From positions 1-64,000 of the forward strand of contig JAVHLJ010000011.1 in the NCBI GenBank assembly GCA_031082205.1: a stretch of 64,000 bases of DNA, given 5' to 3'. The notes below the pieces were generated by a model. The model was not told where the DNA came from and did no database searches. It was given only the letters and a program-made list of their open reading frames with translations. The stretch is from Elusimicrobiales bacterium (GTDB taxonomy: Bacteria > Elusimicrobiota > Elusimicrobia > Elusimicrobiales > UBA9959). Shown piece by piece: positions 1-64,000 of this stretch. How positions within the stretch are numbered: the first letter of the stretch is position 1; every line of letters starts with the position of its first letter. Made by a program: the position numbers and the translations under genes.

Positions 1-187
1 ACTTGGCCACCAGCGTGAAAGGCTTTACCGGCACCTTGTACTTCAGGCATTCGTCGGCCAGGCGGGAATCCTTGGGGCACATTACCACCACTGTGTGGCC
101 TTTCTTCGCCAGCTGGATGGAAAGGTGCAGTGCCTGGTAGGAATTGATGTCCCAGGCCGCGTTGTCCACTATCTTGAGTATCTTCAT
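1..187 (-). CDS. Glycosyltransferase, GT4-like N-terminus (partial)
   Basis: This is the first 62 codons of a gene that runs off the left edge of the window; it is too short for the ORF track. The start ATG overlaps the stop of the preceding TPR gene as ATGA. The visible protein begins MKILKIVDNAAWDINSYQ and continues with a helix and GHTVVVMCPKDS, the beta-alpha-beta opening of the first Rossmann domain of GT-B glycosyltransferases. A sugar-transfer role in envelope or glycan synthesis is inferred from this fold signature. The catalytic domain lies outside the window, so donor and acceptor are unknown. Confidence 0.6.
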   Translation of the reverse strand, partial: MKILKIVDNAAWDINSYQALHLSIQLAKKGHTVVVMCPKDSRLADECLKYKVPVKPFTLVAK

Positions 188-927
188 CGCGTCCTTCCCT
201 CTATCTTTTCGAGTTCCCTGAGCGCGCGCTCGGCGTATTCCTTCTCGGGCGCGTTCTCGGCGATGTCCCGGTATATCTCCGCTGCCGTGGAGTAGTCTCC
301 CGCCCGCTTGCTGAGGAAAGCGGTCTGGTTCTTGAGCATGGTCGGGCAATCGGGCTGGCGCACCACGGGAAGGAGGAGCCTGACTATCTCGCCGGGATTC
401 TCCTCTCCGCTGTGCCCCAGGGCCGCCAGGACCGAATGATAACGCCACTCGCGCGGGGCCCTGCTTATAGCCAGCTCCAGTATCGTCCTGGCCTCGGCGG
501 GCTTGTTGAGGTTATAGGCGAGGGAGGCGGCCGAATAGATCACGGCGCTGTGGAACCAGGGATCGAGGTCGATGACGTGAAGGGACAGGGGAATGAACTC
601 GGGGTACTCGCCCTTCTCCCAGCCCGGGCCGTGATCGCAGACGCTGCCGTCGGCGTGATGATGCTCGCGATGCTCCTGTATCCTCTCGTCGTGGACGGAT
701 TCGCGGGTGCCGTAATACTGCATGAGGCGTATGAACCAGACGTCGGCGAAAAGGCGGCGCGCGCCCAGGCTGACGGCCGCCGCGTCCTCCGCGGCGCTGC
801 GGCGCACCTCCCTTATATCGGAAACGGCGGGCAGGGGGGGGCGGTAGCGTTCCGCCCGCAGGCCAAGGGCCAGGGCGGGCAGGAAGAAGAGGAGGCCCAG
901 GAGCAGGTCCTTAACCCGGGGCGACAA
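184..927 (-). CDS. Membrane-anchored TPR protein
   Basis: The ORF track begins further upstream, but I choose the TTG at 927. It has an AAGGAG ribosome-binding site seven bases away and starts just after the upstream stop. The resulting 247-residue protein has one N-terminal hydrophobic helix (about residues 5-22), a charged linker, a His/Asp-rich patch (HDERIQEHREHHHADG, about 80-100), and a C-terminal half of TPR-like helix pairs (KPAEARTILELAISRAPREW, then DYSTAAEIYRDIAENAP). TPR repeats mediate protein-protein contacts; this one should face the periplasm. It sits 3' of an ABC exporter permease and overlaps the glycosyltransferase by ATGA, so it probably belongs to the same operon. Its specific function is unknown. 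Confidence 0.6.
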   Translation of the reverse strand: MSPRVKDLLLGLLFFLPALALGLRAERYRPPLPAVSDIREVRRSAAEDAAAVSLGARRLFADVWFIRLMQYYGTRESVHDERIQEHREHHHADGSVCDHGPGWEKGEYPEFIPLSLHVIDLDPWFHSAVIYSAASLAYNLNKPAEARTILELAISRAPREWRYHSVLAALGHSGEENPGEIVRLLLPVVRQPDCPTMLKNQTAFLSKRAGDYSTAAEIYRDIAENAPEKEYAERALRELEKIEGRTR

Positions 928-928
928 G

Positions 929-1696
929 TCAGAACTCCTTGCGGCGCAGAAGCGCCCAGGCGAAGCCGTAGGAGCCCGCCCACCAGGCGGCGGCGTAAGC
1001 CAGGGCAAGGGCGGGCGGGGCGGCGGCCCCGGGCACGTCGAGCGCGTCCTTGAAATTGAAAAGCTGCAGGTTCGGTATCAGCCTGGCGAGGAACTCCAGC
1101 GCGGAACCCTCGCCGCCGGCCCTCGCGGCCATGAATACCGTCTCCGGGGCGAAATGCCCGAGCATCCAGAGGATGAAGCCTATGACCATGGCGGAGAGCG
1201 AGGACGTCGCGAACATGGAAACGGCGAAGACCAGGGAGGAGATAAGGGTCAGCTTCAGCCAGGAATAGCCAAGGGCGGCGAAGTAGAGGCCGTCGGGGGA
1301 GTGGCCGCGCAGCAGGAGCAGGGAAGAGTGCATCACGGCCGTCGCGGCCAGCAGCAGCGCCGCAGCCCCGAATACCGCCAGCATCTTGCCCAGAAGGTAG
1401 GAGTGGCGCGGCACGGGGCGGGAGAAGACGAGGTAGATGGTCTTGGTCTCGACCTCGGAGGAGACGGCCGTGGCCGAAGCGTAGACGCAGAAGGCCAGGC
1501 CCATCAGTTCCATCAGGGCCAGGCCGAAATCCACCAGCGCGCGGCGCTCCTGGTAGACCGCCATTACGCCGACAAGCAGCGAGGAGTATATCAGGAGCAG
1601 AGAGAAGAGAAGGAACAGGCCGAAGAAGCGGTCGCGCAGGTGCAGCCGCAGGGAGTGCGAGGCCACGCGCAGGGCGGGGGAGAAGAGGGCTTTCAT
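929..1696 (-). CDS. ABC-2 type transporter permease
   Basis: A 255-residue integral membrane protein with about six hydrophobic helices, in the layout of ABC-2/NosY/GldF permeases: helix 1 at about 20-45, a cytosolic segment EVETKTIYLVFSRPVPRHSY that matches the conserved coupling region after helix 2, and a basic C-terminus LLRRKEF. It overlaps the ATPase gene by 4 bp, so the pair should form a two-component exporter. Family members export lipids, polysaccharides or drugs, or act in gliding and copper handling; nothing here fixes the substrate. The DUF885-like and TPR neighbours suggest an envelope role. Confidence 0.8.
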   Translation of the reverse strand: MKALFSPALRVASHSLRLHLRDRFFGLFLLFSLLLIYSSLLVGVMAVYQERRALVDFGLALMELMGLAFCVYASATAVSSEVETKTIYLVFSRPVPRHSYLLGKMLAVFGAAALLLAATAVMHSSLLLLRGHSPDGLYFAALGYSWLKLTLISSLVFAVSMFATSSLSAMVIGFILWMLGHFAPETVFMAARAGGEGSALEFLARLIPNLQLFNFKDALDVPGAAAPPALALAYAAAWWAGSYGFAWALLRRKEF

Positions 1697-2433
1697 CGCA
1701 CCGCCTCCATGAAAAGTCTCTCGAGGCCGCCTTCGGCCCCGCGCCAGGAGGAGCTTTCGACGCAGGCGACCACTCCGCCCCGGGATAGCATGATGACCCT
1801 GTCGGCCACCTTCTCCAGTTCCGAGATGCTGTGGGAGGAGAGAACCACCGTGCGGCCCTCTTCGCGCAGGCCGGAGATCAGCACCCTCATGTCGTGTATG
1901 GCGATGGGGTCCAGCCCGCTGGCCGGCTCGTCCAGTATGACCAGTTCCGGCCCGTGCACCAGCGCCTGGGCCAGGCCGAGCCTCTGCATCATGCCCTTCG
2001 AGAACTCGGAGATGCGCTTGCCGGCGTGGGGAGCCAGCCCGACTTTTTCCATGACGGAGGCGACGGCCGGGGCCGCGTCGGCGCGCGTCATGCCGCTGAG
2101 CGAGGCGTAATAGGACAGGGCCTCCGCGGGACGGTAGCGGGGGTAAAAGTAGGGGAGTTCGGGCAGGAAGCCGATGCGGCGGCGGCTCTCCGCGTCGCGG
2201 GGGTCGGAGCCCAGGACGCGCACGGTGCCAGAGGTGGGCGCGAGGAGCCCCGCCATCAGTTTCATGAGAGTGGTCTTGCCGGCGCCGTTGAGGCCCAGAA
2301 GCCCCAGTATCTCGCCGCGGCGGATCTCGAAAGAGACGCCCTTAACGGCCTCCAGCGGCTGGGGGCGGCCCAGGCGGGGGAGGAGGTAGGTCTTCCCCGC
2401 CTTTTCGAAAACGGCCGCCATTTCTTGGCTCAT
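1693..2433 (-). CDS. ABC transporter ATP-binding protein
   Basis: The track ORF is extended upstream in a false frame. The real start is the ATG at 2433, which overlaps the upstream stop as ATGA and gives 246 residues. Visible motifs in order: Walker A LNGAGKTT (about residue 45), a signature-like region SEFSKGMMQRLGLAQAL replacing LSGGQ (about 140), Walker B LVILDEPASGLDP, and the switch histidine in VVLSSHS. It resembles the CcmA/NatA/GldA class of ATPases that pair with ABC-2 permeases. It powers the permease encoded next to it on the cytoplasmic face of the inner membrane. Confidence 0.85.
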   Translation of the reverse strand: MSQEMAAVFEKAGKTYLLPRLGRPQPLEAVKGVSFEIRRGEILGLLGLNGAGKTTLMKLMAGLLAPTSGTVRVLGSDPRDAESRRRIGFLPELPYFYPRYRPAEALSYYASLSGMTRADAAPAVASVMEKVGLAPHAGKRISEFSKGMMQRLGLAQALVHGPELVILDEPASGLDPIAIHDMRVLISGLREEGRTVVLSSHSISELEKVADRVIMLSRGGVVACVESSSWRGAEGGLERLFMEAVR

Positions 2434-4202
2434 CTGACCATCTTCTCCTGTTCCTTCTTGCGGCGCCGCATCTCGTCCCGGGCGGATTCCGCGGTGATGT
2501 TGCCCAGCCTGAGGAAATACGCGTGGAAGTTGCGCAGGTCGAAATGCTTCTGCTCGGTGGTCTTGAAATAGTCGCGCATCTCCACTACGTAGTCCAGGCC
2601 CAGCAGGTGGGTCATGCCCTCGGTCGGGGAGATGGAGATGCGCAGCACCTCCTGCTCGGCCTGGGCCCGGGAGAAGCCCATGTTCTCCTCGAAGAAGCGC
2701 ACCGCCGCGGGATAGTCCATGCGGCGGGTGTGCAGGCCCGCGTCCACGACCGCGCGCGCGGCCCGCAGGGCCTTGAGGTAGATGCGCATGAAGCGCGACC
2801 AGTAGGACGAGTAGAAGCCCATCTCCTCGGCCAGCAGCTCGGAATAGCAGGCCCAGCCGTTGGCCAGCACGGGCTGGTTGGAAACGCGGCGTATGCGGGA
2901 GGCGTTGTTGGCGGCCTCGTAGCTGCGCAGGTGAAGCCCCGGCAGCACGGCGTAGGCCGTGAGCAGCTCGATCTGGACATAGCTGAAGCCCGACTTGAGA
3001 ACTGCCTCCAGCCTTTCGGGGGGCATGGAGGGGTCGGGCATGGAGATATAGAGTTCGGAGACGCGGTTGTCGTCCAGGGGGAAGGGCTCGGCGAAATAGA
3101 CGTAGGGGACCACCGGCGCCAGGAAGCCCGGCATGTCCTTCATGACCAGCCGCTGCTGCGGATAAGGCACCACCTTGTATTCGTCGAAATGCTGATGGGC
3201 GCGCTCGGACTCCTCGCGGAAGATCTTGATTATGTCTTTCGCTTCCGGATGCTCGCGGGGGAGCTTCTGGAGGACGCCCTGCCAGCCGCGCTGCTTGTAG
3301 AGCACCGGGTCTATGTTGAAAGCCTCCTTCTTGAGGTCCGCTACTGCGCGCCGGAAAGAGCCCCTGAAGTTCCGGTAGGCTTTTCCGGGGGTCATATCCA
3401 GGGCGTGCCAGCGCTCGAGATAGAAACCGTAGGAATATTCCCCGGCCGAAGGGTCGCCGTCGGCCGAGGGCAGGACGTCCTTCTTGAGGAAGTCGCGGTA
3501 GCGGGTAAGGGCGGCCTTGAGTTTGTCCAGGGCGTCGTCCACCTGCGACTTGAGAAGCGGGTCGTAGAGGGTATAGCCGCGGAACAGAGGCACGAAGTCG
3601 GGGATGGTCTTTATGGCGTGCTCGCACTGCCGTATGGAGTTCTCCACCCAGATCCGGGGGGGGCGGGACAGGTTCCGCTCGGCCTGCAGCAGCACGTCCG
3701 GTATCTGTTTCATGCGCGACAGAGCGGCCGCGGCGCGCAGGTTATAGTCCCTGTAATCGCGGCTGACCACGTCGAAGACCGACCTAAGCGGCTCAAGGTA
3801 GTAATGCGGGCGCAGGGCGAGAAAATTGGTCTTCTCGAGATCGTAGATGTCCGTCTCGAGCATGCGATCGAGCAGGCCGTAGTCGATAGCGTCGGAGGGG
3901 TGCAGCGGCTCCTTGTCTATATCGTGCAGTCTGGAGCGTATCTTTCGCAGCGCCTCGAGCTGCGTGTTGACCCGCTCCTGGTTGCGCCTGGTGAGAAGCG
4001 CGTCCGAGTCGTGTATGCCCAGCTGCGTGGCTCTCTCCGGATCGTACATCTGTATTGTGGCGAGGTACTGGCCGAAGACCTCGCCGAGCTTGGTCTTCTC
4101 CAGGGCTCCCTCCACCTCATGAGTGGAGAGCTCGCCCTCGTAGGCAGGCAGAGCCTGCGGGAGGAAGGGAAGGGAAAACAAAAGGAACGCCGCTTTTTTC
4201 AT
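2430..4202 (-). CDS. Exported DUF885-family protein with degraded metal site
   Basis: I choose ATG 4202 (MKKAAFLLFSLPFLPQALPA, a clear signal peptide) over the TTG at 4208 because an AGGGGG site lies nine bases before the ATG. The 590-residue mature protein is helical and matches DUF885 throughout, most clearly in the C-terminal half (NGWACYSELLAEEMGFY, then ARAVVDAGLHTRRMDYPAAV). DUF885 proteins are putative zinc peptidases with a motif of the form HEAxPGHHLQ. Here the aligned stretch reads YAVLPGLHLR, so the HE pair and first GHH histidine are gone, and the Glu of EGWALY is Asn. I infer a secreted, probably non-catalytic member. It is 4-bp coupled to the ABC exporter genes and follows lon by about 30 bp. 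Confidence 0.7.
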   Translation of the reverse strand: MKKAAFLLFSLPFLPQALPAYEGELSTHEVEGALEKTKLGEVFGQYLATIQMYDPERATQLGIHDSDALLTRRNQERVNTQLEALRKIRSRLHDIDKEPLHPSDAIDYGLLDRMLETDIYDLEKTNFLALRPHYYLEPLRSVFDVVSRDYRDYNLRAAAALSRMKQIPDVLLQAERNLSRPPRIWVENSIRQCEHAIKTIPDFVPLFRGYTLYDPLLKSQVDDALDKLKAALTRYRDFLKKDVLPSADGDPSAGEYSYGFYLERWHALDMTPGKAYRNFRGSFRRAVADLKKEAFNIDPVLYKQRGWQGVLQKLPREHPEAKDIIKIFREESERAHQHFDEYKVVPYPQQRLVMKDMPGFLAPVVPYVYFAEPFPLDDNRVSELYISMPDPSMPPERLEAVLKSGFSYVQIELLTAYAVLPGLHLRSYEAANNASRIRRVSNQPVLANGWACYSELLAEEMGFYSSYWSRFMRIYLKALRAARAVVDAGLHTRRMDYPAAVRFFEENMGFSRAQAEQEVLRISISPTEGMTHLLGLDYVVEMRDYFKTTEQKHFDLRNFHAYFLRLGNITAESARDEMRRRKKEQEKMVR

Positions 4203-4233
4203 CAGCAAATGCCCCCTGACTGGAACGGACGGT

Positions 4234-6609
<2,376 letters not shown>

Positions 6610-6633
6610 AGGTCTTGGGTCGCTCCGGCGTCG

Positions 6634-7239
6634 TTATTTTTTCTTGAAGTCCAGCACCCCGTCGATGATGCCGTAATCCTTGGCCTCCGCGGCCGACAGG
6701 TAGAAATTCCGCTCCATGTCGTCGTGGACCTTCTTCTCGGTCTGGCCGGTGTGCTTGGCCAGTATCTCGGTGAGGCGCTTCTTGTTCTCCTGCATCTCGC
6801 GGCTCTCTATCTCGATGTCGGTGGCCTGGCCGGAGATGCCGCCGCCCCAGATCAGGGGCTGGTGGATCATGATGCGGGCGTTGGGCAGGGCGTAGCGCTT
6901 GCCCTTGGAGCCGGCCGCCAGCAGCACCGCGCCGAAGCTCATCGCCATGCCCATGCAGATAGTGGAGATCGGGGCCTTGATGAACTGCATGGTGTCGTAG
7001 ACGGCGAGGCCGGCCGTGACCATGCCGCCGGGGGAGTTTATGTAGAGGTTGATGTCCTTCTCGGGGTCCTCGGCGTCGAGGTAAAGCAGCTGGGCTATGA
7101 CCGTGTTGGCCGAGGCGGTCGAGACGGCGCCTTCGGGGTCGCCGAAGAATATAATGCGGTCCCTCAGCAGACGGGAGTAGATGTCGTAGCCGACCATCGC
7201 CCCCTGGTTCCACTTCTCTATGATTGTCGGGATTATCAT
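6634..7239 (-). CDS. clpP: ATP-dependent Clp protease proteolytic subunit
   Basis: 201 residues, normal ClpP length. The catalytic serine is in [14 protein letters not shown] (canonical GxAASMGA, so the flanking residues are variant but Ser is kept), the histidine in MIHQP, and the aspartate in the region after EIESREMQ. ClpP forms a double heptameric barrel that degrades proteins fed in by ClpX or ClpA/C. A GGAGG-like site sits just before ATG 7239. No ClpX or other Clp ATPase is encoded in the window, so its partner must be elsewhere. It lies between tig and lon on the same strand. Confidence 0.95.
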
Positions 7240-7266
7240 TTTTTCCTCCGCGCGGGACGGCCGCGC

Positions 7267-8529
7267 TTACTTGGTCTCTTCCTTTATTTCCGCCTTGGAT
7301 TTTATGAAATCCATGGTCTTGTTTTCCACTATCGAGGCCCTGATGTAATCCTTCCTGCGGTCGAACAGCTCGCGGGCCTTTTTCTTCTCCTCTTCGCTGG
7401 CCAGCCTGGCCAGGGCTTTCTGGAGTTCGGCGTCGACGTCGGCGTCGGTGACCTCTATCTTCTCCTTGCGGGCTATGTTGTGGAGCAGATAGGTGAGGCG
7501 CAGGTTGCGCTCGGCTATGGGCGTCACGCGCTCGGCGAAGGCTTCCTCGCTGAAGTTCTCGTCGCCCTGCATGCGGCGCCTGAGGACCTCCATCAGTTCC
7601 TTGGATTCCTCCTTGACCAGCGTGGGGGGAAGGGACATGGGATTGTGCTTTATGAGGTGGTCTTCTATCTGGGAGAGCAGGTCCTTCTCGGTGCGCTCGG
7701 TCTCGCCGCGCTCGAGCAGCTTGCGGACGTTATCCCTGAGCTCCTCGGCGGTCTTGACGCCGGCCTGGCCCAGGAAGGCTTCGTCTATCGCGGGAACGAC
7801 CTTCTCCTTGACGTCCTGCACGCGGGCCTTGAACTTCAGCTTGCGTCCGCCGAACTCGGAATCGAACTCGACGACGTCGCCTTTTTTCGCCCCCAGTAGT
7901 TTCTCGGCCAGGCCGGCCACGGTCTGCGGGGCGGACATGTCCACGATCTCGCCCTTCACGTCTCCGTCGGCGACCTTCTCGCCGTTCTCCCAGGTCTCGT
8001 AATCCACCACGACGAAGTGGTTGCCGGCTATCGGGGCGTTCTCGACGGGCTTGAGGTAGGCGTTGTACTCGCGAAGCTGGTTTATGTACTTCTCGACCTC
8101 AGCGTCGGCGATCTTCTTGACGCGGCGCACGGCCTTGATCTTCTCGTAGTTCTTGGGCTCCAGTTTGGGGCTGCACTCGAGCTGCACCTCGAAGTAGGCG
8201 GTCTTGGCCGCGTCGTACTTCACGTTGGTCATCAGCGGCGTCACCACGGGCGCGGCGCTCTCGGCCTTGATGATCTCGGGCAGCGCGGCCTTGGCCAGTA
8301 TGTCGAGGGCCTCGTCGCGGACCATGGACGGGAACTGCTCCTTTATCATGGCCAGCGGCACCTTGCCCTGCCGGAAGCCGGGCAGAGTCACCACGGCCTG
8401 CAGGCGGACCAGCGCCTGTTCCTGGGCCTCGGCGAGGACTTCCTTGCCGGAATCGACCGCGTAAACGTGCACGCAGCCTTCGGCCTTTATTTTCTTTATC
8501 TTGTCTCCGTAAGAGAGAGTGACGGGCAT
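7267..8529 (-). CDS. tig: Trigger factor, ribosome-associated chaperone
   Basis: 420 residues with the expected three-part structure. The N-terminal ribosome-binding domain carries the signature loop LPGFRQGKVP (about residues 50-60), followed by a PPIase-like FKBP domain (about 150-240, ending with the FKARVQDVKEK strand) and a long helical C-terminal chaperone domain. It binds nascent chains at the ribosomal exit tunnel. The start ATG at 8529 has a strong AGGAGG site. Only 32 bp separate it from the upstream tRNA-Leu and no terminator is visible between them, so the tRNA and tig-clpP-lon may share a transcript. Confidence 0.95.
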   Translation of the reverse strand: MPVTLSYGDKIKKIKAEGCVHVYAVDSGKEVLAEAQEQALVRLQAVVTLPGFRQGKVPLAMIKEQFPSMVRDEALDILAKAALPEIIKAESAAPVVTPLMTNVKYDAAKTAYFEVQLECSPKLEPKNYEKIKAVRRVKKIADAEVEKYINQLREYNAYLKPVENAPIAGNHFVVVDYETWENGEKVADGDVKGEIVDMSAPQTVAGLAEKLLGAKKGDVVEFDSEFGGRKLKFKARVQDVKEKVVPAIDEAFLGQAGVKTAEELRDNVRKLLERGETERTEKDLLSQIEDHLIKHNPMSLPPTLVKEESKELMEVLRRRMQGDENFSEEAFAERVTPIAERNLRLTYLLHNIARKEKIEVTDADVDAELQKALARLASEEEKKKARELFDRRKDYIRASIVENKTMDFIKSKAEIKEETK

Positions 8530-8561
8530 TTTTCCTCCTGGGGTTGTCGATTAGAGCGGAA

Positions 8562-8642
8562 TGCCAGAGAGAGGACTCGAACCTCCACGCCTTTCGGCAC
8601 ACGGTCCTAAGCCGTGCGTGTCTGCCATTCCACCACTCTGGC
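8562..8642 (-). tRNA. tRNA-Leu (anticodon UAG)
   Basis: Read on the minus strand, the sequence folds as a class II tRNA: acceptor GCCAGAG pairs with CTCTGGC, the anticodon loop is CTTAGGA with anticodon TAG, a long variable arm (TGCCGAAAGGCG) follows, and the T loop is GGTTCGAGTCC. The long variable arm and TAG anticodon identify leucine (CUN codons). The 3' CCA is not encoded. It is immediately upstream of tig on the same strand. Confidence 0.95.
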
Positions 8643-8681
8643 TCCGGAATCCTTTACGACGGCGGCGTGTCTCCGGCAGAT

Positions 8682-8711
8682 AAAAACCCCGTTTTACGAA
8701 CGGGGTTTTTT
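8682..8711 (-). terminator. Rho-independent terminator of tRNA-Lys
   Basis: An inverted repeat AAAACCCCGTT / AACGGGGTTTT with a short loop lies between the two tRNA genes. Read on the minus strand, the stem is followed by a T run, so it should stop transcription from tRNA-Lys before tRNA-Leu. A run of T on the plus strand means it could also work in reverse. Confidence 0.8.
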
Positions 8712-8772
8712 CGGCTGCGGCTTCGCTTTTTTCCCTGTCGCGCCGGAATCGGGACGGCGCCTGCTATATTTT

Positions 8773-8844
8773 TGGGCCATACGGGATTCGAACCTGTAAC
8801 CTTACGCTTAAGAGGCGTCTGCTCTACCGTTGAGCTAATGGCCC
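8773..8844 (-). tRNA. tRNA-Lys (anticodon CUU)
   Basis: The minus strand folds into a 72-nt class I tRNA: acceptor GGGCCAT pairs perfectly with ATGGCCC, D arm GCTC/GAGC, anticodon loop CTCTTAA (U33 present, anticodon CTT, lysine AAG), and T loop TTCGAAT. There are single mismatches at 27-43 in the anticodon stem and in the T stem. CCA is not encoded. It has its own promoter upstream and terminator downstream. Confidence 0.92.
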
Positions 8845-8853
8845 GATGAATTT

Positions 8854-8882
8854 ATTTTACATAAAAAACTTCCGGATTGCAA
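8854..8882 (-). promoter_or_regulatory. Promoter of tRNA-Lys
   Basis: On the minus strand, TTGCAA (-35) and TAAAAT (-10) are separated by exactly 17 bases, and the -10 ends 9 bases before the mature tRNA 5' end. This is a near-consensus housekeeping sigma-factor arrangement. Confidence 0.7.
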
Positions 8883-8900
8883 AACTCCCGGAGGCCGTCC

Positions 8901-8929
8901 TTGCCGGGAGCGGGCAGAATTGCTAAATT
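8901..8929 (+). promoter_or_regulatory. Promoter of the TPR-SpoIID gene
   Basis: TTGCCG (-35), 17-base spacer, TAAATT (-10) preceded by an extended TGC. The -10 ends 8 bases before the ATG at 8938, so the predicted transcript would start at or within about two bases of the start codon. No Shine-Dalgarno is visible, fitting a leaderless mRNA. Confidence 0.6.
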
Positions 8930-8937
8930 AAGACGCA

Positions 8938-10992
8938 ATGACTAACCTGGCGCTGCTCCTTTCCTTATTATTGGCACCGTCCGCCGCGCACGCCGCTCCC
9001 CGGGCCGGTATGGAAAGCCCGGAGTCCGTATACGCCGGAGCCGTGCGCTCCTGGCTGGACGGCCGCCCCGACGACGCGGTGGAGGGGTTCAAATACGCCG
9101 CCTTCATGTCCTCCGGAACGCCGCTGGCCGCCGCGGCCATGCGCGACGCGGCGGTGCTGCTGGCCGAGGCCGGCAGGCCGCAGGAAGCGCTGGCCTGGCT
9201 GGAAAGGGCCGGCATATCTTCGGAGGAGGACCCCCACGCCTGGTACGAGAAGGGGTGGGACCTGCTGGCCGTCGAGGACCACGCCGGGGCCCGACGGGCC
9301 CTGGAGCGCGCGCTGACTCTTACCGCCGATCAGGACCTGCTGGCGCACGCGCGCTTCGCTCTGGCGATGGCGGAGGAAGGACTGAGAGGCCCGTCCGAGG
9401 CCATCGAGCTCTACCGCGGGATCTACCAGTCCTATCCCTACCTGCTGGTCCCGGCGGCCGTCCGCATAAGCCGCAATTTCGAGCTCCTCAAGAAAAGACA
9501 GCACTCGGTCACCTTCCTCAAGGAAGCACTGCTCTACGACCCCAGGAACTTCCAGGCGGCGATAGACCTGGCGCGCGTATACGAGAAAGTGGACTACCAC
9601 GTTCCGGCCTGGCAGACCTACTACACTCTCGCCGAGATAGACCCCCGCGAGAAGTTCTTCTCTAAGAAAAAAGAAAGACTCTCCAAGCAGGCCAAGGGCG
9701 ACCACCGCAACCTCTTCTACTGGACCCGGATGGCCTGGCCCGTGCACACGAACCCGGTGAAACTGGACAGGGGGGACGAGGCGGACATAGCTCTTTTCGC
9801 GGGCGATGACGGCGTCCCGGCCACCGTGCGTTCCTTCAGCTTCATCTGCAACACTCCCTTCACCATAGAGGACTCGCGCCTGGGCAGGACCGCGGAAGGC
9901 CCCGCGGGCTCGCAGTGGACCGCCGCCTACAACCCTTTCAACCGCATCTACGAGGTCAAGGACACGGTAGCCAACGCCGTCTACTCGACGCGCAACACCT
10001 TCCGGCTCGTCCCCAGGACTCCCGGAGGCGTCATCCTCATCAAGAACGCCGACGTGGCCGCGGACGGGGGGGTCAACCGGGGAGACAGGGAAGTGACGGG
10101 GGAACTGCTGGTCAATCTCCGGCGGGAGGGGTTCGTGCTGATAAACCGCGTCCCCCTGGAGAACGTGCTCCCGGCCATGACCGCGCGCGCCTCCGAGGGC
10201 GACCGGAACCCCGAGTCGCTCAAGGCCCTGTCCGTGGTGCTGCGCACCCGCCTGCGAGGGCTCAAGGCCTCGATGCGGCATTCGCGCGACGGTTTCCACC
10301 TCTGCGACTCGCACCACTGCCAGCGCTTCGACGGCATAAACACCGAGACCGGAGAGGCCGCCGACGCCTCCGCCTCCACCCGCGGCCAGGTCATATCCGG
10401 GGCCGGCCTGCCGCAGGCGGGCGAATACACGCCCTCCTGCGGCGGCTTCACCGAAAGCGGCGTCAGCGACCTCAACCCGCTCCCGAAAGACCTGACGCCC
10501 TTCTCTCTCTCCCGGCATCTGCACAGGGGGCCCCCGGACAACATGTACTGCCTGCCGCCCGACAAGGCTTACGCCTCGGACGCCGCCTGGACGCTGATGC
10601 TGGAACCGCGCTGGATAGAGGACAGGGCCAACCGTACACGCAAGATAGGCAGGCTCCGGAATATCCGCACCCTCGGCCGGAGCCCCTCTGGAAAGGTCCT
10701 TTCCATACGCCTCGAGGGCACGGCCGGCTCCGCGGAAATAAAAGGATTCAAGGAAATTTCCGAAATACTTTCCGCCGGGACCCTGCGCTCGCCGCTGTTC
10801 ACGCTGCGCCCGCTTTTCAAGGGCAAGTTCCCTTCCATGTTCTTCGTAAAGGGACTGGGCACGGGCGAAGGACGCGGTTACTGCGTGGCCGGCGCCAAGG
10901 GCCTGGCCGGAGGCCTGGGCTGGAAATACCGGGAGATACTGCGGCACTACTTCCCCGGCCTGACCGTGACGGGAACGGCGGGGAACCGCTGA
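8938..10992 (+). CDS. Exported TPR protein with SpoIID/LytB amidase-enhancer domain
   Basis: 684 residues. A signal peptide (MTNLALLLSLLLAPSAAHAA) is followed by TPR-like repeats to about residue 270, then a beta-rich region, then a SpoIID/LytB domain (about 380-620) with VPLENVLPAM, a Lys-Ala-x-Val region (ALSVVLRTRL), CDSHHCQRFDG and the YTPSCGGFTES segment, the usual landmarks of SpoIID. In Bacillus SpoIID is a lytic transglycosylase that acts on peptidoglycan, and LytB an amidase enhancer; homologues are common in non-sporulating bacteria. A periplasmic peptidoglycan role is inferred. Two glycosyltransferase genes follow on the same strand after 8 bp. The start is the first ATG after the predicted promoter. 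Confidence 0.8.
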   Translation: MTNLALLLSLLLAPSAAHAAPRAGMESPESVYAGAVRSWLDGRPDDAVEGFKYAAFMSSGTPLAAAAMRDAAVLLAEAGRPQEALAWLERAGISSEEDPHAWYEKGWDLLAVEDHAGARRALERALTLTADQDLLAHARFALAMAEEGLRGPSEAIELYRGIYQSYPYLLVPAAVRISRNFELLKKRQHSVTFLKEALLYDPRNFQAAIDLARVYEKVDYHVPAWQTYYTLAEIDPREKFFSKKKERLSKQAKGDHRNLFYWTRMAWPVHTNPVKLDRGDEADIALFAGDDGVPATVRSFSFICNTPFTIEDSRLGRTAEGPAGSQWTAAYNPFNRIYEVKDTVANAVYSTRNTFRLVPRTPGGVILIKNADVAADGGVNRGDREVTGELLVNLRREGFVLINRVPLENVLPAMTARASEGDRNPESLKALSVVLRTRLRGLKASMRHSRDGFHLCDSHHCQRFDGINTETGEAADASASTRGQVISGAGLPQAGEYTPSCGGFTESGVSDLNPLPKDLTPFSLSRHLHRGPPDNMYCLPPDKAYASDAAWTLMLEPRWIEDRANRTRKIGRLRNIRTLGRSPSGKVLSIRLEGTAGSAEIKGFKEISEILSAGTLRSPLFTLRPLFKGKFPSMFFVKGLGTGEGRGYCVAGAKGLAGGLGWKYREILRHYFPGLTVTGTAGNR

Positions 10993-11000
10993 CGCCTGCG

Positions 11001-12143
11001 ATGGCCTTCATACGCGTGCTTCACGTGATAACCAGGCTGGACCTGGGCGGGGCCCAGGCCAACACCCTCTACACCGTAAAGAACCTCGACAAGGAACGCT
11101 TCTCGGCCTTCCTCGCCTGCGGGCACGGGGGCGAGCTGCAGAAGGACGCTCCCGACGGCGTCACGCTGCCGCTGCGGCACCTGGTGCGCGAGATCAGGCC
11201 GCTGGAGGACCTGCGCGCGCTCCTCGAACTGCGCCGCGCGATCAAGCGCCTCAAGCCCGACGTCGTCCACACCCACTCCTCCAAGGCCGGCATACTGGGC
11301 CGGCTGGCCGCCTTCTTCGCCGACGTCCCGGCCGTGGTGCACACCTTCCACGGCTTCGGCTTCAACGACAGGCAGCCCGCGCCCGTGCGCCTCTTCTACG
11401 TCCTGCTCGAGAAGCTCTGCGCCGGGCTCTCCGACGCGCTGGTCTTCGTCTCGTCCGCGAACATGTCCGAGGCCGCGGCGCGCGGCATAGGCGACAAGTC
11501 CCGCTACGCGCTTGTGCGCAGCGGCATAAAGCTCTCCGCCTACCCGGCGCCCGACGAGCGCGCCGAAAAGAGGTCGGAGCTGGGCATCCCCTACGGGGCG
11601 CCGCTGGTGGTATCCATCGGCAACCTCAAGCCGCAGAAGAACCCGGGCGATTTCTTCATAGCCGCGCGGCTGGCGGCCGAGCGCCACCCCGACGCCGCCT
11701 TCGTCTTCATCGGCGGCGGCGAGATGTCCCCGGCAGACTGGCGGCTGGCGGAACACCCGTCGCTCAAAGGCAGGCTCTTCCTGCCGGGCTGGAGGAGGGA
11801 CTCGGCGGCGATACTGGCCGCGGCGGACATCTTCGCCATGACCTCGCTGTGGGAAGGCCTGCCGCGCAGCCTGGTGGAGGCCCTGGCCACGGGCCTGCCG
11901 GCCGTCTGCTACGACGCCGACGGCGTGCGCGACATCCTCCGCGACGGGGAGAACGGCTTCCTGGTGAAACGCGGGGACACGGCCGCGATGGCGGAGAACA
12001 TCTCGCGGCTTATACGCGACCGCGAGCTGAGACGGCGCCTCGCCGACGGAGCCCGCGCGACCGACCTCTCGGAATTCGACATAGACGCCATGGTGCGCGC
12101 GCAGGAGCGCCTCTACCTCTCTCTGCTGGGGGAAAACCGATGA
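11001..12143 (+). CDS. Glycosyltransferase family 4
   Basis: The track ORF is over-extended; the real start is ATG 11001, 8 bp after the SpoIID-domain gene, giving 380 residues. It opens with RVLHVITRLDLGGAQANTLY (the donor-independent GT4 N-domain with a conserved GGAQ loop) and carries VVHTHSSKAGILGRLAA and HTFHGFGF, typical of GT4 enzymes that extend lipid-linked glycans. The C-domain has the GNLKPQKNP strand and the SLWEGLPRSLVEALATGLPAV segment containing the E-x7-E signature. It is cytoplasmic or membrane-associated and probably acts with the GT2 encoded next. The sugar and acceptor are unknown. Confidence 0.85.
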   Translation: MAFIRVLHVITRLDLGGAQANTLYTVKNLDKERFSAFLACGHGGELQKDAPDGVTLPLRHLVREIRPLEDLRALLELRRAIKRLKPDVVHTHSSKAGILGRLAAFFADVPAVVHTFHGFGFNDRQPAPVRLFYVLLEKLCAGLSDALVFVSSANMSEAAARGIGDKSRYALVRSGIKLSAYPAPDERAEKRSELGIPYGAPLVVSIGNLKPQKNPGDFFIAARLAAERHPDAAFVFIGGGEMSPADWRLAEHPSLKGRLFLPGWRRDSAAILAAADIFAMTSLWEGLPRSLVEALATGLPAVCYDADGVRDILRDGENGFLVKRGDTAAMAENISRLIRDRELRRRLADGARATDLSEFDIDAMVRAQERLYLSLLGENR

Positions 12144-13087
12144 GTCCCGAACTTTCCGTCATCATCCCGGTATTCAACGAGCGCGACAATGTCCTGGAAC
12201 TCTGGGACTCGCTTAAAGCCGCGCTCAAAACTCTCGACGGGGAATGGGAGTGCGTCTGGGTGGACGACGGCTCGACCGACGGCACCTGGGAGCTGCTCTC
12301 CGGCCTCGCGGACGCCGAGCCGGAATGCCGGGCGCTGTCGCTGGCGCGCAATTTCGGCCAGACGGCGGCGCTGAGCGCGGGCATAGCCGCGGCGCGGGGG
12401 GAATACATCGCCGCGCTGGACGGCGACCTGCAGAACGACCCGGCCGACATACCCGCGATGCTCGCGGCGGCCAGGGACGGCGCGGACGTGGTCAGCGGCT
12501 GGCGCCGGGACCGGAAGGACCCTTTCCTCAGCCGGGTGCTTCCCTCGGCGGCGGCGAACTGGCTCATCTCGGCCGTGACCGGCGTGCGCCTGCGCGACTA
12601 CGGCTGCACGCTGAAGGTTTACCGGGCCTCCTTCCTCAAGGAACTGGAGCTCTACGGCGAGATGCACCGCTTCCTGCCGGCGCTGGCCGGCTACCGCGGC
12701 GCCGTCATAAAGGAGACCCCGGTCGCCCACCGGCCCCGGCTGCGCGGCGGCTCCAAGTACGGCCTGGGCCGCACCTTCAAGGTGGCCCTGGACCTGCTGA
12801 CCGTCAAGTTCATGGGCGACTATCTCTCCAAGCCCATCTACGTCTTCGGCGGGGCCGGCCTGACGCTGGGCCTCTCGTCGGTGATAATGGCCGGGTGGAC
12901 CCTCTACAACAAACTGGCCAACGGCGTCTTCGTCAAGGACCAGCCCCTGTTCCTGGTCGCCATCTTCTTCGCGCTCGTAGGCATACAGTTCATTCTCCTC
13001 GGCCTCATCGCCGAGATGCTGATGCGCACCTACTACGGCTCCTCCGGCCGCCCGCCCTACCGCGTCCGCCGCCGCTCCGGCTTTTGA
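12140..13087 (+). CDS. Glycosyltransferase family 2, dolichyl-phosphate-mannose synthase/ArnC type
   Basis: Begins at ATG 12140, overlapping the GT4 stop as ATGA; 315 residues. The GT-A domain shows VIIPVFNERDNV, the DDGSTDGTW nucleotide-binding segment, and ALDGDLQNDPADIP with the DxD-like metal site. Two C-terminal membrane helices follow (about 232-255 and 270-295). This architecture belongs to ArnC/GtrB/DPM1 enzymes, which move a sugar from a nucleotide donor to polyprenyl phosphate for later use at the periplasmic face. It is probably the priming partner of the preceding GT4. Confidence 0.88.
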   Translation: MSPELSVIIPVFNERDNVLELWDSLKAALKTLDGEWECVWVDDGSTDGTWELLSGLADAEPECRALSLARNFGQTAALSAGIAAARGEYIAALDGDLQNDPADIPAMLAAARDGADVVSGWRRDRKDPFLSRVLPSAAANWLISAVTGVRLRDYGCTLKVYRASFLKELELYGEMHRFLPALAGYRGAVIKETPVAHRPRLRGGSKYGLGRTFKVALDLLTVKFMGDYLSKPIYVFGGAGLTLGLSSVIMAGWTLYNKLANGVFVKDQPLFLVAIFFALVGIQFILLGLIAEMLMRTYYGSSGRPPYRVRRRSGF

Positions 13088-13097
13088 TCCGGGCGGA

Positions 13098-13126
13098 TTG
13101 ACTTGCGGGCCGATAGTTAATATCTT
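13098..13126 (+). promoter_or_regulatory. Promoter of the yceD-rpmF-plsX-fabG-acpP-rnc operon
   Basis: TTGACT (-35), 17-base spacer, TATCTT (-10). The -10 ends 13 bases before the ATG of the yceD-like gene and no ribosome-binding site precedes that ATG, so the 5' leader would be only about 6 bases. Confidence 0.55.
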
Positions 13127-13139
13127 ATACGCTCTTATC

Positions 13140-13637
13140 ATGGAGAACGGAGAAAAGCCCGAACACAAGAGCAGCCCCTTCGTCTTCCGCCAGTCCGAGA
13201 TCCGGGCCGGCGGGGGCCTCCACCGCGTCATTGAGTGCGACACCGCCCTTTTCGCCGACGCCCTCAAGGGGACGGGAGAACTCCTCTCCCTCACTGCCGA
13301 AGCCGATTTCTCCGTCGGCAGCGGCGACCTCCTGCTGGAAGGGGGGATAAAGGCCTCCGCCGCCATGCCCTGCGACCGCTGCAACGCCGATTTCAAGGCC
13401 TCGCTCGCCGAATCTTTTGACGAGGTTTACGAATATTCAGTAGAATCAATAGACATCGAGGACCTGGTGCGCCAGGCCCTGGTGCTCGCGGTCCCGGCTA
13501 AGATTTTATGCTCGGACGGCTGCAAGGGACTCTGCCCCTCCTGCGGGGCGAACCTGAACGCCGGCCCCTGCAAGTGCGGTCCGGGGCAGGACGGCCCTTT
13601 CGGCGCCCTGCGCGATTTGAAGAACAAGGAGCCATGA
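13140..13637 (+). CDS. YceD/DUF177 family protein
   Basis: 165 residues from ATG 13140; the track start (a TTG at 13098) lies inside the -35 box and is rejected. The middle carries AAMPCDRCNADF, the conserved cysteine pair of YceD/DUF177 proteins, and the C-terminus has a Cys-rich zinc-binding stretch CSDGCKGLCPSCGANLN. The family is linked to 23S rRNA/ribosome accumulation and is almost always encoded directly before rpmF, as here (one base between them). It is the first gene of the fatty-acid/ribosome operon. Confidence 0.85.
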   Translation: MENGEKPEHKSSPFVFRQSEIRAGGGLHRVIECDTALFADALKGTGELLSLTAEADFSVGSGDLLLEGGIKASAAMPCDRCNADFKASLAESFDEVYEYSVESIDIEDLVRQALVLAVPAKILCSDGCKGLCPSCGANLNAGPCKCGPGQDGPFGALRDLKNKEP

Positions 13638-13638
13638 G

Positions 13639-13851
13639 ATGCCTAATCCCAAACGCAAACACACACCCTCGAGGCGGGATTCCCGCCGGGCGCAGAACTG
13701 GAAGCTGGAGCTGAAGTCCCTCGCCGGCTGCCCGCAGTGCGGCGCCGCGCGCCTGCCCCACCGGGTCTGCCCCTCCTGCGGCAGCTACAACGGCAAGGTA
13801 GAGCTGCCCCGCAAGGAAAAGAAGAAGGACGAAGAACAGCAGGGCAAGTAA
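13639..13851 (+). CDS. rpmF: 50S ribosomal protein L32
   Basis: 70 residues. It starts MPNPKRKHTPSRRDSRRA, the typical basic N-terminus of L32, and has a zinc ribbon with CPQC and CPSC, so it is the zinc-containing (C+) form. The C-terminus is a lysine/glutamate-rich tail a little longer than usual. It lies between yceD and plsX, the conserved order in many bacteria. Confidence 0.95.
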   Translation: MPNPKRKHTPSRRDSRRAQNWKLELKSLAGCPQCGAARLPHRVCPSCGSYNGKVELPRKEKKKDEEQQGK

Positions 13852-13860
13852 ACCCCCGCC

Positions 13861-14904
13861 ATGAGAATAGCCATCGACGCTCACGGCGGCGACTTCGGCC
13901 TGCGCCCGAACATCGAAGGCGCGATAGAGGCGCTCAAGCGCCTCGACCACGACGTCATCCTGGTCGGCAGGGACCCCGAGATACGGGAGGAACTGCGCCG
14001 CCTCGGCCTGGAGAACCCGCCCAGGCTGACCATAGTCCACGCCCCCCAGGTGGTGGAGATGGCCAGCGAGCCCGTCGAGGAATGCCGCAACAAGCCCAAC
14101 TCCTCGCTGATGGTCGCGGCCGAACTGGTGCGCGACGGCAAGGCCGACGGCATGATCTCCGCCGGCAACTCCGGCGCCGTCATGGTGGCCGCCCTGCTCA
14201 AGATGAAGCGCATCAGGGGCATACTGCGCCCCGCCCTGGCCGTGCCGTACCCGACCTACAAGGGCGTCAGCGTGCTGATGGACGCCGGCGCCAACACCGA
14301 CAACAAGCCCTGGCACCTGGCGCAGTTCGCCATGATGGGCGCCGTCTACTCTTCGGTCCTGCTGAAGAAGGACAACCCTTCCGTGGGCCTGCTCTCCGTC
14401 GGAGAGGAAGAGACCAAGGGCAACGCGCTGGTGCAGGAGACGCTGCCGCTGCTCAAGAACGTCGGCCTCAATTTCTACGGCCCCGTCGAGGGCAGGGACC
14501 TGCCCGCCGGACTCACCGACGTGGTGGTCACCGACGGTTTCACCGGCAATATCGTCCTCAAGCTCTCCGAGGGCCTGGCCAAGGTCATATTCAAGCTCAT
14601 CAAGGACCAGATCCACCGCAAGTTCACCTACAAGATAGGCGCGATGCTGATGAAGAAGCTCTTCAAGGACCTCAAGGTCCGCCTCAGCGACGACGAGTAC
14701 GGCGGCGCCCCGCTTCTGGGCGTCAACGGCGTGGCCATAATCTGCCACGGCAAGTCCACGCCCAAGGCCATCTTCAGCGCCATCCGCCTGGCCGGAGAAC
14801 TCGCCGCCTCGGGCCTGGCCGAACAGATAGCGAAGCGGATGGACGCGGTCAAAGCTTCCATGGAGAAGAACCCCGAGCGCGAAGAGGAAGAACAGAAGGC
14901 ATGA
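13861..14904 (+). CDS. plsX: Phosphate acyltransferase PlsX
   Basis: 347 residues. It begins MRIAIDAHGGDFGLRPN (canonical MxIAxDAMGGDxxP) and includes ADGMISAGNSGAVMVAALL and VVVTDGFTGNIVLKLSEG, all PlsX hallmarks. It makes acyl-phosphate from acyl-ACP, the entry to phosphatidic acid synthesis via PlsY/PlsC, at the cytoplasmic membrane surface. The normally conserved M of DAMGGD is H here. The stop overlaps the fabG start as ATGA. Confidence 0.95.
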   Translation: MRIAIDAHGGDFGLRPNIEGAIEALKRLDHDVILVGRDPEIREELRRLGLENPPRLTIVHAPQVVEMASEPVEECRNKPNSSLMVAAELVRDGKADGMISAGNSGAVMVAALLKMKRIRGILRPALAVPYPTYKGVSVLMDAGANTDNKPWHLAQFAMMGAVYSSVLLKKDNPSVGLLSVGEEETKGNALVQETLPLLKNVGLNFYGPVEGRDLPAGLTDVVVTDGFTGNIVLKLSEGLAKVIFKLIKDQIHRKFTYKIGAMLMKKLFKDLKVRLSDDEYGGAPLLGVNGVAIICHGKSTPKAIFSAIRLAGELAASGLAEQIAKRMDAVKASMEKNPEREEEEQKA

Positions 14905-15647
14905 AGCAGCTCGAAGGACTTTCGGCGCTGGTCACCGGGGGCGCGCGCGGCATAGGACTGGAAATAGCCTCAGCTTTCGCCCGCGAAGGCGCCTCGGTGC
15001 TGCTCGGCGACGTTTCCGCCGACGAGGCCGCCGCCGCGGCGGCCGGCCTGGCCTCCGCCAACGGCGTCAAAGCGGCCGGCATACGCCTCGACGTGACCGA
15101 CGCCGCCTCGTGCGAGGCCGCGATAGAAGAGTCGGTCAAGACTTTCGGCAAGCTGGACATACTGGTCAACAACGCCGGGATAACGAAGGACAACCTGGTC
15201 CTGCGCATGAAGCCCGAGGATTTCGACGCGGTCATCTCGGTGAACCTCAAGGGCTCTTTCCTGATGTCCAAAGCCGCGGCGAAGGTCATGCTGCGCGCCA
15301 GGACCGGGCGCATAATAAACATCTCGTCCGTAGTCGGGCAGGCGGGCCAGGCGGGGCAGGCCAACTACTCGGCCTCCAAGGCGGGGCTCATCGGCCTGAC
15401 CAAGTCCCTGGCCAAGGAATTCGCCCCCCGCGGCGTGCTGGTCAACGCCATCGCCCCCGGTTTCATAGAGACGCGGATGACCGACGCGCTGAAGGACGAG
15501 GCCAAGGCCGCCGTCACGGCCCTGATACCGCTCGAGCGCTTCGGCAAGCCCGCCGACGTGGCCGGCGCCGCCCTGTTCCTGGCCGGCCCCCATTCGTCCT
15601 ACATAACCGGCCAGGTGCTGGCCGTCAACGGCGGCATGTACATCTGA
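14901..15647 (+). CDS. fabG: 3-oxoacyl-ACP reductase FabG
   Basis: 248 residues from ATG 14901 (the track ORF is extended in a false frame). A short-chain dehydrogenase with the cofactor loop TGGARGIG (about residue 12), NNAGITKD (about 88), catalytic Ser in INISSVVGQAGQ, and the YSASK catalytic Tyr-Lys motif. The C-terminus GQVLAVNGGMYI is typical of FabG. It catalyses NADPH-dependent reduction in fatty-acid elongation. It is encoded between plsX and acpP, which supports the FabG assignment over other SDRs. Confidence 0.93.
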   Translation: MKQLEGLSALVTGGARGIGLEIASAFAREGASVLLGDVSADEAAAAAAGLASANGVKAAGIRLDVTDAASCEAAIEESVKTFGKLDILVNNAGITKDNLVLRMKPEDFDAVISVNLKGSFLMSKAAAKVMLRARTGRIINISSVVGQAGQAGQANYSASKAGLIGLTKSLAKEFAPRGVLVNAIAPGFIETRMTDALKDEAKAAVTALIPLERFGKPADVAGAALFLAGPHSSYITGQVLAVNGGMYI

Positions 15648-15686
15648 TTTAAAGTCTAGCGACTTAAGAGACCGTAAGGAGATACA

Positions 15687-15932
15687 ATGGCGGAAAACAT
15701 AGAAGAGAAAGTGAAGAAGATAATCGTCGAGCAGCTCGCGGTGGACGCCGCCGACGTCACGCTCCAGGCCCAGTTCGTCCAGGACCTCGGCGCGGACTCC
15801 CTCGACACCGTCGAACTCGTCATGGCCCTGGAAGAGGCCTTCGACATAGAGATCCCCGACGAGGACGCCGAGAAGATCAAGACCGTGGGCGAGGCCGTCA
15901 ACTACATAAACGCGAAGGCCGCCAAGGGCTGA
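15687..15932 (+). CDS. acpP: Acyl carrier protein
   Basis: 81 residues, acidic, with the phosphopantetheine attachment serine in [17 protein letters not shown] (about residue 38). It carries growing acyl chains in fatty-acid synthesis. A strong AAGGAG site sits 7 bases before the ATG, unusual in an operon that otherwise uses overlapping starts, and fits the high translation this protein needs. Confidence 0.97.
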
Positions 15933-15950
15933 TAACCCGGGAGCGCCGCG

Positions 15951-16637
15951 ATGCCTCCCATAGAGGAAGTCATCGGTTATTCCTTCAGGGATAAGGATCT
16001 CCTGAGGACGGCGCTCACTCACAAGTCCTACGCCGCCGAGCAGAGTTCGGCGGACTGCAACGAAAGGCTGGAATTCCTGGGCGACAGCGTGCTCGGTCTC
16101 GCTGTCGCCCGGTATCTTTACGGGGAGCACCCCGGCAGGGACGAAGGCCACCTCTCCAAGCTCAAATCCTTCCTCGTCTCGCGCCAGAACCTCGCGGCCT
16201 GGGCGCGCTCCATAAACCTCGGAGAGCACCTCCTGCTCGGCGTGGGCGAGGCCCAGACCGGCGGAAAGAAGCGTACCAGCATACTCGCCAACTCGCTCGA
16301 GGCCCTGCTGGCCGCGGTCTACCTCGACGGCGGCATGGCCGAAGCCGAACGGCTGGTGCTGGGCTGGCTCTCCTCTTCGGAACCCGAGGAACCCGAGGCC
16401 GACCACAAGAGCCGGCTGCAGGAGATGATACAGAAGAAGCATCACCGCACGCCGGAGTACGAGATCATCCGCTCCGAGGGCCCCGAACACGACAAGAACT
16501 TCACCATCAACGTCCGGCTGGGCCGCAAGGTGCTGGGCATGGGCTCCGGCAAGAACAAGAAAGAAGCGCAGCAGGCCGCGGCCCGCAACGCCCTCGACTA
16601 CCTCGAACACAATGAGCTCGGCAAGGACGAGATCTAG
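15951..16637 (+). CDS. rnc: Ribonuclease III
   Basis: 228 residues. The catalytic signature ERLEFLGDSVLGLAV is at about residues 36-50, with further acidic residues in LEALLAAVYLDGG, followed by a C-terminal double-stranded-RNA-binding domain (about 155-225; KNKKEAQQAAARNAL). It processes rRNA precursors and other double-stranded RNA. It follows acpP as in many bacteria. Its 3' end overlaps the lipoprotein gene by 26 bp. Confidence 0.95.
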   Translation: MPPIEEVIGYSFRDKDLLRTALTHKSYAAEQSSADCNERLEFLGDSVLGLAVARYLYGEHPGRDEGHLSKLKSFLVSRQNLAAWARSINLGEHLLLGVGEAQTGGKKRTSILANSLEALLAAVYLDGGMAEAERLVLGWLSSSEPEEPEADHKSRLQEMIQKKHHRTPEYEIIRSEGPEHDKNFTINVRLGRKVLGMGSGKNKKEAQQAAARNALDYLEHNELGKDEI

Positions 16638-17235
16638 CCTCGCGCTGCCGGCGCTGCTGCTCTTCCTCTGCTCCTGCTCCGGAGGGGAAAAGGCTCCCTC
16701 CTTCGCTCCCGGCGACTACGCCGTCTACCGCTATTCCGGCTCCTACCGCGAAAAACCCGTCACGCTAACGCGCACGGTCGCGGCCGCCCCGAAGGGCGGC
16801 GACATTATTTTCCTGAACGAATGGGAGAGCGGCGGAGAGAGGCGGGCCTGGCGGGAGCATATCGCCCCGCGGCCATACGACCTGTCCCACAATCTGGCCT
16901 CCCGCCTGGAGGTCCCCGACGGCAAAAGCTGGAAGGAGATCCCCAACCCGGACAACATGGAACTCTTCCGCCTGAGGGAAGGGACCCTGTTCAACCCGCA
17001 GGGACTGCCCCGACTGCGCAAGGAGGAACCCGCCGAATTCGAGGCGGGGGGAAAGAAGTATCCCTGCGTGAGGAAGACCTACAGGGCCATGGCTGGCGGC
17101 AGGAGGGTGGCGCTGACCAGGCTGGAAGCCGAAGGCTTCAAGTGGGGCGTTCTGCTGGAAGAGTACGCCGTCGTCCAGCCGCCCGAACCGATATTCAGGA
17201 ACGAGCTTATCGAAGAGGGGAACCGAAAGCCCTGA
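16612..17235 (+). CDS. Putative lipoprotein of unknown function
   Basis: 207 residues with a basic N-terminus, a hydrophobic segment and a lipobox-like LFLCSC, so it is predicted to be lipid-anchored in the envelope. The mature part has GDYAVYRYSGSYREKP and EWESGGERRAW and looks beta-rich, but I do not recognise a named family. The start overlaps rnc by 26 bp. Its 3' end overlaps the convergent NDUFA9-like gene by 29 bp. Confidence 0.6.
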   Translation: MSSARTRSSLALPALLLFLCSCSGGEKAPSFAPGDYAVYRYSGSYREKPVTLTRTVAAAPKGGDIIFLNEWESGGERRAWREHIAPRPYDLSHNLASRLEVPDGKSWKEIPNPDNMELFRLREGTLFNPQGLPRLRKEEPAEFEAGGKKYPCVRKTYRAMAGGRRVALTRLEAEGFKWGVLLEEYAVVQPPEPIFRNELIEEGNRKP

Positions 17236-18070
17236 CCGGGGCCCTCCCCAGCAGGTCCTCCGCCCCCCTGTATCTTCCCGAGAAAACATTGTCCGCCGCC
17301 GTCATGAGGTACTGGTCGCGCGTCATCGGCGGGTCGGGCAGCAGCGCCAGCAGCGGCAGCGCCGGCGCGAAGAAGGACCGCGGCAGCCCCAGCACCGCCC
17401 GCCTTATCCCCAGCGCCCGCAGCGAAGCCCTGAAGAAATCCGCGTAGCTCATCCTCTCCGGCCCGCAGAGCTCGAATACCTCGCACTTGATATCCGGCTC
17501 AAGAGCCCGCACGGCGCATTCCGCCGCGTCGGACAAAGCTACGGGCTGAAGAAGTCGGTCCGAAGGAGCGGCGAGCACGGGAGCGAAGCGCGCCAGTCCC
17601 CGCAGGTCGTCGAAGAATTTCTGTCCCGGACCCACTATGACGGAAGGCCGGAGCGCCGCCCATTCCAGCCGGGAGGCCGCCAGCGCGTCCTCGGCCAGGC
17701 CCTTGGCGCGCAGGTAGCGGCTGGGCGACGAAGCGTCGGCCCCCAGCGCCGATATCTGCACGAACCTGCGAGTCCCGGCGGCCGCGGCGCCCTCCAGCAG
17801 CCTGTGCGTGTAATCGAGATTGACCCGCTCGAAGGTGACGCCCTCCGCCGGGCGTTCCTTCAATATACCGAGGAAATTGATGATCGCGTCGGGCCGGTGT
17901 TCTTCCGCCACCGCGGCCAGGTCCTCCCTGAACCGCGCCCCGTAAGGCCGCAGGTCCGGCGGAAGCGAGGACGGCGAGCGCGAGGGAATGACCAGTTCAT
18001 GGCGCCCGGCCAGGAGCCTGGCCACCGCGCCGCCGAAAAAACCTCCGCCTCCCGCCAGAAGGACCTTCAT
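17207..18070 (-). CDS. NDUFA9-like NAD(P)-binding protein
   Basis: The track ORF is over-extended; ATG 18070 gives MKVLLAGGGGFFGGAVARLL, a Rossmann GxGGxxG nucleotide-binding start, and 287 residues. It is an atypical SDR: the order FVQISALGA ... YLRAKGLAEDALAAS matches NDUFA9-like/complex-I-associated proteins in which YxxxK is replaced by YLRAK. It includes LRPSVIVGPGQKFF. It is divergent from nuoA with only 70 bp between the starts, which supports a link to complex I or quinone chemistry, but this is inferred. Confidence 0.75.
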   Translation of the reverse strand: MKVLLAGGGGFFGGAVARLLAGRHELVIPSRSPSSLPPDLRPYGARFREDLAAVAEEHRPDAIINFLGILKERPAEGVTFERVNLDYTHRLLEGAAAAGTRRFVQISALGADASSPSRYLRAKGLAEDALAASRLEWAALRPSVIVGPGQKFFDDLRGLARFAPVLAAPSDRLLQPVALSDAAECAVRALEPDIKCEVFELCGPERMSYADFFRASLRALGIRRAVLGLPRSFFAPALPLLALLPDPPMTRDQYLMTAADNVFSGRYRGAEDLLGRAPVRAFGSPLR

Positions 18071-18120
18071 GCCACCGATTCTACAAAATTTGGGGCGGCG
18101 GCCTAAAAGCCGGCTTATTT

Positions 18121-18129
18121 TGATAAAAT
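18121..18129 (+). promoter_or_regulatory. Extended -10 promoter of the nuo operon
   Basis: TGATAAAAT is an extended -10 (TGn plus TAAAAT) that ends 11 bases before the nuoA ATG. No good -35 is visible at the right spacing, as expected for extended -10 promoters. There is no ribosome-binding site before nuoA, so the leader would be only a few bases. Confidence 0.55.
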
Positions 18130-18140
18130 TAAATATCTTT

Positions 18141-18494
18141 ATGGACAACTACGCGGCGACGCTCATAGTGGCCGGCTTCGGCCTGGCGGTAGCGGGGGGG
18201 ATGACGATACTCGCCATCCTCCTCGGCCCGCGCAGCCGCGGCGCCGTCAAGGACCTGCCCTTCGAATGCGGCATGCCGGCGGCGCAGAAGTCCGCCACCG
18301 CCATCCCGGTCAATTTCTACCTGGTCGCCATACTCTTCGTCATGTTCGACATAGAGATAGTCTTCCTCTACCCCTGGGCCGTCTCTTTCCGCCAGCTCGG
18401 CCCCGGCGCGCTGGCCGCCATGGCGGCCTTCATCCTGGTGCTGGGCGCCGGCTTGGCCTACGCCATAAGGAGGGGCGCGCTCGAATGGGACTAG
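18141..18494 (+). CDS. nuoA: NADH-quinone oxidoreductase subunit A
   Basis: 117 residues with three membrane helices. It has FECGMPAAQKSATAIPVNFYLVA in the loop and helix 2, and MFDIEIVFLYPWA, both NuoA signatures. It is the first gene of a full nuoA-N operon and part of the membrane arm near the quinone site. The track ORF begins upstream in the same frame; ATG 18141 is chosen by homology and by the promoter position. The stop overlaps nuoB by 10 bp. Confidence 0.93.
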   Translation: MDNYAATLIVAGFGLAVAGGMTILAILLGPRSRGAVKDLPFECGMPAAQKSATAIPVNFYLVAILFVMFDIEIVFLYPWAVSFRQLGPGALAAMAAFILVLGAGLAYAIRRGALEWD

Positions 18495-18973
18495 AGACGC
18501 TCTTCGGCAATTCTTTCCTCACCACCCGCCTCGACGAGGCGATAAACTGGGGCCGCAAGTATTCCTTCTTCCAGTACCCCTTCGTCACCGCCTGCTGCGG
18601 CATGGAGTTCATGAGCGCCTGGGCCTCCACCTACGACATAGCCCGCTTCGGCGCCGAGTACCCGCGGTTCTCGCCGCGCCAGGCCGACGTGCTCTTCGTG
18701 GTCGGCACGGTCAACGAGAAGCTGGCCCCCGTGCTGCGCCGCGTCTACGACCAGATGTGCGAGCCCAAGTGGGTCGTCTCTTTCGGCGTCTGCGCCACCT
18801 CCGGCGGCTTCTACGACAATTACGCCACCGTGCAGGGCATAGACAAGATAATCCCCGTCGATATCTACATACCCGGCTGCCCGCCGCGCCCCGAGGCCGT
18901 CCTCGACGCGCTGATCAAGCTGCAGGAAAAGGTCTCCCGGGAATCCGTGCTGGACAAAAAACATGCCCGCTGA
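18485..18973 (+). CDS. nuoB: NADH-quinone oxidoreductase subunit B
   Basis: 162 residues. It carries the N2 cluster ligands: the Cys-Cys pair in TACCGMEFMS, Cys in VSFGVCATSGG, and Cys in IPGCPPRPE. NuoB holds the terminal [4Fe-4S] cluster next to the quinone site at the NuoD interface. Its start at 18485 is inside the end of nuoA. Confidence 0.96.
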   Translation: MGLETLFGNSFLTTRLDEAINWGRKYSFFQYPFVTACCGMEFMSAWASTYDIARFGAEYPRFSPRQADVLFVVGTVNEKLAPVLRRVYDQMCEPKWVVSFGVCATSGGFYDNYATVQGIDKIIPVDIYIPGCPPRPEAVLDALIKLQEKVSRESVLDKKHAR

Positions 18974-19438
18974 GAACATCCTGGAGACGCTGAAGGCGAA
19001 ACTCGGCGGCAAGGTCGCCGAAACCGGCTCTTTCCGCGGCGACGACACCGCCGTCATCGCGCCCGAAGCCTGGCTGGAGGCCGCCTCCCTGCTCAAGAAA
19101 GAGCTGGGCTTCGATTTCCTCATGGACCTCTGCGGCGCGGACTACCTGCCCCGCGAACCCCGCTTCGAAGTCGTCTGCCATTTCTACAGCTCGAAGACCA
19201 ACGCCCGCCTGCGCCTAAAAACCCGGCTGGCCGGCGAAAAACCCGCCGTGGACTCCCTGACTTCCCTCTGGCTTTCCGCCGACTGGTTCGAGCGCGAGGC
19301 CTGGGACATGTACGGCATAGATTTCAAGGGGCATCCCGACCTGCGCCGCCTGCTCATGTACGACTCCTTCGAGGGCCACCCCCTGCGCAAGGACTACCCG
19401 CTCAAAGGCCGCCAGCCGAGGATAGACCACAAAGACTG

Positions 19439-19439
<1 letters not shown>
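18963..19439 (+). CDS. nuoC: NADH-quinone oxidoreductase subunit C
   Basis: 158 residues. The 30-kDa subunit signature is present: WFEREAWDMYGIDFKGHPDLR and the C-terminal EGHPLRKDYPLKG. It overlaps nuoB by 11 bp and nuoD by one base (TGATG). NuoC and NuoD are separate genes here, not fused as in E. coli. It is part of the peripheral arm. Confidence 0.95.
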
Positions 19440-20652
<1,213 letters not shown>

Positions 20653-20656
<4 letters not shown>

Positions 20657-21150
20657 AGAAATTCAAGTTCTCCCCGGAATTCAACACCAGGGTGGCCGCC
20701 ACGGTCGCCAGGTACCCCCGCGCCGACGCCGCGCTGATACCGCTGATGCAGGAAGTACAGCGCGAGCTGGGCCATTTCCCCGAAGAGGCCGCCCAGGCGC
20801 TGGCCAATCTCCTGGGGATATCCTACGCCCGCGTAAAGGGCGTGCTGACTTTCTATACCATGTTCCGCCGCGAACCCGGGGGGAGATACCTTCTCCAGGT
20901 CTGCCGCAACCTCTCCTGCCACATGGCCGGCTCGGTCAAGCTGCTCGAATATCTCAAGGGCCGCCTTGGCGTAGAGGAAGGCGGCACCACCCACGACGGG
21001 CTTTTCACGCTGGTAGCGGTCGAATGCCTGGGTTCCTGCGGCACGGCCCCGGTCATGATGGTCAACGACGATTACCACGAGAACCTGACGGTCGAGAAGC
21101 TCGACAAGCTGATCTCCGACCTGCGGGCGGCGGCGAAGGCGCAGAAATAA
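20653..21150 (+). CDS. nuoE: NADH-quinone oxidoreductase subunit E
   Basis: 165 residues from ATG 20653 (track ORF over-extended); overlaps nuoD as ATGA. The [2Fe-2S] ligands are in VCRNLSCHMAG and VECLGSCGTAP. It forms part of the NADH-oxidising module with NuoF and NuoG. Presence of E, F and G means this is an NADH-type complex I rather than the 11-subunit ferredoxin or F420 form. Confidence 0.94.
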
Positions 21151-22409
21151 TGGCCGAACAGATACTGCTCAAGCACAAGGTGGTCTCGCTGGACGGGTAT
21201 AAAGCCTCCGGCGGCTGGACCGCGCTCGAGAAAGCCACGCGCATGGAGCCGGCCGCCATCATCGACGAGGTGAAGAAGTCGGGCCTGCGCGGCCGCGGCG
21301 GCGCCGGCTTCCCCGCCGGCCTGAAATGGTCCTTCATCCCCAAGGACAGCCCCAAAGAACGCTACGTGGTCTGCAACGCCGACGAGGGCGAGCCCGGCAC
21401 TTTCAAGGACCGCGAGCTCATCCGCATGAACCCCTACCTGCTCATCGAAGGCATGGCCATAGCCGGCCGGGCCATAGGGGCGAAGACCGGTTATATATAC
21501 GTCCGCGGCGAGTTCGCCCGCGAGGCGGCCCTGCTCGAGAAATGCGTAGGCGAGGCCCGGGTCGCCGGCTTCCTGGGCGACAAGCTCTTCGGCTCCGATT
21601 TCAGCTTCGACCTCCATGTCCATAAAGGCGCCGGCGCCTATATCTGCGGCGAAGAGACCGCCCTGCTCGAATCCATAGAGGGCCGCCGCGGACAGCCGCG
21701 CCTCAAGCCCCCGTTCCCGGCGGTCGAGGGCCTCTTCGCCTGCCCCACTGTCATCAACAATGTCGAAACGCTGGCCGCGGTACCCGCCATAATCGAGAAG
21801 GGCGGCGCCTGGTACGCCGCCATCGGCGCGGGCAAGAGCACCGGAACGAAGCTTTTCTCGATAAGCGGCCCGGTGAAGAAGCCCGGAGTCTACGAAGCCG
21901 AGCTCGGCATCCCTTTCAAGACCTTCCTGGAAGAATACGCCGGGGGCATGGCCGAAGGGAAAAAGCTCAAGGCCGTCATCACCGGAGGCTCTTCCGTCCC
22001 CGTGCTGACCGCGGAAGAGGCCATGGCGGTGAAACTCGATTACGAGTCCCTCGCCGCGGCCGGAACGATGCTGGGGTCGGGGGGGATAATAGTCATAGCG
22101 GAAGGGACCTGCATGGTCGACGCCCTGCTGGTCCTGGCGAAATTCTACCATCATGAATCCTGCGGCCAGTGCACGCCCTGCCGCGAAGGCAGCGGCTGGA
22201 TAGAAAAAGCGCTGCGCCGCTTCGAGGAAGGCGGGGCGCGGCACGGCGACGCCGACCTCCTCCTGTCCGTAGCCGGGAACATGCCGGGCCGCACCATCTG
22301 CACCCTGGCCGACGCCCTCGCCATGCCCGTCATCAGCTTTATAACCAAGTTCCGCGACGAATTCGACGCCCACGCCGCCGGCAACACCTGCCGGATGGGA
22401 CATAAATGA
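21150..22409 (+). CDS. nuoF: NADH-quinone oxidoreductase subunit F
   Basis: 419 residues from ATG 21150 (TAATG overlap with nuoE). NADH-binding GLRGRGGAGFPAGLKW, FMN-binding CNADEGEPGTFKDRELI, and the N3 [4Fe-4S] ligands in ESCGQCTPCREGSGW with a further Cys in RTICTLADA. It oxidises NADH and passes electrons to the iron-sulphur chain. Confidence 0.96.
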   Translation: MAEQILLKHKVVSLDGYKASGGWTALEKATRMEPAAIIDEVKKSGLRGRGGAGFPAGLKWSFIPKDSPKERYVVCNADEGEPGTFKDRELIRMNPYLLIEGMAIAGRAIGAKTGYIYVRGEFAREAALLEKCVGEARVAGFLGDKLFGSDFSFDLHVHKGAGAYICGEETALLESIEGRRGQPRLKPPFPAVEGLFACPTVINNVETLAAVPAIIEKGGAWYAAIGAGKSTGTKLFSISGPVKKPGVYEAELGIPFKTFLEEYAGGMAEGKKLKAVITGGSSVPVLTAEEAMAVKLDYESLAAAGTMLGSGGIIVIAEGTCMVDALLVLAKFYHHESCGQCTPCREGSGWIEKALRRFEEGGARHGDADLLLSVAGNMPGRTICTLADALAMPVISFITKFRDEFDAHAAGNTCRMGHK

Positions 22410-23929
22410 GACTGAAGATAGACGGAAAAGAGACGGAAGTGAAGCCGGGAACCTCGATACTCGAGGCCGCCCAGGCCATGGGCGTCCTCATACCCCGCTA
22501 CTGCTACCACCCGTCCCTCTCCGTCGCCGGCAACTGCCGCATCTGCCTGGTGGAGATAGAAGGCGCGCCCAAACTGGCAACCGCCTGCTCCACCCCCTGC
22601 GCCGAAGGGATGTCGGTGCTCACCTCCAGCGAAAAGGTGCGCGCCGCCCGCCGCGACGTGATGGAGTTCCTGCTGATCAACCACCCGCTGGACTGCCCCA
22701 TCTGCGACCAGGCCGGCGAATGCGGCCTGCAGGACTATTACATGGAGCACGGCCGCCACAAGAGCCGGTTCCCGCAGGCGGACAAGGTCCGCCGCCAGAA
22801 ACGCCGCGACGCGGGCAAATACCTGGTGCTCGACAACGAGCGCTGCATACTCTGCACCAGGTGCGTGCGCTTCTGCGAAGAGGTCACGAAGACCGAAGAA
22901 CTCTGCGTCCGCGAGCGCGGCGACCGTTCCTATATAGACCTCAAGCCCGGCGCGCGCCTCGACAACGACTATTCGCTCAATATCGCCGATATCTGCCCGG
23001 TCGGCGCCTTCACCTCGGCCGATTTCAGGTTCAGGAAGCGCGTCTGGTTCCTGGAGCGCACCCCGTCGGTATGCGCCGGCTGCGCCACGGGCTGCCCCGT
23101 GGAAGTCCATCACAGCGGGGGCGCGGTCTACCGCCTGATGCCGCGCCCCGAGGAGGGCTTCCCGGCCTGGCTCTGCGACGAAGGCCGCATGACCTACAAG
23201 TCGCTGCGCGCGCCCGGCCGCCCCGCCGCGGCCTTCTGCGAGGAGGGGAACCTCAAGCCCGCCGCCGGCCTGCGCTTCGCGGCCTCGCGGCTGGGCAAGC
23301 TCAAGCCGGAGCAGGTGGCCATCTTCGGCTCGCCTTTCATGTCGCTCGAGGACAACCTCGCCCTTGCCGAGCTGGCCGCGGCCATCGGGACCAGGAACTT
23401 CTGCCTCCATTTCAGCACCGAGCCCGGGATAAAGGACGGGATACTCAAGAACACCGACCATTCGCCCAACGCCCGCGGCCTGTCGCTCATCCACTCGGCG
23501 TACGGCGGCTATACCCGGGAGCAGTTCAGCGAAAAGCTGGCTTCCGGAGAGGTGAAGTTCATACTGGGCCGCAACGAGGAAGTGAAGGCCGCGCTGGCGG
23601 CCGCGAAAGCCGATATCCCGTCCTCGGTATTCTCCTTTTCCGACGAGCCGGCCCCGGGCCGGGCCTGCGTCCTGCCCGCCGCGTCCCATTTCGAATCGGA
23701 CTGCCTCTTCATAAATTACGCCGGCCGCCTGCGGCGCGCCCGCGCGGCGGTGAAGGCCCCCGAAGGCGTACTGCCGGTATGGCAGGCGGCCGACAGGATA
23801 GCCTCCATGGTGGGCGCGCCGATACGGCTGGAGACCCGCGCCGCCGTCCTGGAACGGCTCAAGTCCAGAATACCGGAGCTGGCCGGCGCGCCGCTGGCCG
23901 ACGATAAAGCGGAGTTCGAGCTCAAATGA
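22406..23929 (+). CDS. nuoG: NADH-quinone oxidoreductase subunit G (short form)
   Basis: 507 residues; the family ranges from about 600 to 900, so the C-terminal molybdopterin-oxidoreductase-like region is reduced. The iron-sulphur N-terminus is complete: [2Fe-2S] CYHPSLSVAGNCRICLVEI with ACSTPC, the His-Cys3 cluster HPLDCPICDQAGECGLQ, the pair CILCTRCVRFCEE and CPVGAF, and the CAGCATGCP motif of the extra N7-type cluster. The stop overlaps nuoH as ATGA. A frameshift is unlikely because the nuoH start is directly coupled. Confidence 0.93.
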   Translation: MRLKIDGKETEVKPGTSILEAAQAMGVLIPRYCYHPSLSVAGNCRICLVEIEGAPKLATACSTPCAEGMSVLTSSEKVRAARRDVMEFLLINHPLDCPICDQAGECGLQDYYMEHGRHKSRFPQADKVRRQKRRDAGKYLVLDNERCILCTRCVRFCEEVTKTEELCVRERGDRSYIDLKPGARLDNDYSLNIADICPVGAFTSADFRFRKRVWFLERTPSVCAGCATGCPVEVHHSGGAVYRLMPRPEEGFPAWLCDEGRMTYKSLRAPGRPAAAFCEEGNLKPAAGLRFAASRLGKLKPEQVAIFGSPFMSLEDNLALAELAAAIGTRNFCLHFSTEPGIKDGILKNTDHSPNARGLSLIHSAYGGYTREQFSEKLASGEVKFILGRNEEVKAALAAAKADIPSSVFSFSDEPAPGRACVLPAASHFESDCLFINYAGRLRRARAAVKAPEGVLPVWQAADRIASMVGAPIRLETRAAVLERLKSRIPELAGAPLADDKAEFELK

Positions 23930-25050
23930 CGCCGACCATGCCCGATCTCATCCTCGCTCACAAGGACCTTCTGGTCTTCCTGGCCGTCTCTTTCCTGAAG
24001 GTCTGCGTAGTGTTCGGCGCCGTCATGGGCTTCGCCGCCCTGCTGACGCTGGCCGAGCGCAAGGTCAGCGCGCTGATGCAGGACCGCGTCGGCCCCAACC
24101 GGGCTTCGGTGTTCGGCTTCGCGCTGGGCGGGCTCTTCCAGCCCGCCGCCGACGGCCTTAAGCTGATATTCAAGGAAGATTTCGTCCCGCGCTGGGGGGA
24201 CAAGTTCCTCTTCACGCTGGCCCCGCTGTTCGCCCTCTTCCCGGTCCTGCTGCTCTTCGCCGCGCTCCCCTTCGGCAATTATGTCGATATCGCCGGCCTG
24301 CGGATAAACCTGCAGATAGCCGATTTCAACCTGGGCGTCCTCTTCATCCTGGCCGTCTCTTCGCTGGCCATCTACGGCGCCTTCCTCTCGGGCTGGGCCT
24401 CGCGCAACAACTTCGCGCTGCTGGGCTCGCTGCGCGCCGCCGCGCAGATGATCTCCTACGAGGTGGCGCTGGGCCTCACGCTCGTCGGCGTGCTGATGGT
24501 CTACGGCACGGCCAGCCTCCAGGACATAGTCCAGGCGCAGGGGCAGCTGCTCTTCGGCTGGCTGCCGGCCTGGGGCATAGTCTACCAGCCCTTCGCCTTC
24601 CTGCTCTTCCTGGCCGCCGCCCAGGCCGAGAACAAGCGCACGCCCTTCGACGTGGTGGAGGGAGAGAGCGAGATCATCGGCTACTTCCTGGAGTACAGCT
24701 CGATGCGCTTCGCCTCTTTCATGTTCTCGGAGTTCGTGGAGATGATAGTCATCTCGATGCTGGCCGCGACGCTCTTCTTCGGCGGCTGGCAGGTGCCTTA
24801 TCTCCAGGCCTCGGGCTTCGTCTTCCCGTGGGGAGCGGAGATACCGCTGAACCATTACATCGTCGTGCTGCTGCAGGTCGGCAGCATCTCGGTCAAGACC
24901 GTCTTCTTCAGCTGGCTGCTGCTGGTCATCCGCTGGACGGTGCCGCGCTTCCGCTTCGACCAGGTCATGACGCTGTGCTGGAAGGGCCTGCTGCCGCTGG
25001 CCCTGCTCAATATACTCGCGACGGGCGTCGCCATATGGTGGCTCGGATGA
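23926..25050 (+). CDS. nuoH: NADH-quinone oxidoreductase subunit H
   Basis: 374 residues, eight or more membrane helices. Signatures include LAERKVSALMQDRVGPNRA and the quinone-site loop ENKRTPFDVVEGESEIIGY. NuoH connects the peripheral arm to the membrane arm and lines the quinone tunnel. A second in-frame ATG lies 12 bases downstream; the first, overlapping nuoG, is taken. Confidence 0.95.
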   Translation: MTPTMPDLILAHKDLLVFLAVSFLKVCVVFGAVMGFAALLTLAERKVSALMQDRVGPNRASVFGFALGGLFQPAADGLKLIFKEDFVPRWGDKFLFTLAPLFALFPVLLLFAALPFGNYVDIAGLRINLQIADFNLGVLFILAVSSLAIYGAFLSGWASRNNFALLGSLRAAAQMISYEVALGLTLVGVLMVYGTASLQDIVQAQGQLLFGWLPAWGIVYQPFAFLLFLAAAQAENKRTPFDVVEGESEIIGYFLEYSSMRFASFMFSEFVEMIVISMLAATLFFGGWQVPYLQASGFVFPWGAEIPLNHYIVVLLQVGSISVKTVFFSWLLLVIRWTVPRFRFDQVMTLCWKGLLPLALLNILATGVAIWWLG

Positions 25051-25610
25051 TAAGGATAAAGAAGGTCGATAACCGCCCGCTGACGCTCGCAGAGCGCCTC
25101 TATTTCACCGAAGTGGCCGCCGGAATGCTGGTCACGCTGAAGCATTTCTTCCGCAATCTCTTTAAGCCGTCCAATATCGTCACTGTCAGCTATCCCGAGG
25201 AGCGGCTGCCGCTGCCCGGCAACGCCCGCCTGCGCACACGGCACCGCCTCAAGCTGCGCGCCGACGGCACGCCCAAATGCGTCGCCTGCTACATGTGCCA
25301 GACCGCCTGCCCGGCCTACTGCATAGAGATCACCGCCGGCGAGTACAGCGACGGCAATCCCGTCGAGAAATACCCGGTCGGCTTCGATATAGACCTGTCC
25401 AGGTGCGTGATGTGCGGCATGTGCGTGGAGGCCTGCCCCGAGGACGCCATCGCCATGGACACGGGGGAGATCCCCGGCGGCGCCCTCGCGCGGGAGGACA
25501 TGTTCATGACCAAGCGCGACCTGCTGCGCAACCTGCCCGGCGAGCCTTCGCTGCTCGGCGCCTCCAACCGGCTGCACAATGAATGGGACCGGAAGGTGAA
25601 GAAGAAATGA
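25047..25610 (+). CDS. nuoI: NADH-quinone oxidoreductase subunit I
   Basis: 187 residues from ATG 25047, overlapping nuoH as ATGA. Two [4Fe-4S] motifs: CVACYMCQTACPAYCI and CVMCGMCVEACPEDAI. It carries clusters N6a and N6b that pass electrons to NuoB. An N-terminal amphipathic region (FRNLFKPSNIVT) contacts the membrane. Confidence 0.95.
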   Translation: MIRIKKVDNRPLTLAERLYFTEVAAGMLVTLKHFFRNLFKPSNIVTVSYPEERLPLPGNARLRTRHRLKLRADGTPKCVACYMCQTACPAYCIEITAGEYSDGNPVEKYPVGFDIDLSRCVMCGMCVEACPEDAIAMDTGEIPGGALAREDMFMTKRDLLRNLPGEPSLLGASNRLHNEWDRKVKKK

Positions 25611-26110
25611 GGCCCCTGCTGCTCAACGCCGCCTTCTACCTGCTCTCGGGCGCCATACTGGCCGGGGCAGCCGGCACCGTCCTCCTGCGGCGGCCGCTGT
25701 ACTGCGCCCTGTCGCTGCTCTTCACGCTGCTGGCCACCTCGGGCCTCTACATACTGCTGGGAGCGGAACTGGCCGGCTACCTGCAGATCATAGTCTACGC
25801 CGGCGCGGTCATGGCCCTGTTCATACTGGCCATACACATGACCGGCCAGGACGAGCCGGCCAAACTCCCGCCGCTGCCCCGGCTGCTGCTCATGGCCGCC
25901 GGCGCGGGCGCGGCCGGCCTCTTCGCCCTGCTGATGCTGGCCTCGTCCCGCTTCTTCATCGCTTTCGTCAAACTGGCGCCCGAGCCTTACTCCGTAGCGG
26001 AGCAGGCCGGCCTCATCTTCGGCCGCTACGCGCCGCAGTTCGAGCTGCTCTCGCTGCTGGTGCTGGCGGGCATAGCGGGGGCCGTGCTGGCGGCGAAGAA
26101 GAAGCTATGA
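25607..26110 (+). CDS. nuoJ: NADH-quinone oxidoreductase subunit J
   Basis: 167 residues with five hydrophobic helices. The TM3 signature LQIIVYAGAVMALFIL with its pi-bulge region is clear. It belongs to the proton-translocating membrane arm between NuoH and NuoK. Start 25607 overlaps nuoI as ATGA. Confidence 0.94.
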   Translation: MRPLLLNAAFYLLSGAILAGAAGTVLLRRPLYCALSLLFTLLATSGLYILLGAELAGYLQIIVYAGAVMALFILAIHMTGQDEPAKLPPLPRLLLMAAGAGAAGLFALLMLASSRFFIAFVKLAPEPYSVAEQAGLIFGRYAPQFELLSLLVLAGIAGAVLAAKKKL

Positions 26111-26436
26111 TGAATTTCCTGCCGCTCACCGATTCGGTACCCCTGGCCCACATAGTCGGGCTGGGCGTGGCCGTCTTCGCCGCCGGCGCCTTCGGCTTCC
26201 TGGTGCGCCGCAACCTCATCGTCCTGCTTATGTGCGTGGAACTGATGCTCAACGGCGCCAATATAGTCCTGGTCGCCTTCTCGCGCGCGCCCGGCGCGGC
26301 CGACCCGCAGGTCTGGGTCATCTTCATGTTCGCCGTCGCCGCCGCCGAGGCCGGCGTGGGCCTGGCGCTGGCGGTGCTCATCTGGCGCCGGCTGGGCACG
26401 CTGGACATAGACGCTTTAAAGGAGCTTAAAGGATAA
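26107..26436 (+). CDS. nuoK: NADH-quinone oxidoreductase subunit K
   Basis: 109 residues, three membrane helices. It contains the conserved acidic residues in MCVELMLNGANIV and in AAAEAGVGLALAVL. It is an MrpC-like subunit with one of the proton-path glutamates. It overlaps nuoJ by 4 bp and nuoL by one base. Confidence 0.95.
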   Translation: MMNFLPLTDSVPLAHIVGLGVAVFAAGAFGFLVRRNLIVLLMCVELMLNGANIVLVAFSRAPGAADPQVWVIFMFAVAAAEAGVGLALAVLIWRRLGTLDIDALKELKG

Positions 26437-28328
26437 TGGAAGGCAACTTCTACCCGCTCCTCAAATGGATGATACTGCCGCCGCTGGCCGGCTTCGTCCT
26501 CAACGGCCTGATCGGCAGGCGCCTGCTCTCCGAGCGCGCGGGGGGGATACTGGGCTCGCTGGCGATATTCCTCTCCTTCGTTTTCGCCCTGCTCTCGCTC
26601 TCCGACCTGCTCAACCTGCCCGCGGCCGACCGGCTGCTGCGCGACACCATGTTCACCTGGATCTCCGCCGGGCCTTTCACGGTCGATTTCGCGCTGCGTC
26701 TGGACCCGCTCTCGGCCGTCATGGCGCTGGTGGTCACCGGCGTGAGCTTCCTCATACACGTCTATTCCATCGGCTACATGCGCGGCGACAGGGGCTTCCA
26801 TAAGTACTTCGCCTACCTTAACTTCTTCGTCTTCTTCATGCTGGTGCTGGTGCTGGCCGACAACCCGGTATTGATGTTCGTCGGCTGGGAGGGAGTCGGC
26901 CTGGCCTCGTATCTCCTTATAGGCTTCTGGTACGAGGACCCGGAGAAAGCCTCGGCGGGCAAGAAGGCCTTCGTCACCAACCGCATAGGCGACGCCGGCT
27001 TCCTCGCGGGCCTCATGCTGCTGGCGGCCGCCATGCACGCCGGCGGCGTCTACGGCCTGGACTTCGCCACGCTCTCGGCCAACGCGCACCTGGCCGCCGG
27101 CGCCTCTTTCGCCGGCGTCAACGCCGCCTTCCTTATAGGCGTGCTGCTATTCGTCGGGGCCACGGGCAAATCGGCGCAGTTCCCGCTCTATGTCTGGCTG
27201 CCCGACGCAATGGCCGGCCCCACGCCGGTCAGCGCGCTCATACACGCCGCCACCATGGTCACCGCCGGCGTATACATGCTCAGCCGGATGTTCTTCCTCT
27301 ACGAAGCCGCCCCGGCGGCGCTCGACGTGGTGCTCGTCACCGGCTGCTTCACCGCCTTCCTGGCGGCCGTCATAGCCGTAGCCCAGCGCGACATAAAGAA
27401 AGTGCTGGCCTATTCCACCGTCAGCCAGCTGGGCTACATGTTCATGGCCGTCGGCGCTGGCGCCTGGGCCGCCGGCGTCTTCCATCTGACCACGCACGCC
27501 TTCTTCAAGGCCCTGCTGTTCCTGGCGGCCGGCTCGGTCATACACGGCCTCGGCGGCGAGCAGGACCTGTTCAAAATGGGCGGCCTGCGCAGGCACATGA
27601 GGACGACCTTCATACTCACGGCGACGGGCTGGCTGGCCATCTCGGGCGTGCCGCCGCTGGCCGGCTTCTATTCCAAGGACCTGATACTGGAGAAAGTGTT
27701 CAACAGCGGCGCCGGGTTAGTCTGGCTGACCGGCCTGCTGACCGCCGCGCTGACCGCCTACTATATCTCGCGCCTGCTGATACTGGCCTTCATGGACAAG
27801 TACCGCGGCAAAGAGCACGCCCATGAATCGCCCGCCGTCATGACCGTGCCGATGGGCCTGCTGGCCGTCCTCTCCGTCGTCGGCGGCATGGCCGGAGCGG
27901 CCTGGCTGCTGCCTTTCCTGCAGCCAGGCGCCCCGCCCGAACACCACTCGGCGCTGATGATAGCCGTCTCGGTGTCCGCGGCGGCCGCCGGCATCATAGC
28001 CGCCTTCCTGATCACCGGCCGCCGGGCCGAGGACTGGGCCGCCGCCTGGCCTCGGACGCACCGGCTGGTCTATAACAAGTTCTATGTCGACGAGGTCTAC
28101 GAGGCGCTGGTACTCAAGCCCCTGGCCCGCTTCGCCGACTGGACTTTCCGCGTGCCCGACTCCAAGGTGATAGACGGCGCCTTCGTCAACGGCACTGCGC
28201 GGCTGTTCATGTCGATCGGCCGGAACTTAAGCGCCGCCCAGACCGGCAACGCCCAGTTTTACGCGGTAGTGTTCATGGCCGGCCTCTGCCTGCTGCTGGC
28301 GGCCCTCCTGGCGGGGTATTACCTATGA
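26436..28328 (+). CDS. nuoL: NADH-quinone oxidoreductase subunit L
   Basis: 630 residues, antiporter-like subunit with about 16 helices. Conserved Glu in NPVLMFVGWEGVGLASYLLIGFW and the Lys region in GKSAQFPLYVWLPDAM, then STVSQLGYMF. The C-terminal lateral helix region is present (VYNKFYVDEVYEALVLKPLA). It is the distal proton-pumping module. Overlaps nuoM by 4 bp. Confidence 0.95.
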   Translation: MEGNFYPLLKWMILPPLAGFVLNGLIGRRLLSERAGGILGSLAIFLSFVFALLSLSDLLNLPAADRLLRDTMFTWISAGPFTVDFALRLDPLSAVMALVVTGVSFLIHVYSIGYMRGDRGFHKYFAYLNFFVFFMLVLVLADNPVLMFVGWEGVGLASYLLIGFWYEDPEKASAGKKAFVTNRIGDAGFLAGLMLLAAAMHAGGVYGLDFATLSANAHLAAGASFAGVNAAFLIGVLLFVGATGKSAQFPLYVWLPDAMAGPTPVSALIHAATMVTAGVYMLSRMFFLYEAAPAALDVVLVTGCFTAFLAAVIAVAQRDIKKVLAYSTVSQLGYMFMAVGAGAWAAGVFHLTTHAFFKALLFLAAGSVIHGLGGEQDLFKMGGLRRHMRTTFILTATGWLAISGVPPLAGFYSKDLILEKVFNSGAGLVWLTGLLTAALTAYYISRLLILAFMDKYRGKEHAHESPAVMTVPMGLLAVLSVVGGMAGAAWLLPFLQPGAPPEHHSALMIAVSVSAAAAGIIAAFLITGRRAEDWAAAWPRTHRLVYNKFYVDEVYEALVLKPLARFADWTFRVPDSKVIDGAFVNGTARLFMSIGRNLSAAQTGNAQFYAVVFMAGLCLLLAALLAGYYL

Positions 28329-29845
28329 TGATAGGCCCCGACCTGCTCAATATAGCCATCTACCTCCCGCTGGCGGCGGGCGCGCTCATCGCCCTGCTGC
28401 CGCGGGCGAAGGAACATCTCTCGGGGCCGCTGGCGCTGGCCGCCTCCCTGCTGGCCTTCATCCCCGCGCTGGCGCTTTACCTCGGCTTCGACCCGGCGCT
28501 GCCCGGCATGCAGTTCGCGCAGGACCTGCCCTGGCTCTCGGCGCTGGGAGCGCGCTACGCCATAGGCCTCGACGGCGTCAGCCTGCTGATGTTCATCCTG
28601 ACCGCCTTCCTGGGGCCGATAGCGGTGCTCTCGTCGTTCGAAGCCGTGAAGGAACACCGCCGCTTCTACTACGCCTCGCTGCTGGCGCTGCAGACCGGCA
28701 TGCTGGGCGTCTTCGCCGCGCTGGACCTGCTGCTCTTCTACGTCTTCTGGGAGGCGATGCTGATACCGATGTACTTCATCATCGGCATCTGGGGCGGCCA
28801 GCGCAGGATCTACGCCTCGGTCAAGTTCTTCATCTACACCATGGCCGGCAGCCTGCTCATGCTGGCCGCCATACTCTGGCTCTATTTCGGCCATCAGGCT
28901 AAGACCGGAGTCTATACTTTCGCGCTCGGCGCCTACGGCAACGCCGCGGCGGGGGGGACGGGCATGCTCCTGTTCCTCGCCTTCGCCCTGGCCTTCGCCA
29001 TAAAGGTCCCGCTCTGGCCCTTCCACACCTGGCTGCCCGACGCGCACGTCGAGGCTCCGACGGCGGGTTCCATAATACTGGCCGGCGTGCTGCTCAAGAT
29101 GGGCGTCTACGGCTTCATCAGGATAGCGGTACCTTTCTTCCCCGAGGCGGCCATGGCGGCCGGCTGGCCGATAGCGGCCCTGGGCGCCTTCGGCGTGATA
29201 TACGGCTCGCTGACGGCCTGGGCGCAGGGGGATATCAAGAAGCTGGTGGCCTATTCGTCGGTGGCGCACCTGGGCATAGTCATGGTCGGCGTGCTGGTCC
29301 TCGAGCCGGCCGCGGTCGGCGGCGCGGTGCTGCAGATGGTCAATCACGGCCTGAGCACCGGCGCGCTGTTCCTCTGCGTCGGGATGCTCTACGAGCGCCG
29401 CCATACGCGCCTCATGGCCGATTACGGCGGCATAGCGAAGGTCATGCCGGCCTTCGCCGCCGTCTTCATGATAGTCACCCTCTCGTCCATCGGCCTGCCG
29501 GGGCTCAACGGCTTCATCGGCGAGTTCCTCATACTCTTCGGCACTTTCAAGGTCTGGCCCTGCCTGGCGCTGGTCTCGCTGGGCGGCGTGATACTGTCGG
29601 CCGTCTACATGCTGGGCATGTACCAGAAAGTGTTCTTCGGCCCCGTCACTAACCCCGCCAACAAGGACCTGCCCGACCTCAAGGTCCGCGAATGGCTCTG
29701 CGTCCTGCCGCTGCTGGCCCTGATAGTCTGGATAGGCGTCTATCCCAATTTCTTCCTCAGGCGCATAGACGCCGCCGTCAACGATTATATCCGCCTCGCC
29801 GGCGGCCCCAGGCCCGCGGTCACGCTGGCCCAGGAGGGGAAATAA
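28325..29845 (+). CDS. nuoM: NADH-quinone oxidoreductase subunit M
   Basis: 506 residues, antiporter-like with about 14 helices. Conserved YVFWEAMLIPMYFIIGIWGG holds the key Glu, and KVPLWPFHTWLPDAHVEAPT plus VAYSSVAHLGIVM carry the Lys and His elements of the proton path. It lies between L and N in the membrane arm. The stop overlaps nuoN as TAATG. Confidence 0.95.
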   Translation: MMIGPDLLNIAIYLPLAAGALIALLPRAKEHLSGPLALAASLLAFIPALALYLGFDPALPGMQFAQDLPWLSALGARYAIGLDGVSLLMFILTAFLGPIAVLSSFEAVKEHRRFYYASLLALQTGMLGVFAALDLLLFYVFWEAMLIPMYFIIGIWGGQRRIYASVKFFIYTMAGSLLMLAAILWLYFGHQAKTGVYTFALGAYGNAAAGGTGMLLFLAFALAFAIKVPLWPFHTWLPDAHVEAPTAGSIILAGVLLKMGVYGFIRIAVPFFPEAAMAAGWPIAALGAFGVIYGSLTAWAQGDIKKLVAYSSVAHLGIVMVGVLVLEPAAVGGAVLQMVNHGLSTGALFLCVGMLYERRHTRLMADYGGIAKVMPAFAAVFMIVTLSSIGLPGLNGFIGEFLILFGTFKVWPCLALVSLGGVILSAVYMLGMYQKVFFGPVTNPANKDLPDLKVREWLCVLPLLALIVWIGVYPNFFLRRIDAAVNDYIRLAGGPRPAVTLAQEGK

Positions 29846-31233
29846 TGGAAAAGACCCTGCTGGACCTCATAGCGCCGCTGCTGCTGGCCGCCGTCCCGGC
29901 CATCATAGCCCTGCTCGTGCGCCCCGCCTGGGCGCAGCGCGCCGCCGGCATAGGCCTGGCCGCCGCGCTCTTCAATGTCTTCATAAGCGCCCCGGCGAAC
30001 ATCCTGCCCTTCGGCCAGTCGCTGGTCTATGATCCGCTGACAAAGCTCTTCTGGCTGCTCATACTCGGCGCCGCGCTGGCCGCGGTCGTTCTGACGCCGC
30101 GCGCCGCCTGCGCCTCGGAACTGCCGGCCAACGAGTACTATTTCCTGCTCCCGATATCCGCCGTCGGCCTGATGGCCATGCTGGCCGCCGGCGACCTCAT
30201 CGGCGTCTTCATCGCGCTCGAAGTGGTCTCGCTGCCGCTCTACGCCCTGGCCGCCGCCCGCCGCACCGCCGCCGGCGCCGAAGCCGGCTATAAATATTTC
30301 CTGCTCGGCTCTTTCGGAGCCGCGCTGACCGTGCTGGGCATAGCCTTCTTCTACGGCTCCGTCGGCTCGGCGCTCATCACCTCCGCCGCCGCCATCGCCG
30401 GCCTCACGGCGCATCAGGCCGCCGCCTCGGCGGGCTTCCTGCTCATCATGGCCGGCTTCGCCTTCAAGGCCGCGCTGGTGCCTTTCCACATGTGGGTGCC
30501 AGACGTGTACGAAGGATCGCCGTCGCCCGTCGGCGCCTTCATGGCCTCGGCGGTGAAGGCCGGCGCCGTCCTGGTATTGTTCCGCCTCTTCGTCGCCGCC
30601 GACCTGCCGCTCTACTACAAGGTCTTCTGGTGGGTGGCCGCGCTGACCATGGCCGCGGGAAATATAGCCGCCCTGCCGCAGACGGGCGTGAAGCGCATGC
30701 TGGCTTATTCCAGCGTGGCCCACGCCGGCTACCTGCTGACCGGCTTCATGGGCGGGAAGGCCGCCTTCCCGGCGGTCTACTTCTACCTCGCAGTCTACGC
30801 CGCCGCCACCATCGGCGCCTTCTCGCTGGTGGCCATACTGGAGAAGGAGGAAAAAGGCGTCACGCTCGACGGCCTGCGGGGACTCGCCGCCGCCGATCCC
30901 GCCAAGGCCGCCCTGATGGCCGTCTTCGTCCTCTCGCTGGCCGGCATACCGCCGCTGGCCGGCTTCTTCGGCAAGTTCTGGCTCTTCGCCCAGGCCGTGC
31001 GCGGCGGCAGCCCGGGACTCGTCGTGATCGCGGTCCTCGCCAGCGCCGTCTCGCTCTACTATTACCTCTCGATAATGACCGCCATGTACGCCGGCAAAGG
31101 GGGCGCTTCCGACGCCCCGCGCGCCCGCACGCCGTTCACGCTGTGGCTGCTGGGAGCCTTCGTCCTGTTCGGGGGCCTGGCGGCCGACCTCTTCCTGCTC
31201 CCGGCCGCCCGAGCCCTGCCCTTCCTCCCCTAG
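29845..31233 (+). CDS. nuoN: NADH-quinone oxidoreductase subunit N
   Basis: 462 residues from ATG 29845 (track ORF over-extended). It has the antiporter-like GVFIALEVVSLPLYALAA, FKAALVPFHMWVPDVYEGSP and AYSSVAHAGYLL segments. It is the last subunit of the operon, so the complete set A-N is present in the usual order. Confidence 0.94.
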   Translation: MEKTLLDLIAPLLLAAVPAIIALLVRPAWAQRAAGIGLAAALFNVFISAPANILPFGQSLVYDPLTKLFWLLILGAALAAVVLTPRAACASELPANEYYFLLPISAVGLMAMLAAGDLIGVFIALEVVSLPLYALAAARRTAAGAEAGYKYFLLGSFGAALTVLGIAFFYGSVGSALITSAAAIAGLTAHQAAASAGFLLIMAGFAFKAALVPFHMWVPDVYEGSPSPVGAFMASAVKAGAVLVLFRLFVAADLPLYYKVFWWVAALTMAAGNIAALPQTGVKRMLAYSSVAHAGYLLTGFMGGKAAFPAVYFYLAVYAAATIGAFSLVAILEKEEKGVTLDGLRGLAAADPAKAALMAVFVLSLAGIPPLAGFFGKFWLFAQAVRGGSPGLVVIAVLASAVSLYYYLSIMTAMYAGKGGASDAPRARTPFTLWLLGAFVLFGGLAADLFLLPAARALPFLP

Positions 31234-31236
31234 TCC

Positions 31237-31689
31237 ATGAAAACCTGGTTCTATGTCCTGTCCGCGCTCTACCTGCTGAGCCCGATAGACCTGCTGCCCG
31301 AACGGGCGCTGGGGCGCTTCGGGCTCATCGACGACATCGTGGTCATAGCCGCCCTGTACTGGTACATGGTGAGACGGCCGGCGCTGCGAAAAGCGGGACA
31401 AGAAGAGGGAGGGGGAAATCCCGAAGCGGGGGAGTCGGATAAAGGCGACGGCCCTGAAAACATCGGGGGCGACCGGGACCCGTACAAGGTGCTCGGCGTC
31501 GCGCCCGGCGCTTCCCCCGAAGAGATACGCGGCGCGTACCTTAAGCTGGCCAACAAGTATCACCCCGACAAAGTGGACCACCTCGGCGACGAATTCAAGG
31601 TCCTGGCCCACCGGCGTTTCAAGGAAATACAGGCCGCCTACGAGCGGCTCGCCCCTAAGACACCCCCGGAACAGGGCCGGCAAGCCTGA
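31237..31689 (+). CDS. DUF1232-DnaJ domain fusion protein
   Basis: 150 residues. The N-terminal 50 form a DUF1232 hairpin (YLLSPIDLLPE ... GLIDDIVVIAALYWYM), a membrane-associated motif also seen in YkvA proteins. A charged linker follows, then a C-terminal J domain (about 80-140) with the HPD motif in KYHPDKV. J domains stimulate DnaK ATPase, so this should recruit Hsp70 to the membrane. It starts 3 bp after nuoN stops and is probably cotranscribed with nuo. A link to complex I assembly or quality control is speculation. Confidence 0.82.
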   Translation: MKTWFYVLSALYLLSPIDLLPERALGRFGLIDDIVVIAALYWYMVRRPALRKAGQEEGGGNPEAGESDKGDGPENIGGDRDPYKVLGVAPGASPEEIRGAYLKLANKYHPDKVDHLGDEFKVLAHRRFKEIQAAYERLAPKTPPEQGRQA

Positions 31690-31700
31690 TAAATCTCCGT

Positions 31701-31743
31701 AAAAAAAAGAGCCGGGAGACGATCTCCCGGCCCTCTTCTTTTA
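31701..31743. terminator. Bidirectional Rho-independent terminator
   Basis: A perfect 9-bp stem GCCGGGAGA / TCTCCCGGC with a 3-base loop lies between convergent genes. It is flanked by an A8 run on the left (a U tract for the minus strand) and CTTCTTTT on the right. It ends the nuo transcript and the carboxypeptidase transcript. Confidence 0.88.
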
Positions 31744-31755
31744 TGCCTTAAGAAT

Positions 31756-33075
31756 TCAGCGGGCCAGCTTGTAAGGGTCGTCGGTGACGCTGAGCATGTA
31801 CATGGCCGCCTTGATATTGTCGCGCACGGTCTTCTCGATGACGCCGGCGCCGGGATAAAAGCCGCCGCCGCCCCAGCGCTTGGGGGTCAGTTCGAAGGTG
31901 AAGGCGAAGATGTTGCGCGCCATGTAGGCCCAGTCGGTGGTGTCGCCGGTGGCCACATAGAGGTCGCTGGACTGCTGGGGGACATAGCCGGTGAAGCCCG
32001 CGAACTGCTTCGCCATCGTCTCGAAGACTTTCAGGTCGGTCTTGTTCTCCAGCGGCTCGGCGGACCCGGCCCATGGATAGAGTATCAGCTCCGAATAGGT
32101 ATGGTAGCTGAGCAGCGTCTTTATATTGGGCCGGGCCAGGACGAAATCGCGTATGGCGCGGGTCTCCGGCTCGGAGAAGGCGCTGGGGCCGCAGTAGGTG
32201 TCGGCCGAGGGGGATGTGGAGGCGCCGGCCTTGCACCAGCGTGCGTCGTAATTGCGGTTAAGGTCCACGCCGTAGGTCCCGCCGGGGTTGACGCTGCGGT
32301 TCTTGCGCCACCACTTGTACTTGCCGGTGGCGATGTCGAACGCCTTGCCGTCGGGATTGCTGACCGGGATTATGTGTATGTCCAGCGTGTCGAGATACTT
32401 GCGCACCTCGGCGGAATTCTTGTTCTCGAGCAGCCAGACCGCGAAGAGCAGGGCCACCTCGTTGGTCAGGTGCTCGCGGGCGTGGTGATTGGCCATGAAG
32501 AAGGCGCCGGGCCGCGCGCTGGGAGCCTCGCCTTTCTCGGCGGGGTTTATGCGCAGGGCCCAGATGTCGCGGCCCTCGACGCTCTTGCCGATGGAGAACA
32601 GCGAGGTCTCCTCCGGGTGGGCGGCGGCCAGGCCGCGCAGGACATCCATCGTCTCTTCGAGGTTATGATAAGCCGCGTCGGCGGCCGGGAAATCTTTGTC
32701 GAAATTATAGATGGAGACCTTGTCGTCTATCCGGAAACCCTTGTCGGTTATTTCGCGCATGGCCGACTCGCGGGCGAAACCGCGCACCGACCCCCTGTCG
32801 ACTTCGACTATATCCAGGCCCAGTTCCAGCAGCCGGGTGCGCTGGAACTTGTCCGCCGCGGAGACGGTTATCCAGGAGCGGTCGTCGGCCAGCAGGCCCA
32901 GGTCGTCCTTCACGACGATCGCCGCGGGCTCGGGCAGGGCCAGCGATGAATTGGAAACGGCCACCCGGCTGAGCAGCTGCCTGAAAGAAAGAGAGGTCCC
33001 GGGATCTTTATCGCCTTCGGCGAAGGCGGGGGAAATGAGGAAGCAGGACACGAGGGCGAAAAGGGTCTTTTTCAT
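31756..33075 (-). CDS. Exported M14 zinc carboxypeptidase
   Basis: Start ATG 33075 gives a clear signal peptide (MKKTLFALVSCFLISPAFA) and 439 residues; the track start is further upstream, within the promoter. A propeptide-like region to about residue 110 precedes the M14 domain: zinc ligands HAREH (HxxE) near 190, Arg/Asn of the substrate site in DLNRNYDARW, zinc His in LLSYHTYSELILYPW, and catalytic Glu in FTFELTPKRWG. It should remove C-terminal residues from peptides outside the inner membrane. It has its own strong promoter. Confidence 0.9.
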   Translation of the reverse strand: MKKTLFALVSCFLISPAFAEGDKDPGTSLSFRQLLSRVAVSNSSLALPEPAAIVVKDDLGLLADDRSWITVSAADKFQRTRLLELGLDIVEVDRGSVRGFARESAMREITDKGFRIDDKVSIYNFDKDFPAADAAYHNLEETMDVLRGLAAAHPEETSLFSIGKSVEGRDIWALRINPAEKGEAPSARPGAFFMANHHAREHLTNEVALLFAVWLLENKNSAEVRKYLDTLDIHIIPVSNPDGKAFDIATGKYKWWRKNRSVNPGGTYGVDLNRNYDARWCKAGASTSPSADTYCGPSAFSEPETRAIRDFVLARPNIKTLLSYHTYSELILYPWAGSAEPLENKTDLKVFETMAKQFAGFTGYVPQQSSDLYVATGDTTDWAYMARNIFAFTFELTPKRWGGGGFYPGAGVIEKTVRDNIKAAMYMLSVTDDPYKLAR

Positions 33076-33085
33076 AGTTAAGAAG

Positions 33086-33114
33086 AATATACGATTTAAG
33101 TTGACGCAGGTCAA
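33086..33114 (-). promoter_or_regulatory. Promoter of the M14 carboxypeptidase
   Basis: On the minus strand TTGACC (-35), 17-base spacer, TATATT (-10). The -10 ends 10 bases before the ATG at 33075, giving a predicted leader of about four bases and no Shine-Dalgarno. The promoter lies in the short gap after the upstream gene's stop. Confidence 0.7.
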
Positions 33115-33723
33115 TCAGTCGTGCAGCTTGCCGCCGCAGCCGACCGCGCCGATAATGATGAAGGGGACGGAAGCCATCGTCAGGAAAGGGAAGAACCGGT
33201 ACACTTCGCCGTCCCATAGGAACTTGGGTCCGCCGTGCGGCAGGACCACGGTCAGCGCGAAGGAGACGGCGCAGGCGGCGGCGGAGAGGTAAAGCAGCGC
33301 GCGCCAGAAGGTCCGGACCCGGTCCCGACCGGAGACGATACGGCGGCGGCGGGCTTCGAGGCGCAGGAGTATGAGCCAGGCGGGATAGCCCAGGTACATG
33401 AAACCTTCCCAGATATTCCCCGAGTAGAACTGCCAGGCGGAGACCAGGGGGCTGCCCCAGGCGAGGACCTTGTTCACGAGGCGCCAGACCGGCTCGTCGG
33501 GCCGGCCGTTGAGCTCCTCCTCTATCTCCGCGCCGTGAAGTTCCTGCAGGCCGACCAGGACCAGCGCGCCGCCCATGAAGAAGCCGAAGCCGCGGCCCAT
33601 CCAGAGCAGTACCGCCTCATAGGTCGGATCCCCGGCCAGGGAGGACGCCAAACCGAAAAGGGCCATGCTCGCGTAGAATACCAGCACGCCGCCGCGCGTC
33701 GTGCCGACATTTAGACCGGTCAT
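33115..33723 (-). CDS. Multi-pass membrane protein of unknown function
   Basis: 202 residues from ATG 33723 (the longer track start adds a non-hydrophobic tail and is less likely). About five or six hydrophobic helices: near residues 10-25, 40-60, 90-125, 145-165 and 175-195, with an Arg-rich cytosolic loop LEARRRRIVSGRDRVR between. The C-terminus ends VGCGGKLHD. I do not recognise a family. It is upstream of the carboxypeptidase on the same strand, which has its own promoter. Confidence 0.6.
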   Translation of the reverse strand: MTGLNVGTTRGGVLVFYASMALFGLASSLAGDPTYEAVLLWMGRGFGFFMGGALVLVGLQELHGAEIEEELNGRPDEPVWRLVNKVLAWGSPLVSAWQFYSGNIWEGFMYLGYPAWLILLRLEARRRRIVSGRDRVRTFWRALLYLSAAACAVSFALTVVLPHGGPKFLWDGEVYRFFPFLTMASVPFIIIGAVGCGGKLHD

Positions 33724-33775
33724 AAGCGAATCTTCCCAAAATACGGGGGTTGAGGTCAACGGCCCGCCCGTCCTG

Positions 33776-33784
33776 TGATAAAAT
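33776..33784 (+). promoter_or_regulatory. Extended -10 promoter of the CaCA antiporter gene
   Basis: TGATAAAAT, identical to the nuo operon -10, ends 15 bases before the ATG at 33800. A purine-rich GGGGGATAAAG follows and may act as a ribosome-binding site. Confidence 0.5.
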
Positions 33785-33799
33785 ATCCGGGGGATAAAG

Positions 33800-34819
33800 A
33801 TGTTCTACGACTGGCTTATTTTCACGACCTCGGCGCTCTTCGTGGTGGGCGCCGGGATAATGATAGGCCGCGCGAGCGGAGAACTCGGGGAACGCCTTGG
33901 CCTTGGCCGCGCCTGGGCCGGCGCCGTGCTGCTCTCCTTCGCCACCACCCTGCCCGAGCTGGTCACAACGGTTACCGTCGCGCTTAAGGGCGCCTACGGC
34001 CTGGCGCTGGGGGGGATACTAGGCAGCGTCATCTTCAACCTCTTTATACTCGTCCTGGTCGACGCGCTTAACCCGGACCCGTTATACGCAGGAAAATTAT
34101 CCAGGACCCACCTCGCCACCGGTCTGCTGGGCACGGGCCTGCTGGGCGTTATGATGGCGGGCCTGGCGCTTGGCATGGCGCAGGGGGGCGGACATGTACA
34201 GGGCAGCGGCGCGCTCGCCTTGGTCGCGCCGGCCGCCATCATCGCGCTCTACGCATTTGGGCAGTTCGTACTCTTCCGCATGGCAAAACAGTCTTTCGAC
34301 CGGAAGATGACGCTTCCTGGCGCCTTCTCCGGCTATTCTCTCAAGGGGGTAGCCGCGGCCTACGCCGTCACCGCCGCGGTGATAGTGGTCGCCGCCAGTT
34401 CGCTGGCGAACTCGGTTCACAGGCTCAGCGGCCATTACGGACTGTCGGCCACTTTCGCCGGGGCCGTGATGCTGGGGATAGTCACCAGCCTGCCCGAGAT
34501 AACCAACGCCGTGGCCTGCGCCCGGCAGCGCGAGTACGACCTCGCGGTCGGGAACGTGCTGGGAGCCAACGCCTTCGTTCTGGTCGTGCTGGCGGCGGCC
34601 AGCCTCCCGGCGGGCAACGGGATATTCTCCGGGGTGAGCCCCGCCGACGGGATCTCGGCCCTGGTCATGGCCGGGCTGGCGGTGATAATGCAGGTCACGG
34701 CGCTGGGCGCGCTGGCCGTGGAAAGCGCGCACCAGTTCAAGCGGCTGAGCTTCGCGTCGATGATACTGGCCGCCCTTTACGCGGCTAACCTGTACGTATC
34801 GTGGCAGTTCGGGAAATAG
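33800..34819 (+). CDS. Calcium/sodium antiporter, CaCA family (YrbG-like)
   Basis: 339 residues, about ten membrane helices in two inverted halves. The two alpha repeats are clear: LLSFATTLPELVTTVTVAL (about residue 45) and MLGIVTSLPEITNAVACAR (about 230), each with the ion-binding Glu, and each followed by an N-terminal helix-capping segment (GGILGSVIFNLFIL and GNVLGANAFVLVVL). It exchanges Na+ or H+ for Ca2+ or another cation across the inner membrane. It is monocistronic and convergent with the riboflavin operon. Confidence 0.88.
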   Translation: MFYDWLIFTTSALFVVGAGIMIGRASGELGERLGLGRAWAGAVLLSFATTLPELVTTVTVALKGAYGLALGGILGSVIFNLFILVLVDALNPDPLYAGKLSRTHLATGLLGTGLLGVMMAGLALGMAQGGGHVQGSGALALVAPAAIIALYAFGQFVLFRMAKQSFDRKMTLPGAFSGYSLKGVAAAYAVTAAVIVVAASSLANSVHRLSGHYGLSATFAGAVMLGIVTSLPEITNAVACARQREYDLAVGNVLGANAFVLVVLAAASLPAGNGIFSGVSPADGISALVMAGLAVIMQVTALGALAVESAHQFKRLSFASMILAALYAANLYVSWQFGK

Positions 34820-34836
34820 CGGCGGCCGCCGCGGTC

Positions 34837-35445
34837 TCAGAAAAAACCGTTCTTTTTTAAGGCCTCGCGCAGGGCGGCGTCTCCGGCCGCGCCGGCGCGC
34901 GCGTACTTGCCCAGTATGTCGTACTCGATATTTACCGCGGAGCCGGGTTTGAGGTCCTTAAGCGAAGTATTGGCCCAGGTGTGCGGTATGACGGCGGTCC
35001 TGAACGAGCGGGGGGTGACGGCGAAAACGGTGAGGCTGACCCCGTCGAGGGCGACCGACCCTTTCTCGACCATCACAGCGTCAGGGCCGGTCTCCAGTTC
35101 CAGCGTGACGCTGTCGGCGTCCTTGCGCGCGGCGAGCAGCTTAACCACGCCGTCCACGTGCCCGGTGACGAAATGGCCGCCAAGGCGGGCGCCCGCTTTG
35201 AGCGCGCGCTCCAGGTTAAGGGACGCGCCCGGGCCCAGCAGTCCCAGGGCGGTGCGCCGGCGGGTCTCGGGGCTGAGGTCGAAGAGGGCCGCGCGGCCCC
35301 TGGAGGCGGTATAGGTCAGGCAGGCGCCGTTGACGGCGACGCTCTCGCCGGCTTCGAGTTTCCAGTCCGCCGGGACTTCGACGGCCAGCCGCCCGCCGGC
35401 GTAGGACTTCAGCTTTCCCACCGCCTCTATTATTCCGGTGAACAT
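34837..35445 (-). CDS. ribE: Riboflavin synthase, alpha chain
   Basis: 202 residues from ATG 35445 (track ORF over-extended), beginning MFTGIIEAVGKL. Two lumazine-binding repeats: the first with VAVNGACLTY and HFVTGHVDGV, the second with VALDGVSLTVFAV and IPHTWANTSL. It dismutates two 6,7-dimethyl-8-ribityllumazines to riboflavin. It overlaps ribD as TAATG and is the last gene of the rib operon. Confidence 0.93.
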   Translation of the reverse strand: MFTGIIEAVGKLKSYAGGRLAVEVPADWKLEAGESVAVNGACLTYTASRGRAALFDLSPETRRRTALGLLGPGASLNLERALKAGARLGGHFVTGHVDGVVKLLAARKDADSVTLELETGPDAVMVEKGSVALDGVSLTVFAVTPRSFRTAVIPHTWANTSLKDLKPGSAVNIEYDILGKYARAGAAGDAALREALKKNGFF

Positions 35446-36536
35446 TACCTGAACCTCACATCGAGCATCAGGTCGGGGCCGAGGCGGACGACATCCTTCA
35501 CTTCGGCCTGCACGCCCAGCGCTTTGCGGGCGGCGTTGAGCCTGTCGGGCCAGACGGCGGAACTCCGGGAGCCCGTCCCGCCTATTACCATGGGCGCTAT
35601 GATGCAGCAATAGCGGTCGACCAGTCCCTGGCTGATGAAAGACCCGGCGACCTCGCCGCCGCCTTCCACCAGGACATGGCTTATCCCTATCGAGCCCAGC
35701 GCTTTGAGCAGGGCCGCCAGGGAGGGCCGCCCGTCGCGGGCTTTCGGGAGTTCGAGGACCTCGGCGTGCGGGGGGAGGCGCTTAACCGCGGCGGCCGGGG
35801 CCTTGCCGGCGACGGCGACTATGACCCGGTCGTTGCCGAAAACCCGGGCTTTCGGCGATATGCGCAGGCGTGAATCGAGTATGACCACCCAGGGCTGGCG
35901 CGGGACCTTTATGCCGCGGACATTGAGCAGCGGATCGTCGGCCAGCACCGTGCCTACGCCGGCCAGGACGGCGTCCGCCTCCGCGCGCAGCTTATGGGCG
36001 AACCGTCGGGACCGCGGAGATGAGATCCAGCGCGACCGCCCGTCCGCGTCGGCTATGCGTCCGTCGAGGCTCTGGGCGGTCTTGAGAGTGACATAGGGGA
36101 GGCGCGTACGCATGTATTTGTCGAAAGCGGGATTGAGCGCCGCGCATTCTTTCCGCAGCAGTCCCGTCCTTACCTTTATGCCGGCCGCGCGCAGTATGGC
36201 TCCGCCGCGGCAGCTGTGGCAGGGATTGGGATCGGCGGCGCCGATGAAGACGCGGGCCACGCCGGCGGCGATGATGGCCCCCGTGCAGGGCGGCGTCTTG
36301 CCGTGGGTGGAACAGGGCTCGAGCGTGACGTAGAGATCGGCGCCGCGGGCGCGGGCGCCCGCTTTGGCCAGCGCGGCGGCCTCGGCGTGCGGGCCGCCGA
36401 AGCAGGCGTGCCAGCCTTCGGCTATGACCCGGCCCTTGCGGGCGAGGACGGCGCCGACGATGGGGTTGGGATGGGCGCCGCAGCTGCCGCGCCGCGCCAG
36501 CTCTATCGCCCTGCTCATAAGTTCTTTATCGGTCAT
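35445..36536 (-). CDS. ribD: Bifunctional riboflavin deaminase/reductase RibD
   Basis: 363 residues. The deaminase domain has zinc ligands in GGPHAEAAAL and EPCSTHGKTPPC (about 50-90). The reductase domain begins near 150 with PYVTLKTAQSLDGRIA and includes VLVEGGGEVAGSF. It converts the first pyrimidine intermediate of the pathway by deamination and NADPH reduction. About 119 bp separate it from ribH, the largest gap in the operon; no terminator or strong ribosome-binding site is visible there. Confidence 0.94.
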   Translation of the reverse strand: MTDKELMSRAIELARRGSCGAHPNPIVGAVLARKGRVIAEGWHACFGGPHAEAAALAKAGARARGADLYVTLEPCSTHGKTPPCTGAIIAAGVARVFIGAADPNPCHSCRGGAILRAAGIKVRTGLLRKECAALNPAFDKYMRTRLPYVTLKTAQSLDGRIADADGRSRWISSPRSRRFAHKLRAEADAVLAGVGTVLADDPLLNVRGIKVPRQPWVVILDSRLRISPKARVFGNDRVIVAVAGKAPAAAVKRLPPHAEVLELPKARDGRPSLAALLKALGSIGISHVLVEGGGEVAGSFISQGLVDRYCCIIAPMVIGGTGSRSSAVWPDRLNAARKALGVQAEVKDVVRLGPDLMLDVRFR

Positions 36537-36655
36537 GATCCAAGGAGTAACTATCGGGGTCCTGTCGGCGGTTCGCTTCGAAAAAACAGCGTCGCGTAAG
36601 CTCGCGGCTCCGAAGGGTTTTTCTCCGCGAATCCGCCGCCACCCCCATTGTTCCC

Positions 36656-37114
36656 TTACAGATTCCGGAACAGGTCGGCCATTTCGATGGCGGCCATGGC
36701 GGCCTCGGAACCCTTGTTGCCCTGCTTGGTGCCGCAGCGCTCTATCGCCTGCTCCAGGCTGTCGGCGGCGACCACGCCGAAAATGACCGGCTTCTTGTGC
36801 CGCATGGATACCTCGGCCACGCCTTTGGCCGTCTCGGACGCGACCAGGTCGAAATGCGGGGTGTCGCCGCGTATGATGACGCCCAGGCAGACGACGGCGT
36901 GATAGGCGCCCGAGGCGGCCTTGTCGGCGGCCAGCGCCAGCTCGTAGGCGCCCGGCACCTTGACCAGGGTTATGTCCTTCTCGTCGGCGCCGTGCCTTTT
37001 GAGAGTGTCTACGGCCCCGTCGGCCAGCTTGCCGGTCAGGAAGTCGTTGAACCGCGAGACCACCAGCGCGAACTTCAGCTTGTCCGCTTTGAGTTTGCCT
37101 TCTATTATCTTCAT
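36656..37114 (-). CDS. ribH: 6,7-dimethyl-8-ribityllumazine synthase
   Basis: 152 residues. Conserved [25 protein letters not shown] and [17 protein letters not shown] with the catalytic His region. It condenses the ribitylaminouracil with dihydroxybutanone phosphate, usually as an icosahedral or pentameric assembly. It starts 10 bp after ribBA with an AGGAGG site. Confidence 0.95.
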
Positions 37115-37123
37115 CAGTTCCTC

Positions 37124-38314
37124 CTAGATGAACAGATGGCCCAGCTTGCGGGCCTTCGTCGACAGATATTTCCTGTTATGGGCGTTCGATTTCACCACCA
37201 GCGGCACCCTCTCGGCTATTTTCAGGCCGTAGCCGCCCAGCCCGGCCAGCTTCCTCGGGTTATTGGTAAGCAGCCGCAGGCGGCGCACGCCGAGGTCCGT
37301 CAGTATCTGCGCGCCGGTGCCGTAATCGCGGAGGTCCGCCGGGAAGCCCAGCGCCTCGTTGGCCTCGACGGTGTCATACCCCTTGTCCTGCAGCGCGTAG
37401 GCCTTTATCTTGTTCCCCAGGCCTATGCCGCGGCCCTCCTGGCGCATGTAGAGGAGTATGCCCGAGCCCGCCCTGGCGATGGCCGCCAGGGCGGCGTCGA
37501 GCTGCTCGCCGCAGTCGCAGCGGCGGGAACCGAAGACGTCGCCGGTCAGGCATTCGGAATGGACCCGCACCAGCGCCGTGGGGCCGGGCTCGCCGCGCAC
37601 CAGCGCCACATGCTCCAGGCCGGTCAGCTTCTCGCGGTAGACGTGCATCGCGAAGACTCCGTGAGGGGTCGGCAGCGAGGCGGTGGCGTGCTTCTCCACC
37701 AGCGTCTCGCGGCCGCGGCGGTACCTGATAAGGTCGGCTATGGTGGCCAGCTTGAGCCGGTGCTTGCGGGCGAATGTCTTCAGGTGCGGCATCCTGGCCA
37801 TGGTGCCGTCGGCGCGCATTATCTCGCAGATGACGCCGGCGGGGCGCAGGCCGGCCAGGTCGAGGAGGTCGACGCAGGCCTCGGTATGGCCGGCGCGGTT
37901 CAGCACGCCGCCCGCCTTGGCGCGCAGGGGGAAAACATGGCCGGGGCGGGTGAAATCGGCGGGAACCGAGGAGGGGGCGGCCAGGGCTTTGAGCGTGCGC
38001 GACCTGTCGGCGGCCGAGATGCCCGTGGTGACGCCCTTTTTGGCGTCCACGGAGATGGTCCAGGCCGTCTTGTAAGGGTCGGAGTTGTCGCGCTCCATCG
38101 GGAAGAGGTCGAGCCGGCAGGCAAGGTCCGCCGAGAGCGGGGAACAGAGGAGTCCGCGCGCCTCCTTGACTATAAAATTGACCTTGTCCGGCGTCGCGAA
38201 CTGCGCCGCCATGACGATGTCGCCCTCGTTCTCGCGGCTCTCGTCGTCGGCCAGTATCACCATCCGGCCGCGCTTTATGTCCTTTATTATTTCCTCTATT
38301 GGGGCGAAGTCCAT
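37124..38314 (-). CDS. ribBA: DHBP synthase/GTP cyclohydrolase II
   Basis: 396 residues from ATG 38314, chosen because GGAG lies five bases upstream and because the longer track start would run into the riboswitch. N-terminal DHBP synthase domain: [16 protein letters not shown], and [17 protein letters not shown]-terminal GTP cyclohydrolase II domain: zinc site [19 protein letters not shown] and [17 protein letters not shown]. It makes both precursors of riboflavin. Expression is controlled by the upstream FMN riboswitch. Confidence 0.95.
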
Positions 38315-38326
38315 CCGTTCTCCGAT

Positions 38327-38356
38327 AAAAAAAGCCCTGAAGTCTTCTTCAGGGCT
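38327..38356 (-). terminator. Riboswitch-controlled attenuator
   Basis: On the minus strand, AGCCCTGAAG / CTTCAGGGCT forms a 10-bp stem with a 4-base loop, followed by seven T. It sits between the FMN aptamer and the ribBA start, so it is the expression platform: FMN binding should favour this terminator. Confidence 0.85.
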
Positions 38357-38396
38357 TGGGGGAACCGCCAATGAAACCATGCGCGGCCCGTCCATC

Positions 38397-38532
38397 GGTC
38401 CTTCTCTCATCCGGACTTTACCGTCGGCCCCGGGATCTCACCGGGTCATGCTCTGGGATCTCTCCCTCGGCTCGCGGGCTCGCCCTTCCGGGACCACCGC
38501 CGGTGGGGAATCTCACCCCGCCCTGAAGAACC
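38397..38532 (-). ncRNA. FMN riboswitch (RFN element)
   Basis: The minus strand carries the conserved RFN core: GGCGGGGTGAGATTCCCC, ACCGGCGGT, GAGCCCGCGAGCC, and the closing GTCCGGATGAGAGAAGG. The P1 stem pairs GGTTCTTC with GAAGGACC. It senses FMN and controls ribBA-ribH-ribD-ribE by transcription attenuation. Confidence 0.95.
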
Positions 38533-38541
38533 TGTGTTTAT

Positions 38542-38550
38542 ATTATACCA
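38542..38550 (-). promoter_or_regulatory. Extended -10 promoter of the rib operon
   Basis: On the minus strand TGGTATAAT gives an extended, consensus -10, ending about 10 bases before the aptamer P1 stem. It lies directly after the stop codon of the repeat-protein gene; no clear -35 is seen. Confidence 0.65.
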
Positions 38551-38556
38551 CTTATA

Positions 38557-41500
38557 TCAATAACAGTCGCCGAGGCCTCCGGACCCGACCCGGGCCCAGT
38601 CCCCCGCTCCGGTCCCCGTCGAGACGCAGAGGTCATAGACGGTGCTGTTGAGCACCACCAGGCCCGCGGCCTCAGGAGAATAGGCGGCCAGCTCGGCCCC
38701 GGTCATCGAACGAGGCTGCCAGAAGCCCTGGGCCGTGAACGTGGACTTTGTAGTAGGGGCGCCGAAGTCGGCCGCGGCGTCAACGGAAAGGGCGCCGCTC
38801 ATCGTATCGCCGCCTTTGGAGACCTTGCCGGCGATATCAGAGACTATGACCGCGGTGGAGGTGATGACCCCGCCGAGGCTGGCGCCGCTTCCGTAATACG
38901 CCGAGGCCGTCACATTGCCGAGCGTGGTTATGCCGGCCCCGGCGCCGTCATTGTAGAAGGCGCCGCTAGAAAGATGCAGCCGAGCCGAAGGCGAGCGGGT
39001 GCCTATGCCCACGCGGGCCGTGGCGGTGGAGGCGTAAAGTATCGGAGTTACCGCCGCCGTGCTTATCAGGGTATTTGCGCCGATGTGCAGCCTTTCCGTA
39101 GGGGAGGCGTATATCCCGAACAGGCCGTTCTGGTCTATGCGGTACACTTCTGTGCCGCCGGGGAAACCGAACCCCCCGGGGCTGGCATTGTACACGAACT
39201 CGCCGGTGGACAATGTGCCGAAGGCGGCTTTAGGGTTGCCACTGGCCTGCGAGAAGTTTATGTAAGACGGACCGCCGAAAGGGGAGATCCTCAGGTACGC
39301 GCCGCCGGTATCGCTATCGTCCTCGTTCGTAGTGCCGATGGCTATGGCGCCCCGGACCTGGAGCCGCTCGGCCGGATTTTCCACCCCTATCCCGACCCGG
39401 CCCTGCGTCGTCACCACCATGTCGTAATCGAGATTGGCCAGATTGGCGGACCCCACGATAAGGGAGTACATCTCGTCGCCCTTCTCCACCACGTGCAGCC
39501 TGGCCAGCGGCGTCCCCACGCCTATCCCGGCGTTGCCGTTCACGTAGAGCTCGGTGCTGGATATGACGCCGTAAATGGTGCCGTGCATGCCGCCCAGGAC
39601 GGTAAGGCTTGAAGCCACCACCATGTCCCCGTTCACCACTAGGCGGTGGGTATCGGGCGAAACGGTGCCGATCCCCACCCTTCCGGTCGTGGAACTGATA
39701 TAGAGCATCGGGTTGGCGGCCGAAGTGCTGACAAGTATGTTCGTGGCGATATGCAGCGAGGCCTGCGGGCCGTAAGGCGAAGCGTGGCGCGAGTTCCCGA
39801 TCCCGAAATTTCCGTTCTCCTTGATGCGGAATATCTCCGTGCCGTTCTGCATATTGGTAGCGGCGGCCCTGTAGACGAGGTCCCGGCCTCCGCTGGGAGC
39901 CCCCAATATGCCTATGCCGGGGTAGGAAGTGTCGTCCCAGGCTATATAGCCCGCGCCGCCGCCGCGCGTCTTGAGCGTGAAGATGGCACTGGCGTAGGTA
40001 TCCGAAGAGGTGACGGCCATGGCGGGGGTCACCTCCAGGGGATAGGAAGGTATGGCCGCGAGGCCGACGCCTACCCTTCCGGCGGTGGTCACCGCCAGGA
40101 CATAGGTGGAGGGATTGGTCGCCGTGGCGACGGTCAGCGCGTAGACATTGGCGTTGCCGTAACCGAATACGGAGACGCTGGAGCCATCCACCCGCAGGTT
40201 GCCGGTCATGGTGTCGCCGGCCTTAAGGAGCTTGGTGCTGTCCGTCCCCAGAACATTGGACAGCCCCGCGCCGCTGCCGCGGAACAGCGGAGCGTCCACG
40301 ACGCCCATATTGACCCTTATGCCGGAGGAGGTTTCAACGCTGTACTGGCTGACGCCGAAAGCGGTGAAAACGCCGGAAGAGGCTTGTATCCTGAAAGCTT
40401 CCACGCTCCCGGTGACCGACACCGAAGACCCGAAAAAGCCGCCCTGGGCGGTCACGCTCGAGGTGAGCAGCATCCCGCCGTCGATATACGCCTTGTGCTC
40501 GGCGGTGGAAGCCCCCACGGAGAACCACGCGCCCGGGGTCACGGCAAGCCCGGCGGAGCCGGTGACCGTGAGCGACGAGCCGGCCAGCGTCAGCTGGCCC
40601 GTCATGGTGTCCCCGGCCTTCAGGACCTTGCTGGGGTCCGTCGCGGTGATATCCGTAAGGCCGGTGCCGTCGCCGATGAAGCGGGCCGCCTTCATGACCC
40701 CCGTGGAGGACATGGAGGCTATTATCACGCCGGCGCTGTCGCGCCAGATCTGCGCCTGCACGTCGGGTGAAGCGCCCGGCGCGGCCACTTCGAGACGGGC
40801 GGAAGGGGAGGACACTCCGACTCCGACGAAACCGGCCGTTGTCACGGAGAGATGATAGACCCGGCGGGCCGCGTCGGTGGTGACCGCCAGGGAGTAATGC
40901 AGCGAATTGTTCGTGTTCACTATCGTCATGCTCGAAGAGCCGGAAAGAGTGAGCGGGCCCGTCATGGAGTCCCCGGCCTTGAGCACCCGCAGCAGGTCCG
41001 CGGCCGTGGCGCCGGTAAGGTTAGAGCCGTCGCCGTGGAAATAGTTGGCGTAGACGCGGCCTTCACCGGTCATCCGGATAAGATCGGACGACCCCGTCGA
41101 TATCAGGACTATGTTCCCGGCGGCGCCGATGCCGCTGCTTATGTGCAGCCGGGCCCTGGGCGCGGGCTCGCCTATCCCCACTTCCTGGATCGTCACTTCC
41201 GTGTACATGTCGCTGCCGCTCAGCTCCCATTTCGTCTCGGCGGCGGCCGTGACCTGCACGGTGCCGTCGGGGAACTTGAAGCCGCAGGAATAGGGAAAAA
41301 TATCGCAGCCGGCCGGGCCCTGGCTCTCCACCAGGCCGGAAACGCTCAGCTGCTGGCCGGGGGAGATGCTCCCCACCGATATGCCGCCCTGTACGAAGAG
41401 GTTGGTCGAAATGGTTATGGCCCCGTTGGTGGTCTGGGGGAGAGGGCCTATGACGTCCGCGGCGAAAACGCTGGTGGCGGCGCTGGCCGTGGAGGCGTAA

Positions 41501-41919
41501 AGGGAATTGAAGGCGAAAGGGGCCGCCTGGAGCCGGACGCGGGGGGAGAGGGGATCGAAGGACCCGCTGCAACTGGCGGTGGGGGCTATTTCGACCTGCA
41601 GCCAGAGATTGCTGTTGCTGATGAATATATCCGGGGGAATCCCTCCGGGGGTATTGGAGCCGACCTCCACCTCGTAGCGGCCGTTGCTCATGGGGACATT
41701 GCATACCGTCTCAGTGAAAAGCGCGCCCCCCCCGGCCGACGCGTTGTAGACCAGGAAACGGACGTGTTTGGAGCCGTCCACCGGACGGTTGGTCTCCTTG
41801 TTGAGGAGGAACCCCTGGTAATTGAAGCTCCTGGTTATGGCGGCGCCCGCGTCGGCGGCGAGCGCGGCGGCGGCAAAGGCGGCCAGGGCGGCCTTTAGTA
41901 TCGGTTCGTGGATCCTCAT
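38557..41919 (-). CDS. Large exported KAGDTMTG-repeat protein
   Basis: 1120 residues. An N-terminal signal (ALAAFAAAALAADAGAA) is followed by a domain with ITRSFNYQGFLLNKETN and QAAPFAFNSLYAS, common at the start of exported bacterial repeat proteins. The rest repeats phage-tail-fibre-like modules: GDGSNLTG or GDGTGLTD, then VLKAGDTMTGxLTL (four clear copies near residues 315, 435, 565 and 1035), and many RVGIGTxSPxARL-type units. It is rich in Ser, Thr, Gly and Ala. It is probably a surface beta-structured fibre or adhesin; function unknown. It is encoded 27 bp after the fibronectin-III gene. Confidence 0.7.
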   Translation of the reverse strand: MRIHEPILKAALAAFAAAALAADAGAAITRSFNYQGFLLNKETNRPVDGSKHVRFLVYNASAGGGALFTETVCNVPMSNGRYEVEVGSNTPGGIPPDIFISNSNLWLQVEIAPTASCSGSFDPLSPRVRLQAAPFAFNSLYASTASAATSVFAADVIGPLPQTTNGAITISTNLFVQGGISVGSISPGQQLSVSGLVESQGPAGCDIFPYSCGFKFPDGTVQVTAAAETKWELSGSDMYTEVTIQEVGIGEPAPRARLHISSGIGAAGNIVLISTGSSDLIRMTGEGRVYANYFHGDGSNLTGATAADLLRVLKAGDSMTGPLTLSGSSSMTIVNTNNSLHYSLAVTTDAARRVYHLSVTTAGFVGVGVSSPSARLEVAAPGASPDVQAQIWRDSAGVIIASMSSTGVMKAARFIGDGTGLTDITATDPSKVLKAGDTMTGQLTLAGSSLTVTGSAGLAVTPGAWFSVGASTAEHKAYIDGGMLLTSSVTAQGGFFGSSVSVTGSVEAFRIQASSGVFTAFGVSQYSVETSSGIRVNMGVVDAPLFRGSGAGLSNVLGTDSTKLLKAGDTMTGNLRVDGSSVSVFGYGNANVYALTVATATNPSTYVLAVTTAGRVGVGLAAIPSYPLEVTPAMAVTSSDTYASAIFTLKTRGGGAGYIAWDDTSYPGIGILGAPSGGRDLVYRAAATNMQNGTEIFRIKENGNFGIGNSRHASPYGPQASLHIATNILVSTSAANPMLYISSTTGRVGIGTVSPDTHRLVVNGDMVVASSLTVLGGMHGTIYGVISSTELYVNGNAGIGVGTPLARLHVVEKGDEMYSLIVGSANLANLDYDMVVTTQGRVGIGVENPAERLQVRGAIAIGTTNEDDSDTGGAYLRISPFGGPSYINFSQASGNPKAAFGTLSTGEFVYNASPGGFGFPGGTEVYRIDQNGLFGIYASPTERLHIGANTLISTAAVTPILYASTATARVGIGTRSPSARLHLSSGAFYNDGAGAGITTLGNVTASAYYGSGASLGGVITSTAVIVSDIAGKVSKGGDTMSGALSVDAAADFGAPTTKSTFTAQGFWQPRSMTGAELAAYSPEAAGLVVLNSTVYDLCVSTGTGAGDWARVGSGGLGDCY
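38800..40995 (-). repeat. KAGD(T/S)MTG coding repeats
   Basis: Four degenerate coding repeats, centred near 40980, 40620, 40225 and 38815, encode VLKAGDSMTGPL, VLKAGDTMTGQL, LLKAGDTMTGNL and VSKGGDTMSGAL. The first three are about 360-400 bp apart and each is preceded by a GDGSNLTG-like or GSGAGLSN-like unit. This is intragenic repetition within the exported protein gene, not a mobile element. Confidence 0.75.
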
Positions 41920-41946
41920 AAGTTCAGCCTCCGGAAACAGTGAACG

Positions 41947-43572
41947 CTAGCGTATCACGACGGCAGTGCCGTTGTAGACTTCTCCGCCGGACTCGATCTG
42001 GTATACGTAGACGCCGCCCGGCACGTCGCGGCCTTCGGCGCGCGGGTCCCAGACGAGCGAATTCTCCACCGGCCCCGGGACCATCGACGCCACCCGTGCG
42101 CCCTTGAGGTCGTAGATGGTTCCCCTGGCGGAAGCGCCTGACGGATTGTCGAAAACGAACACCATCGTATCATTTTTGCCGTCGCCGTTCGGAGTTATCA
42201 GGCGGTTGGAAAGACCGGCGGCGTCGGCCGAGAAACCGCCGCTCCTTTCCGTGGACCGCAGCTGGTAGCGCCCCAGCAGAGTGGTCTCCAGCGTGACCCT
42301 TGAATTGGGCTGGTCCACCTTGCCGTAGAGCTGCAGCCAGCGGCGGCCGTTGTGGAAGAAAACGCTGAGCCTCTTGTAATCCGGCACGGCCGAGGGGACG
42401 TAGGAGTCGCCGCTCTTGGAGTAATAGAGCCGCAGGGAACCGGGGGAGGCGAGCTTGAAGGAGTCGTCGCGGGTAAGCCCGCCGCGGTAGGCCGCGAAAT
42501 CCACGCTTTTGATGACGCGGCCCCCGACCTCGTCCGTATTGGAAGCGACCTCGATGGTGTAAAAATCCAGCTGGTCCGCGGCCGGGCCGGCGAAAGGCGC
42601 CATGGCGGCCTGGGGGATCTCCATGATGCTGGACCCGTCCGGCGCCACGAAATACCCGCCGTTGGCGAGACCGCCGCGGACATAGGAAGGCCTGGAAAGC
42701 CCCGCCTGGTTGACGGCGCTCACCCGGTAAAAGTATTCGGCGCCGGGCGCGACCGGGTCAACGAAACTGAAAGTATAGGACGAGACCTCGGCGATGAAGG
42801 TCCAGTTCTCCGTGGCCGGCGTGGTGGCGCGGAAGACGTGGTAGGCCTTTACCTCGTAAGGCGAGGTGGGGCTCAGCCTGTTGTCGAACTCTATGCGCGT
42901 GGAGTAGCCCGCGGGCGGTATCCAGGAGAGGGAATAAGAACTGGCGCCGGCCGCGCTCTGGAAGTTCATCGGCGGCAGCGGGGTGAGGGCGAAAGAGACG
43001 GCCCTGTTGGAGAGCTCCGCGGCCACTCTTTCGGAATTGTAGGCGCGCAGCGCGAAATAGTAGGTCGCGCCGGGGTTGAAGCCTTCAAGTATGAAGGTCT
43101 CGGTGGCGCCGGCGGCCAGGGGCGACCAGGACTGCGAAGCCGGCACCGTCACGGCGTTCCTGAAATCCGCTTCGGTAGATATGGGGGCGGAGAGGGAATA
43201 CCTTAGCACATACTCCCGGTTGGAGCCCCCGATGGTATGCCAGGCCTCTTCCGGCGCCGTCCAGGTCATGCGTATGGAATCGCTGGAAACGATGACGGTG
43301 GCGAGGTCGTTCACGGCCGAAGGCTGCGGGAAATAGGCGAAGGCCCCGGAACGCGAGGAATACCCGTAGTGATCGGGGGGATTGCCAGGTGAGACAGAAC
43401 TGGAGACCGAGAGCTCCTGCAGGGCCGAGAATGAGATGTAGCCGGAGGAATACCCCAGGGCGCCGCCCCAGCCCGTACCGCCGTCGCTGTCCACGAAGGA
43501 CGCGGACTCGTAGCGGCCGGCCCAGGAAGGGCCGGCGCAAAGGAGGAGGGAAATTAAAACGATGGCGCGCAT
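41947..43572 (-). CDS. Exported fibronectin-III protein with gliding-type C-terminal module
   Basis: 541 residues from ATG 43572, which opens a signal peptide (MRAIVLISLLLCAGPSWAG); the longer track start is rejected because it runs through the -10 box. Two fibronectin-III-like domains are visible: SIRMTWTAPEEAW ... GATYYFALRAYNSE (about 100-205) and YSLSWIPP ... GAEYFYRVSAVNQAG (about 215-310). A middle domain of unclear type follows. The last 85 residues form a gliding/type IX-like C-terminal module: NRLITPNGDGKNDTMVFVF, GTIYDLKGARVASM, GVYVYQIESGG. It is probably a cell-surface protein. Confidence 0.75.
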   Translation of the reverse strand: MRAIVLISLLLCAGPSWAGRYESASFVDSDGGTGWGGALGYSSGYISFSALQELSVSSSVSPGNPPDHYGYSSRSGAFAYFPQPSAVNDLATVIVSSDSIRMTWTAPEEAWHTIGGSNREYVLRYSLSAPISTEADFRNAVTVPASQSWSPLAAGATETFILEGFNPGATYYFALRAYNSERVAAELSNRAVSFALTPLPPMNFQSAAGASSYSLSWIPPAGYSTRIEFDNRLSPTSPYEVKAYHVFRATTPATENWTFIAEVSSYTFSFVDPVAPGAEYFYRVSAVNQAGLSRPSYVRGGLANGGYFVAPDGSSIMEIPQAAMAPFAGPAADQLDFYTIEVASNTDEVGGRVIKSVDFAAYRGGLTRDDSFKLASPGSLRLYYSKSGDSYVPSAVPDYKRLSVFFHNGRRWLQLYGKVDQPNSRVTLETTLLGRYQLRSTERSGGFSADAAGLSNRLITPNGDGKNDTMVFVFDNPSGASARGTIYDLKGARVASMVPGPVENSLVWDPRAEGRDVPGGVYVYQIESGGEVYNGTAVVIR

Positions 43573-43584
43573 AATACGGAATAA

Positions 43585-43590
43585 ATTATA
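43585..43590 (-). promoter_or_regulatory. -10 box of the fibronectin-III gene
   Basis: A consensus TATAAT on the minus strand ends 12 bases before the ATG at 43572, so the leader would be about six bases. No clear -35 is seen. The 164-bp divergent gap to 43737 contains nothing else I can name. Confidence 0.45.
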
Positions 43591-43736
43591 GCGCCGCCTT
43601 GCGACCGAAATATTGCGGGATTGTGACAGGAAAGTGAAAACTCCGTCTCGGGGAAAAACAACCTTCACATTTACGAAATAAAATAGTCGCACGCCTTTTG
43701 TACGATCTATCCGCTGACGCGACTGGAACACGGACC

Positions 43737-44129
43737 ATGAAGACAAGGGAACGGCTCATAAAAGGGAGCGGCGGAGCGGCCATATCGCTGGCCGCCGCCC
43801 TCCTGCTCGCCCCGGCCCTCATGGCCGCCGTCACCGTCGGGAGTTCGCGCGCCCTAAACCGGCTGGTGACCCCCAACGGCGATTCCCGGAACGACACCTT
43901 CATGTTCAAGTGCCACAATCCGTCCGAACTTCTGGTAAGGGGCGAGATATTCGACCTGAAGGGCCGCAAGGTGGCCGATATGGTCCGCGACATGTCGGCC
44001 CCGATAGACGATTTCTACTATATGGAATGGGACCCCAACCTGGGCCTCCGCGCGGCGGGGGGCGTCTACATTTACCAGATAACGGCCGGAGAAACGGTGC
44101 TCAAAGGGACCATAGTGGTCGTAAGATAA
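43737..44129 (+). CDS. Small exported protein consisting of a gliding-type C-terminal module
   Basis: 130 residues from ATG 43737. A signal peptide (about residues 1-35, ending ALMAA) precedes a single module: LNRLVTPNGDSRNDTFMFKC, GEIFDLKGRKVADM, GVYIYQITAGETVLKGTIVVVR. It is clearly homologous to the last 85 residues of the divergent fibronectin-III protein, so it is a stand-alone copy of that domain. Its gene precedes the PorV-like gene by 16 bp, suggesting the two work together at the outer membrane. Confidence 0.7.
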   Translation: MKTRERLIKGSGGAAISLAAALLLAPALMAAVTVGSSRALNRLVTPNGDSRNDTFMFKCHNPSELLVRGEIFDLKGRKVADMVRDMSAPIDDFYYMEWDPNLGLRAAGGVYIYQITAGETVLKGTIVVVR

Positions 44130-44145
44130 GCGGCCGGGGCGCGAT

Positions 44146-46092
44146 ATGAAAAAGGCGAAAATATTCCGGACGGGTGCGGCGGCGGCGCTGCTGGCGCTGC
44201 TTTGCTCCGCACGTGCCTTCTCCGCTTTCGAGGACCTGGGCTTCGGCGCCCGGGCGCCCGGCCTGGGCAACGCCTTCACCGCCGCGGCCGACGACGTCTC
44301 CGCCGCGCATTACAACCCGGCCGGGCTGGCCAGGCTCGAGCGGGTGAAGTTCCTGGCCTCTCATTCCATGCTGCACACGGGCCTGAGCGACGGTTCCAGC
44401 CTGGGAATGACGGGAATGGCCCTGGCCGTGCCGCTGCGCGGCGGCAAACTGGGCGTGATGGGCGGCCTCTGGAACCAGTTCAGCCTCAGCGGCGTTTACG
44501 GCGAGCGCACGATGCAGGTCTCCTACGGCTACGCCTTCGCGCCGAACACGATGCTGGAGAACCTTTCGGCCGGCGCCTCCTTCAAGCTCCTTTCGCGTTC
44601 CTTCGAGCGCCTGGAGGAGACCTACGATTCGATGAACGGGCTGCTGGCCACCGGCGACGTAGACCCGGTACTGATAGGAGCCAATACGGCCTCCGCCATG
44701 GACCTCGACCTCGGATTCATCTATTCCCTCGGCAAGAAGTATTCGGCCGGCCTGGCGCTCAAGAGCGTCATGCAGCCCAACGTCGCCTTCGGCGATGGCG
44801 CCGAGGACAAGCTGCCCATGCGCACTTCCCTGGGCGTCACTTACCGCGCCCTCTGGATGACGCTTTCCTCCGAGCTGCGCTTCGGCGAGGGGCCTACCGG
44901 CGAGGCGGACAGGGACCTGATCGTGGCGGCCGAGCGCGTCTTCCCCACCCTGGACAAGGGGGAGATCAGCGTGCGCGGCTCGCTGGGAGCCGGCACCAGG
45001 GATTTCCGCCAGGCCACCGCCGGCCTCTCCTACAAGATAAACAAGATCGGCTTCGACTACGCTTTCATACTTCCCCTGGGGACAATAAAGGAGACGGCGG
45101 GGACCCACCGCATGGCGATGAGCTACCACTTCGGCGGACCCACCGTGGAGGAACAGTACGAGAAGGACCTGCTGGAGCAGTACCAGCGCCTGGCCGAGGT
45201 CTCCGAGTACAAGAGCACCCGCGAACTGGCCAGCCTGGAGAACCCCCGCCTGGCCGGCGTGAAGCGGCTCATAATGGACGAAAAGTACCAGAACGCCGCC
45301 CGGACCCTGATGGAGGAGGCCAAAGACCTCCTGCCCGACGCCTCTCTGATAAACCTCAGCCGCCGCCTGAACCTGACCGGCCAGTTCTACCCGGCCATGC
45401 CCGGCGAGTTCGAAAAGGAGAAATGGGAGCGCCGCCTCTCCCAGGGCATCACGCACTTCCTCAAAGGACAGGACAGCCGCGCGATCCGCGAGATCTCCTA
45501 CGCGCACAGCCTCAACCGCGACGACGCCGCCCTCAGCCGCTTCCTGGAGGGGGTGGAGGATATGACCCACCTCAAGGCGGAGAGGGTGCCGGCCGACTTC
45601 AAAGGCGGACTGGCGCTGCACCGGATAAAGGAAGCCGAGATACTCTACGCCCAGAAGAACTACGACGACGCCCTGCGCAAGCTGGAGGACGCGCTGGAAT
45701 ACGAGCCCGACAACCGCGACGCCATGAAGAAGGCCGGCTCCTGCCACTACATGATGGGCAGCTACGCCCAGGCGGCCGGCTGGTGGGACAAGGCGCTGAA
45801 AATGGAGACCGAGCCCAGCGAGAAGGCCGCGCTTACGCGCATGGTCTCCACGGCCCGCGCCAGGAGCGGCGGCGCCACCTGGGTGCCGCCGGTGCCCGAG
45901 TCCGAGCGCGAGGAAAAGAAGCCGGCGACTGCGCCGCGGGAGATAGAGAAGCTCTACCAGACCGGAGCGGACTTCTACGCCAAGGGCGAGTACGGCAAGG
46001 CGGCCGACATCTTCCGCCGCATACTCGTGCTCGACCCGGAGAACGCGCAGGCCAAGAAGGCCCTTGAGAGGATCATAAGGTTCTCGAGATAA
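44146..46092 (+). CDS. PorV/PorQ-like outer-membrane protein with C-terminal TPR repeats
   Basis: 648 residues. The signal peptide (ALLALLCSARAFSA) is followed by FEDLGFGARAPGLGNAFTAAADDVSAAHYNPAGLA, the signature start of the PorV/PorQ (FadL-like) barrel family, and beta strands to about residue 330 (ending THRMAMSYHFGG). After that the protein is helical, with TPR units YDDALRKLEDALEYEPDN and YGKAADIFRRILVLDPEN. In type IX secretion PorV shuttles cargo with C-terminal signal domains. Two such modules are encoded next to it, so a similar role is inferred. The added TPR tail is unusual. Confidence 0.75.
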   Translation: MKKAKIFRTGAAAALLALLCSARAFSAFEDLGFGARAPGLGNAFTAAADDVSAAHYNPAGLARLERVKFLASHSMLHTGLSDGSSLGMTGMALAVPLRGGKLGVMGGLWNQFSLSGVYGERTMQVSYGYAFAPNTMLENLSAGASFKLLSRSFERLEETYDSMNGLLATGDVDPVLIGANTASAMDLDLGFIYSLGKKYSAGLALKSVMQPNVAFGDGAEDKLPMRTSLGVTYRALWMTLSSELRFGEGPTGEADRDLIVAAERVFPTLDKGEISVRGSLGAGTRDFRQATAGLSYKINKIGFDYAFILPLGTIKETAGTHRMAMSYHFGGPTVEEQYEKDLLEQYQRLAEVSEYKSTRELASLENPRLAGVKRLIMDEKYQNAARTLMEEAKDLLPDASLINLSRRLNLTGQFYPAMPGEFEKEKWERRLSQGITHFLKGQDSRAIREISYAHSLNRDDAALSRFLEGVEDMTHLKAERVPADFKGGLALHRIKEAEILYAQKNYDDALRKLEDALEYEPDNRDAMKKAGSCHYMMGSYAQAAGWWDKALKMETEPSEKAALTRMVSTARARSGGATWVPPVPESEREEKKPATAPREIEKLYQTGADFYAKGEYGKAADIFRRILVLDPENAQAKKALERIIRFSR

Positions 46093-46099
46093 GGACGAG

Positions 46100-47416
46100 A
46101 TGACGCTGAGGACAAAGCTGAACCTGGCGCTGCCGGCCGCTGCGCTGTCCGCGGCCCTGGCGGCCGGCTATTTCTTCTACCGCTTCGGACGGGAGGAGAT
46201 CTACCGGGTGCAGGAGGAGCGCATAGCGGCGGCCGTGGCCGGCGCCGAGCGGATGGCGGCGGAAGCCGCCCTGGCCGGCGACCAGCTGATGCTGGTGGAC
46301 TACCTGGCCGACCTGCGGCGATCCAGGCCCGACATAGCCGCCGCTTTCCTTTCCTGGAAAGACGGCGCCGAAAAGGAGATACGGGGGGGCAGGCCTCCCC
46401 CGGGAGCGCCGTCCGCCGGGCGCCCGCTGACGCGGCGCGCCTCCGCGCGGGGAGCCGCCGTAAGACTGGACTTCTCTTCGGAATACCTGGAGAAAGAAAG
46501 GGCGGGCCTGCTGATGGCGCTCTGGCGCAACACGGCCAAGGCCGCGGCGCTCTCCGCGGCGCTGGCTGGCGCGCTGGCTTTCCTGCTCTCGGCCGGCATA
46601 TCCCGCAGGCTGGGGCGTCTCTCGGCGCTGGCCGCCGATATCGGGGCGGGGCGCTTCGGCTCCCGGGCCTCGATAGGAGGCTCCGACGAGATAGCGGCAT
46701 TCGGCGCCGCTTTCGACGCGATGTCCGCGAAGCTGCTGGAGCTGGAGAACATGAAGAAGACCTTCGTCTCCTCGGTTACGCACGAACTCCGCTCTCCGCT
46801 GGGAGCGATAGAGAGCCGCCTGGCGCTGCTGGAGCGCCGGGCCGGCGCGGGCGAGGCGGAGAAGGGCGACTACCGCCGCATAAGGGAGAACGTCTCGCGT
46901 CTCTCGGCCTTCGTGACAGGACTGCTGGACCTGGCCCGAATAGAGCGGGGAGAGATGCCCTTCAGCCCCGGCCCGGAGGACGCCGCGGCGCTGGCGCGCG
47001 ACATAACCGATTTCTTCAGGCCGCGCGCGGCCGACCTGGGGCTGCGACTGGAATATTCCGGCGAAGCCCGGCTGCCGGCCCGCCTGGACAGGGAGCTGAC
47101 GGCCCATATGCTCACAAATTTCCTGGCCAACGCCCTTAAGTTCACGCCCAAAGGCGGATCGGTCGAAGTCCGGGCTTTCACCCGCGACGGCCATCTCGTC
47201 TTAGAGGTGGCCGACACCGGCGCGGGCGTACCCCCGGAAGCCGCGGGCAGGCTCTTCGAGGCTTTCTACAGGGCCCCGGGCGCCGCGGCGGGGGGAACTG
47301 GGCTGGGACTGTCCCTGTGCCGCCGCATAGCCGAAATGCACGGCGGCAAGGCCTTCTACCGTCCCGCTCAGGCGGGAGGAGCGGTCTTCGGAGCCGAGCT
47401 CCCCTTAAATAGTTAA
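46100..47416 (+). CDS. Sensor histidine kinase with HAMP domain
   Basis: 438 residues: N-terminal helix (about 8-28), a short periplasmic domain (about 30-140), second helix (about 150-172), HAMP (about 173-225), HisKA with the H box VTHELRSPLGAI (about 232), and HATPase with N box LTNFLANALKFTPKGG, VADTGAGVPPEA and GTGLGLSLCRRIAEMHGG. It is a complete kinase. No response regulator is encoded on the same strand; the nearest are the receiver genes at 51-52.5 kb. It follows the PorV-like gene by 7 bp. Confidence 0.88.
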   Translation: MTLRTKLNLALPAAALSAALAAGYFFYRFGREEIYRVQEERIAAAVAGAERMAAEAALAGDQLMLVDYLADLRRSRPDIAAAFLSWKDGAEKEIRGGRPPPGAPSAGRPLTRRASARGAAVRLDFSSEYLEKERAGLLMALWRNTAKAAALSAALAGALAFLLSAGISRRLGRLSALAADIGAGRFGSRASIGGSDEIAAFGAAFDAMSAKLLELENMKKTFVSSVTHELRSPLGAIESRLALLERRAGAGEAEKGDYRRIRENVSRLSAFVTGLLDLARIERGEMPFSPGPEDAAALARDITDFFRPRAADLGLRLEYSGEARLPARLDRELTAHMLTNFLANALKFTPKGGSVEVRAFTRDGHLVLEVADTGAGVPPEAAGRLFEAFYRAPGAAAGGTGLGLSLCRRIAEMHGGKAFYRPAQAGGAVFGAELPLNS

Positions 47417-47449
47417 CCGCCCCGAAACAACTTTGTAACCCGGGTTTCC

Positions 47450-47455
47450 TATTAT
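47450..47455 (+). promoter_or_regulatory. Possible -10 box upstream of the FliF-FliG fusion
   Basis: TATTAT lies 5 bases before an ATG at 47461 that opens a 10-codon ORF. No -35 is clear. It is a weak prediction, supported by similar spacing at other operon starts in the window. Confidence 0.35.
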
Positions 47456-47460
47456 TTAGA

Positions 47461-47493
47461 ATGAAAGGGAGGCCCGGACCTCCCCGCCTATGA
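47461..47493 (+). CDS. Possible 10-residue leader peptide
   Basis: ATG AAA GGG to TGA encodes MKGRPGPPRL. Its TGA overlaps the ATG of the FliF-FliG gene as ATGA, the arrangement used for translational coupling here. The same bases form a 6-bp inverted repeat GGGAGG / CCTCCC (47467-47484). Too short for the ORF track; it may be chance. Confidence 0.3.
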   Translation: MKGRPGPPRL

Positions 47494-48944
47494 CCATCGC
47501 GACGCTGATATTCTCCGTATTTTTCCCGCTCTCGCAGGCGGCCGCCCAGGGACAGTCCCCCGCGGCGCCCGCCGTCACGCCGGCCGCGGAGGAGGCCGAA
47601 CTCTCCGCCCGCATGCAGGAGGACGTGGCGCGCCTCCTGGAGCAGCTGCTCGGCCGCGGCAAGAGCAAGGTGTTCGTGCGCGTCGAGGGCGAGGCCGCCT
47701 ACACCGCCACCAGCGAATCCGGCGCCTCCGATCCCGAGAATTTCCTGCAGCTCCCCGGCTTCTCCCAGATCACGGTCATGGAGAAGACCAACGAGTACAT
47801 CCAGCAGCAGAAGGCCGAGACAACCCACACCAGCCAGTTCAGGATAAGGCGCGTCACCGTCTCGCTGGTCTTCGACCGCAATATCCCGGAAGCCCGCGCC
47901 AACGCCATACGCCTGCTCGTCACCGACATACTCCGCCTCGACGATAAGCGCGGCGACACCATATCCCTGCTGCGCGCCGACATGCTGCCCTGGTGGAAGG
48001 AGTTCTTCGACGCGCCGGACATACACCGCATACTTCTGGGCTCCTTCCTGCTCACCCTTTCTCTGGCCTCGCTGGTGGTCTTCGCCTACCTGCTGGCCTC
48101 CCGCCTCTTCACCAGCCTGCTGGACTACGCCCGCATGAGCGCCCTTACCTCCCAGGCCGGCTCCGCCGCCCCCGGGGCCTCCGGGGCGCAGGGCGGCGCC
48201 GGAGGGGAAGAAGGAGAGGGCGGCGAGTTCGCGGAGGTCATAGACGCTGAAGGCGGCGGCCTGCGCCTGCTCGAGAGCCAGGATTCCTTCTCCTTCGTGG
48301 AGAAGATGCCCGCCGAAGAAATAAGCGAGATCCTCGCCGACGAGGCCGAGGAGGACGCGGCCATAGTAATAGCCCAGCTCGCCGACCGCAAGCCCCACAT
48401 CTCCTCCAAGCTGCTGCTCAACCTGCCCCCGTCCCGCCGCGAGGCGGTGACCCGCCGCATGCTGGCGCTCAAGCAGGTGGAACCCGAAAGGCTGATGGAG
48501 GTCGAGAATAACCTCCGCCTGCGCATAGAGAAATCGCTAAAGGGCAGCGAGAAGCTGGGCCGCATACTCAGCCTCGTCGATCCCGCCGAGCGCGAGGAGC
48601 TGCTCTCCGGGCTCAAGGGCGTGGACCAGGCCTCTTTCGACCGGCTGCGCGGCGCGCTGATCACTTTCGACGAGCTCTGCGCCCTGGACGAGAAGAACCT
48701 CAAGCCCCTGGTCCTGGCCCTCCCTTACCCCGAATGGGCCGTGGCCCTGCAGGGCATGGACGAGGGCCATACCCGCAGCGTCATGAAGGTCTTCCCCGAG
48801 GACGTACGCGCCATCGTCCGCGACATGCTCGCGGCCCGCCAGGAGAAGGAGAAGGTCATCCTGGCCCGCGCCAAGGTCATAGCCACCGCCATGGACCTGG
48901 CGTCCAAGAATCGCATCGAGATAACGGCCGGGAGGAGCGCCTGA
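47490..48944 (+). CDS. FliF C-terminal region fused to FliG (rotor fusion)
   Basis: 484 residues. The signal-like N-terminus (FFPLSQAAAQG) leads to a periplasmic part resembling the end of FliF: FRIRRVTVSLVFDRNIPEA, then LDDKRGDTISLLRADMLPWW, matching FliF's LSVAVVVN ... DKRGDTLNVVNSPF segment. One membrane helix follows (about 189-210, as FliF TM2), then a Gly/Ala/Glu linker (225-245), and a FliG-like cytoplasmic domain (about 268-475). The FliG part aligns with the middle and C-terminal domains: EDAAIVIAQLADRKP, FDELCALDEKNLKPLVLAL, WAVALQGMDEGHTRSVM and VRAIVRDML. FliF's N-terminal ring domains and first helix are missing. It should be a minimal MS-ring/rotor protein. It overlaps the next gene by one base. 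Confidence 0.8.
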   Translation: MTIATLIFSVFFPLSQAAAQGQSPAAPAVTPAAEEAELSARMQEDVARLLEQLLGRGKSKVFVRVEGEAAYTATSESGASDPENFLQLPGFSQITVMEKTNEYIQQQKAETTHTSQFRIRRVTVSLVFDRNIPEARANAIRLLVTDILRLDDKRGDTISLLRADMLPWWKEFFDAPDIHRILLGSFLLTLSLASLVVFAYLLASRLFTSLLDYARMSALTSQAGSAAPGASGAQGGAGGEEGEGGEFAEVIDAEGGGLRLLESQDSFSFVEKMPAEEISEILADEAEEDAAIVIAQLADRKPHISSKLLLNLPPSRREAVTRRMLALKQVEPERLMEVENNLRLRIEKSLKGSEKLGRILSLVDPAEREELLSGLKGVDQASFDRLRGALITFDELCALDEKNLKPLVLALPYPEWAVALQGMDEGHTRSVMKVFPEDVRAIVRDMLAARQEKEKVILARAKVIATAMDLASKNRIEITAGRSA

Positions 48945-51010
48945 TGGAAGCCGAGAACCCCGCCGGCCGCGAGATAGGATTTCTCTGGGACGCGATGAAA
49001 AGCGCCCAGGAGGAGGCGGGCAGGCTTTCGCGGAACTACGCGGAGGCGGCGCGCAAGGCGGGGGAGCTCAATTCACGGCTGGCCCACCTGGAGCGGGCGC
49101 TGCAGGAGGCCCGCTCCCGCGAATCGGCGCTAAAAGCCGAGATAGAGAGGATGCGCGCCGGCGCCGCGGCCAGGGATGAACTGGTTAAGCGGGCCTCGGG
49201 CCTGCTGGAAGGCCACGCCGCCATGGCGGAGCGCGCCGAGAAGCTGGCCGCCGAGCTTGGATCGGAAAAGGAGCGCGCGGCCATTCTGGCGGGGGAAAAA
49301 GCGGCGCTCGAGAAAAGTCTGAACGGGACTTCCTCTAGGGCCGCGGCCCTCGAGGACAGGCTTAAGGCCATAGCCGCCATGAAACCCCTCGCCGAGGCGC
49401 TGGAAGCCGCGGCGGCCGGGCGGGAAGGGAGCGTCTCTCCGGAAGACCTCCTGCGCGAACTGGCCGACGCCGGGGCCGAGGCCGCAAGGATGGCCGTCGA
49501 ACTTCAGGCGAGGTCGGCGGAAGCCGAGGCGCTCGACAAAGAAATAAAAACGATCAGGACGGAAAAGGCCTCCCTTGAAAAGTCGCTGGAAGGGGCCTCC
49601 GCCCGGGTCGAGGAGCTGGCCGGGGAACTGGCGTCCGTCCGCGAGACGGGCAAGACCTCCGCCCTGGCGCTGGCCGAAGCCGAGTCCGCGCTGGCGGAGA
49701 CCGGCAAAGCGCTGGCCGCGGCCAGGGCCGAAGCCGAAGCCCTGCGGGAGAAGGAAAAAGGCCTGGAAGAACTGGCCGCCGAGCGGGAAGCCGCGGCCCA
49801 TTCCCTGCGGATGGAGCTGCGCGACGCGCGCCTGGCGGCCGAGGAGCAGAAGACCAATTTCGCGGGAGCCGTGCAGAAAGTGTTCGAGCTCCAGACCAAG
49901 GCGGCCGAACTGCGCAGGGGACTGGAAGAGGCGCTGGAGAAGGAGAAGTCGCTGGCGGAGCAGCTGCGCGAGTCGCGCGCCGAAACAGAGAAGCTCAACG
50001 GCCTGCTCCGCGACGCGAAGACCGGGCTTTCCCTGGAAAAGGAGATGAACAAGCGCTCCACCGCCAGGATAAACACCCTGCTCGCCGAGGGGGAGTCCCT
50101 CCGCGAAACCCTGCGCAAGGCCGACGACAGCCTGCGCGAGACGATAAAGAAACTGCGCGACCGCGACGCCTCGATAGCGCTGCTCAAGCAGGAACTGGCC
50201 AGGATAGACCGCCTCCAGGAGGAGGTGGAGGACCTCAAGCGCCGCAACATGCGCCTGAGCGGCCTGATCAAGCGCGAGCAGTTCGATTTCACCGAGAAGA
50301 TAATAAAGGGACTCTCCAAGATATCGGGGGACCTCAACCTCTTCAGCTACCGCCTGCCCGCCGCCGCCCGCAAGAACCTTGCACCGTCGCTCAAGGCCAT
50401 GCTGGCCTCCGTCACGCTGATGAAAGGCTGGCAGGCCTATATCGACGAGACCCCTCTGCACCTGGAGAGAGGGGAGCTGCGCTCCATGCTCGACGGGCTG
50501 CTGGACGGCTGGGAGCGGCCCTTCCGCAACAAGAAGCTCTCCCTATCGCGGCAGGTCATACTCCCTTCCGCCTGGATCAAAATGGACAGGGAGAAACTCC
50601 GCCTGGCCTTCTACCAGGTGATAAAGAACGCCCACGAGAACCTGCCGCCCGGCACGTCGCTCAAGATGACGATGACCGGGACCGAGGACCGCTCGAAGGC
50701 CGTGGTCATCTTCGAGGACAACGGCCACGGCTTCCCGGCCGAGGTGCTGGACCGACTCTACCTTCCTTTCAATACTTCAAGGAAGGACGCCACGGGCATA
50801 GGCCTCGCCACGGCCCACAGGATACTCGAAAGGCACGGGGGGGAATTCACGGTATCCAACAGGAAGGAAAGAGGCGCGGCCGCGATGTTCATATTGCCGC
50901 TCGACTGGGGAGCGCTGCCCCCGTCGGAAGAGCCCAAAGCCAAAGAAGCGCAGAGGGACGGGGCTCCTCCTCCTCCTCCGCCGCCGCCGCCTCCTCCGCC
51001 CAAGGCCTGA
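48944..51010 (+). CDS. Coiled-coil protein with C-terminal histidine-kinase ATPase domain
   Basis: 688 residues from ATG 48944 (TGATG overlap with the FliF-FliG gene). Residues about 10-450 are an almost unbroken Ala/Glu/Lys/Arg coiled coil. The C-terminal 240 residues hold a GHKL ATPase: YQVIKNAHENLPPG (N box), VIFEDNGHGFPAEVL (G1) and ATGIGLATAHRILERHGG (G2). I see no canonical H box (HExxxP) before it; the region reads FTEKIIKGLSKISGDLNL. The tail ends in a run of 12 prolines. No membrane helix or signal peptide, so it is cytoplasmic. Its coupling to the rotor gene suggests it works with that protein. Confidence 0.75.
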   Translation: MEAENPAGREIGFLWDAMKSAQEEAGRLSRNYAEAARKAGELNSRLAHLERALQEARSRESALKAEIERMRAGAAARDELVKRASGLLEGHAAMAERAEKLAAELGSEKERAAILAGEKAALEKSLNGTSSRAAALEDRLKAIAAMKPLAEALEAAAAGREGSVSPEDLLRELADAGAEAARMAVELQARSAEAEALDKEIKTIRTEKASLEKSLEGASARVEELAGELASVRETGKTSALALAEAESALAETGKALAAARAEAEALREKEKGLEELAAEREAAAHSLRMELRDARLAAEEQKTNFAGAVQKVFELQTKAAELRRGLEEALEKEKSLAEQLRESRAETEKLNGLLRDAKTGLSLEKEMNKRSTARINTLLAEGESLRETLRKADDSLRETIKKLRDRDASIALLKQELARIDRLQEEVEDLKRRNMRLSGLIKREQFDFTEKIIKGLSKISGDLNLFSYRLPAAARKNLAPSLKAMLASVTLMKGWQAYIDETPLHLERGELRSMLDGLLDGWERPFRNKKLSLSRQVILPSAWIKMDREKLRLAFYQVIKNAHENLPPGTSLKMTMTGTEDRSKAVVIFEDNGHGFPAEVLDRLYLPFNTSRKDATGIGLATAHRILERHGGEFTVSNRKERGAAAMFILPLDWGALPPSEEPKAKEAQRDGAPPPPPPPPPPPPKA

Positions 51011-51022
51011 GCCGGGCCGGCC

Positions 51023-51748
51023 TCAACACTCGTCTTTCAGTCTCAGCAGGTATCCCATCCCGAACACCGTCTCTATGCGCGCCGCGAAGCCGCCCAGCTT
51101 GGCGCGCAGCGCTTCCACGCGCTTGTCCACGGCGCGCTGCGAAGCCGACGCGGGGTCCTTCCAGAGTGCGTCCATCAGAGTCCCGCGGGCTATGACGCGG
51201 TTGGGGTGGTTAAGGAAGAAAACGAGAAGGTCGAATTCCAGGCTGGTAAGGTCCGCGGTCTTGCCGCAGGCCGTCACCGTGCGCGCGGAGAGGTCCACCT
51301 CGAGACCTCCCGCCCTGATGACAGGGGGCGGCGGCGCCCCGGCCGCGCGGCCCCGGAGGCCGCGCTCCATGAGATTGCGGAGACGGGCGTCCAGTTCTTC
51401 GGGAGAAGGGAGGGGGCTGAGATAATCGTCCGCACCGCTGTCCAGCCCCGTAACGACTTCGGCCGGGACGCGCGGCGCGGCCGAAAATATGATCAGCGTG
51501 ACGCCCGCGGTCGGGGGATTGCGGCGCAGCGCCAGCGCCAGGTCGGCGCCGCCCAGGTCCGGCAGGTCCGTGTCGACGGCGGCCAGGTCTGGCGGAGCCG
51601 AGGCGAGCGAGGCTATGAACGGGCCGGCGGCGGGGTAGGAGGAGACGGAGAAGCCGGCCCTTTCAAGGGCTTTCAGCATCCGCTCCCCGGCGGGGCCTGA
51701 CGAGACTACGGCGGCGGAGGGCCGGCCGCCGGATCGGGGTTCAGCCAA
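51023..51748 (-). CDS. OmpR-type regulator with atypical receiver domain
   Basis: 241 residues, start TTG 51748 overlapping the upstream receiver gene's stop. The receiver-like N-terminus keeps the phospho-acceptor Asp in AVDTDLPDLGG, but the acidic pocket normally reading DD is SS (AAVVSSG) and the conserved Lys-Pro is Ser-Pro (YLSPLPS). The C-terminal winged-helix (about 150-238) is typical of OmpR/PhoB: LTSLEFDLLVFFLNHPNRVI and VFGMGYLLRL. It probably binds DNA, perhaps without phosphorylation control. It is convergent with the coiled-coil gene, 12 bp apart. Confidence 0.82.
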   Translation of the reverse strand: MAEPRSGGRPSAAVVSSGPAGERMLKALERAGFSVSSYPAAGPFIASLASAPPDLAAVDTDLPDLGGADLALALRRNPPTAGVTLIIFSAAPRVPAEVVTGLDSGADDYLSPLPSPEELDARLRNLMERGLRGRAAGAPPPPVIRAGGLEVDLSARTVTACGKTADLTSLEFDLLVFFLNHPNRVIARGTLMDALWKDPASASQRAVDKRVEALRAKLGGFAARIETVFGMGYLLRLKDEC

Positions 51749-52112
51749 AGAAGGACCTCACTCTCCTGACGAAATCTTCCGGGCGGAAAGGCTTTATGAC
51801 ATAGCCGGCCGCGCCCCCCGCCAGGCCCGAGGAGACGTAATCCAGCTCCGAGCGCACCGTGAAAAGCAGCACGGGAACTTCCTTAAGCGCCGGGTCGGAC
51901 TTCAAGGACTTGAGCACGTCCAGGCCGCTCATGTCGGGCAGGCCTATGTCCAGGACTATGAGCCCCGGCTTCTCCGCGGCCGCGGCAGCGAGGCATTCCG
52001 CGCCGGTGGCGGCCCGGGCGGCGCGCAACCCGGCCTCCTCCAGGAGGCGGGAGGCTATTTCCAGGTAATCGGTCTCGTCGTCGGCCACGAGCACCAGGGG
52101 GGGATTCTTCAC
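51741..52112 (-). CDS. Single-domain response regulator (CheY-like)
   Basis: 123 residues from a GTG at 52112 that overlaps the upstream stop as GTGA. A full receiver: VADDE acidic pair, phospho-acceptor Asp in VLDIGLPDMSG, Thr in LLFTVRS and Lys in VIKPFRPED. No output domain, so it acts by protein contact, for example on the motor or in a phosphorelay. It lies between the OmpR-type gene and a second CheY-like gene. Confidence 0.88.
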   Translation of the reverse strand: MKNPPLVLVADDETDYLEIASRLLEEAGLRAARAATGAECLAAAAAEKPGLIVLDIGLPDMSGLDVLKSLKSDPALKEVPVLLFTVRSELDYVSSGLAGGAAGYVIKPFRPEDFVRRVRSFFG

Positions 52113-52489
52113 TTGGCCGCACCGCCCAGGAGAGCTTCGACCTTTTTCTGGACATAAGCCAGCTCGGTGGTCTTGCTCATGAACTCGCGGCAGTTGGACT
52201 CCTGCCGGAAAAGCTCGCTCATCTGCTTGTCGAAGAAAGTGCCCGTCATGACCAGCACCGGGATGGAGCGGGTATCCTCGTCGGCCTGCAGGCCGCGCAG
52301 CACCTCGATACCTCCGACGTCGGGCATCATCACGTCGCAGATGATGAGGTCGGGCTTTAGTTCCCTTGCCCGCGCCAGTCCCTCGGCCCCGTTCATCGCC
52401 ATCGCTATCTTGTAGCCGATCTCGCCGAAATAATCGGCCACCATCCCCCGGAATTCGTCGTTGTCGTCCACTATGAGTATCAGCGCCAT
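52109..52489 (-). CDS. Single-domain response regulator (CheY-like)
   Basis: 126 residues from ATG 52489 (track ORF over-extended). Receiver landmarks: ILIVDDND, Asp in ICDVMMPDVGG, Thr in VLVMTGTFF, and Lys in FMSKTTE, where the usual KP is KT. A Cys-containing segment (QESNCREFMS) precedes the Lys. It starts 17 bp after the large kinase gene and should receive phosphate from it. Confidence 0.87.
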   Translation of the reverse strand: MALILIVDDNDEFRGMVADYFGEIGYKIAMAMNGAEGLARARELKPDLIICDVMMPDVGGIEVLRGLQADEDTRSIPVLVMTGTFFDKQMSELFRQESNCREFMSKTTELAYVQKKVEALLGGAAK

Positions 52490-52506
52490 CGTATCGTTCT
52501 CCTCCG

Positions 52507-54600
52507 CTATTGAGTGAGCCCCTTGGCCACGGTAAAGATGAACTTGGACCCCTTGCCCACTTCGGACTCCACCCAGATATCGCCCTTGTGCAGTTCCACC
52601 GTCATCTTGCACATCGCCAGGCCCAGGCCGAAGCCCTGGCTCTTATGCTCCTCCATCTGCGAGTACTTCTCGAAAATGGCCTTGCGCTTGTCCTCCGGGA
52701 TCCCGGGGCCGGTGTCCTCGACCCAGAAGAAAACTTTGTCCGCGTCCTGCGAGCAGCCGAGGGTGATCTTCCCTCCCGGGGGGGTGAACTTGAGCGAATT
52801 CCCCATCAGGTTGGTTATGACGCGCTCGAGCAGCGTGCGGTCGCCGTTGAACTCGATGTTCTCCGGCGGGGGGGCCGCGACCAGCGTGATCTTCTTGGGC
52901 ACGGCCACCGGCTCATGATTGTCCCGGATACGGGTTATCAGTTCCGCGGCCGATATCGTGTCCAGCTGCAGCGTCATGGTGCCCCGCTGCAGCTTGGTGG
53001 TGTTCAGGATGTCGTCTATCATGCCGCGCAGCCTGCGCGAAGAATAGAGCATGCTCTGGAAATACTTGTCGGTGCCGGGGTTGGGCGGCAGCTTCTTCAT
53101 CAGCAGTTCCACGTAGCCCTGTATGGTGGAGAGCGGCGCGCGCATGTCGTGCGTGATCATGTGGAAGAAGTCCTCTTTGGCCTTCTCCAGCTCCTTTTCG
53201 TTGGTGATGTCGCGGATGATGATGACGCGGCCGGGGCGCTTGAGGGTGGCCTGCATGAACTGGGCCGCCAGGACGCGGTAGTTCTTTATCACCTGTGGGG
53301 AGGTTCCCTCCAGGGGGGCTTCCACCTCGTCTCGCGCGTACTTTTCCTTGGAGGCCAGGAGTTCCTGGAACTTCTCCCTGAAGGCGTCGCTGCGTATGGA
53401 CTTCGGGAGCACGGCGCCCGAGGGATTGCGGCCGAGCCCCAGCAGGCTGAGCGCCAGCTGGTTGGAGTAGATCAGCGTGCCGCGGTCGTCGAGCAGCAGC
53501 ACGCCGTCGGGAATGGTGTCTATCAGCGCCTGCGCCTTGTTCTTCTCCTCCATTATCTGGTTGAGCTGGAAGGCGCGGTAGGCCTGCAGTTCCAGCATCA
53601 TGCGGTTGAGGATGCCGACCAGGTTCTTTATTTCAGGCCACCCCTCGGCGGGTATCACCTTGTCCAGCCTCTGTTCCTTGAGGAACTTCTTGACGCCGTT
53701 CACCATGTTGTTTATGGGGGCGATGATGCGGCGCGAGATCAGCAGCACGACTATGACCGTGGTGACCGCCGAGATGAGCGTGAACACGGAGAACAGTATT
53801 ATGGAGCGGCGCTGCGCGCCGTATATCTCGTCGTGGCTCTGCAGCGAGACCGCTACCCACGGGAGTTTCTCGGTGGCCGCGTAGGCCCCGGCGAAGCGCT
53901 CTCCGCCCAGTTTCATGGACGGCATCCTGTCGATCTTGGCGCTGATCTTGAAAACACGGCGGACGGCTTCGGAGTCTATCGACTCAGGATCGATCCCCTG
54001 GCACGGAAGCGGGACTCCCTTCTTGTCCAGTATTATCACCCGCCCGCTCTCTCCGGTGCGCATCCCGCCCATCTTGCCCCAGAGCTTCTCCAGCGAGAAG
54101 TGGAAGATGACCACGCGCGAGTCGATGAGCGGGTAGGCGAGGGGGAAGAAAGGCTGGCCCTCGGCGCAGATCACCTCGCCCATCTGTATGCTGCCGGCCT
54201 CCCGCGCCTTGCCCGCCAGGTCCGGGATGAAAGTCGTAAGGTGGTCCTTGTTCTTTACGTTCTCGCTCTGCAGCTTGAATATCTCGGAGCCGTCGGGCCG
54301 CAGGAAGCTCAGCGCCATGATCTCGGAATTGACGGCGACGGCCTCTTTGATAAGCGCCGTCTCGTCTATGTTCTTCTTCTGGAGGGGGTGTTCGACGGTG
54401 TAGAGGAAGGCGAGGCTGCGGTTCACGCTGGCCAGCCATTCCTCCATGTTGGAGGCGGCGAGCGAAGAGACCGTCTTGTGCAGGCTGAATACGCCGGCGA
54501 TGCTGCCGCGGTACTGGTATACGTTCCACCCGACCGACACCAGCAGCGGGAACACGGCTATTCCCAGCAGTATCAGGAAGAATCGGGTTGTAAGCTTCAT
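52507..54600 (-). CDS. Membrane sensor histidine kinase (dCache-HAMP-PAS-HisKA-HATPase)
   Basis: 697 residues. Helix 1 (about 5-25), a large periplasmic region (about 30-275) resembling dCache sensors (GRVIILDKKGVPL, LPWVAVSLQSHDE), helix 2 (about 278-300), HAMP, a PAS domain (about 370-460; GVLLLDDRGTLIYSNQLA), HisKA with MITHDMRAPLSTIQGY, and HATPase with ITNLMGNSLKFTPPGG, VEDTGPGIPEDK and GFGLGLAMCKMTVELHKG. It senses a small molecule or envelope signal and should phosphorylate the adjacent CheY-like proteins. It follows motB by 7 bp on the same strand. Confidence 0.9.
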   Translation of the reverse strand: MKLTTRFFLILLGIAVFPLLVSVGWNVYQYRGSIAGVFSLHKTVSSLAASNMEEWLASVNRSLAFLYTVEHPLQKKNIDETALIKEAVAVNSEIMALSFLRPDGSEIFKLQSENVKNKDHLTTFIPDLAGKAREAGSIQMGEVICAEGQPFFPLAYPLIDSRVVIFHFSLEKLWGKMGGMRTGESGRVIILDKKGVPLPCQGIDPESIDSEAVRRVFKISAKIDRMPSMKLGGERFAGAYAATEKLPWVAVSLQSHDEIYGAQRRSIILFSVFTLISAVTTVIVVLLISRRIIAPINNMVNGVKKFLKEQRLDKVIPAEGWPEIKNLVGILNRMMLELQAYRAFQLNQIMEEKNKAQALIDTIPDGVLLLDDRGTLIYSNQLALSLLGLGRNPSGAVLPKSIRSDAFREKFQELLASKEKYARDEVEAPLEGTSPQVIKNYRVLAAQFMQATLKRPGRVIIIRDITNEKELEKAKEDFFHMITHDMRAPLSTIQGYVELLMKKLPPNPGTDKYFQSMLYSSRRLRGMIDDILNTTKLQRGTMTLQLDTISAAELITRIRDNHEPVAVPKKITLVAAPPPENIEFNGDRTLLERVITNLMGNSLKFTPPGGKITLGCSQDADKVFFWVEDTGPGIPEDKRKAIFEKYSQMEEHKSQGFGLGLAMCKMTVELHKGDIWVESEVGKGSKFIFTVAKGLTQ

Positions 54601-54607
54601 GGCCGGC

Positions 54608-55237
54608 TCAGATCTCGTGGCGGATGATGTTTATCTCTATGCGCCTGTTGGCGGAACGGCCTTCCGGAGTCTCGTTAGACTTTATCGGCTTGAACTCGCC
54701 GTAGCCTACCGCGGAAAGTTTCTCCGGCGCCACGCCCTGCTCCACCATGAACTTCAGCACGGAGAAGGCCCTGGCCGCCGAAAGCTCCCAGTTTGACCTG
54801 AATTTTGCGCCCTTGGCAAGCGGGCGGGCGTCGGTGTGCCCCTCTATCTGTATGGGGTTCGGCAGGTCGCTGAAGACCTTGGCCAGGCGCTTTAGGTGCG
54901 GCTTAGACTGTTCCCTGAGGATGTCGCTGCCGGGAGCGAAGAGTATCGGCTCCGAAAAGTTTATGTTTATCTTGTTGGCCGAGATCTCCACTTGCGCTAT
55001 CTGCTGTATGCCGTGCTTTGAAAAAAGCATGGAGGTAGTCTCGGTGTCCTTGCCGAAAGTGTCCTCCAGGCTTTTCATGCTGAACTGCGCGGCGATGTTC
55101 TTGGAACTGTAAAAAGCGAAGAGGATCATGAAGAAGATCATGAGGTAGCTCATCAGGTCGCCGTAGGTTATCGCCCAGAGGGCGCCCCTGTTGAGCTCGT
55201 TCTCCAGTTCGTCTTCGCGTTCGTAGAACCTGGCCAT
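54608..55237 (-). CDS. motB: MotB-like stator protein with OmpA peptidoglycan-binding domain
   Basis: 209 residues, a short MotB. Cytosolic N-terminus, then one helix (about 20-42) beginning WAITYGDLMSYLMIFF; the Asp aligns with the proton-channel Asp of MotB. The OmpA/MotB domain (about 95-205) has IQIEGHTDARP and NWELSAARAFSVLKFM. Together with MotA it should conduct ions and anchor to the cell wall. Encoded 9 bp after motA. Confidence 0.9.
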   Translation of the reverse strand: MARFYEREDELENELNRGALWAITYGDLMSYLMIFFMILFAFYSSKNIAAQFSMKSLEDTFGKDTETTSMLFSKHGIQQIAQVEISANKININFSEPILFAPGSDILREQSKPHLKRLAKVFSDLPNPIQIEGHTDARPLAKGAKFRSNWELSAARAFSVLKFMVEQGVAPEKLSAVGYGEFKPIKSNETPEGRSANRRIEINIIRHEI

Positions 55238-55246
55238 GGTTCCGCC

Positions 55247-56023
55247 TTAAGCCTCCGACCTCGCCAGCCGCGCCTGGTTGGCGGTCAGGTAGCCGCGCAG
55301 GTGCATCTCGACCAGGTGGGGCGTCTTGCCCGCCATGATGTCCATAATGCCCTCTATTATGAGCTGAAGTCCCGCCGTTTCCTCTATCGCCCGCAGGCGT
55401 ATCTTGTTGGCGACCGGCACGAAGAGCAGGTTGGAGAGAGCTATGCCGTAGAAAGCCGAACTGATGGCGACGGCCATCGAGCGGCCTATGGCCGTCGGAT
55501 CGGTTATATTGGTCAGCGTCTCGATGATGCCGAACAGCGTGCCTATCAGGCCGAACATGGGGGAAAGTACGGCCATCGTGCGGTAGAAATTGGAGTCTTC
55601 GTTTATGGCGAGGCGGCGGCGGCGCACCTCTTCTTCCAGTATCGCGCGGGTCTCGCGGGACTCGCCGCTGACCATGGCGACCGAGACCGAGCGGCGCAGG
55701 AATCCCCTGGCGAAGCCGGGATCCACGTTCTGCAGCGCCATTATGCCTCCCTGCTTATGAGCGGTGTCGGAAAGCTGGACTAGGATCTTAACGCAGTCCT
55801 CTATGGAGGGGTAATCGGGGCTGCGGAATATTACGGCGAAAGAGCGTACGCCGCTCATGAAGCCCGAAAAAGAGGTGTTCACGATGGTGGCGGCCAGCGT
55901 TCCGCCGATGACCAGGACTATGCCGTGGGCGTTGAGGAACAGGTCGCCGACCCCGGAAGTGACTATACCCCAGGCCATGACGGCGGCCGCCAGGGAGAAT
56001 CCGATCAAAGTCATTATGTCCAT
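55247..56023 (-). CDS. motA: MotA-like stator protein
   Basis: 258 residues, four helices. Helix 1-2 region with NAHGIVLVIGGTLAATIVN, a cytosolic loop with the charged segment EEEVRRRRLAINED that aligns with the torque-generating Arg/Glu loop of MotA, and the TM3-TM4 core MAVLSPMFGLIGTLFGII ... AVAISSAFYGIALSNLLFVPVANK. It pairs with MotB. It is the first gene of a motA-motB-kinase-receivers series. The nearest rotor-like gene is the FliF-FliG fusion 6.3 kb away on the other strand. Confidence 0.9.
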   Translation of the reverse strand: MDIMTLIGFSLAAAVMAWGIVTSGVGDLFLNAHGIVLVIGGTLAATIVNTSFSGFMSGVRSFAVIFRSPDYPSIEDCVKILVQLSDTAHKQGGIMALQNVDPGFARGFLRRSVSVAMVSGESRETRAILEEEVRRRRLAINEDSNFYRTMAVLSPMFGLIGTLFGIIETLTNITDPTAIGRSMAVAISSAFYGIALSNLLFVPVANKIRLRAIEETAGLQLIIEGIMDIMAGKTPHLVEMHLRGYLTANQARLARSEA

Positions 56024-56103
56024 ATTTGTTTACCCGGGAGCGCTCCGATTGGAATAGCCGGTTGTCCGGCAGGGAAATTGTACAAAGGGCATGTTACGGT
56101 ATT

Positions 56104-56109
56104 ATTATA
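56104..56109 (-). promoter_or_regulatory. Possible -10 box for motA
   Basis: A consensus TATAAT on the minus strand lies 80 bases before the motA ATG. No -35 at a suitable distance is seen, and no sigma-28-type flagellar promoter is apparent. Confidence 0.35.
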
Positions 56110-56143
56110 GAATAATTGCCTCTCGCCGCCCTCCACGCCCTTT

Positions 56144-56152
56144 TGATATCAT
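56144..56152 (+). promoter_or_regulatory. Extended -10 promoter of purB-purA
   Basis: TGATATCAT (TGn plus TATCAT) ends 6 bases before the purB ATG at 56159. With normal spacing transcription would begin on the A of that ATG, and there is no ribosome-binding site, so this is the clearest leaderless candidate. Confidence 0.6.
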
Positions 56153-56158
56153 GTACCC

Positions 56159-57529
56159 ATGACCGAACTACAGGCCGTAAGCCCGGTTGACGGACGCTAC
56201 GCGGCGGTCACCCGGCCCCTCTCCCGTTATTTCAGCGAAGAAGCTTTGATACGCCACCGCCTCGAGGTCGAGGCGCTTTACCTGGAGCTGCTATGCGGCC
56301 TGCCCGGCACCGGCATACCGCGGCTGCCGGCGAAGGGGAAGAAGCTGCTGGCGGCCCTTAAGAACGCCTCGCCGGCCGACGCCGCCCGCGTAAAAGCGAT
56401 AGAGCGCGAGACCAGGCACGACGTGAAAGCCTGCGAGCGCTTCATCCGCGAGCGGCTGGAGCGGGCGGGGCTGTCGAAATACCGCGAGTACGTGCATTTC
56501 GCCCTCACATCCGAGGACGTCAACAGCTTCGCGTACGCGCTCATGCTGGCCCGGGGGCTGGAGCGCGTCCTGCTGCCGGCCATTGACGATATCATGGCCG
56601 AACTGCGCCGCCTGGCCCGCCGCCACGCCGCCGACCCGCTGCTGGCCCGCACGCACGGCCAGCCCGCCGTCGGCACCACCTTCGGCAAGGAATTCGCGGT
56701 ATTCGCCTCGCGGCTTGAGCGCCAGCGCGCGCAATTGGCCGGCCTGCGGCTGCAGGCCAAGCTCTCGGGCGCCGTCGGCAACTACAACGCGCATCTCGCC
56801 GCTTTCCCGCGCGCCGGCTGGCCGGCCTTCGCCCGCCGCTTCGCCGCCGCCGCGTCCAGGGGCATGAAGATAAGGATAGAGGCCGCGCCGCTGACCACGC
56901 AGATAGAACCGCACGACGCCGTCGCGGAACTCTTCGACGCGCTGCGCAGGACCAATACGATACTCATCGGCCTCGCGCAGGACATCTGGCGCTATATCAG
57001 CGACGGCCTCATAGTCCAGCGGGCCGTGGCGGGGGAAGTCGGCTCTTCCACGATGCCGCAGAAGGTCAACCCCATCCATTTCGAGAACGCCGAGGGGAAC
57101 CTGGGCGCGGCCAACGCGCTCTGCGGCTTCTTCTCGGCCAAGCTTCCGGTCTCGCGCCTCCAGCGCGACCTCTCCGATTCCACCGTAGAGCGCAATTACG
57201 GCGCGGCCTTCGCCCATTCGCTCATCGCCTATAAGTCCATGATGGAAGGGTTCTCGCGCATAGCCGCGGACCGCGCCGCCGCGGCACGGTCGCTGGCGGA
57301 GCACCCGGAAGTCTACGCCGAGGCCGTGCAGACCGTCCTGCGCCGCGAAGGGGTGAAGGACCCCTATTCGCTGCTCAAGGAACTCACCCGCGGACGCGCC
57401 ATAACTTTGACGGACCTGCGGAGCTTCGTCGACGGACTGCCCGTTCGCCCCGCTGTAAAGGCCGAGCTGAGAGCTTTGTTGTCCAAACCCTACACCGGGC
57501 TGGCCGCGCGCCTGGCCCGCGGGAAATAA
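56159..57529 (+). CDS. purB: Adenylosuccinate lyase
   Basis: 456 residues, the E. coli-type length. Signature GEVGSSTMPQKVNPIHFENAEGN (fumarase/aspartase superfamily loop with the catalytic Ser) at about residue 290, and LARTHGQPAVGTTFGKE with the catalytic His near 160. It removes fumarate from SAICAR and adenylosuccinate in purine synthesis. It is directly followed by purA, so the two last steps to AMP are encoded together. Confidence 0.95.
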   Translation: MTELQAVSPVDGRYAAVTRPLSRYFSEEALIRHRLEVEALYLELLCGLPGTGIPRLPAKGKKLLAALKNASPADAARVKAIERETRHDVKACERFIRERLERAGLSKYREYVHFALTSEDVNSFAYALMLARGLERVLLPAIDDIMAELRRLARRHAADPLLARTHGQPAVGTTFGKEFAVFASRLERQRAQLAGLRLQAKLSGAVGNYNAHLAAFPRAGWPAFARRFAAAASRGMKIRIEAAPLTTQIEPHDAVAELFDALRRTNTILIGLAQDIWRYISDGLIVQRAVAGEVGSSTMPQKVNPIHFENAEGNLGAANALCGFFSAKLPVSRLQRDLSDSTVERNYGAAFAHSLIAYKSMMEGFSRIAADRAAAARSLAEHPEVYAEAVQTVLRREGVKDPYSLLKELTRGRAITLTDLRSFVDGLPVRPAVKAELRALLSKPYTGLAARLARGK

Positions 57530-57538
57530 GGAGACCAC

Positions 57539-58558
57539 ATGCCGGTAGACATAGTCGCGGGCGGCCAGGGCGGGGACGAGGGCAAAGGAAAGATCTGCGC
57601 CTACCTGGCGCATAAGGGCGATTACCGCTACGCGGTGAAAGTCGGCGGCCCCAACGCCGGGCACACGGTCTTCCACAAGGGCAAAATTTACGCGCTGAAA
57701 TCCATACCGGCCGGGTTCGTCAGCCCGCGCACCAAGCTCGTGCTCGGCGCCGGCACTTACATCATCACCGACTGGCTGCTCAAGGAAACGACTCTCACCG
57801 GCACCGCCGGCCGCCTGATAATAGACCCCAACGCCGTCGTGATAGAGCCGCGCCAGACGGCCGCCGAACGCCGCGACTCCCGCATGATGAAAAGCATCGG
57901 CAGCGTCGGCACGGGGCTCGGCGCCGCCGTGCGCGACCGCATCGACCGCAAGAAGATAAAGTTCGCCAAGGACGAGCCCAGGCTGCGCCGCTGGGTGAAG
58001 CCCGTCCCTGAGCTACTGAACAAGGCGCTGGCCGCCGGCGACGGCGTCATAGTCGAGGGAACGCAGGGAATGAAACTCTCGCTGCTGCACGGCGAATATC
58101 CCTATGTCACCTCGCGCGACACAACCGCCTCCACCTTCCTCGCCGAGGCCGGCCTCGGCCCCAAGTACGTGCGCGACGTCTACGCCATCTTCAAGCCCTA
58201 TGTCAGCCGCGTCGGCCCCGGCCCGCTGGCCGCCGAGATAAAGGACAAATCCAAACTCAACATCCATCACACCAAGGGCCGCGAGGTCGGCTCTGTCAGC
58301 GGCCGCCTGCGCCGCATCGGCGCCTTCGAATACGACCTGGCCCGCCGCGCCGTCGCCATAAATTCGGCGACCCGCCTGGCTATAACCCATATAGACCTCT
58401 ACCAGGGCGCCGACAACCCGCGCCGCCTCTCCGACATAAAGGGCGAAGCCGCCGCTTTCCTCAAAAAGATAGGCGCGCTCTCGAAGGTCTATCCTTACCC
58501 GAAGCTCTCCATCGTGTCCTACGGCCCCGGCCTCATGGACGTCCTGGACCTGCGGTAG
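57539..58558 (+). CDS. purA: Adenylosuccinate synthetase, short archaeal-type
   Basis: 339 residues, about 90 shorter than usual bacterial PurA (about 430) and matching the length of the short archaeal form. Conserved: VAGGQGGDEGKGKICAYLA (P-loop, catalytic Asp), GGPNAGHTV (His), IVEGTQGMKLSLLHGEYPYVTS and ITHIDLY-type base-binding. It makes adenylosuccinate from IMP, Asp and GTP. An AAGGAG site precedes the start, 9 bp after purB. No truncation signs; the reading frame is intact. Confidence 0.92.
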   Translation: MPVDIVAGGQGGDEGKGKICAYLAHKGDYRYAVKVGGPNAGHTVFHKGKIYALKSIPAGFVSPRTKLVLGAGTYIITDWLLKETTLTGTAGRLIIDPNAVVIEPRQTAAERRDSRMMKSIGSVGTGLGAAVRDRIDRKKIKFAKDEPRLRRWVKPVPELLNKALAAGDGVIVEGTQGMKLSLLHGEYPYVTSRDTTASTFLAEAGLGPKYVRDVYAIFKPYVSRVGPGPLAAEIKDKSKLNIHHTKGREVGSVSGRLRRIGAFEYDLARRAVAINSATRLAITHIDLYQGADNPRRLSDIKGEAAAFLKKIGALSKVYPYPKLSIVSYGPGLMDVLDLR

Positions 58559-58582
58559 TTCAACCGATAAACGCGTTTTTAG

Positions 58583-58588
58583 TATCAT
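58583..58588 (+). promoter_or_regulatory. Possible -10 box for the acd-etfBA operon
   Basis: TATCAT sits about 35 bases before the acyl-CoA dehydrogenase ATG. Unlike other operon starts here, the gene also has a good AAGGAG ribosome-binding site (58611-58616), so it would have an ordinary leader. Confidence 0.35.
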
Positions 58589-58623
58589 AGTTAGCCAATC
58601 CGACAGTACCAAGGAGCCGCGAT

Positions 58624-59781
58624 ATGGATTATTTCCTCAACGAACAGCAGATCATGGTGCGCGACCTCGCCCGCAGGATAGCCCGCGAGAAGATAGCCCC
58701 CGTCGCGGCCCAGTACGACGAGAGCGAGGAATTCGCCTGGCCGATCATGAAGGTCCTGGCCGAGAGCGACCTGTTCGGCATCTATATCCCCGAGCAGTAC
58801 GGCGGCCTCGGCGGCGGCATAATGGACATGTGCGTCGTGACCGAGGAGCTCTCCCGCGCCTGCGGCGCCATAGCCCTGGGCTACGCCAGCAGCGCGCTGG
58901 GCGCCCTGCCGATAATGATCAGCGGCTCCGAGGAGCAGAAGAAGAAGTACCTGCCCGAGATCGCCAGCGGCCGCAAGCTGGCCGCCTTCTGCCTCACCGA
59001 GGCCGGCGCCGGCTCCGACGCCACCGCCATACAGACCACGGCGCGCAAGGAGGGGGACAAGTACATCCTCAACGGCACCAAGCAGTGGATCACCAACGCC
59101 GGCGAGGCCGAGATCTACACCGTCATCGCGATGACCGACAAGAAGAAGGGCGTGCGCGGCGCCAGCGCCTTCATAGTCGAGAAGGGCACCAAGGGCATGG
59201 AGTTCGGCAAGAAAGAGAAGAAGATGGGCATACGCGCCTCCGCCACGCGCGAGGTCATCTTCACCGACTGCGAGATCCCCGCCGCCAACCTCATCTCCCG
59301 CGAGGGCATGGGCTTCATAGCCGCGCTCAAGACGCTCGACACCTCCCGCCCCGGCGTGGCCGCGCAGGCCGTCGGCATGGCGCAGGGCGCCTTCGACCAC
59401 GCGCTAGAATACGCCCGCACCCGCGTCCAGTTCGGCCAGCCGATAACCGGCTTCCAGGCCGTGCAGCACATGATAGCCGACATGGGCACCCAGATAGAGG
59501 CCGCCCGCGCGCTGACCTACGCCGTCGCCCGGATGGTGGACTCGGGCGCCAAGTCCATCTCCCGCGAGTCGGCGATGTCCAAGCTCTTCGCCAGCGACAT
59601 GGCGATGAAGGTCACCACCGACGCCGTCCAGCTGATGGGCGGCTACGGCTACATGCGCGACTACCCCGTCGAGAAGTTCATGCGCGACGCCAAGATCACC
59701 CAGATCTACGAGGGCACCAACCAGATACAGCGCAACGTCATCGCCGCCAACCTGATAAAGGAGTCCCTGCAGAAGGATTGA
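58624..59781 (+). CDS. Acyl-CoA dehydrogenase
   Basis: 385 residues. FAD-binding FCLTEAGAGSDATAI and WITNAGEAE, and the catalytic Glu in YGYMRDYPVEKFMRDAKITQIYEGTNQIQ, placing it with short-chain (butyryl-CoA-like) dehydrogenases. It oxidises an acyl-CoA to enoyl-CoA or runs in reverse. It is encoded 1 bp before etfB and etfA, so it passes electrons to this EtfAB. Substrate chain length cannot be read from the sequence. Confidence 0.93.
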   Translation: MDYFLNEQQIMVRDLARRIAREKIAPVAAQYDESEEFAWPIMKVLAESDLFGIYIPEQYGGLGGGIMDMCVVTEELSRACGAIALGYASSALGALPIMISGSEEQKKKYLPEIASGRKLAAFCLTEAGAGSDATAIQTTARKEGDKYILNGTKQWITNAGEAEIYTVIAMTDKKKGVRGASAFIVEKGTKGMEFGKKEKKMGIRASATREVIFTDCEIPAANLISREGMGFIAALKTLDTSRPGVAAQAVGMAQGAFDHALEYARTRVQFGQPITGFQAVQHMIADMGTQIEAARALTYAVARMVDSGAKSISRESAMSKLFASDMAMKVTTDAVQLMGGYGYMRDYPVEKFMRDAKITQIYEGTNQIQRNVIAANLIKESLQKD

Positions 59782-59782
59782 G

Positions 59783-60565
59783 ATGAACATCATAGTCTGC
59801 ATCAAGCAGGTACCCAACACCACCGACGTAAAGATAGACCCGGCGACCAATACGCTGGTCCGCGACGGCGTCGAGAGCGTCATCAACCCGTTCGACGCCT
59901 ACGCCATCGAGGAGGCCGTGCGCCTCAAGGAACGGCTGGGCGGCAAGGTCACGGCCGTCACGATGGGCCCGCCGCAGGCCGAGAAGGCCCTGCGCGACGC
60001 CATCGCGCTGGGCTGCGACGAAGGAGTGCTGGTCAGCGACCGGAAGTTCGCCGGTTCCGACACCTGGGCCACCAGCTACACGCTCTCCGCCGCCATAGAG
60101 AAGCTCGGCGACTACGGCGTCATAGTCTGCGGCAAGCAGGCCTCCGACGGCGACACCGCGCAGGTCGGCCCCGGCATCTCCGCCCACCTGGACATACCGC
60201 AGGTCACCTATGTCCGCAAGATACGCGAGATAAACGAGAAGACCGCCGTGGTGGAGCGCATGACGGAGGAAGGCTTCGACGTGGTCGAGACGCCCCTGCC
60301 CTGCCTTTTCACCGTCGTCAAAGAGATAAACACGCCGCGCATGCCTTCGATAAAGGGCATGATGCGCGCCAGGAGCGCCAAGATAACGGCCTGGACCGCC
60401 GCCGACATAGAAGCGGACCCCGCGGCGCTGGGCCTGGACGGCTCGCCGACGCGCGTGGTCAAGATATTCACCCCCGAACCGCGCAAGGGCGGAGAGATGA
60501 TCTCCGGCTCCGCCGGCGATGTCGCCAAAGAACTGGCCGAACTGCTCAAAGGGGAGGTCGTGTAA
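59783..60565 (+). CDS. etfB: Electron transfer flavoprotein beta subunit
   Basis: 260 residues. It starts MNIIVCIKQVPNTTDVKID and contains VINPFDAYAIEEAVRLKE, GCDEGVLVSDRKFAGSD and VICGKQASDGDTAQVGP, the signature of EtfB of the anaerobic Bcd/Car type. EtfAB bridges the dehydrogenase to NAD or ferredoxin or to the quinone pool. It overlaps etfA by one base. Confidence 0.93.
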   Translation: MNIIVCIKQVPNTTDVKIDPATNTLVRDGVESVINPFDAYAIEEAVRLKERLGGKVTAVTMGPPQAEKALRDAIALGCDEGVLVSDRKFAGSDTWATSYTLSAAIEKLGDYGVIVCGKQASDGDTAQVGPGISAHLDIPQVTYVRKIREINEKTAVVERMTEEGFDVVETPLPCLFTVVKEINTPRMPSIKGMMRARSAKITAWTAADIEADPAALGLDGSPTRVVKIFTPEPRKGGEMISGSAGDVAKELAELLKGEVV

Positions 60566-61764
60566 TGGCCTCCATAAAGATACTGCTCGACAAATGCGTC
60601 GGCTGCTCGCTCTGCGTGAAGGCCTGCCCCTTCGGCGCCATACACATGAACGAAGGCAAGGCCGTCATCGACATGGCCCTGTGCACGCTCTGCGGCTCCT
60701 GCGCGGCCGCCTGCCGCTTCTCGGCCATAGAGCTGGAGAAGGCGGGGGGCCCCAAGAAGGACCTCAGCGCCTACAAGGATGTCTGGGTATTCTGCGAGCA
60801 GAAGAAAGGCGTAGTGCAGTCCATTTCCTATGAACTGCTGGGCGAAGGCCGCAAACTGGCCGACAAGCTGGGCGTGAAGCTCTGCGCCGTGCTGCTGGGC
60901 GAGGGCCTGGACGCCGTCGCCGCCGGCCTGGGCGAGCGCGGGGCCGACAAGGTCTATTATGTCAGCCACCCGGCGCTCAAAGCCTACCAGGACGACCCGT
61001 ATTCAGAAGTGCTCGCGCGCCTCGTCGAGGAATACAGGCCCGAAGTCCTGCTCTGCGGCGCCACCACCATAGGCCGCAGCCTCATCTCGCGCGTCGCCAT
61101 CAAGGCCGACGCCGGCCTCACCGCCGACTGCACTGCCCTCGATATCGACCCGAAAGAGCGGCTGCTGCTGCAGACACGCCCCGCCTTCGGCGGCAATATC
61201 ATGGCCACCATCACCGCGCCCAACCACAGGCCGCAGATGGCCACGGTGCGCCACAAGGTCATGAAGGAAGCGCCCGTAGAGAAGGGCCGCAAGGCCGAGG
61301 TCATAAAAAAGGATTATCCGGAAGAGGCCTTCGATTCCCGCACCAAACTGATCGAGATGGTCGAGGAACTCGGAGCCACCGTGAACCTCTCCGAGGCCGA
61401 CATCATAGTGGCCGGCGGACGCGGCATGGGCGGCAAGGAAGGCTTCGCCCTGCTGGAAGAGTTGGCCAAGGTACTCGGCGGCGCCGTGGGCGCCAGCCGC
61501 AGCGCCGTGGACGCGGACTGGATCTCCTACGCGCACCAGGTAGGCCAGACCGGCAAGACCGTGGTGCCCAAGATCTACTTCGCCTGCGGCATCTCGGGCC
61601 AGATACAGCACCTTATCGGGATGCAGTCGTCGAAGATCATCGTGGCCGTCAACAAGGACCCCGAAGCCCCTATATTCAAGGTAGCCACCTACGGGATAAC
61701 GGGCGACGTGAACGAGGTCGTGCCGGCCATAACCCGCGAATTCAAGCGGGTCCTCAACAAATAG
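60565..61764 (+). CDS. etfA: Electron transfer flavoprotein alpha subunit with N-terminal ferredoxin domain
   Basis: 399 residues. An N-terminal two-[4Fe-4S] ferredoxin (CVGCSLCVKACPFGAI and CTLCGSCAAACRFSAI, about 1-65) is fused to EtfA. The EtfA part has LLCGATTIGRSLISRVA, VAGGRGMGGKEGFALLEEL and the FAD-binding YFACGISGQIQHLIGM ... VAVNKDPEAPIF. Such ferredoxin-EtfA fusions occur in anaerobes with electron-bifurcating acyl-CoA dehydrogenases. That role is inferred from architecture. Confidence 0.93.
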   Translation: MASIKILLDKCVGCSLCVKACPFGAIHMNEGKAVIDMALCTLCGSCAAACRFSAIELEKAGGPKKDLSAYKDVWVFCEQKKGVVQSISYELLGEGRKLADKLGVKLCAVLLGEGLDAVAAGLGERGADKVYYVSHPALKAYQDDPYSEVLARLVEEYRPEVLLCGATTIGRSLISRVAIKADAGLTADCTALDIDPKERLLLQTRPAFGGNIMATITAPNHRPQMATVRHKVMKEAPVEKGRKAEVIKKDYPEEAFDSRTKLIEMVEELGATVNLSEADIIVAGGRGMGGKEGFALLEELAKVLGGAVGASRSAVDADWISYAHQVGQTGKTVVPKIYFACGISGQIQHLIGMQSSKIIVAVNKDPEAPIFKVATYGITGDVNEVVPAITREFKRVLNK

Positions 61765-61790
61765 CTGTTCCCGGAACGGGAGAGGCACAA

Positions 61791-62834
61791 ATGAGAAAGA
61801 TTGATATCATCGCCGTCGCGACAGCGATGGCGTTCTGCTTTGTCGGCGCGCCGGCCGCGGCGGACGCCGGCGAAACCGCCGTTTCCTGGAACATCGGCGC
61901 CACCACGGTCACAGCCACGCTCACCCTGCCCGACGGTCCGGGGCCGCATCCGGCGGTCGTTTTTGTGGCGGGCAGCGGGCCGACCGACCGCGACTGGAAC
62001 TCGCCGCTCATGCCCGGCAGGAACGGCACGGCGCCCCTGCTGGCGGCGGAACTGGCCAAGGCCGGCTTCGCGTCCATCCGATACGACAAGAGATTCCTTG
62101 GGCCTTACGCCGCGGGTAATATGCAGGTCCTCATGGGGAAGCTGAGCTTTGAAAGTCACGCGGAAGAGGTCAATTCCGCCGTATCCTGCCTCAAGGGCAG
62201 ACTGGATATCGCCCCGGACCGCATCTACGCCCTCACCAACAGCGAGGGCGCGCTGCACGCTATTAACTCCCAGCTGCGGAACAAGTATTTCCGGGGCCTG
62301 GTCCTGGGCGCGCCTCCCGGACGCCCGCTAAAAGAACTGCTGCGCGCCCAGATAGCGGCTCAAGTCGTTTCCCTGCCGGGAAGCGGGGAGATAATGGCGG
62401 GGTTCGACCGCCTGATAGAGAGATTCGGGAAAGGGGAACCCTTTTCCCCGGAGCCGGCCGTGCCGGCCCCTCTTAACGGTCTAATCCAGGGTATGCTTTA
62501 TAATCCCGCCAACCTCCCTTTCATGCGTGAACTGCTCTCCGCGGACCCCGCGCGCCTTCTCTCGGGAACGAACGCACCGGCGCTGGTGATCATCGGCAAG
62601 AAAGACATACAGGTGGACTGGAAAGAGGACGGCGCAGCGCTGGAAAGATACGCTCCGGAGAAAGCCTCCTTCGTCTACCCCAGCGACGCCGACCATGTCC
62701 TGAAGCACGAACCCAGGCCCCGCGAGGAGTTGACCGCCGAAGCCGGTCTTCAGTACAACGCCGAAGGGCGGGCGCTGGACGGGGCGGCCGCGGACAGCAT
62801 AATTTCGTGGCTTAAGGCGGAGAACGCGCGATAG
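61791..62834 (+). CDS. Exported alpha/beta hydrolase
   Basis: 347 residues with a signal peptide (about 1-24, ending PAAADA). Alpha/beta hydrolase landmarks: oxyanion region [15 protein letters not shown], nucleophile elbow ALTNSEGAL (Ser in NSEGA, an Asn where Gly or His is usual), Asp in [10 protein letters not shown] and His in [10 protein letters not shown]. It resembles the periplasmic YqiA/prolyl-oligopeptidase-like serine hydrolases. Substrate unknown. A short hairpin (TCCCG/CGGGA, 61769-61781) without a T run separates it from etfA, so cotranscription is possible. Confidence 0.75.
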
Positions 62835-62857
62835 GCGCGCGGACATCAAGGAGATAT

Positions 62858-64000
62858 ATGCAGCTTAAAACCATGACCCCTTTGAAGAGCCTGACCCAGT
62901 GGCAGGCCCTGGAGAAGCATTACGCCAAGATGAGCAAGGTCCACCTGCGGGACCTGTTCGCCGGCGACCCCAGGCGGGGGGAGAACCTCTCGCTCGAGGC
63001 CGCCGGCATATACTTCGACTATTCCAAGCACCGCGTCACCGTCGAGACCATAAAGCTCCTGTCGGCGCTGGCCAGGGCCTCGGGGCTGCGCGACTCCATA
63101 GAGGCGATGTTCACCGGCAAGAAGATAAACGTGACCGAAGGCCGCGCCGTGCTGCACACCGCCCTGCGCGCGCCCGAGGGTTCGGTCGTCACCGTCGACG
63201 GAGAGAACGTAGTGCCGCAGGTCCACGAAGTGCTGGAGAAGATGGAAGCCTTCTCCGCCAAGGTCCGCGGCGGAAAATGGAAGGGCCATACCGGCAAAAA
63301 GATAAAGAACATAGTGAATATCGGCATAGGCGGCTCCGACCTGGGCCCCGTCATGGCCTATGAGGCGCTGAAGAACTATTCCCAGCGCGGCCTCACTTTC
63401 CGTTTCGTCTCGAATATCGACGGCACGGATTTCGCCGAGGCCGTGGCGGACCTCGACCCCGCCGAGACGCTCTTCATCGTCGCCTCCAAGACATTTACGA
63501 CCCAGGAGACGATGACCAACGCCAATACGGCCCGCGACTGGGCGCTGGCCAGGCTCAAGGACAAGGCCGCTATAGCGAAACATTTTGTCGCGGTCTCCAC
63601 GAACGCGGCCAAGGTGAAAGAATTCGGCATCGACACGCGGAACATGTTCGGCTTCTGGGACTGGGTCGGCGGCCGCTATTCCATGTTCTCGGCGATAGGC
63701 CTCTCTACGATGATAGCCATAGGGCCGAAGAACTTCCGGGAGATGCTCGACGGCGCGCGCGAGATGGACGAGCATTACCGCACCGAGCCCTTCGACCGCA
63801 ACCTGCCGGTGATCATGGGGATGCTGGGGGTCTGGTACAACAACTTCTTCGGCGCCCAGAGCATAGCGGTGCTGCCCTACGAGCAGTACCTCAGGCGCTT
63901 CCCGGCCTATCTCCAGCAGCTGACGATGGAAAGCACCGGCAAGGGCGTCACTCTCGACGGCCGGCCGGTGGATTACCAGACGGGGCAGATCTACTGGGGC
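62858..64000 (+). CDS. pgi: Glucose-6-phosphate isomerase (partial)
   Basis: Runs off the right edge; 381 codons are visible and the frame is open to the end. The ATG at 62858 has AAGGAG five bases before. Landmarks of Pgi: [12 protein letters not shown] (about 100), [19 protein letters not shown] (about 150), [17 protein letters not shown] (about 207), [17 protein letters not shown] (about 270), and [13 protein letters not shown] with the catalytic Glu region. It interconverts glucose-6-phosphate and fructose-6-phosphate. Missing are about 160 C-terminal residues, including the catalytic His-Lys region. Confidence 0.95.

Follow-up and report, generated by a model that had tools for sequence, protein, structure and literature searches.

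A natural FliF-FliG fusion beside MotA and MotB in Elusimicrobiota lacking a flagellum: candidate rotor of an envelope-spanning motor

The stretch of DNA analysed here (the window: 64,000 nucleotides of a draft Elusimicrobiales MAG, G000, listed as 100% complete and assembled in 98 contigs) carries an intact open reading frame running from ATG at 47490 to TGA at 48944 on the forward strand. Its 484-residue product consists of the S-ring domain (RBM3) and last membrane helix of FliF joined to the middle and C-terminal domains of FliG. Around it lie genes for an outer-membrane barrel, histidine kinases and receivers, surface proteins and the stator pair MotA/MotB (Table 1). The ATG of the coiled-coil gene that follows overlaps the fusion-gene stop (TGATG), a longer start at 48734 also appearing in the list of open reading frames; the start of the second receiver was placed at MALILIVDD because the longer part of its frame is not receiver-like. 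The FN3 surface protein is conserved in all 20 relatives whose locus of this kind (type I, below) was fetched. Adjoining the module is the 1120-residue protein, which weakly resembles the mosaic adhesive trimer fibres of Bdellovibrio and occurs in 10 of the same 20.

Table 1. Features of the fusion locus in the window, with the evidence for each.
Feature	Position	Strand	Evidence
Repetitive fibre-like protein, 1120 aa, weak candidate for a trimeric adhesin	38557..41919	-	Bdello_MAT_N 5e-5 (below cut-off)
FN3 surface protein with T9SS type B-like C-terminal domain	41947..43572	-	fn3 1.2e-11; CHU_C 9e-6 and Bac_Flav_CTERM 1.3e-4 (both below cut-off)
Small protein with C-terminal T9SS-like (CHU_C) domain	43737..44129	+	CHU_C 5e-4 (below cut-off); conserved in ~20 loci
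PorV/PorP-like outer-membrane barrel with C-terminal TPRs, 648 aa	44146..46092	+	PorP_SprF 4.4e-9 (above Pfam cut-off); PorV_fam 2.4e-12 (below curated cut-off)
HAMP-HisKA-HATPase histidine kinase, directly upstream of fusion gene	46100..47416	+	Pfam
FliF(RBM3 + last TM)-FliG(M+C) fusion, 484 aa	47490..48944	+	Pfam, PDB profile, AlphaFold2 model, Foldseek, hydropathy, orthologs
Parts of the fusion (residues): signal-peptide-like 1-21; RBM3 ~31-163; TM helix ~178-210; linker 224-263; FliG ARM-M/C ~268-480			
Coiled-coil protein with C-terminal HATPase_c	48944..51010	+	Domain match; homologues in ~18 other loci
OmpR-type response regulator	51023..51748	-	Domain match, conserved in type I loci
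CheY-like receiver protein	51741..52112	-	Domain match, conserved in type I loci
Second CheY-like receiver protein (ORF open to 52612)	52109..52489	-	Clusters with the 51741-52112 protein
dCache-HAMP-PAS histidine kinase	52507..54600	-	Domain match, conserved in type I loci
MotB (plug + OmpA peptidoglycan-binding domain)	54608..55237	-	Ion-binding Asp kept in YGDLM; 75-97% identity in relatives
MotA	55247..56023	-	Closest to PomA/MotP/flagellar stator models, 2.4e-46; TolQ only 2.8e-5

Both halves of the fusion are recognised by profile. Pfam places YscJ_FliF_C at residues 98-160 (1e-5), FliG_M at 276-348 (1.1e-7) and FliG_C at 375-478 (2.8e-11), all above gathering cut-offs, and a profile built from 45 relatives matches, among PDB sequences, FliG 1lkv over residues 271-478 (7e-40) and FliF 6scn over residues 31-231 (7e-9), the latter aligned with FliF 239-511, the C-terminal part only. 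The AlphaFold2 model (mean pLDDT 77) begins with a periplasmic domain of helix 31-54, strands 59-70 and 116-129, helix 134-148 and strand 157-163, an alpha-beta-beta-alpha-beta order which, as modelled, is the RBM3 topology; a short, low-confidence loop at ~73-115 occupies the position of the FliF collar. One long helix (176-223), the disordered linker and an all-helical FliG part complete the model, with which Foldseek retrieves FliG middle and C-terminal structures at 1e-8 and FliF S-ring/RBM3 structures at ~1e-3. Hydropathy gives a single membrane segment besides the signal-peptide-like start; together with the RBM3 fold this identifies the retained part of FliF as the S-ring-forming domain with the last membrane helix. 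What has been lost is RBM1-2, along with the first membrane helix and the greater part of the collar.

The original prediction, made from the window alone, was of a single intact frame joining the FliF C-terminal region through a linker to a FliG-like domain, without the N-terminal ring domains of FliF or its first membrane helix. All of this holds: YscJ_FliF is found neither in the fusion nor anywhere in the genome, and the signal-peptide-like N terminus stands in place of the helix. Its account of the FliF part as a periplasmic strand pair plus final membrane helix was right for the helix and too modest for the rest, a whole RBM3 domain being present. FliG_N, which normally binds FliF, is missing as well, its sole Pfam match in the fusion being sub-threshold and overlapping the FliG_M repeat; FliF and FliG are joined covalently where separate proteins would otherwise dock. 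MgtE, which is similar to FliG_M, was considered as an identity for the protein and set aside, its match being sub-threshold.

Homology to FliG and FliF, the presence of MotAB, and FlbD in related modules would all suit an unusual rotor of a real flagellum, as the original prediction supposed. The genome, however, has no match to the FlhA export gate (PF00771), to the FliF ring domains (YscJ_FliF, PF01514) or to the FliM/FliN C-ring (FliMN_C, PF01052), and across the phylum Elusimicrobiota just 5 of 341 genomes encode FlhA. Moreover G028, which does have a true flagellar cluster, encodes FliF and FliG separately within it and carries a fusion module of another type (type II, below) on a different contig. 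These absences, and the rarity of FlhA, rule out a flagellum, and we regard a flagellar role for the fusion as very remote; what survives of that prediction, and is well supported, is a minimal membrane-anchored FliG-based rotor. Neither SctV (FHIPEP) nor SctJ (YscJ_FliF) of a type III injectisome is found in the genome. In these cells without a flagellum, the rotor, with its own stator and outer-membrane partners beside it, probably powers another surface machine, such as gliding.

The pairing of the fusion with a stator is exact in this genome, where a profile search returns two FliG_C matches and three MotA_ExbB (PF01618) matches: two MotA proteins, one beside each fusion, and a 215-residue protein of TolQ/ExbB size elsewhere. 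The ion-binding Asp of MotB is kept in every locus type examined. Comparison with the 94%-identical ortholog in G002 gives dN/dS of 0.098 for the fusion, 0.047 for MotA and 0.029 for MotB, showing all three to be under purifying selection. An assembly join or a decaying flagellar remnant might be suspected in a draft MAG, loss of flagella being common, but the same architecture recurs in many independent assemblies; the 94%-identical copy in one of them, which disposes of the join within the linker that the original prediction had named as refuting it, and the dN/dS of ~0.1 exclude join and relic, leaving such an explanation with negligible probability.

Residues of FliG that take part in torque generation were mapped by gap-free alignment of the fusion with T. 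maritima FliG, using E. coli numbering. Lys264 corresponds to Q421, Arg281 to D438, Asp288 to D445 and Asp289 to M446. The original prediction was accurate as to Gln replacing the Lys of the LKG element (ALQGM) and Met the second Asp of RDDL (RDML); it was mistaken in holding that the torque-helix Arg is kept (HTRSVM), for Arg281 aligns with Asp438 and the Arg of that motif, R429, is not part of the torque helix, nor do orthologs conserve it. The phylum's true flagellar FliG, in G028, also lacks Arg281, having Glu there, and the partner residues in the MotA proteins of fusion loci are changed too; the altered charges are therefore compatible with torque, though they do not prove it.

Across ~14 kb, the 20 relatives whose type I locus was fetched share the same genes at and around the fusion: CTD protein(s), PorV/PorP-TPR barrel, kinase, fusion, coiled-coil ATPase-domain protein, receivers, kinase, MotB, MotA; one of the 20 (L060) gave no MotAB match. 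Orthologs of the fusion in genomes of the same family are 44-94% identical to it, and the survey of related genomes that the original prediction called for finds its architecture in many independent assemblies. The 45-row profile has matches in 153 of the 341 Elusimicrobiota genomes, a few of them ordinary FliG (e.g. G010, G166); the fusion family is present in about 150. A scan of all GTDB with type I-specific patterns returned 30 loci, all from MAGs, most named Elusimicrobia, Elusimicrobiota or Elusimicrobiales and the rest only 'bacterium'.

A second module, of type II, lies on another contig of the same genome (C22; L061) and comprises a 3781-residue surface protein, a PorV-like barrel, a 657-residue fusion with extra TPRs, a coiled coil, FlbD, MotA and MotB. 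Its fusion was modelled with AlphaFold2 at pLDDT 61, used for topology only. The surface protein (L061:96-11438), which heads the module, has a FlgD_ig/T9SS-like end, and Pfam gives no confident match to its long N-terminal part. FlbD, matched at 6e-26 in type II loci, sits directly before motA-motB (L061:17865-18086 in this genome) as in flagellar operons; it is a SwrD-type stator helper, kept here in non-flagellar modules. With the further types III and IV, at least four types of fusion locus exist, often in several copies per genome. In 58 loci of these four types, MotA was identified 52 times, MotB 51 times and a Por-like gene 57 times, several of the misses falling on short fetched stretches; most loci also carry a large surface protein beside these three. 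Distant Elusimicrobiota families also have the trio of MotA, MotB and barrel, in some cases with a second MotB gene. Such tandem motB-motB pairs follow motA in modules L176, L177, L178, L182, L183, L184, L188, L095 and L097, whose stators may contain two distinct B subunits.

In a FliG tree the locus types form clades and the canonical FliGs fall in one group (87/83), a pattern which, in an unrooted tree with four canonical rows only, is consistent with a single origin of the fusion. Neighbouring the fusion of locus L173 in this tree is a FliG-like protein of 370 residues from the same genome (L174:9339-10448), with a TPR-like match and without RBM3; it may reflect secondary separation of the two halves or be a truncated copy.

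In nine loci from distant genomes (L181 and L189-L196, in families f13-f15) a single open frame encodes histidine kinase, hydrophobic segment, RBM3, TM and FliG; the barrel gene is upstream in all nine, and MotA/MotB are nearby in eight. In the window the homologue of this kinase is the separate gene immediately upstream of the fusion. Of all the evidence that kinase and rotor act together, the in-frame joining is the most telling. It could be taken, along with the several kinases and receivers conserved in the type I locus, to indicate a surface or force sensor, in which the attached kinase reads the state of a rotor whose ring is under load from the stators, and the assembly signals contact rather than producing movement. 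But signalling is equally explicable as control of a motor, large surface proteins and barrels belong to the module, and the fetched type II loci have no kinase of this family beside the fusion; we think a sensor distinctly improbable.

The outer-membrane partners recall the type IX secretion system (T9SS). PorP_SprF is above the Pfam cut-off for the barrel of the window, and the genome's type II barrel passes the NCBIfam cut-off for PorV_fam; C-terminal sorting-like domains match CHU_C and FlgD_ig just below cut-offs. A search of the genome for SprA_N (PF14349) was negative, but the conclusion that T9SS is absent was dropped once TIGR04189 revealed a divergent SprA homologue: a SprA/Sov-like translocon matched at 2.6e-34 in three stretches, below the curated cut-off, in a 2189-codon open frame on contig C55 (L170:4896-11462). 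This suggests a T9SS-like system that has gone unrecognised in Elusimicrobiota.

Translocon and barrels, and the giant proteins within type II and IV loci, raise the question of whether the MotAB/FliFG motor energises secretion, replacing GldL/GldM of a T9SS-like pathway in the export or display of large surface proteins. Also in keeping with this, GldM was found neither in this genome nor in 12 others, one noise-level match excepted, in a search run without a Bacteroidota positive control. Yet G015 and G023 have a SprA-like gene and no fusion; this translocon therefore does not depend on the motor. A genome that has several different modules, with a separate barrel and surface protein in each, also fits dedicated movers better than a general secretion motor. 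We rate secretion as unlikely, though a serious contender. Our ranking of the outputs puts movement of surface adhesins first, ahead of secretion, with sensing last.

We therefore lean, on balance, towards the fusion being the rotor subunit of a non-flagellar, ion-driven rotary motor that drives T9SS-like surface proteins across the envelope. RBM3 of FliF forms the flagellar S-ring, and MotAB stators push FliG. By analogy, the RBM3 domain of the fusion would assemble a periplasmic ring, anchored by the single membrane helix, and the attached FliG domains would make a cytoplasmic torque ring pushed by the MotA/MotB stators of the same locus, themselves fixed to peptidoglycan. Torque would pass through the periplasm to the PorV/PorP-like TPR barrel and the large surface proteins with T9SS-like C-terminal domains, the output most likely being movement of adhesins for gliding or attachment, and histidine kinases and receivers would set the activity of the motor. 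The sequences establish the anatomy of the fusion, the lack of flagellar genes, the pairing with MotAB, the conservation of the modules, the joining of kinase to rotor, and purifying selection; ring formation, torque and surface output are what we infer. On the broader proposal, that Elusimicrobiota widely possess an envelope-spanning ion motor of a new class, its flagellar stator-rotor core freed from the flagellum, duplicated into specialised modules, wired to histidine kinases and driving T9SS-like adhesins, we are evenly divided.

We found no earlier report of such a system in the open-access literature. Its parts belong to known families; what is new is the system, in which a FliG rotor has MotAB and partners in the outer membrane but no flagellum. 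It offers, within one phylum, a concrete and testable case of a rotor under selection beside its own stator and outer-membrane partners. If the reading is correct, a flagellum-derived machine joins the few known ion-driven rotary systems, the fusion shows how little of FliF and FliG suffices for a rotor, and the rotor core would seem exchangeable between machines.

Bacteroidota T9SS and gliding machinery (GldLM, SprA, PorV, SprF-SprB) shares with the fusion modules PorV/PorP-type barrels beside large surface proteins with sorting-like C-terminal domains, and its SprA has a divergent candidate counterpart elsewhere in this genome; in Flavobacterium gliding, PorP-like SprF binds the adhesin SprB (PMC9143113). 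It differs in its motor, that of Elusimicrobiota being MotAB with a FliG rotor and GldM not having been found in the control-less search. The Agl gliding motor of Myxococcus likewise puts a stator of the MotAB/TolQR type to non-flagellar use; according to a 2026 review (PMC13104615), which makes no mention of FliG, the Agl stators travel along the cell. With the flagellar motor core the fusion system has in common the RBM3 S-ring domain, the last TM, FliG ARM-M/C with the torque domain, MotA/MotB and, in type II loci, FlbD; it lacks FliF RBM1-2, the first TM, FliG_N, FliM/FliN and the export gate, and is set apart by having FliF and FliG parts in one gene, altered torque charges, and linked outer-membrane barrels and surface proteins. 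FliF and FliG have been made into a single chain before, in Salmonella and Vibrio (PDB 8z4d; PMC11481574; PMC6079021), and these engineered fusions still form rings; they are full-length and laboratory-made, whereas the Elusimicrobiota fusion occurs in nature and is cut short in both its FliF and its FliG part.
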